From positions 1 to 24,628 of IMG/VR virus record IMGVR_UViG_3300011445_000061: a stretch of DNA of 24,628 nucleotides, one strand, 5' to 3'. Within the stretch, counting starts at the first letter, position 1. Each line of letters starts with the position of its first letter. Below, in pieces: positions 1 through 24,628 of the stretch. The notes under the pieces were generated by a model. The model was given only the letters and a program-made list of their open reading frames with translations. It was not told the DNA's origin and made no database searches. A program made the translations under genes and the position numbers. This DNA comes from a virus.

Positions 1-1479
1 GGAGTTGATGTATCTCCCCTCACGCAAATGGCCGATCGTTACGTTTACGACGAAACCGATGACAAGTACATTGACAGGGATCGCTTCTATACTATGTCGG
101 GATTTATCCACGATGGGGCCGAATTGGATCGACGCCACCGTAACGATCTCATGGAAGTTGCGGGAAAGATGAAGCCTGTGTTTAAGCTGTTTGAGTCATC
201 GCCGCTGCGAAGGCGAGTGGGTGGTCGGGACCTCTACCCCGATTTCAACCCCGGCTCAATTTTCCGTATATCTCGCGCTGGCGATACAATTCCCGATGAT
301 CAAGACTCCGAGCCTGGAACTATGACCGTGTTCAACACGTGGCGCGGTTGGCCCATTCTTCCAGCCAAGAATCCCGACCCCAAGTTGTTAGCCAAGTGCA
401 ATTCGATGATGGACCAATTGTTCAATTATCTATGCCAAGATAATAAGGAGCAAGTGTCGTGGCTCAAGCAATGGATTGCGTGGACGGTCCAATTTCCTGG
501 GCAGAAGCAACAAATTGCGCCGGTGTTTGTTGGTGGTCAAGGAGTAGGCAAGTCATTTTTTGGCAACATATTTCTAGGGCAATTATTTCAGAACCAATGG
601 GGGTCTGCTTCACCCAAAATATTAGAGGGTACATTCTCTGTCGAGCCTTTTATAAACAAAATGTTTGTTTTTATCGACGAGGCTAAATTCTATAGCGAAG
701 CCAGCACGGACGAAATAAAGAAGCTAATCCGCAGCGATCGAATGGGCGGCGCAGAGAAATTCCAATCTGCTCGTACCTACCGAATATTTAGCCGGGTGGT
801 ATTTGCTTCCAATCGGTTTGACATGAACATCGGCCAGGCAAATATGCAGGACCGCGCGCTGTTCTACATGAAGACCTACGACAAGGACTTTATGAAATGT
901 AACGACACTCAATTCAAGAATTGGGCGGTCACCATCAAGCCATTCTTCGACGAGTTCAACACGTTTATCCACCGAATGGATGTAAAAGAGCACTTCATGT
1001 ACATCTTTAACACAACGGAGGTAAATAGACATGAAATCGAGAGCACTACTCTCTCTAGTGGATCAGACAAACACATCATCGAGTCCAATATGTCATACGC
1101 TCGACGAATTGCTAAGTCTATTATCGAGGAAGGACGTATCTGGGAAGACCTGGACATTTCTGCTCCGTTCACCATGGTCGAATTCAATAAGAGGGTTTCT
1201 GATACCTGTGAATCCACTCGAGTTAGATTTGTCCAGCCCCGACACGTCTTCGAAGAATTCACATCAGCTGGACTTCTGGAGCCTTGGACTACTGGAACCA
1301 ACAAATACTGGCGCTTCAAGCACAAAATAGCCACGCTCACCGAAGAATTCAGCAAGGCCCTGGGCGTCGAGCTAGAATCCCGCTTTGTGTTCACGGAAGA
1401 GGATTACGGCCCCAACGACTCGGCGTTCATCGGTGCGAAACCGTGGAAGGGGACGAAGGGCAGCCGGTTCGGCATATAA
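1..1479 (+). CDS. Primase-helicase, DUF5906/D5-like superfamily 3 helicase (5' truncated)
   Basis: The reading frame is open from base 1, so the gene begins left of the window; 492 residues are visible. A Walker A motif GGQGVGKS lies at nt 532-555 and a Walker B-type FVFIDEAKF at nt 664-690. Downstream is an SNRFDMN...QDRALFY stretch typical of DUF5906 / phage-plasmid primase C-terminal helicase domains. The segment VFNTWRGWPILP before the ATPase core is also usual for this family. Such proteins unwind DNA ahead of the replication fork, often with an N-terminal primase domain, which here would lie outside the window. The gene ends about 15 bp before the -35 element of the next promoter. Helicase assignment is firm; the primase half is inferred from family architecture. 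Confidence 0.85.
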   Translation, partial: GVDVSPLTQMADRYVYDETDDKYIDRDRFYTMSGFIHDGAELDRRHRNDLMEVAGKMKPVFKLFESSPLRRRVGGRDLYPDFNPGSIFRISRAGDTIPDDQDSEPGTMTVFNTWRGWPILPAKNPDPKLLAKCNSMMDQLFNYLCQDNKEQVSWLKQWIAWTVQFPGQKQQIAPVFVGGQGVGKSFFGNIFLGQLFQNQWGSASPKILEGTFSVEPFINKMFVFIDEAKFYSEASTDEIKKLIRSDRMGGAEKFQSARTYRIFSRVVFASNRFDMNIGQANMQDRALFYMKTYDKDFMKCNDTQFKNWAVTIKPFFDEFNTFIHRMDVKEHFMYIFNTTEVNRHEIESTTLSSGSDKHIIESNMSYARRIAKSIIEEGRIWEDLDISAPFTMVEFNKRVSDTCESTRVRFVQPRHVFEEFTSAGLLEPWTTGTNKYWRFKHKIATLTEEFSKALGVELESRFVFTEEDYGPNDSAFIGAKPWKGTKGSRFGI

Positions 1480-1493
1480 TGTTCAAGGGGTAC

Positions 1494-1522
1494 TTGACAG
1501 CAACGCGCCGCTGTGCTAGGAT
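1494..1522 (+). promoter_or_regulatory. Promoter P1, sigma70 type with extended -10
   Basis: TTGACA at 1494-1499, a 17-bp spacer and TAGGAT at 1517-1522, with TGC directly before the -10 (extended -10). The expected transcript start is near 1529. The RNA would begin with a short hairpin at 1531-1547 (GGGG/CCCC core, loop ATGCA). It lies 46 bp before the 139-aa gene. Confidence 0.8.
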
Positions 1523-1567
1523 GGGGGATCGTGGGGATGCACCCCGCAGCTAGAACAGGAGAGAGTA

Positions 1568-1987
1568 ATGAGTGATGTGAACCAGGCTAACCCGATCGAG
1601 ACGGCGCAGGAGCCGAAGACCACCAAGTCCATTGTGCCGGCGAAGTACTCGGGCCGCTACAAGAACGGCGGCGAGGACGAACTCGCACTGTTCATCAAGG
1701 ACCAGTGCACCGCCGAGGGCAAGTTCGACTTCGAAAAGTTCTTCGAACTGTGCACGAAGAACGGACTGCCCACCGAGAAGGTCGAGCACTACAAGGGCCA
1801 GGTCGCCGAGAAGCGGCACGGTGCTGAAGGTCGTGCTCGTATGACCCTCCGGAACATGCTGGCGACTATCGCCCGCAAGAACGGCAAGCTGGCCGGTCTG
1901 GACGGCGAGGAAAAGGACGTCAACCTCCCCAAGGCGGCGCTTACCGGCGCAGCCAAGGCGGCGGCTGACAAGGCTAGCGCGGCCTAA
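1568..1987 (+). CDS. Conserved phage protein of unknown function, 139 aa, monocistronic
   Basis: ATG preceded by AGGAGA at good distance. The product is hydrophilic and rich in Lys and Ala. It has a central block around YKGQVAEKRHG and ARMTLRNMLATIARKNG (about residues 75-107) and a helical Ala/Lys tail. I do not recognise a defined domain, though proteins with this general pattern occur in phage replication modules. The gene has its own near-consensus promoter and is followed by a strong hairpin, so it is probably transcribed alone. Codons are strongly biased to C- or G-ending forms (AAG, TTC, GAC, CTG), more than in the flanking genes, which suggests high expression. An abundant early accessory or DNA-associated protein is an inference only. 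Confidence 0.75.
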   Translation: MSDVNQANPIETAQEPKTTKSIVPAKYSGRYKNGGEDELALFIKDQCTAEGKFDFEKFFELCTKNGLPTEKVEHYKGQVAEKRHGAEGRARMTLRNMLATIARKNGKLAGLDGEEKDVNLPKAALTGAAKAAADKASAA

Positions 1988-2018
1988 TTAAAGATCCCCG
2001 TTTCTAGTTAGGCGGCTA

Positions 2019-2052
2019 GAGGCCCCCGGAGTTCGCACACTCCGGGGGTCTT
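2019..2052 (+). terminator. Rho-independent-like terminator
   Basis: Perfect 10-bp stem CCCCCGGAGT (2023-2032) with ACTCCGGGGG (2039-2048), loop TCGCAC. It can be extended by about four pairs to 2019-2052, two of them G-T. It is followed by only a weak T-rich tail (TCTTCATGT). It sits 31 bp after the 139-aa stop codon and before promoter P2, separating the two transcription units. Confidence 0.75.
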
Positions 2053-2070
2053 CATGTATAGAAGACTATC

Positions 2071-2099
2071 TTGACAGGCACCCCGGCGTGTGGTATACT
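2071..2099 (+). promoter_or_regulatory. Promoter P2 for the replication/Z operon, sigma70 type with extended -10
   Basis: TTGACA at 2071-2076, a 17-bp spacer and TATACT at 2094-2099, preceded by TGG (extended -10). The expected start is near 2106. An inverted repeat CGGTC-AGACA-GACCG at 2107-2121 falls at the start of the RNA and could be a 5' protective hairpin or an operator. This is the only clear promoter before the packed genes that run to 9160. Confidence 0.8.
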
Positions 2100-2141
2100 A
2101 CAGATACGGTCAGACAGACCGGTGCAACGCGCAGGTGTAGA

Positions 2142-2633
2142 ATGAAAGAAGATACATTGGTAACCCTCCAAGTTATATGCAGTTCCCTACGGGGCGTAAC
2201 AACCCAAATCAGGGAACAGACCGACGAGGTGGTTTCCACCACCGATCACGTTCAGGTTATCAAACACTACGATCAATTACGGCAGGCAACCGCGCTGATC
2301 AAGGAGTCCCGCGAGGCGCTCGAGCAAATCGAGATGAAACTGTCGCGGGAGCAGGTGCCCGAGGTAATGAGGGCACACAACATCAAGAACATCACCATCG
2401 AGGGCGTGGGTCGAGTTACACTCGGCACTCGCTGGTCTGCTTCGATGCCCGACAAGCAAGCCGGGTTTGATTGGCTGCGCCAGAACGGGAATGGCGGAGT
2501 CATCCAAGAGACGGTCAACGCTCAGACCTTAGGTGCTCTCGCCAAGGAACTGAACGCTGAGGGGTTGGAACTCCCGGCCCCAACGTTCACAACGAACATC
2601 ATGACGTACACTTCAATCACAAAGGTGAAGTAA
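2142..2633 (+). CDS. Coiled-coil phage replication-module protein (Siphovirus Gp157-like)
   Basis: The frame is open from ATG 2088, but that ATG overlaps the -10 region of P2, so ATG 2142 (163 aa, starting MKEDTLVTLQ) is chosen; its ribosome site is weak (AGGTG). The N-terminal half is a predicted long helix or coiled coil (about residues 15-80, rich in Glu, Gln, Lys). The C-terminal half reads NITIEGVGRVTLGTRW...FDWLRQNGNGGVIQETVN...LGALAKEL. This layout, helix followed by a small domain with a conserved GVG-V segment, is common in proteins beside phage DNA polymerases and resembles the Gp157 group. Function is unknown; a DNA-transaction accessory role is inferred from position. Confidence 0.65.
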   Translation: MKEDTLVTLQVICSSLRGVTTQIREQTDEVVSTTDHVQVIKHYDQLRQATALIKESREALEQIEMKLSREQVPEVMRAHNIKNITIEGVGRVTLGTRWSASMPDKQAGFDWLRQNGNGGVIQETVNAQTLGALAKELNAEGLELPAPTFTTNIMTYTSITKVK

Positions 2634-2634
2634 C

Positions 2635-3462
2635 ATGGCAAATGAAGTAGAGAAAACCAATGGGGGCCTGCCCGCCCATTTGGCTCAGTATAACAAGGGC
2701 AAGATCGGTAACGTTGACTCTTCCGATCGCATCATCCCGCGAATCAAGCTGATCCAGGCAATCTCGCCTGAATTGGTGGACTTCCCGGACGCCAAAGCTG
2801 GACAGTTCTGGCATACCATCGCGCAGCAAAATCTCGGCCCCAAGCTCCGCGCGATTCCCATTGTCATCCGCAAGTCCTACGTCCTTTGGGCACCCCGGAA
2901 TGACGATCGAGGCATTCTCGCCCGCGCGATGGATGGTATTCATTGGGTACCGGCCAACGCCGAGTTCACCGTTAAGCCCAAGAACTCACCGAATAGCATA
3001 ATCTATAAGACCGCTAACACGGTGGCCGAATCGGGGCTTGACAAATTTGGGACCTCGATCCCCGGCGACGACAATTCGCCCCCGGCAGCAAGCCTCACGT
3101 ACAACATGATGTGGACGTTGCTAGACTTCCCGGAGTTAAGCCCAAGCATCATCATCAACACGCGCTCTAGCGTGAAGCCAATGCAGCAGCTGCTCTCCCG
3201 GATTGACTCCAAGCCCGTTCCCCACTACGTTCAGGTGTACGACATCGGGACGGTGCAGCAAAAGGGTGCCGAAGGGCCATACTTCAACTTCACCTACACC
3301 GGAGCGGGATTCGCCGATGAGGATACGGCAGCACTCTGCTCTTCAATGTACGAGCAGTTCAGCAAGGGCGGCTGGGTTGCGAACGACGAGGCCGAGGACG
3401 AGCCTCCAACTGAAAGAGCAGCGCCGCGTCAATACGATGAGAACACAGCGGGGAAGTTTTAG
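2635..3462 (+). CDS. Candidate phage single-stranded DNA-binding protein, 275 aa
   Basis: It starts 1 base after the previous stop (AAGGTG upstream). The N-terminal region RIIPRIKLIQAISPEL with a following WHTIAQQNLGPKLRAIPIVIRKSYVLW block is typical of a widespread phage protein placed just before DNA polymerase. The C-terminus (about residues 248-275) is acidic and Pro-rich and ends in Gly-Lys-Phe. That resembles the acidic tail and terminal Phe with which many SSBs bind partners. No OB-fold signature can be proven by eye. An SSB-like role is an inference from tail, size and operon position; it is otherwise a conserved hypothetical protein. Confidence 0.6.
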   Translation: MANEVEKTNGGLPAHLAQYNKGKIGNVDSSDRIIPRIKLIQAISPELVDFPDAKAGQFWHTIAQQNLGPKLRAIPIVIRKSYVLWAPRNDDRGILARAMDGIHWVPANAEFTVKPKNSPNSIIYKTANTVAESGLDKFGTSIPGDDNSPPAASLTYNMMWTLLDFPELSPSIIINTRSSVKPMQQLLSRIDSKPVPHYVQVYDIGTVQQKGAEGPYFNFTYTGAGFADEDTAALCSSMYEQFSKGGWVANDEAEDEPPTERAAPRQYDENTAGKF

Positions 3463-3490
3463 GGTCGTGCCTTTTCCTTTCCCGTTGTTG

Positions 3491-3514
3491 GGGGTGGGCG
3501 CAAATGCCCACCCC
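3491..3514 (+). terminator. Intergenic hairpin (attenuator or RNA-processing structure)
   Basis: Stem GGGGTGGGC (3491-3499) pairs perfectly with GCCCACCCC (3506-3514), loop GCAAAT. It is followed by GCCTTTAGG rather than a T-run. It ends 7 bases before the AGGGGG ribosome site of the polymerase gene. It may cut transcription or protect mRNA ends between the abundant ssDNA-binding candidate and the polymerase. Confidence 0.5.
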
Positions 3515-3530
3515 GCCTTTAGGGGGCTAA

Positions 3531-5321
3531 ATGAAACAAATAATTGATCCAGTGCGCGCTCTGGTTATGGTCAGAGATTCGCATGTCATTGCCTATGATA
3601 CCGAAACTACCGGGATTACGGTGAAGGACAAGATTTGTGGTTATGTCATCACCGATGCCACACATTCAATCTATGTGCCGGTTCGCCACGAGGCTGGCGG
3701 CAACATACCGAATGGGGAGGAGTTCGAACATGAATTGGCAAAGGCTTTTGCTGATCGTAGCCGATTGGGTCGTCGAACTGTGGGCCACAATATCGGGTTT
3801 GATCTGCGCATTTCTCTTCGTCACGGCATTGTTCTTGGCGCTCCGCTAGAAGACACGATGATCAATGAGGCGATCATTAGCGATATTACCCAGGGTTACG
3901 GATTGGACGATTGCTCTGCCCGACGCGGGGTTACGGCGAAAAAAGGGTCAGAGGTATATGCCGAAATTGCGCGCCGGTTCGGTGGATTGCCCGACCGCAA
4001 ACAGATGAAGTTCTTTTGGCGGTTGGAGGGGGATCACCCTCTCGTCGTTGATTACGCAACAGGCGACGGCATATCCACCTATCAGTTATGGATTGTGCAG
4101 CAGGCAATCCTGGATAATGACGACCTGCGCAAACCGTGGAAGCTAGAGTGCGATTTGCTGCCTTATGTGGCGCGGATGCACAACCGGGGGTTGAAGATCA
4201 ATCCCGAATACTCGGGGAGGATAATCGGCGATGTTACAGCAGCTATCCAAGAGGCTAGCAAGGTATTTGTTCCGGGCTTTAACGTTCGGTCGCCCAAAGC
4301 GGTGGAGGCCCTCTATCGAGCTAACGGATTCGCAGAAGAAAAGTTCGCCCGTACGGACAACGGTGCTGTATCATTCACCGAAAAATGGCTCGAGACAAAC
4401 GATATTGGGCACGCAATATTATCGGTACGACGTCTAGAGAAGGCGCGCGACTCATTTATCACCCCGCTGATCGACACCCACAATGTCAACGGGCGGGTTC
4501 ACCCTATCCTCAACCAGTCCAAGTCGGACGATTATGGAGTTGCCGGTGTCAGATTCTCCTGTTCAGAGCCGAATTTACAAGCTTTCCCCAAAAGAAACAT
4601 CGAAGTTGGTAGAGTTGTTAGAAAGCTTGTCGTCCCGGATGACGGATTTGTCATTGAAGAAGCTGACGCTAAACAACAAGAACCCAGATTATTTACCCAC
4701 TATTCAGGCGACCCGGCACTTGTTGACGGGTACCGAAGTGGTACGATGGACATTCACGACCGCGCATCCGCCCTCCTCAACTTAGACCGCGATACCGCCA
4801 AGAGGATGGCAATGGGGATGCTAACAATGATGAGTCCCCCCACGCTTGCGGGACACATGCGATGGGACATCGAACGGGCACGGTCTGCCCACCGGACATT
4901 TCTGACGGACGCGTTCCCCCATATCAAGGTATTTCAGGATACTGCCGTCCAGGTGTTCAAGCGGAGGGGATATGTCAAGACTCTTCTCGGGCGACGGGCT
5001 TACTGTGATGACCCGCGATTTGCCTACCGCGCCGTATCCCGGATTATTCAAAATGTTGGAGGAGAGCATATTAAAATGTGTCTCCTTCGCGCATGTCAAT
5101 ACGAAGACGCGCATCCAAATGACGTACAGATGCTACTTACTATCCACGACAGTCTATTATGGCAGCGTAATCCTGCCCACGACCCGACGGAGCTTATTAG
5201 GATCGTCGAAAATGTGGGCAATGAGTTAGGGGTATCCGTTCCCCTCCCATTTGGCCTTGGCAGCGGCCCCGATTGGGCTAAGGCAAGCTATGGCGACAAG
5301 CTGGACAAATATGAGGAATAG
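3531..5321 (+). CDS. dpoZ: Family A DNA polymerase with 3'-5' exonuclease, DpoZ-like
   Basis: 596 aa, AGGGGG ribosome site. The exonuclease motifs are complete: D23-x-E25 (YDTETTG), N87/D91 (GHNIGFD) and Y175-xxx-D179. In the polymerase domain, motif A is D379-xxxx-E384-x-R386, keeping the catalytic Asp. The O-helix is R420-xxx-K424-xxx-M428-G429-xx-T432, where most PolA enzymes have Phe or Tyr and then Tyr. The Q-helix has TLLGRR (484-489), Q507 is kept, and motif C is H539-D540-S541 instead of HDE. All catalytic aspartates are therefore present in an unusual active-site frame. Together with purZ and mazZ downstream this fits DpoZ, the polymerase of 2-aminoadenine phages. The PolA call is firm; the DpoZ name rests on context and divergence. 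Confidence 0.88.
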   Translation: MKQIIDPVRALVMVRDSHVIAYDTETTGITVKDKICGYVITDATHSIYVPVRHEAGGNIPNGEEFEHELAKAFADRSRLGRRTVGHNIGFDLRISLRHGIVLGAPLEDTMINEAIISDITQGYGLDDCSARRGVTAKKGSEVYAEIARRFGGLPDRKQMKFFWRLEGDHPLVVDYATGDGISTYQLWIVQQAILDNDDLRKPWKLECDLLPYVARMHNRGLKINPEYSGRIIGDVTAAIQEASKVFVPGFNVRSPKAVEALYRANGFAEEKFARTDNGAVSFTEKWLETNDIGHAILSVRRLEKARDSFITPLIDTHNVNGRVHPILNQSKSDDYGVAGVRFSCSEPNLQAFPKRNIEVGRVVRKLVVPDDGFVIEEADAKQQEPRLFTHYSGDPALVDGYRSGTMDIHDRASALLNLDRDTAKRMAMGMLTMMSPPTLAGHMRWDIERARSAHRTFLTDAFPHIKVFQDTAVQVFKRRGYVKTLLGRRAYCDDPRFAYRAVSRIIQNVGGEHIKMCLLRACQYEDAHPNDVQMLLTIHDSLLWQRNPAHDPTELIRIVENVGNELGVSVPLPFGLGSGPDWAKASYGDKLDKYEE

Positions 5322-5323
5322 AA

Positions 5324-5539
5324 ATGCCTTACCGCCCCGGCGATCCGACTTACAAGTTCGAAGCCAAAATCGAAGTAACCACGGCGAAAGCGTACTTATT
5401 GCACCCAACTATGGGCGTAAAGCAAGAAGTGTGGTGCCCCAAATCGCAGGTGGTCGGAATGACCGAGCCTGATGAGAACGGCAACCGCATACTAGAAGTA
5501 ACCGAATGGTGGTGGCAGAAGGCAGACATGGATGAGTGA
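5324..5539 (+). CDS. Small conserved phage protein, 71 aa
   Basis: It starts 2 bases after the polymerase stop with GAGGAAT inside the polymerase end as ribosome site. It begins MPYRPGDPTYKFEAKIEV and contains AYLL..MGVKQEVWCPKSQV and a Trp-rich end (TEWWWQKADMDE). The pattern, a small beta-rich domain with a V-W-x-P-K-S-Q core, is seen in short proteins of many phage replication modules. No function is known to me. It overlaps the next gene by 8 bases, so translation is probably coupled to the nuclease. Confidence 0.7.
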   Translation: MPYRPGDPTYKFEAKIEVTTAKAYLLHPTMGVKQEVWCPKSQVVGMTEPDENGNRILEVTEWWWQKADMDE

Positions 5540-5921
5540 GTCAGACGTTAAACGCGGCATGGTGAAGTCCGTAATGGAAATGGGTGGATATGCTCGCCGT
5601 ATCGAGGACCAATATGGGGTAGGAATATTTGACACACTCTTTATCCCCATCGGCCTGCCGGTGTTCACGGCGGAGGTTAAGATGGTTAAGGACTACGCCT
5701 TTGGCCCCACCGTAAGGCAGCTGCTCGAATTGGAGCGCGTAAAGGTGGCGGCGCACAAGTCGGGCCATGTTATCCCCCTCATGATTGGCTTTAAGCAGGG
5801 GGTGTATTACTTCCACGAGCCTAAAGCAGTAATTGATTGCCGAGAGTGCTTCTCGGTCACGTCGATTAAAATGTCGTTCCACGACCAACTAGTTCAATAC
5901 TACCACTCAAGGAGGAAATGA
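5532..5921 (+). CDS. VRR-NUC-family PD-(D/E)xK nuclease
   Basis: 129 aa. Catalytic pattern of the VRR-NUC fold: D34 in GIFDTLFI, E48-V-K50 in FTAEVKMV, and Q63 in the following helix (VRQLLELERV). A C-terminal strand-rich part with GHVIPLMIGF completes the fold. Stand-alone phage VRR-NUC proteins are small structure-specific nucleases, often placed with SNF2 helicases as here, and act in replication-fork or recombination-intermediate processing. Its start lies within the preceding gene and its stop overlaps the next start (ATGA), so it is co-translated with both. Family confidence is high; the substrate is unknown. Confidence 0.85.
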   Translation: MSESDVKRGMVKSVMEMGGYARRIEDQYGVGIFDTLFIPIGLPVFTAEVKMVKDYAFGPTVRQLLELERVKVAAHKSGHVIPLMIGFKQGVYYFHEPKAVIDCRECFSVTSIKMSFHDQLVQYYHSRRK

Positions 5922-6268
5922 TGGCTAAGAAGATGAAGAAAATAGACAGGTTCGATATCTCCGAAGAGACACACCAAGGGGACGTAGCCGAGAAGGTACT
6001 CACCGGAGCCTTGGACCAAGTTAAGTCCAAGAGCAAGGAACACGGCGACACCACCAACTCGTTCCAGATGATGGGCGAATTCTGGACGACGTACGTTCGC
6101 CATACCTCGGTTGCGCGAGCGCACCTTGCCATCCAAGCCAAAGACGTGGCCCAAATGATGGTCCTCTTGAAGATTGCCCGCACGGCTTACGGCAAATCCG
6201 GCGACAACCACGTGGACGAGGCTGGTTACGCCGCTCTCGCTGCCTTGCTCGATCCCCCCAAGGAGTAA
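5918..6268 (+). CDS. DUF6378-like phage protein
   Basis: 116 aa with a strong AAGGAGG ribosome site. Two ATGs lie in tandem at 5918 and 5921; the first overlaps the stop of the nuclease gene, so either could be used. Recognisable blocks are HGDTTNSF (42-49), FWTTY (55-59), AKDVAQMMVLLKIAR (74-88) and DNHVDEAGYAALA (96-108), as in the DUF6378 family found across many phages. It is predicted all-helical with conserved acidic residues near the end, somewhat recalling small all-alpha nucleotide pyrophosphohydrolases, but this similarity is my impression only. It ends 2 bases before purZ and probably shares its translation. Confidence 0.8.
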   Translation: MMAKKMKKIDRFDISEETHQGDVAEKVLTGALDQVKSKSKEHGDTTNSFQMMGEFWTTYVRHTSVARAHLAIQAKDVAQMMVLLKIARTAYGKSGDNHVDEAGYAALAALLDPPKE

Positions 6269-6270
6269 CC

Positions 6271-7338
6271 ATGGAATTGTTCAAAGGTACAGGCGTTCAT
6301 TGCGTGGTGGACGGCCAGTTCGGATCGACGGGCAAGGGGGCACTATCCGCCTACCTCGCGCAGCAAGCCTACGAGCAGGGCAAGGCTATCAATTTCGCTG
6401 GCTCCATTTACAGCGGAGGGCCGAATAGTGGACATACTTGCTACTTCGAAGGGAGAAAGATAGTCCTCAAGCAATTGCCCACATTCGCCGTGTACCTATC
6501 TATGCTTGGGGTTCGGAGCGCCGTCTACTTATCGGCTGGGGCGGTTATTGATCGGGAAATCCTGTACAGAGAATCCGGTCAATTCCCCGATGTGCGGGTA
6601 TTTGTGCACCCCAACGCCGCTATCGTAACCGACGAAGACCGCCGCGCGGAAGAGGGGGGTACCATCGCCCAAGTGGCGGGCACTAGAAGTGGTACCGGGG
6701 CTGCTCTAGCTAGGAAAATACACCGAGAACCCATGGCCATCGCTCGAGAATCGTTGGGAACGCTTGGTCGCAACGTAGTGATACAGAACCACCGCATCAA
6801 ACCCGAGCAGAACGCCTATTTTATGGAGGTCGCGCAGGGGTTTAGCTTGGGGATCAACTCCCATTTCTACCCCAAAGTAACCAGCCGCGAATGCACCGTG
6901 ATGCAAGGTTTGGCTGACGCCAGAATCCCGCCCCGGATGCTTGCCAAAACTTACATGGCGATCCGAACCTACCCAATTCGGGTTGGCGACGTGGACGGAC
7001 ATTCCAGCGGCGAATGGTACAGCGACCAGAACGAGACTAGCTGGGAGGAATTGGGGCTGCCCCCGGAGCTTACAACGGTTACACAACGAGTGCGGCGTGT
7101 CGCAACATTCTCGATAGACCAGTTCTTCGAGGCATGCGCGGCGAACGACCCAGACGTGGTATTCATATCGCACATGGATTACCTAGACGAAGTATCCCAA
7201 CAGTACCTGCTATCGGACCTCCACGGCGCAATGGAAGCCATGGGCAAACAGTTTGATTTCCTACTTGGCTACGGACCCCACGTAAAGGACATAAAGGAGC
7301 GTAGACGTGCCAACCAACATCCTCGTCCAAGTGCCTGA
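6271..7338 (+). CDS. purZ: PurZ, N6-succino-2-amino-2'-deoxyadenylate synthetase
   Basis: 355 aa, an adenylosuccinate-synthetase relative but shorter than bacterial PurA (about 430 aa), as usual for phage PurZ. The P-loop is G18-S-T-G-K-G23. PurA has GDEGKG, so the PurA catalytic Asp is Ser19 here, the substitution expected for an enzyme using dGMP rather than IMP. The catalytic His is kept (N52-S-G-H55-T). Also visible are the GTRSGTGAA loop, KTYMAIRTYPIRVG, an Arg-rich aspartate-binding loop (TTVTQRVRRVATFS, about 267-280), the base-binding SHMDYLD and a final GYGPHV. It condenses dGMP with aspartate to make the precursor of dZMP, later processed by host PurB and kinases. AAGGAG lies before the start; it overlaps the next gene by 32 bases. 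Confidence 0.92.
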   Translation: MELFKGTGVHCVVDGQFGSTGKGALSAYLAQQAYEQGKAINFAGSIYSGGPNSGHTCYFEGRKIVLKQLPTFAVYLSMLGVRSAVYLSAGAVIDREILYRESGQFPDVRVFVHPNAAIVTDEDRRAEEGGTIAQVAGTRSGTGAALARKIHREPMAIARESLGTLGRNVVIQNHRIKPEQNAYFMEVAQGFSLGINSHFYPKVTSRECTVMQGLADARIPPRMLAKTYMAIRTYPIRVGDVDGHSSGEWYSDQNETSWEELGLPPELTTVTQRVRRVATFSIDQFFEACAANDPDVVFISHMDYLDEVSQQYLLSDLHGAMEAMGKQFDFLLGYGPHVKDIKERRRANQHPRPSA

Positions 7339-7630
7339 TTCGCTGAGGGAATACCACGACAAACTGCTAGATTTCTTTAACGGTATGATAAAGAAGCTGG
7401 ATAAAAACTGTCACAAGGATACCCCCTCGATCCAGGACATGGGGCGAATAATAGACCTCCTTCAAATGGAAGTTCAGGAATTCGAGGAACAGTTGGTCAC
7501 CAATAAATATGACGAAAACTCGCTAATCGAACTGATGGACACCGCAAATTTCGCTTTTCTAGCCTATGTCGCGTTAAGACTGCAAGGAGTGGAGCATGCC
7601 AAAGAGGCGGGTAATCCTAAACCTCGATGA
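7307..7630 (+). CDS. mazZ: MazZ-like (MazG-family) nucleotide pyrophosphohydrolase
   Basis: 107 aa starting at GTG, 8 bases after AAGGAG that lies inside purZ. It carries the all-alpha NTP pyrophosphohydrolase signature: E55-xx-E58, 16 residues, E75-xx-D78 (ELMD), then N81, the Mg-binding residues of the MazG family. In Z-genome phages the MazZ enzyme cuts (d)GTP to dGMP, the substrate of PurZ, and the tight overlap with purZ fits that role. Fold confidence is high. The dGTP specificity is inferred from context, since other MazG-like phage enzymes look alike at this level. Confidence 0.82.
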   Translation: MPTNILVQVPDSLREYHDKLLDFFNGMIKKLDKNCHKDTPSIQDMGRIIDLLQMEVQEFEEQLVTNKYDENSLIELMDTANFAFLAYVALRLQGVEHAKEAGNPKPR

Positions 7631-7760
7631 GGAAGACTGCAAGTGGCTGGAGGAAGTATACGGGGATAGTTGGACTAAGCGAATGGAACAGCACATCCAC
7701 AATGAGGTAAGGCTTCGCAGCCAAGACGCGCTTAAAATGAGGGAACCATGGAATTACTGA
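7596..7760 (+). CDS. Small basic/acidic protein of unknown function, 54 aa
   Basis: ATG at 7596 with AAGGAG nine bases upstream, inside mazZ; ends TGA at 7760, overlapping the helicase start at 7748. It begins MPKRRVILNL and ends MREPWNY, with a probable charged helix (residues 11-50). The good ribosome site and overlaps on both sides argue for a real gene despite its size. Product unknown; the basic start and ribbon-like RRVILNL could suggest DNA or protein binding, but this is weak. Confidence 0.65.
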   Translation: MPKRRVILNLDEEDCKWLEEVYGDSWTKRMEQHIHNEVRLRSQDALKMREPWNY

Positions 7761-9160
7761 GCGTCCAGAAAGCTGCACTAAACGCGGCTAATACCGCACC
7801 CGGATTCGCCTATTACATGGAAATGGGCCTCGGCAAGACATTAGTAGCTCTCACCGAATTCTGTCATTTAGTTAGCAAGGGCAAGGCTACCCGGATGGTG
7901 GTTATCTGCCCCAATAGCTTCAAGAGCGGTTGGCAAGACGAGATTAATAAACAGGGGGTTCAAGTCCACCCCTTCGTTTTCAATTCCGGTTCCGCATATG
8001 AGAACGACCGCTTCTTGAAGACTGATTACAAGTTGCCGCCCGTGCTTATTGTGAACTACGAGGCGATACGAATACCGCACGTCCGCGAATACATTGACAA
8101 GTTCATCAGCGGTAAAAATTGCGTGTTGACGATAGACGAATCCATCCAGATTAAGACCTACAACGTTATCCAAACCAAAGTAGTGCTTGGGATGGCCCCT
8201 AAGTTTCAGTATGTTCGCCTGCTATCTGGAAAGCCGGTAACGAGCGGCCCCCACGACCTTTGGGCGCAGATGCGAGCAATCGGTGCCATAAATACCAAAT
8301 ACCATCCCTTCAAGACTACATATTGCAAGATGGGTGGGTTTAGAGGTAAGAAGGTGGTCGGCACTCAAAATGAGGAATTGCTCGCCGCGCTGATCGACAA
8401 GTTCATCTTCCGAGCCTCCAAGAAGGATTGGACGGACCTCCCCGAGAAGATGTACACTTCGCGGGAGTACAAGCTAACGCCGGAACTGTTGTCTATGTAT
8501 AAAAGCATGGAGGACGAGTTCGTTCTATGGATAAACGAAACCGAGAACGTCGCCGTGGACGCCTTTATAACGAAGTATATCAAGCTTGCCCAAATTCAAT
8601 CCGGATTCATTATCAAGGAAGATGGGTCTACCGAGGAATTAATATCGCCGGAAAAGAATCCACGGTTCGTATTGGTGCGCGAACTTGTAGAGGAAGCAGA
8701 CGGTAAGGTAATAATACCGTACATTCACAGGTACACTCTCGGTTTGCTGCAGCGGAGCCTGGCTGAATACAACCCCGCGCACATTAAAGGGTTAATGGAG
8801 CCGCACGAGATTAAAGCCCAAGTGGATAAGTTTAACAAGGATCCGAATTGCCGCGTTCTGCTGGGTCAGACACGCGCGTCGAAATACGGACATACCTTAT
8901 TGGGCGGGGAAGATATAGATCATTGTTCTACTATGATATTCGCCGAGAACAGCTACTCCTTGGACGACCGCAGCCAAGTGGAAGACCGAATGCACCGACA
9001 CGGCCAGAAATTCAACTGCTTATACGTGGACGTTTGGGGTACCCCATTGGACCGCAGAGTAACAGCGGCGCTGCAAGCCAAAGAGGACATATCCCAAGCG
9101 GTGTTTCAATACTTTAAGAAGCGGTCTAATAACCCTGCTCTTCTTCCAGTTGGTTCATAA
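7748..9160 (+). CDS. SNF2-type superfamily 2 DNA helicase
   Basis: 470 aa. Motif I is MGLGKT (26-31), with VVICPNSFKSGWQDE (51-65) as the Ia region. Motif II is D130-E-S-I instead of DEAH/DEAQ. Motif III is S160-G-K-P instead of SGTP. The C-terminal RecA domain ends in motif VI QVEDRMHRHGQ (from residue 410), the SNF2 type Q..R..R.GQ. These phage proteins are DNA translocases working with VRR-NUC and polymerase in replication or recombination. It closes the replication operon. Its last 35 bases overlap the end of the convergent virion gene, and no hairpin terminator is seen between them. Confidence 0.88.
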   Translation: MELLSVQKAALNAANTAPGFAYYMEMGLGKTLVALTEFCHLVSKGKATRMVVICPNSFKSGWQDEINKQGVQVHPFVFNSGSAYENDRFLKTDYKLPPVLIVNYEAIRIPHVREYIDKFISGKNCVLTIDESIQIKTYNVIQTKVVLGMAPKFQYVRLLSGKPVTSGPHDLWAQMRAIGAINTKYHPFKTTYCKMGGFRGKKVVGTQNEELLAALIDKFIFRASKKDWTDLPEKMYTSREYKLTPELLSMYKSMEDEFVLWINETENVAVDAFITKYIKLAQIQSGFIIKEDGSTEELISPEKNPRFVLVRELVEEADGKVIIPYIHRYTLGLLQRSLAEYNPAHIKGLMEPHEIKAQVDKFNKDPNCRVLLGQTRASKYGHTLLGGEDIDHCSTMIFAENSYSLDDRSQVEDRMHRHGQKFNCLYVDVWGTPLDRRVTAALQAKEDISQAVFQYFKKRSNNPALLPVGS

Positions 9161-10247
9161 TAGCTCTACGAGCAGCACTCCCAACTCTGTTTGTGCCTTC
9201 CGGACTCAATATTCCCTTATACTTGGGGTGGTTAAGCAACATGCGGCGCAACTCTTCAGTCGATGCCTGGGTTCCCCCTTTTGAGGCGGCATTAGCGATG
9301 CCACCAATAGCGGGGAGGCCAACTGCGGATATTAACGCCGGTATTACGTTTCCGCCCATCCCCAATGTTATGCTAGAAGGCAAGGACGCCACGTTTGCGG
9401 CGTTCCCCAACCATTTCGCTCCTTTGGTAGCCGGATCGCCGTGGATAACTTCTTGCATCTTAGCCTGGACCTCGGGCTTCTTAGTAAACGCTTTATTACC
9501 GGCGATGTCCGCAATAGCTGATTGAAGTTGGCGCTGAGTTCCGCCACCGGGGGTCGCTTCGACGCCAGCGACAGCCCTCTCCACTTGCCCGGATGGTGTT
9601 ATAGCCCTAGCTCTTGGGCTTGCGGGCGGAAGGGTATCGTCTATTCCGGACCACCATTTGGCCGCCCTGTTGCCAACCCCCGACATCGCGTGAGAAATCC
9701 CGGTACCAGCGCCTCCCGCAAGCGCACCAACACCTGCTCCACCAGGAATGGATTCGCCGCGAGAAGCAGCCGAAATAGCGCCCTCAGCAGCACCTTGGAC
9801 ACCACCCGCGAGAAGACCAATAGCACCCCGCGCTATCTTACCACCACCCAATTTAAGTCCTTGTGTGGCCAAATTAAACTTCCCAGGGCCAACTAAACCG
9901 CCCGCGATGTCTGCTGGGATAGCCCCTAAACCCAACCGCTCTCTGGCAGCAGTTACATCTTGCGCTGCGGTGGCTCCACCCGGAGGAGGAACGCCCAATT
10001 TTTCGCCAGCCCAATCAGCCGCAGCCGGAAGTGTGCTTAGAGTAGCGGCATCTAAAAATGTTTTGCCTACGTCTTCGCCCGTCCTGAAAGGCTTTGCCCA
10101 CATCGGCTCTGCATCGCGGACAGCTTGTTGCTTAGTATTTACTTCTTGCTGTGCCGTATCCTTCGCTTCCTTAAAGGCTTCGTCATAACTATTCGCTTCG
10201 ACTTTATACTTCGCCCCGCCTGGGAGAGTAATAATAAATTCGCCCAT
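9126..10247 (-). CDS. Glycine-rich hydrophobic virion protein, probable ejection protein
   Basis: 373 aa, last gene of the leftward operon; its ATG overlaps the upstream stop (TAATG). A small N-terminal strand-rich segment (ITLPGGAKYKVEANSYDEAF, residues 6-25) is followed by two long Gly/Ala-rich hydrophobic stretches (about 138-192 and 290-330) that look membrane-active, like glycine-zipper regions. Next to a transglycosylase and a large coiled-coil virion protein, this fits an internal protein that enters the cell envelope during DNA ejection. No catalytic motif is visible. The role is inferred from composition and neighbours. Confidence 0.65.
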   Translation of the reverse strand: MGEFIITLPGGAKYKVEANSYDEAFKEAKDTAQQEVNTKQQAVRDAEPMWAKPFRTGEDVGKTFLDAATLSTLPAAADWAGEKLGVPPPGGATAAQDVTAARERLGLGAIPADIAGGLVGPGKFNLATQGLKLGGGKIARGAIGLLAGGVQGAAEGAISAASRGESIPGGAGVGALAGGAGTGISHAMSGVGNRAAKWWSGIDDTLPPASPRARAITPSGQVERAVAGVEATPGGGTQRQLQSAIADIAGNKAFTKKPEVQAKMQEVIHGDPATKGAKWLGNAANVASLPSSITLGMGGNVIPALISAVGLPAIGGIANAASKGGTQASTEELRRMLLNHPKYKGILSPEGTNRVGSAARRAIMNQLEEEQGY

Positions 10248-12076
10248 TAGTTTATCCTCTCTGCTCTACCGCCCTTAATACTAACGGGGCCAGCCTTCTT
10301 CTCCATTTCAGCCATTGCGTCGGATATAGCCTTATTGTACAGTTGTTGTGCTTTCCCCGCATCGCCTCCAGCTTGCTTAACAAAGTTATTTTCGGCCAGC
10401 ACCATCATTGAAGCCTTAATCCTGCGGACACCTTCAAGCACGTACTTCGGGTCTTGGTTAGGATCAATGCTAGCGATAGTATCCCTCAACATCTTGTTCT
10501 CGAAGTCCGAAACTGGGCCAAGTGCGGCACCTGTTTCAGAAGCATCGCGCATCGCTTGCAACTGAGCGAAAGCGGTAACCGCCCCGATTGTCCCAAGTTG
10601 TGCTCTGACGTTTACAGCCGATCGCATGCCAAGTTCGTTAGCTTTTCCAGAGGCGAAGCCAACGGCAGGCGAATACCAAGGCGCTTCCTTGATAATGTTC
10701 TCAATATTTTCAGCTGCGGCGAATACCGAGTTAACAGCAGAGTACCTGGATCGCGCCTTTTCTAGGTCCTTTTCAGCTGATTTGGCGTCCTTCCTTTGAA
10801 GAGCCGTTCCCTCCAACCTCGTCTTCTCAAGTTCCGCCTGATGTTTATCACGCAGTATTTTAGCCTCGCCGCCTGGGAGGTCGTACAAGGTGGGTTCGCC
10901 GGTAGCCGCATCCACCGCAACAGCACCCTCGGCAGTTCTTCTGTAGTCTTGTCCCGGAGGCGGAGCGGGGAATTTCTGCCCCTGATCGCCTACGTTCACA
11001 GAAACGCCAGTCTTGCCGAATATCCTCGCACCCTGCTCAAAGGTAAGCGGCGGCTTACCAGCGGCCACGCGTTCTCTGTTGGCTTCGTCTATCTTCATCG
11101 CAAGAACGCGCATTTCGTCTGGAACTGGTTGGCCAATACCCGGAGCAACCGGCTGACCAGTTTCCATGTTAATAACCTGCGGGCCTTGCGGACCGGTGCC
11201 AATTTGAGTAGTTGGCTTCTTAAGCCCACCAACACCGGGGCCAACCGGCAGCGAAGTAGCCGGATCAACAAATACGGTAGGCCCTTCTTCTGTCTTTACT
11301 GCCTCCCCCTTGATTGGCTTCGGCCCACCAAACGAAGCGATAGTCCTTCCACGATGGTCAATAAAATGTTGCTGACCAGTAGCGTTATCCGTAGCCAACG
11401 ACAAGTTTTGAGTTTCGTGATGCTTGATAACCTCGTCCAATTTGCCACTGGTTTCCAAAGCCAAAGCAGCTTCGGGGGTAAGATTGTACTGCTTCGCAAG
11501 ACCACCAATCAAAGAACGGCGAAGGAGCATATCCTTTTGTGCTTGGGCATGTTTCTGTAGGCCAATTAGATCGGCGGCGGAAACATTTTGCCCTGCGCCT
11601 CCTCCCCCTACTCTGCCCGCGTGTTGAATAAGTGCTTGCCGCGTCCCCAAATTGTTGGAGAAGCCTGCCGCGATAAGGCTCAAACCAGAATCCAATGCCT
11701 GGGCATTCTGATTCTTTTGTATCAGTTGGAGGTACATATTCGACAAGTCTGGGGGCGACTGCGTAATGGTCGGAGCCTGTTCAGGAGGCTGTGGATTAGT
11801 CAACGGCGTAGCTACGCCTTGAGGCGGGGACGGCGGCGGAGCGGGCGGAGGACCAGCCGGGGGCCTCGGGGCCTGGGCTTGAGCTTGCTGGCCCGCTTGA
11901 GCCGACGGAATAGGAGGCATAAATCCACCCTGCAAAAATTCGGGTCGGATGCCAGGGTTAGCCGCCGCTGTTTGGCCAGGATTATCACCAGCCATCCCCG
12001 GAATGAATTGTGCCGGAATAGCCTGATTTGGGTCCTCGCCCCTCTGGAGGGCGGCAATCAGATCAGCTATGTTCAT
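10247..12076 (-). CDS. Internal virion / DNA ejection protein with Pro-Gln-rich N-terminus
   Basis: 609 aa. The N-terminal 110 residues are low complexity, rich in Pro, Gln and Ala (AQAQAPRPPAGPPPAPPPSP region). The middle is Gly/Pro-rich with short beta segments. Residues 409-450 form a charged coiled coil, and about 490-530 has the motif LQAMRDASETGAALGPVSDFE, a recurring block in phage virion and DNA-transfer proteins. Its start overlaps the stop of the transglycosylase gene (ATGA). It is likely packaged in the head or tail and ejected with DNA. The exact role is not shown by sequence. Confidence 0.65.
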   Translation of the reverse strand: MNIADLIAALQRGEDPNQAIPAQFIPGMAGDNPGQTAAANPGIRPEFLQGGFMPPIPSAQAGQQAQAQAPRPPAGPPPAPPPSPPQGVATPLTNPQPPEQAPTITQSPPDLSNMYLQLIQKNQNAQALDSGLSLIAAGFSNNLGTRQALIQHAGRVGGGGAGQNVSAADLIGLQKHAQAQKDMLLRRSLIGGLAKQYNLTPEAALALETSGKLDEVIKHHETQNLSLATDNATGQQHFIDHRGRTIASFGGPKPIKGEAVKTEEGPTVFVDPATSLPVGPGVGGLKKPTTQIGTGPQGPQVINMETGQPVAPGIGQPVPDEMRVLAMKIDEANRERVAAGKPPLTFEQGARIFGKTGVSVNVGDQGQKFPAPPPGQDYRRTAEGAVAVDAATGEPTLYDLPGGEAKILRDKHQAELEKTRLEGTALQRKDAKSAEKDLEKARSRYSAVNSVFAAAENIENIIKEAPWYSPAVGFASGKANELGMRSAVNVRAQLGTIGAVTAFAQLQAMRDASETGAALGPVSDFENKMLRDTIASIDPNQDPKYVLEGVRRIKASMMVLAENNFVKQAGGDAGKAQQLYNKAISDAMAEMEKKAGPVSIKGGRAERIN

Positions 12077-12918
12077 GGCATTCTATCCGTTAGAGTAAGC
12101 CCATACTTTCGCTGGCGGTTTTGCATAAGCGCCGCCATCAATTGTTGCGCCGCCATCGCATTCTGCTGCCCTTGCACATCCGGAGCCATCGGAGAAATAG
12201 TTGCAGCGGCTGCCGCCGCTTGCGGGCTAACTTGCGGCCTAAAGCCGCTAGCGATAGTTTGTAAGTCCGACAGCCCCGAATCCTTGCCGCCCTTACCCTC
12301 TGGGCCTAGCAACGCGGTTTGTATTTGGGCACCTATTCCAGGGGGTTCTACCGGAGGCGCAACAGGGGGCGGCGGAAATGGCGACGGAGCCGTTGGCCCA
12401 TGTTGAAGCTGCGGAAGATAAGGGCTGGTGGCCAAAGACATGCCGGGAACTGGCTGTCTGCCGTCGAATCCATAATATGCCATGATTTTGTTCGCCGCTT
12501 CTTGGGGTGGAGCATTCGGGTCCACCTTGTTGACCGCCAAATTTCGTGGAGACGCGTTGCCGACGCCGGATATCATTCGAGCAGCCGTCACAGCCCCTTG
12601 TTGGTGTGCCAATGCCAGCTCAGAATGGGTCGGATCGCGGCCTAATGCCTTAGCCAATGCCCTTCGATTATCCTCAGTTAGTCGGACACCCGCCTGGATA
12701 TTCGCTACTGGATCAGCGCGCTTATCCCCACTGTCCCCCACAAGCCCATAAGTCTTGCCGGTGCCCTTCGTGAATTGAAGCAAACCCTTTGCCCCGGTGG
12801 AGGACCCGAGATTTGGATTACCGGAGCTTTCCTTATACACCATACGATAATAATAGTCCCGCATCGACGGCGGAACGTTGGCGTCAATTATCGCTTTGAT
12901 GTTTTCTGGAAGTTTCAT
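12073..12918 (-). CDS. Virion-associated lytic transglycosylase (SLT domain)
   Basis: 281 aa. The SLT fold is plain: catalytic E30 in YKESSGNP, followed by GAKGLLQFTKGT (42-53) and a later LAHQQGAVTAARMI helix. The C-terminal half is a Pro-rich linker (TAPSPFPPPPVAPPVEPP) and an Ala/Met/Gln-rich tail, so the enzyme is probably tethered inside the particle rather than free. It would open peptidoglycan locally during DNA entry. The ATG overlaps the stop of the S74-like gene, and the neighbours are the two ejection-type proteins. Confidence 0.85.
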   Translation of the reverse strand: MKLPENIKAIIDANVPPSMRDYYYRMVYKESSGNPNLGSSTGAKGLLQFTKGTGKTYGLVGDSGDKRADPVANIQAGVRLTEDNRRALAKALGRDPTHSELALAHQQGAVTAARMISGVGNASPRNLAVNKVDPNAPPQEAANKIMAYYGFDGRQPVPGMSLATSPYLPQLQHGPTAPSPFPPPPVAPPVEPPGIGAQIQTALLGPEGKGGKDSGLSDLQTIASGFRPQVSPQAAAAAATISPMAPDVQGQQNAMAAQQLMAALMQNRQRKYGLTLTDRMP

Positions 12919-13982
12919 TTTAACACTTCCATCAGATTGTTAAGATCGACCGTCTTGTACTTGCCCACCTTCTTGACGGCGCTCGGGTATTTCTTCTCGA
13001 TGTCCTGCGCCATCGGGCCGACCACCTTCGGATAGCTCTTCGGGTCATCCTTATACCGGTATGAGTAAATTGGGATACCCGCAAGCGGATCATCGCCAAC
13101 CTTCTTGATGTCCGTCTTCATTCTACGATCAGACATCATCATCGGTAAAAATCTGGAGGCGATATTCGCGCCGCCAAGTGCGATGCTAGCCCAATCAGTG
13201 GGTGGCTTTTCCGCCGTGCTTGTCTTGTTACTAATCTCGGTTTTACCGTAAGGCGTCATGCCCAAAGCAGCCAGCCGGATATTAAGGGATTCTACCGGGG
13301 ATTGTTGCCGCTCCTGGAATTTCTGCATATCGGCGTTGATAACATTTTGTCCATGTTGCTGCTGTTGTTGGCCGCCCATAAGCAGGGCTTGTAATTGACT
13401 CAACCAGCTAGCATCCTTACCTTGCGCAACGTTTCCCAAACCAGCAGCAGACGCTTGGATGCCTGACCTATCCTTTAACGCAGTATCGGTGGCAGTAGTG
13501 AACCCCTGATGCCGAAGTTGGGCAGACAAATCGCCGATGCCCCGAGCACCCTCCGCCTGCGTAACTGCATTCTGGATGCCAAACCGCGATCCTCCGAATG
13601 CCTTAGCTTTCCTTGCGGCATCGGCATTATTATTTAGTTGGCTAGTTAACGACCGTTCCGCGTTGCCTATGGCATTTCGCTCTACCTCGGCGGTGTAAGG
13701 ATTGAGGAACCGATTAATGTCCAACGGGCCAGCGGCTTGGCGGTATAACCCAGCAGATTCGTCGTACAACGAATTCGCACCCGATCCGGCTTGCGCCATC
13801 CCATACCCTTGCTGGGTAAGGGGTGATTCTGCAGCTACCCGATTTCCCTGATACTGTTCAAAAGGTCGATCAGCCACCTGCTTCGCAAGTTCGTAATTCT
13901 CACGACCGCCCGCTTCGACCCAAGCAGGAAGTTGTTGTTGCTTGACTTCAGTGGCTTGTGCCGGTGTGCCTTTGCTACCCAT
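12915..13982 (-). CDS. Virion protein with short C-terminal S74-like chaperone domain
   Basis: 355 aa. The N-terminal two thirds are Ala/Gly/Gln-rich and helical, with a Gln run near 205-209. From residue 284 the sequence SDRRMKTDI begins a C-terminal unit of about 72 residues that continues with YRYKDDP and VGPMAQDIEKKYPSAV (321-336), the hallmark of the peptidase S74 intramolecular chaperone family. The unit is shorter than typical self-cleaving S74 domains, so cleavage is uncertain. The N-terminal type occurs in short-tailed phages as an internal or tail-tip component. The start overlaps the preceding stop by 8 bases. Confidence 0.7.
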   Translation of the reverse strand: MGSKGTPAQATEVKQQQLPAWVEAGGRENYELAKQVADRPFEQYQGNRVAAESPLTQQGYGMAQAGSGANSLYDESAGLYRQAAGPLDINRFLNPYTAEVERNAIGNAERSLTSQLNNNADAARKAKAFGGSRFGIQNAVTQAEGARGIGDLSAQLRHQGFTTATDTALKDRSGIQASAAGLGNVAQGKDASWLSQLQALLMGGQQQQQHGQNVINADMQKFQERQQSPVESLNIRLAALGMTPYGKTEISNKTSTAEKPPTDWASIALGGANIASRFLPMMMSDRRMKTDIKKVGDDPLAGIPIYSYRYKDDPKSYPKVVGPMAQDIEKKYPSAVKKVGKYKTVDLNNLMEVLK

Positions 13983-14337
13983 TTTTCAGTTCCTTCGCAT
14001 ACATCGTGCCAGTTTGTTTCCAGCCGGGGGTTCGAAAATTCCACCACCCCTCGCGGCCAGTTGCTGTTAACATATCCGCGTCAAGGTCCCTAGCCCAATG
14101 CTCCAGCTTCTTTTCCATCCGCAGCGAATCATCCAGGTAGCCAACCACGTACAATATGTCAACCACCTTCTTACGAGGAAATTCTTGTACCTGGGTAACT
14201 GCCCAAGTGTCGTTTTCAACATGGCTCTGTAACTTGCCCTTATCTATTTGGTCTATTATATCACTAAGTGTATACACATTGCCCGCCATTCCTAGGGCTT
14301 TGGCCATTCGACTAACCATAAGCGGGTCGGTTATCAT
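13975..14337 (-). CDS. Small virion-region protein, GNAT-like
   Basis: 120 aa, starting in an ATGA overlap with the upstream stop. After a short helical start (IIDQIDKGKLQSHV) comes WAVTQVQEFPRKKVVDILYVVG, a strand pattern. Then follow DDSLRMEKKLEHWARDLDAD and the end TGREGWWNFRTPGWKQTGTMYAKEL. The spacing of central strands, a helix and a late G-R-x-G-W...PGW segment recalls GNAT acetyltransferase-like proteins found among phage internal virion genes. The acetyl-CoA loop is not obvious, so it may be a non-enzymatic relative. Confidence 0.55.
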   Translation of the reverse strand: MITDPLMVSRMAKALGMAGNVYTLSDIIDQIDKGKLQSHVENDTWAVTQVQEFPRKKVVDILYVVGYLDDSLRMEKKLEHWARDLDADMLTATGREGWWNFRTPGWKQTGTMYAKELKNG

Positions 14338-14537
14338 CCGTCGGACACCTTAGTTGCAACCAACACCCCAGAGTCGTTGACCGTTACTTCGTATACCTTC
14401 TTGCTCGGCGAATATAGGAGGACCGACCTATTCGCCGTCTCAGCGTTCAATTTCCCGCGATTGGTTCGCTCTTGGTCACGCAAAAATTCGACCATGAACT
14501 TGGTTACCTCGGAGTCCTCGAATTTCGGTATCCTCAT
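14334..14537 (-). CDS. Small conserved phage structural-region protein, 67 aa
   Basis: The open frame reaches back to 14591, but ATG 14537 overlaps the preceding TGA (ATGA), matching the coupling used by its neighbours, and has GAGGGG about 12 bases upstream, so it is chosen. It begins MRIPKFEDSEVTKF, with a helix (FMVEFLRDQERTNRGKL) and then a strand-rich half (SVLLYSPSKKVYEVTVNDSGVL). Similar short proteins sit beside tail genes in short-tailed phages. Function unknown. Confidence 0.65.
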   Translation of the reverse strand: MRIPKFEDSEVTKFMVEFLRDQERTNRGKLNAETANRSVLLYSPSKKVYEVTVNDSGVLVATKVSDG

Positions 14538-16042
14538 TTCTTTTTGCCCCTCGGCTTGATGTCGAATATGATGGGGCCAATCGTACTCCAATCAGCATTC
14601 TTAACCATGTCCACCCGGAGGCGAACATCGCGCGCCGTTTCCCGGATATCAACCCAACCGTGGCCGTTTACTGTTCTCTGTGGGGTTGTTCTCTCCTGTG
14701 CATATTCGCTGCGATCGTTGTTGGTCTTAAGCGAAAACGCCAGGGCGGTCTTGTCACCAGCGATATCTGGCAAAATCTTGCTAATAGTGCACCAACGCTC
14801 ACCACCTAGAATGTTGATCGTTTGCGACTCCAGATATGGCTGGAATAGGGCCTCGGGATAAGTATATCCGGCTTCGTGCTTCCATACCTTCCACCCGTCC
14901 GACAATACTGGGTAACGGTCGTTGGCAAATGTGACACCGCAAGTCCTCTTTAAATAACCACCCATCCACACTTTCGAACGGTAGTCGATAGCAGCGTAAC
15001 GGGTTGCTTCCACGCCAAGTGCGGGGTCTACCCAGAACCACCATATCTCTCCCTTCGCCAACATGTTGACGGAGTGCGATTCGCGGACAGTTCGTTCGAA
15101 GTCCATCTTCTGTGAGATAACATCCCAAATGGGGCAGGGGATTGTGTCAACAGCCGTGCCGTTGAATAGCCAAAAGCCCTCGACTGAAATCCATACAATT
15201 CCATCGGGGATGGAAGAAATCGACGCAGCGCTGATCGGAATTGGAGCCTTTCCAATTGGTCGGTATCGATACACATAAGGCAGGCCAAGATGTTCTATAA
15301 TATGAGTCATCGCCGGAGTGTGCGCCGTAACGCCAACGGAAGACGAATGCGCCGCAACGATAGGCGCGTAGGGGTCAACCGTAAACATGCCCGCCGTGTT
15401 TAGGGGATTAGCGAAGTCCCAATCCTCGATATCCTCCGAGCTACACCAACCGAAATCAGCAAAATTACCGGCCATTCCGAACAGCATACAATGATGCTCG
15501 GGGGTAACCACAAACTGGCGGTTATTTATAGGAGCGCCGGTTACGGCGACAAGTTTGGTAAGGGGCGTAGATGGGGACCATATAAGTAGTCGACCATCGT
15601 AGCTCGTCATAACCAACAGGTCTTCGCCCCAATTGTTGATGGACCAAGCGGGGGAGAACTTTGTAAGAGTAGAGATACCGGGACGCGGAGTTCCGTATAG
15701 GTCCTCGCCGTAATCCGCCTCGCCGTAGCCAGCTTCTAACCCAGCTAACGGGGCCATCCCACCGACAGGAGTAATATCAGAAAGGGTGCCACCGGTATCT
15801 ATATAAACATGTTGCTCGCACAGGAAAGCGGTATACAGGATGTTGTTGTTGGATAACCACTTATGCATCGCGCGACAACGCGAAGCAAACGGCGTTGGGT
15901 ATGGAACTTGCTCCCAACCATTGACGGGCCGGAGGGTACTTCCGTCATCCCAACGCATAAGATTACCCTCCCGCCAGTTCACAATCTTGGCGGATTTAGA
16001 CAGGAGAGTTGTTATCCCCGCAGGGAACTCAATCGACGGCAT
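14534..16042 (-). CDS. Tail structural protein, nozzle/hub-like, beta-rich
   Basis: 502 aa, starting 3 bases after the stop of the small membrane-protein gene. The N-terminus FPAGITTLL...NWREGNLMRWDDGSTLRPVNGWEQ is typical of a large beta-rich protein found in short-tailed phages between adaptor and tail-fiber genes. A Tyr-Gly repeat (GYGEADYGEDLYGTP, about 104-118) follows, then many short aromatic strands suggesting a propeller. By position it is probably part of the tail tube or nozzle, in the manner of P22 gp10. No enzyme motif is visible. Exact place in the particle is inferred. Confidence 0.65.
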   Translation of the reverse strand: MPSIEFPAGITTLLSKSAKIVNWREGNLMRWDDGSTLRPVNGWEQVPYPTPFASRCRAMHKWLSNNNILYTAFLCEQHVYIDTGGTLSDITPVGGMAPLAGLEAGYGEADYGEDLYGTPRPGISTLTKFSPAWSINNWGEDLLVMTSYDGRLLIWSPSTPLTKLVAVTGAPINNRQFVVTPEHHCMLFGMAGNFADFGWCSSEDIEDWDFANPLNTAGMFTVDPYAPIVAAHSSSVGVTAHTPAMTHIIEHLGLPYVYRYRPIGKAPIPISAASISSIPDGIVWISVEGFWLFNGTAVDTIPCPIWDVISQKMDFERTVRESHSVNMLAKGEIWWFWVDPALGVEATRYAAIDYRSKVWMGGYLKRTCGVTFANDRYPVLSDGWKVWKHEAGYTYPEALFQPYLESQTINILGGERWCTISKILPDIAGDKTALAFSLKTNNDRSEYAQERTTPQRTVNGHGWVDIRETARDVRLRVDMVKNADWSTIGPIIFDIKPRGKKK

Positions 16043-16045
16043 TTG

Positions 16046-16216
16046 TTACCTTCGCAACGGTGCGCCGAATATCTGCCAACCTAGCAGACCAAACAGCACA
16101 AACAATAACAGTGTATTAGCGCCAGCCCAAGCGCCACCAACCATTCCAAAGTGTAGGAGTGCGCCGAAAACCAGCCAGATCAACATTATGACCCAAAACG
16201 CTAGTCCTAGTGACAT
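16046..16216 (-). CDS. Two-helix membrane protein, 56 aa (possible holin)
   Basis: ATG at 16216 preceded by a perfect AGGAGG; ends TAA at 16046. The product begins MSLGLAFWVIMLIWLVFGAL and ends WQIFGAPLRR. Two hydrophobic segments (about residues 4-24 and 33-52) are joined by a short Gly-rich turn, and the end is basic. Size and topology fit a small class II holin. Similar two-helix proteins of unknown role also occur in the tail region of many phages, so holin is only a possibility. It directly follows the lipoprotein gene. Confidence 0.65.
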   Translation of the reverse strand: MSLGLAFWVIMLIWLVFGALLHFGMVGGAWAGANTLLLFVLFGLLGWQIFGAPLRR

Positions 16217-16225
16217 TTTCGCCTC

Positions 16226-16417
16226 CTAATCCAAACAGGTGTTAGTCCTTATGACGGTGTTTCTGGTCCGCCCAGCAACTACGTCCGTCATTCTCTTCTC
16301 CTGGTCTATTCTACCGCCAGGGCAACGAACCTCAACGTCTACTGCCCTCCATTCCCATCGCCTTCCGTCCACCATACAACCAGTTAAGGTTAAACACAGC
16401 AGAATTGCCATCCTCAT
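16226..16417 (-). CDS. Small lipoprotein (possible outer-membrane spanin subunit)
   Basis: 63 aa with GGGG-containing ribosome site. It has a short signal peptide MRMAILLCLTLTGC with lipobox L11-T-G-C14. The mature part is about 50 residues, rich in Arg and Val, with two more Cys. Small phage lipoproteins near a holin-like gene are often Rz1-type spanins. However, Rz1 is usually Pro-rich and this one is not, and no Rz partner is seen, so the lysis role is tentative. The stop is 9 bases before the start of the membrane protein. Confidence 0.6.
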   Translation of the reverse strand: MRMAILLCLTLTGCMVDGRRWEWRAVDVEVRCPGGRIDQEKRMTDVVAGRTRNTVIRTNTCLD

Positions 16418-16428
16418 TTCATCCCCCT

Positions 16429-17256
16429 TTAGCCCATATTATGCCAAACCCCGTCTGCAGATTGCCATTGTATCGGGGCACAAATGCCCCGAAGAAGATT
16501 ACCGCTGAATTGTAATTGAGTTAAGATATGACCGTGCGGAATATTGATCACGTTAGATATCCCAGTATCCACCCCTCCTGGACCTATCCGCATATTAATC
16601 GCCGGATTTATGTTGTGTGGGGACCAAACAGCAAGACCGGCGTGATATATTGAACCAGCATCGAGCCTACCCACGGCAGCTATATTACCATTACTTGTAA
16701 TGGTATTCGCTAACATCGTATTTCCAGTAATTTGACCAGCAGCGGTAATAGTATTATTACTTGTCATTGTATTAGCCGTAACAGCGTTAGCCGAAAAAGC
16801 GCCACTAAGAGTCACACTCGCAGCCGAAATAGCCCCACTTATGGCTGCGCTCGCAGCCGTCAAATGATTAGTAATTGCCGCGCTAAGAGCAGAAAAAGCG
16901 CCGCTTAGCGTCAAGCTGGGCGCTGTCATAGCGCCAGTTACACCGAATGTGCCGGTGATGGTCAAATTTTTAGTAACACTTAAATTGTTGGAGATAATTA
17001 CGTCACCGGTTTGCCGGTTGATTTGTAATGAGTCATCTACCTTTACACCAGCATTATTGAACCGCGAAATAATGAACGGGCCGGTGACACTCGCCGGAAC
17101 TTCATCCCCAAGCGTCATAGTCCATTGGATGGTATTGCGCAATACTTCATTATCAATAATATTAAAATTCTCGTTGAGCTTGTTGCCCCACGAATTGGCC
17201 GACGCGCCAATTTCTGGCTTCGTCAATCCCATCTTCGGTGTTACGGTGTCAGCCAT
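16429..17256 (-). CDS. Tail fiber with repeat shaft, sharing spike anchor
   Basis: 275 aa. The N-terminus MADTVTPKMGLTKPEIGASANSW..KLNENFNIID matches the start of the 698-aa spike almost residue by residue, so both likely dock to the same tail site. The middle (about 95-200) is a run of imperfect short Ala/Ser/Thr repeats (TLSGAFSA, AAISGAIS, NTMTSNNTIT) typical of a trimeric fiber shaft. The last 60 residues carry VWSPHNINPAINMRIGPGG and end HNMG. It is a slim fiber rather than an enzyme; the receptor is unknown. Confidence 0.75.
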   Translation of the reverse strand: MADTVTPKMGLTKPEIGASANSWGNKLNENFNIIDNEVLRNTIQWTMTLGDEVPASVTGPFIISRFNNAGVKVDDSLQINRQTGDVIISNNLSVTKNLTITGTFGVTGAMTAPSLTLSGAFSALSAAITNHLTAASAAISGAISAASVTLSGAFSANAVTANTMTSNNTITAAGQITGNTMLANTITSNGNIAAVGRLDAGSIYHAGLAVWSPHNINPAINMRIGPGGVDTGISNVINIPHGHILTQLQFSGNLLRGICAPIQWQSADGVWHNMG

Positions 17257-17280
17257 GATAGTGATCCCTATTGCACATAT

Positions 17281-17613
17281 TTATTCAAACGCCAACAATT
17301 CCTCGAAGTCCATCGCCAACATCTTTTCTTCCGCCTCGTCGCTGATCGCACGAATAGCCTTAATTTCCGCCCACATCGCTTTAAACGCGACTAATTCGGC
17401 GTCCTCTTCTGGTGTAAGCGGCTTGGTTGCCATCTGATGCACCAACTCAACCCCGCGCGACGTGGCATTATCCTGCTTCCATGTCGGATACTTCTCATAA
17501 ATCTTTGACATGGCTTGCGACTTGATTTGTAGAAGGTAAATCTGTTGCACCTCCTCAAGCGGTCGAGGCGTTCCGTCTGGATAATAGAAGCGCGGATCGA
17601 GCGGCGTCGTCAT
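17281..17613 (-). CDS. Tail-fiber assembly-like protein, 110 aa
   Basis: The ribosome site AGGGGAA overlaps the TAG stop of the spike before it. The helical protein has YEKYPTWKQDNATSRGVEL and ends AMWAEIKAIRAISDEAEEK...AFE. The pattern of an N-terminal (I/L)Y.KYP.WKQ helix and a final (W/I).DIKAIRA helix is common to proteins beside tail-fiber genes, some acting as assembly chaperones. Placed between a spike and a fiber, it probably assists folding or is a fiber-tip accessory. Confidence 0.65.
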   Translation of the reverse strand: MTTPLDPRFYYPDGTPRPLEEVQQIYLLQIKSQAMSKIYEKYPTWKQDNATSRGVELVHQMATKPLTPEEDAELVAFKAMWAEIKAIRAISDEAEEKMLAMDFEELLAFE

Positions 17614-17623
17614 TTACATTCCC

Positions 17624-19363
17624 CTATGGAAGCTCGAACACGCCGGACATCGTAATGTCTGTCCCATCCCCTCCGGGGTAGGTATTGTCGTAGTGGACTA
17701 TCGACATCACGCCACCGAACATCGACCCCATGACGGACTTGCCGACGTTGACCTTGCGCCCGTTAGCGCAACCCCTCATTCCAGAAAGCACAGCCGGGAG
17801 AGTGAGGTTGATCGCGCTGCTGCCCGCATTATTGGTAGGAATGTTGATTTGAGTGCGGAAATCCACGGTCTTGCCACGGATTGTGTAAGCAACTGTCGCG
17901 GCGGCACCCGCTCCAAACGGCGGATTAGCGCCAGGAGCCAAGTCGGGTGGCCCTAGAACTACCGTTGTCCACGCTGGACTGTAACCGGTGTTATCATGAA
18001 TTATGCCGGTGGTGCCGGTAATCGGCGTGTCGAAAGTAATTTTTGCCGTCGAACCTTGAAGACTGTTGTTAGCGATAACAAACCGCCCCATAGCTCCGCC
18101 GCCAAGCTTGATGTCGGTGGCATTACCGGAGAACCCAGCCGATGGACCGAACGTATTATTCGTAATCCTGAAATCCGACACTCCCGCCACGGCGTAGAAC
18201 CCAACAGGCGTGGCAACGATAGTACAAGCATGTAAAGTAACATCCGTAATTCTCGCATCGTTCACTAATATACTATAAGGAGTACCACCAATGAAAATAC
18301 ACCCGTTGAAGTGAATGCCGGAGAAGTTCCCTGTAGCTCCACCATCCATCATTAACACCACATTAAACACCTGTGGCGACGAAAACATACAACCAATAAA
18401 GCGCCAATCACTGATCCGCCCATTCGTTGTGCCGAACGGTTGGAAGACCACGTTATTCGATCCGGGGCTATCGAACCAACTGTTAGCGATGACTCCGAAC
18501 CACGCGATTTTACCCCCAGCTGGATTGACAAACAAAGACGTCCCGCAAGAAATAATATCGATGCTCTCTATCTGGAGGCCGCCAGTTTCCGCGATGACAA
18601 TGCCGTAGGAAGGATAAGTACGCGGCTGACCATCCCAAGTATGCTCATCACCAACAACGTGGCAGTTGTGGATAAACGTCTCGTTAAGATTGTCAATATA
18701 GAACGCACAACCACCAGCCGCTGTTGCCCCGCCCGTCAGCGAATAGACGTTAACGCTGCCAATTTCCGCAACGCCGCCGCCAATAACTATTCCGATATAC
18801 GCCTTATGTAAATACAAATCGTGGAAATGCGAATGTGTTAGTGGGCTAGTGTCCGTCTCGTTGCGAATATACGCGCCGCTTATACGCGCCACGCTAGATG
18901 TGATCGTAAGGTGCGCCACTTCGTAGCTGGCAATAACGGTGGGACCGGACGCTGGCCAATGAAATAGATTCCCCGTCGCAAACTGCACTTCAACTTTCGT
19001 GGTTTGGTACCCATCCCCTATAATGCGAAGATTATGTGGCAACAACGCCGGTGCGGTTGCAAACACAAAGCGACCACGCCCAAGATAGAGCGTTCCACCG
19101 CCAACAGAGCCAAGATACGCAACGGCAGCATTGAACGCTGCGGTGCTGCTCGTTGCGCCGGTCGGATCGCCGCCAAAATCTGCGAGACTAACAGCCTCGC
19201 GCATTTTATCTTGTGCTGTTCGTTCAACCGCGCCAGTGCCGCCTTGCATAAAGGTACCACCGCCCTCATCCTCGCTAATTACGTTCCATTTTTCACCGTC
19301 CCAAATGTAGCCGTTAGATACCTGGCCAGGAATTAGTGGGGGACTTGGAAAGTTGAAAGCCAT
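17624..19363 (-). CDS. Tailspike with pectate-lyase-type beta-helix
   Basis: 579 aa. The short N-terminal docking part (FPSPPLIPGQVSNGYIWDGEKW) is followed by AQDKMREAVSLADFGGDPTGAT (50-71), the usual lead-in to a pectate-lyase-3 beta-helix, and GGGTLYLGRGRFVF (88-101). Many ITNN/IIGN-type turns follow to about residue 440. The last 110 residues (RGKTVDFRTQINIP...LTLP) look like a beta-sandwich end, resembling the end of the 698-aa spike. Such spikes cut or bind surface polysaccharide. Catalytic acids cannot be picked by eye. AGGGGAA ribosome site. Confidence 0.8.
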   Translation of the reverse strand: MAFNFPSPPLIPGQVSNGYIWDGEKWNVISEDEGGGTFMQGGTGAVERTAQDKMREAVSLADFGGDPTGATSSTAAFNAAVAYLGSVGGGTLYLGRGRFVFATAPALLPHNLRIIGDGYQTTKVEVQFATGNLFHWPASGPTVIASYEVAHLTITSSVARISGAYIRNETDTSPLTHSHFHDLYLHKAYIGIVIGGGVAEIGSVNVYSLTGGATAAGGCAFYIDNLNETFIHNCHVVGDEHTWDGQPRTYPSYGIVIAETGGLQIESIDIISCGTSLFVNPAGGKIAWFGVIANSWFDSPGSNNVVFQPFGTTNGRISDWRFIGCMFSSPQVFNVVLMMDGGATGNFSGIHFNGCIFIGGTPYSILVNDARITDVTLHACTIVATPVGFYAVAGVSDFRITNNTFGPSAGFSGNATDIKLGGGAMGRFVIANNSLQGSTAKITFDTPITGTTGIIHDNTGYSPAWTTVVLGPPDLAPGANPPFGAGAAATVAYTIRGKTVDFRTQINIPTNNAGSSAINLTLPAVLSGMRGCANGRKVNVGKSVMGSMFGGVMSIVHYDNTYPGGDGTDITMSGVFELP

Positions 19364-19374
19364 TGCTTATTCCC

Positions 19375-21471
19375 CTATACAATCTCAACTTCGCCGGTCG
19401 CGTAGTAGTTTATGGGCGCAGCGATAGCTCCAGCAGACCTCGCGACAATGATCCCCAAACTTATATTGGCTTGCGCCCCGCCGAATGATAAGTTGCTATC
19501 TGAGTAAGCCATCGCTGCGTTTCGTTTTAGCGTCATGCCAGGCGGAAGCGTGGCTTTCAGATAATCCGGCGGCCCCGTTACTGCTGTAACCGGAATAAAT
19601 AAATTGAGTAACAACCGCTTGCCAATACACTTATAATGGCCCACCGCGCCAGTTGCGGTTATTGTTCCAGCATTCCCCGCAACGGTAGGCGCGTAGGACG
19701 CCCACGCAAAACCATTGTCGCCCGTGCCGCCTTGACGCGGCCCGAGAACACCAACATTCCATTTCGAGACACCATCGGACACCAGTTCAAGCTGGGCAAT
19801 CGCATGGGACAACGTAACGAACGTATCGCCGTCTATGGTGTCGGCCCCAGCCCGCGCGAACGTCACTGTTTTGGTCGTGTCAATAACGCCAATGGCGTCC
19901 TTGAACACAATTGCTTCGCCAGCTTGGTAGGTATTGGCTGGCGGCAACGTGAAAGTAATCGCTGCTGGCAATGCAGATAGCCACAAATCACGAACAAACG
20001 GGGACAGTGTTGCGCTGACGCCAGGAGAAAGTATAATTTTCGGGGCCGGGTTGAGCTGCAACCGCAAACCGTTGCCAGTAATTTCACGATCACCAGCTAC
20101 TATCGTCGCGTTATTCCAACGTTGTTTGCGGATTTCAGTGTCGGGGCCTAGATTGTGGATAAGGGACCCGGAAGCAATTTGTGTGGTACTTGATGTGTCC
20201 AAATAATTATCATCAAGTAACGTATGTAAGGCGTTAACACCTATATTAATGTTAGTAGTGGTCGTCAACGCCGGATCAGCGGGGATAATGGTATTGCCGA
20301 TAATCCTGCAATCAACAACCACACCGTTGCTGCCAATATCGATAAGCGCCCCGTTGCTTCCTGGCCCAAGATAAGTTTCGATAGAATTGTGCTCAATAAT
20401 AACGCTGTTCATATTGTCGAGCTTGATGCAGCCGTTATGATTCTCAATCGTACAGTTTGGCCCGATGATGAAATTGACCGCGCCGCCGATCTGCGTCGCC
20501 TCGATGCCAACATTGTCCCCGGTAGAATACAGTGGGCCTTCGATCCGAATGTCAGGTCCGGTCAATGTAAATTTAATGCCGTTGAGATAACGACCACCAA
20601 TGATCGTCGAACACGACATGCCGCCGTTGTTGATATTCGAACCGCTGTTGTCGTGAAAAAATGAATGAATACCGGCGCGGCTTAAACAACGCAAACGAAC
20701 AAATTTCGCGCCTTGAAACTTCGGTCCGTTTGCTGTCGTGTCGATGTAAATTGCGTTGTGACCAACATTCGAACCAATTGTGAATCCTTCTAGATGCAGG
20801 AAATCCAGCGCCCAATCCGCACTACCTCTAATCTTAATAATCTTAACTGCGTTGCCGACGCTGGGCAACGGCGTAATCATACCCCACGGACGGCCAAATT
20901 CAACCACTTTAGAACCGCTGCCCACAATTTTGACGGCTTTAGAAATTAAAAGACAGTAACCAGTGCCAGGGTTCTCACTTACTGTATAATTACCTTTCAA
21001 AACAACTGACAAGCCGCTATCTTGCGCGGCATCAATGCATGCCTGCAACGCAACACGGTCATCCGCCACGCTATCACCAATCGCGCCGAAACTTTCCGGC
21101 GTCAACGCAATCAGAATGCCACCACCTTCTGCACCGCTAATTGCGCCATTAACGTGAACCCATTGTGATGAAGTACCATCGTCGTAATATACATACGTGT
21201 TGCCGGTGTCGGACTCAAACCATTGTTGACCTTGGGTTGGACCCGGTGGAGGGGTATCCGATGTAATCATTGTTCCGGGACCGGGAGAACCCGGAGGCCC
21301 AACAGGACCAACAGGGCCAGGAGGACCCGGAGGACCCGGAGGACCCTCATTACCGAACACAGCCGCATCAATTATATCGAAATTAACATTAAGCTTCCCG
21401 CCCCAAGTATCATCAGAAGCGCCGACATCAGGCTTGGTAAGTCCTAGATTGGGAGTAACTTGGTCTGCCAT
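19375..21471 (-). CDS. Tailspike with anchor, collagen-like repeat and beta-helix
   Basis: 698 aa. Domain order: anchor (1-38, GLTKPDVGASDDTWGGKLNVNFDIID), eight Gly-Pro-x triplets (43-66), a small linker domain with GQQWFESDTGNTYVYYDDGTSS (81-102), pectate-lyase-type start PESFGAIGDSVADDR (125-139), beta-helix to about 460, then a C-terminal part with two beta modules. The GPP run should form a collagen-like triple helix joining anchor and blade. It is likely a host-polysaccharide receptor-binding or depolymerase spike. The ribosome site is weak (GGGA), so expression may depend on the Trp-Pro protein before it. Confidence 0.82.
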   Translation of the reverse strand: MADQVTPNLGLTKPDVGASDDTWGGKLNVNFDIIDAAVFGNEGPPGPPGPPGPVGPVGPPGSPGPGTMITSDTPPPGPTQGQQWFESDTGNTYVYYDDGTSSQWVHVNGAISGAEGGGILIALTPESFGAIGDSVADDRVALQACIDAAQDSGLSVVLKGNYTVSENPGTGYCLLISKAVKIVGSGSKVVEFGRPWGMITPLPSVGNAVKIIKIRGSADWALDFLHLEGFTIGSNVGHNAIYIDTTANGPKFQGAKFVRLRCLSRAGIHSFFHDNSGSNINNGGMSCSTIIGGRYLNGIKFTLTGPDIRIEGPLYSTGDNVGIEATQIGGAVNFIIGPNCTIENHNGCIKLDNMNSVIIEHNSIETYLGPGSNGALIDIGSNGVVVDCRIIGNTIIPADPALTTTTNINIGVNALHTLLDDNYLDTSSTTQIASGSLIHNLGPDTEIRKQRWNNATIVAGDREITGNGLRLQLNPAPKIILSPGVSATLSPFVRDLWLSALPAAITFTLPPANTYQAGEAIVFKDAIGVIDTTKTVTFARAGADTIDGDTFVTLSHAIAQLELVSDGVSKWNVGVLGPRQGGTGDNGFAWASYAPTVAGNAGTITATGAVGHYKCIGKRLLLNLFIPVTAVTGPPDYLKATLPPGMTLKRNAAMAYSDSNLSFGGAQANISLGIIVARSAGAIAAPINYYATGEVEIV
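21274..21345 (-). repeat. Collagen-like tandem repeat in spike gene
   Basis: On the minus strand a 9-base unit GGTCCTCCG recurs with small changes, coding eight Gly-x-y triplets. Such runs change length easily by slippage, so the linker length may vary between isolates. Confidence 0.85.
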
Positions 21472-21483
21472 GTTAAGTCCCGA

Positions 21484-21663
21484 TCATCTACAAGTGATCA
21501 CAACAGGTGTCCAAATTTCCGGCGGATTTGGCGGAACAGGCGCCCAAATATCTCCGAGCGGGGGATTTGGAACCGGCGTCCAACAATCATCAGAAATAAC
21601 CTCTTCCCCACCAAGATCGTAGGTCCCCATTCCGTACTTCCCTAGGCCGTATTTGCGTCCCAT
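21484..21663 (-). CDS. Small Trp-Pro repeat protein, 59 aa
   Basis: The ATG at 21663 overlaps the adaptor stop (TAATG); ends TGA at 21484. The N-terminus MGRKYGLGKYGMGTYDLGG is a Tyr-Gly repeat like that in the 502-aa tail protein. The second half has three W-x-P-V units (WTPVPNPP, WAPVPPNPP, WTPVV). Comparable short proteins with W-x-P repeats sit just before tail-fiber genes in podophages. A role in tail or fiber attachment is plausible but unproven. Confidence 0.65.
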   Translation of the reverse strand: MGRKYGLGKYGMGTYDLGGEEVISDDCWTPVPNPPLGDIWAPVPPNPPEIWTPVVITCR

Positions 21664-22301
21664 TACCCAAACGACTTTCGCCTTACGGGGACAAGGGTAG
21701 AACCACTCGCCTTGTCAACCCTGTGAGCATTGTTCATGTCGGCAACAGCCCGCACCACTTCCCTATCCCAAGTAGCACCCCGCTCATCCTCGATAGAGTA
21801 TAGCGAAGCGATGTGGAGTATCTTTAGAGTATAGATAGTAGAGTGGTACTTATTCGCCCAGTTATTTTCCGCATCGGTGAGCGGCGGAATGTTTTGGTAA
21901 TAAGCCAGCTCCACATTTAAGCCGGAGCCACTGACCCCGCCAACAATAAGATAATTACCAACAATAGTATAGCGATTGTGTCGGCCCGGATATGGAGATT
22001 CTGGAGCATCTGGGAACTCCGGGTTATAGAAGGCATCGGGGGTTTGATAACGAAGAACACCGCCAGGGGGGTTACCCCAACGCGCCAGCCGGATTTCCTG
22101 CCAATCCAGCGGCAGCGGAACTCGGTCTTCTATTAAGTTGCAAGTATCGAACTGGATCATGTGCTTGACGCGAAGCACCGTCGACAAGTATTCCTCGGCC
22201 ATACGAATCCAGCCGGTAACTACGGAGTTCGGATAAACATCGTCCCCGATAGCCAGCCACTTACGAACTTCTTCACATTTGTCTGCTAGAAATGTGGGCA
22301 T
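21663..22301 (-). CDS. Head-tail adaptor (SU10-like / P22 gp4-like)
   Basis: 212 aa from ATG 22301, which overlaps the preceding stop (TAATG). An upstream in-frame ATG at 22319 is possible but would overlap by 19 bases. The order ADKCEEVRKWLAIGDDVYP...WIRMAEEYLSTVLRV..., then beta strands (FDTCNLIEDRVPLPLDW), YTIVGNYLIVGG, VELAYYQNIPPLTD, NNWANKYHSTIYTLKILHIASLYSIEDERGATWDREV is the usual layout of phage adaptor proteins of short-tailed phages. It joins portal to tail. It supports a podovirus-like particle, since no tail-tube gene follows. Confidence 0.8.
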   Translation of the reverse strand: MPTFLADKCEEVRKWLAIGDDVYPNSVVTGWIRMAEEYLSTVLRVKHMIQFDTCNLIEDRVPLPLDWQEIRLARWGNPPGGVLRYQTPDAFYNPEFPDAPESPYPGRHNRYTIVGNYLIVGGVSGSGLNVELAYYQNIPPLTDAENNWANKYHSTIYTLKILHIASLYSIEDERGATWDREVVRAVADMNNAHRVDKASGSTLVPVRRKSFG

Positions 22302-22603
22302 TACACCTGGCCCTTCCAAATGCGAAACGCCGCGTTATCAGGATCGTTGAGCCACCGTTTCCAGTCTTGCTCATCCCAGCCCTCTAACATGGCTTTTTCA
22401 GCAACTTGGATGGGCACCCCTCGTGCGACCAGTTTGTTGGTCGAACGTCTAGGGTGAAGTTCACGCATTATGGCGTTATTCTTAAGCGCCTGTTCCAGGT
22501 CTTGTTCTGTGTAGACGTGCACTGTATCTGGGTTATCGTCATCCCAGATCATCTCGCGCTTAACAGCACCATCATCGCGGTACACAAACTTTCGTTCCGT
22601 CAT
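22301..22603 (-). CDS. Conserved podophage-region protein, 100 aa
   Basis: Product MTERKFVYRDDG...DDDNPDTVHVYTEQDLEQALKNN...NKLVARGVPIQVAEKAMLEGWDEQDWKRWLNDPDNAAFRIWKGQV. The closing GWDE..WK.WLND..N..FR pattern is common in a small unnamed protein placed before the adaptor in short-tailed phages. Its ATG lies inside the -10 element of promoter P3, so transcripts from P3 cannot carry this start codon. The gene must be read from an upstream promoter or use a later start (for example GTG at codon 7). Confidence 0.7.
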   Translation of the reverse strand: MTERKFVYRDDGAVKREMIWDDDNPDTVHVYTEQDLEQALKNNAIMRELHPRRSTNKLVARGVPIQVAEKAMLEGWDEQDWKRWLNDPDNAAFRIWKGQV

Positions 22604-22652
22604 ACTAGCACACCCTTAGTTCGCTGTCAAGTATAGTATAGCGTTCCGTCAT
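22593..22652 (-). repeat. 11-bp direct repeat flanking promoter P3
   Basis: On the minus strand ATGACGGAACG occurs at 22652-22642 and again at 22603-22593, 49 bp apart. Each copy can start with MTER: the first opens a 15-codon frame (MTERYTILDSELRVC, stop TAG in the -10 box) overlapping the 613-aa stop as ATGA, and the second starts the 100-aa gene. The promoter lies between them. Confidence 0.8.
22602..22630 (-). promoter_or_regulatory. Promoter P3 (minus strand), sigma70 type with extended -10
   Basis: Read leftward: TTGACA (22630-22625), 17-bp spacer, TAGTAT (22607-22602), preceded by TGC. It is the same design as P1 and P2. The expected start is near 22595, so it would serve the adaptor and tail genes. 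The -10 overlaps the ATG of the 100-aa gene. Confidence 0.75.
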
Positions 22653-24490
22653 TTATACTTCTTTGCAGTATTTGCCTGGTTGTATTTCAGTATACCCTTG
22701 TAAATTTCTTTTGTAGTTAGCGGTGATGATTGTTCAAGCCCAGGATTGAACAATTTGTTGTACTCAGCCTTAACTTCATTGTTAGTTAATTCGCCCTTTT
22801 TATGCTTTTTCTTAACCTCTGCCCACGCTTTTAAAGAAGCTGGATCGGATGACATATCTACTGGTTTTTCACTGTATAACTTCTTTAATAAATCCTTGTA
22901 TTGCCCATGGGTTATTTCGCCTTCACTTAAAGCAACTTGTAAATTATACGCATCCATCTTTTCATAATCCTGAATCCCCTTTAGCATTCCTTTCGGTTGT
23001 TTTGGAGCCTCACCCGACTGCAACAATCCACCATAATATTGATCTTTCTTATCCTCTATGACTTTCAATTTAGCCTGGTATTCATCCGGCGTTATTTTCT
23101 TCTTAAAATATTGATCAATGACTTTATTGTGTTCCCAATTTATATTACTAAGCGCGGGGTCCATATATATCGAATTAGTGGGTTTCTTAAATAACAACAT
23201 GTTAGGTATCTGTAAATCAGTATTAACAGGGAGTTCAAGGTGCTTCCCGGCCCCCCAAATTTTATCATACCCTTTGTGAAAATCACCCAACGACAAATCG
23301 CCGGTTTGGTATTCTTTCACCAGCTGTTCTTGATCCGCGTATTTTAACCCCAAAGCCTTCTGCTTAGCTGCAAGATCAGCCTGCTTCGCTTGATATTGTT
23401 CATCAATCATGTGCATCGTAGTGCTATCGTCTTTCCACCATTGATGCGTATTTAATGATGGCGACCTAACAAAACTTTCTATCTCACCTCGCGGTTTTAG
23501 AATACCGCGCGGCAATCTCCAATCATAGCTTTCATCTGTAAATATAGGCAAATCATCATCCCAACCTTTTATTTCCATCTGATTCTTAACGCCGCGCTTT
23601 TTTGCTAGTGCCTGACCCTCCGCCGAAAATCTAGGAGTCAATTGCTCCGGTTTAAACGCCATAAAAGTATTGTAAGGACCAGCTTCCATCACATCTGAAT
23701 AATGTGGATACCATATAGAATCATACCCCCTATCTTGTAGCATAGGAATAAATTGATCCTGCCATGTCTTAGCAGTTCCACCTATATTGTACATATCAGA
23801 CAGCAATCCCCTAGGAGCGGTAAATCCTTGCCGCATATTCTCTTCCAGGTAGCCAATAACTTTATCGGGATCATTCCATTTTATAGCATCAGCCGGGTAT
23901 TTTAATGCACTTTGTGCATCCATTAAAAATGGCTTAATGCGGGGTTCGGCAGCGTCCGGAGTACCAAATACCTTACCACTCATAAAATCCACAGTTCCAG
24001 GAAGTACCCCTTTATCAGCGTACCCCATACTTATAGTTGGGTCAACAGTAGCGTGGAGGCCAATGTCATGCTCCGGAGGAGGTAATTTTAATCTTTCAAA
24101 TTCCGCTGGGCTGCTAGTTGCGTGACTAACAGCAACCACAGGCGGGTCTTTTCTTGGAGGAAGCTTCCACCCACTTGTAAGCGTCATTCCAGGAACAGCG
24201 GCTGCTCCTGTAACTGGCATTCCCATAGTGTTGAGGGCTGTCTCAGCATTTAACTGAGCGCCGAATCGTCGAGGGTCATAATCGGTAGACATCGACGGAG
24301 CAGTTCCGGTTTGCTCCGCCGCGATATCTTTTGCAGCGTCAACCAAACCAGCCCCGGCTCCGATGATACTCATCGGAATCTTGCCGATTCCTTCCAACAA
24401 TTGGGTGGACAAGCCTTCACGCCGTCTAGTCGCCGCTAAGCGTTGACGTAAAGCAGCAGCCTCGAATGGATCAGTAAGGAGGCCTTGCAT
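22649..24490 (-). CDS. Large virion-region protein with ADP-ribosyltransferase-like region and SHOCT-like repeats
   Basis: 613 aa; the ATG overlaps the upstream stop (TAATG). Residues 1-60 are helical with a hydrophobic stretch (IPMSIIGAGAGLV). Residues about 118-290 have VVAVSHATSS (H123), GLHATVDPTISMGYA, GYDSIWYPH and FMAFKPEQL, the strand order of ART-like domains in large phage polyvalent proteins; the catalytic set is not certain. Residues about 395-610 hold five short repeats of the form (G/K)x(I/L)Txx(E/Q)(Y/F)xxxLxK(L/I), such as KKKITPDEYQAKL (463-475), SEGEITHGQYKDLL (522-535) and KKGELTNNEVKAEY (564-577), which resemble SHOCT motifs. The 3' two thirds of the gene are clearly AT-richer than other virion genes. 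It may be an ejected effector; this is inference. Confidence 0.6.
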   Translation of the reverse strand: MQGLLTDPFEAAALRQRLAATRRREGLSTQLLEGIGKIPMSIIGAGAGLVDAAKDIAAEQTGTAPSMSTDYDPRRFGAQLNAETALNTMGMPVTGAAAVPGMTLTSGWKLPPRKDPPVVAVSHATSSPAEFERLKLPPPEHDIGLHATVDPTISMGYADKGVLPGTVDFMSGKVFGTPDAAEPRIKPFLMDAQSALKYPADAIKWNDPDKVIGYLEENMRQGFTAPRGLLSDMYNIGGTAKTWQDQFIPMLQDRGYDSIWYPHYSDVMEAGPYNTFMAFKPEQLTPRFSAEGQALAKKRGVKNQMEIKGWDDDLPIFTDESYDWRLPRGILKPRGEIESFVRSPSLNTHQWWKDDSTTMHMIDEQYQAKQADLAAKQKALGLKYADQEQLVKEYQTGDLSLGDFHKGYDKIWGAGKHLELPVNTDLQIPNMLLFKKPTNSIYMDPALSNINWEHNKVIDQYFKKKITPDEYQAKLKVIEDKKDQYYGGLLQSGEAPKQPKGMLKGIQDYEKMDAYNLQVALSEGEITHGQYKDLLKKLYSEKPVDMSSDPASLKAWAEVKKKHKKGELTNNEVKAEYNKLFNPGLEQSSPLTTKEIYKGILKYNQANTAKKYK

Positions 24491-24627
24491 TATCTCTTAC
24501 GTTTGCGCTTATCCGCAGAGTGAAATTCCTTCGCCACCTTGACCGGCACCCCGGCTTTCTTAGCGAATGACGGGTTATGGGCAGCCGCTCGCATGAGCTT
24601 AGCCTGCTTCGCAGATTTGCTCGGCAT
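24490..24627 (-). CDS. Small basic phage protein, 45 aa
   Basis: It begins MPSKSAKQAKLMRAAAHNP at the last bases of the window and ends KEFHSADKRKRKR. Short proteins of the same pattern (PSKS..QA..M.AA.HNP.FA.K.G.P..VAKEF..AD) are common near phage packaging and head genes and have no known function. The ribosome site lies outside the window, so the start is likely but not proven. The stop overlaps the next ATG. Confidence 0.7.
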   Translation of the reverse strand: MPSKSAKQAKLMRAAAHNPSFAKKAGVPVKVAKEFHSADKRKRKR

Positions 24628-24628
24628 A

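Follow-up and report, generated by a model that had tools for sequence, protein, structure and literature searches.

A probable reduced 2-aminoadenine (Z) pathway in an uncultured tailed phage related to vB_OspP_OH

How phages with 2-aminoadenine (Z) in their genomes keep A out of their DNA is an unsettled question. The Z-cluster has been defined as datZ, mazZ and purZ (PMC8342488), and DatZ, a dATP-destroying enzyme, is present in every well-studied phage of this kind. The locus described here raises the question of whether a phage can make Z-DNA without DatZ, and how far A would then be replaced. The stretch of DNA analysed (the window) is 24,628 bases of a virus record without closed ends and comes from an uncultured tailed phage, a relative of Ochrobactrum phage vB_OspP_OH (OH). 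The leftmost 9 kb form a replication module read rightward, which opens with primase/helicase and Pam3-like genes and continues with a family A polymerase, three small genes, a PurA relative, a MazG-like gene, a 54-aa gene and a helicase, while the rest of the window is on the opposite strand and consists mostly of virion genes. The order pol-gp29-gp30-DUF6378-purZ-mazZ is syntenic with OH. The features are as follows.

3489..3516, + strand: candidate strong terminator-like hairpin directly before the polymerase gene (RNA fold).
3531..5321, + strand: 596-aa family A DNA polymerase with 3'-5' exonuclease, PurZ-linked (Pfam, PHROG, NCBIfam and PDB matches; tree; residues).
5324..5539, + strand: 71-aa small conserved gene, counterpart of OH gp29 (PHROG 8389, E=1.5e-7; synteny).
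5532..5921, + strand: 129-aa putative nuclease, counterpart of OH gp30 (PHROG 93 endonuclease, E=0.001; synteny).
5918..6268, + strand: 116-aa DUF6378 protein (PF19905, E=2.9e-19; synteny with OH gp31).
6271..7338, + strand: purZ, 355-aa predicted 2-amino-adenylosuccinate synthetase with DGQFGSTGKG (Pfam, PHROG, NCBIfam, PDB, tree, motif).
7307..7630, + strand: mazZ-2-like gene, 107 aa, predicted dGTP pyrophosphohydrolase (profile match, acidic residues, predicted MazG-type fold, start region).
7596..7760, + strand: 54-aa conserved protein in the slot used by datZ in relatives (RBS aaggag; conservation; dN/dS).
7748..9160, + strand: 470-aa SNF2/DEAD-type helicase (Pfam, PHROG 62; also after the cluster in relatives by synteny).

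The hairpin has a 9-bp stem, with -28.2 kcal/mol for the 60-base segment; counts of promoters and terminators did not exceed those of shuffles. An exonuclease-bearing PolA, a PurA relative and a MazG-fold protein overlapping it had been predicted from the sequence of this region, and all three genes are present in the predicted places and as described, with exactly three ORFs (71, 129 and 116 aa) between the polymerase and the PurA relative, as had also been said.

The 355-aa PurA relative matches Pfam PF00709 (E=1.6e-21) and PHROG 1211 (E=1e-56), and its best PDB match is the PurZ of phiVC8 (6fm1, E=8e-47). A tree of 87 proteins places it within a phage PurZ clade of 63 (SH-aLRT 99) that includes the PurZ proteins of phiVC8, S-2L and SH-Ab 15497 and excludes E. 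coli PurA, PurZ0 and the cellular short relatives, so that phylogeny against PurA, PurZ0 and PurZ bears out the original prediction for this protein. The clade is split in two: the characterised enzymes are in one half, and the other contains OH, many uncultured viruses and the window. For phages in the latter half we found no chemistry in the open-licence literature, and the paper on OH gives annotation only for its Z-cluster genes.

The P-loop of the protein reads DGQFGSTGKG, with Ser at the position of the catalytic Asp. This substitution, to which the original prediction had pointed, is indeed present, but it is not diagnostic, and we rejected Ser as proof of PurZ because dozens of cellular short PurA-like proteins share it in the form GGQ[FY]GSEGKG. 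The phage form DxQ[FYW]GSTGKG is more telling than Ser alone: GSTGKG occurs in 12/12 PurZ proteins compared, phiVC8, S-2L and SH-Ab 15497 among them, and the nucleotide-binding motif of the window protein is that of characterised PurZ. The NCBIfam PurZ model NF038379 is the best model for the protein despite scores for it (228 bits) and for OH PurZ (241 bits) that are below the cut-off of 300, which is a naming threshold and not a biochemical criterion. The short PurA model gives the window protein 130 bits, whereas for a cellular relative the order is reversed (247 bits for PurZ versus 276 for short PurA). Alternatively, the protein could be an adenylosuccinate synthetase of the ordinary kind, serving to increase the purine supply of the host in a phage whose DNA contains no Z, as its PurA fold, a P-loop Ser shared with cellular short PurA-like proteins and a score under the PurZ cut-off would allow. 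We regard this as highly improbable, since the protein is nested in phage PurZ and has the GSTGKG of all twelve compared PurZ, a mazZ-2 gene adjoins it, and nearly all relatives combine PurZ with an unusual polymerase. Judged by its sequence, the 355-aa protein is a PurZ by descent.

The neighbouring 107-aa gene starts with GTG at 7307, within purZ, so that the two share 32 nt, and an AAGGAG precedes this start codon. Its product has no match in Pfam, PHROG or NCBIfam, and none by tblastn in 50,697 phage records. However, a MazZ-2 profile built from four named phages, with the window left out, matches it with E=4.7e-5; when outer relatives are added the value is 1e-10, and it is the sole matching ORF in the window. 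The acidic residues E55, E58, E75 and D78 (E55xxE58, E75xxD78) are invariant in the MazZ alignment, which, examined with Arg83 of S-2L in mind, shows no invariant C-terminal Arg. A structural model of the protein (pLDDT 87) has as its nearest PDB entries AF_0060 (2p06) and the MazG-related 2yxh, both with weak E-values. From the profile match and the predicted MazG-type fold, the protein is probably a MazZ-2. The position of PurZ in the tree together with the MazZ-2 match makes a Z pathway well supported, and this part of the original prediction stands.

DatZ is another matter. No match was found in the window with PF12917 or a DatZ profile with filters off, nor was there a DutZ-like ORF that might stand in for it. 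In phiVC8, S-2L, PMBT28, SH-Ab 15497, ZP6 and others, datZ comes after purZ and mazZ, and in DatZ-bearing relatives of the window it is located between purZ/mazZ and the helicase. Among 79 distinct loci from relatives with this slot in view, near-duplicates removed, the slot contains DatZ in 44, the 54-aa gene in 24 (the window included) and neither in 11; none has both. DatZ was also absent genome-wide from 12/12 full-size relatives (42-45 kb) whose slot is without it, six with the 54-aa gene (L022, L024, L028, L029, L033, L235) and six with neither (L048, L056, L058, L062, L064, L246), whereas the same searches found it in all DatZ-slot genomes tested (E<1e-60). These full-size relatives are IMG/VR 'linear' contigs whose completeness is inferred from length. 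A further contig, L076, was DatZ-negative too, and the slot lies off it. The full genome is probably about 42-45 kb, of which the window covers 24.6 kb, and DatZ could therefore be encoded in the unseen part and the gene set be an ordinary one. This seems very unlikely to us, as full-size relatives with a visible slot have DatZ nowhere else, DatZ of relatives sits between purZ/mazZ and the helicase, and the 54-aa gene, never seen with DatZ, is present here.

Mapped on the PurZ tree, the presence of DatZ switches about eight times, and within one clade of 29 both slot states are intermixed. When ORFs conserved in the full-size genomes were compared, the 54-aa gene was the sole credible window gene occurring in DatZ-less yet not in DatZ-bearing genomes; we interpret the few other ORFs with the same distribution as shadow ORFs lying across real genes in different frames. 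It shows a dN/dS of about 0.1-0.3 in six usable pairs, and no Pfam or PHROG family matched its product. We hypothesize that the 54-aa protein could take over the function of DatZ, the null being that it is a mere occupant of a variable slot. The DUF6378 protein, which has the PHROG label 'phosphofructokinase' and an all-helical model (pLDDT 81), was also considered as a MazG-type dATPase and was rejected, because profile comparison with MazZ gave a probability of 0.6%, the model has no clear PDB match, and the protein occurs in DatZ-bearing relatives too.

If DatZ is missing, the selectivity of the polymerase gains in importance. The window polymerase matches Pfam DNA_pol_A (E=1.5e-41) and DNA_pol_A_exo1 (E=1.4e-6), and it has the acidic residues of the exonuclease as well as the HD dyad of the polymerase. 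It is 62% identical to the polymerase of OH and less than 30% identical to phiVC8 DpoZ. The signature of DpoZ consists of insertions 2 and 3 and of L455/F459/G548 (PMC8599892). Both insertions are missing from the window polymerase, and the three positions are M/T/S (M428/T432/S503). In E. coli numbering we take these positions to be F762, Y766 and N845. In a tree of 43 polymerases, the phiVC8-like and PurZ0 groups are separate clades (support 100 each) and the window polymerase is in a third clade of 25 (support 99); nine DpoZ rows form a clade without it, and it does not group with the Wayne-like DpoZ polymerases of Archimedes and Theresita. The AU test does not reject a tree in which the window clade is joined to the phiVC8-like clade (p 0.32), so that a separate origin cannot be claimed. 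With the NCBIfam DpoZ model NF038380 the window polymerase scores 239.6 bits against a cut-off of 500, while DpoZ of ZP6 scores 922.6. No purZ is annotated close to the polymerase gene of phage 023Pt, yet its product scores 331.6, more than the window polymerase, and we therefore rejected a best-scoring profile as proof of DpoZ. The term 'DpoZ-like' in the original prediction was thus an overstatement.

Nevertheless, this polymerase, which on sequence grounds lies outside both known DpoZ clades, accompanies PurZ in almost every relative. The O-helix Tyr (the Y766 position) is Thr in the window and Phe in both known DpoZ clades, and from the alignments it is the one position where those two clades also differ from ordinary PolA. 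Of about 150 polymerase ORFs in the window clade, near-duplicates included, almost all have Thr or Ser at this position and a few have Asn; in the same set Tyr is kept in eight PolA without a linked phage PurZ, and it is present in 79/79 readable background polymerases from phages lacking PurZ, although the change represents one or few events on the tree and the residue counts are therefore not independent. We retrieved 69 further loci encoding a related polymerase: PurZ is downstream in 63, five end before the PurZ position and one is without PurZ. The 44.2-kb relative L248, whose polymerase shares 57% identity with that of the window, lacks PurZ, MazZ and DatZ; it has Asn at the Tyr position and again Asn at the N845 position. 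Asn at 845 is also found in some PurZ-linked members, and loss of the Tyr is thus alone common to all PurZ-linked phage polymerases seen. A search for further purZ-less relatives like L248 found none. It is possible that the polymerase is not Z-specific and that Z enters because PurZ and MazZ raise dZTP, as with the non-discriminating PrimPol of S-2L (PMC8065100). The failed DpoZ signature, the close relative without purZ and the S-2L precedent speak for this, but S-2L removes dATP by DatZ, which is missing here, and the nucleotide-binding helix is altered; on balance we think a non-specific polymerase unlikely.

The gene order, the phylogeny, the residues and the absence of DatZ are direct observations, and with them in view we consider a reduced Z pathway in this relative of OH to be likely. 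Every enzyme activity in the pathway is inferred from characterised homologues. MazZ-2 would cleave dGTP to dGMP, which PurZ would join to aspartate, with ATP or dATP, to give succino-dZMP; host PurB and kinases would then produce dZTP, and the phage's own PolA would place Z opposite T. Without DatZ, A would need to be excluded by the polymerase and its exonuclease, by use of dATP by PurZ and possibly by the 54-aa protein or some other factor. PurZ of S-2L accepts dATP as energy source (PMC8342488), and such use would itself deplete dATP.

In our judgement it is very likely that Z is a real component of the DNA of this phage, and near-complete replacement of A is only slightly favoured. The original prediction of full replacement, with the polymerase, PurZ and MazZ as the established trio, is not supported as worded: the established trio is purZ-mazZ-datZ (PMC8342488), and with datZ missing here and in many relatives complete replacement is not a safe prediction. 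In E. coli, Z incorporation fell when datZ or mazZ was left out (PMC8342488), and a DatZ-less phage might accordingly carry mixed A/Z DNA. Partial replacement, in which dZTP is made and the DNA is a mixture of A and Z without DatZ and a true DpoZ, is a real though lesser possibility, consistent with the absent DatZ, the reduced substitution by partial Z-clusters and a polymerase outside both DpoZ clades. However, phiVC8 DpoZ picks Z in vitro without DatZ, so that a selective polymerase may suffice (PMC8599892), and one clade contains phages with and without DatZ, suggesting that DatZ is dispensable. A further reading, which we hold to be rather improbable, gives this lineage two features: a Z-selecting polymerase of a third kind, with Thr or Ser, and not the Phe of the other two, at its O-helix position, and a 54-aa protein that does the work of DatZ, for instance through a reduction of dATP or an effect on the polymerase or on a host enzyme.

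Most phages with PurZ carry DatZ together with MazZ-2 or DUF550, and two DpoZ groups match PurZ and PurZ0 (PMC12884076). A large uncultured DatZ-less lineage, a slot protein that excludes DatZ and a third polymerase residue type were undescribed in the open-licence literature that we found, supplements aside, which does not establish priority. The close relatives form a natural series, some with DatZ, some with the 54-aa protein, some with neither and one without PurZ, and its comparison would tell whether DatZ or the polymerase excludes A. The Tyr, lost in three Z-linked polymerase lineages and otherwise invariant, is a single residue of interest. Should A be fully replaceable in the absence of DatZ, Z-DNA could be made with no more than two genes and a polymerase, a point of relevance to synthetic genomes.

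Among known systems, OH (NC_070933) is the most similar in our comparison of identities: its order from polymerase to mazZ is the same, its MazZ is also of the MazZ-2 type (PMC8342488), and its PurZ and polymerase are 54% and 62% identical to those of the window. It differs in continuing purZ, mazZ, gp34, datZ (gp35), helicase, where the window has the 54-aa gene instead. Phage phiVC8 (PurZ, MazZ-2, DatZ, DpoZ) shares the MazZ-2 type, an exonuclease-bearing PolA and a PurZ that has the same pocket motif at about 36% identity, whereas the window lacks DatZ and its polymerase lacks insertions 2 and 3 and L455/F459/G548. Cyanophage S-2L (purZ-mazZ-datZ) has the PurZ chemistry expected for the window and likewise a purZ that overlaps mazZ, but it has a MazZ-1 type, DatZ, and PrimPol in place of PolA. 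The PurZ0 phages (Gordonia phage Archimedes and Arthrobacter phage Wayne, with DutZ, DmtZ and Wayne-like DpoZ) are also without DatZ, and in their polymerases the O-helix Tyr is changed to Phe, although their PurZ0, polymerases and DutZ belong to other lineages than those of the window.

A 44.2 kb relative of the window (L248, IMGVR_UViG_3300047471_000079), whose polymerase is at 8001-9782, keeps the polymerase, the helicase, the DUF6378 gene and the genes corresponding to gp29 and gp30 of Ochrobactrum phage vB_OspP_OH, and none of PurZ, MazZ and DatZ was found in its 44.2 kb. It is possible that ordinary adenine DNA has been regained in this lineage. Two features of the window itself are:

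5918-6268: DUF6378 gene, labelled phosphofructokinase in PHROGs
3489-3516: strong GC-rich hairpin, in the gap that separates the polymerase gene from the Pam3-like one

The DUF6378 gene precedes purZ in the group resembling phage OH, and is also present in mycobacteriophages, where it adjoins NrdH-like glutaredoxin genes; its PHROGs label looks wrong.

Three contigs binned as bacterial genomes (L105, L106 and L126) encode PurZ and DatZ with an adjoining PolA, and two of them (L126 and L106) additionally have a MazZ match; they are probably phage sequence inside MAGs. On a deltaproteobacterial MAG contig (L123), a PurZ-like protein is adjoined by a PolA with the residue set F/T/N. A short PurA-like protein with GGQ[FY]GSEGKG, having Ser and not Asp, is present in numerous bacteria and archaea (L107-L182).

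Within a DatZ-less subgroup of loci (L050, L051, L056, L058, L060 and L062), the PurZ P-loop GSTGKG is replaced by GSEGKG, GSSGKG or GSCGKG; this PurZ may now act on a different substrate. Other relatives (L039, L042 and L215-L218) have DatZ and no recognisable MazZ-2, a loss opposite to that of the window, where it is DatZ that is missing.
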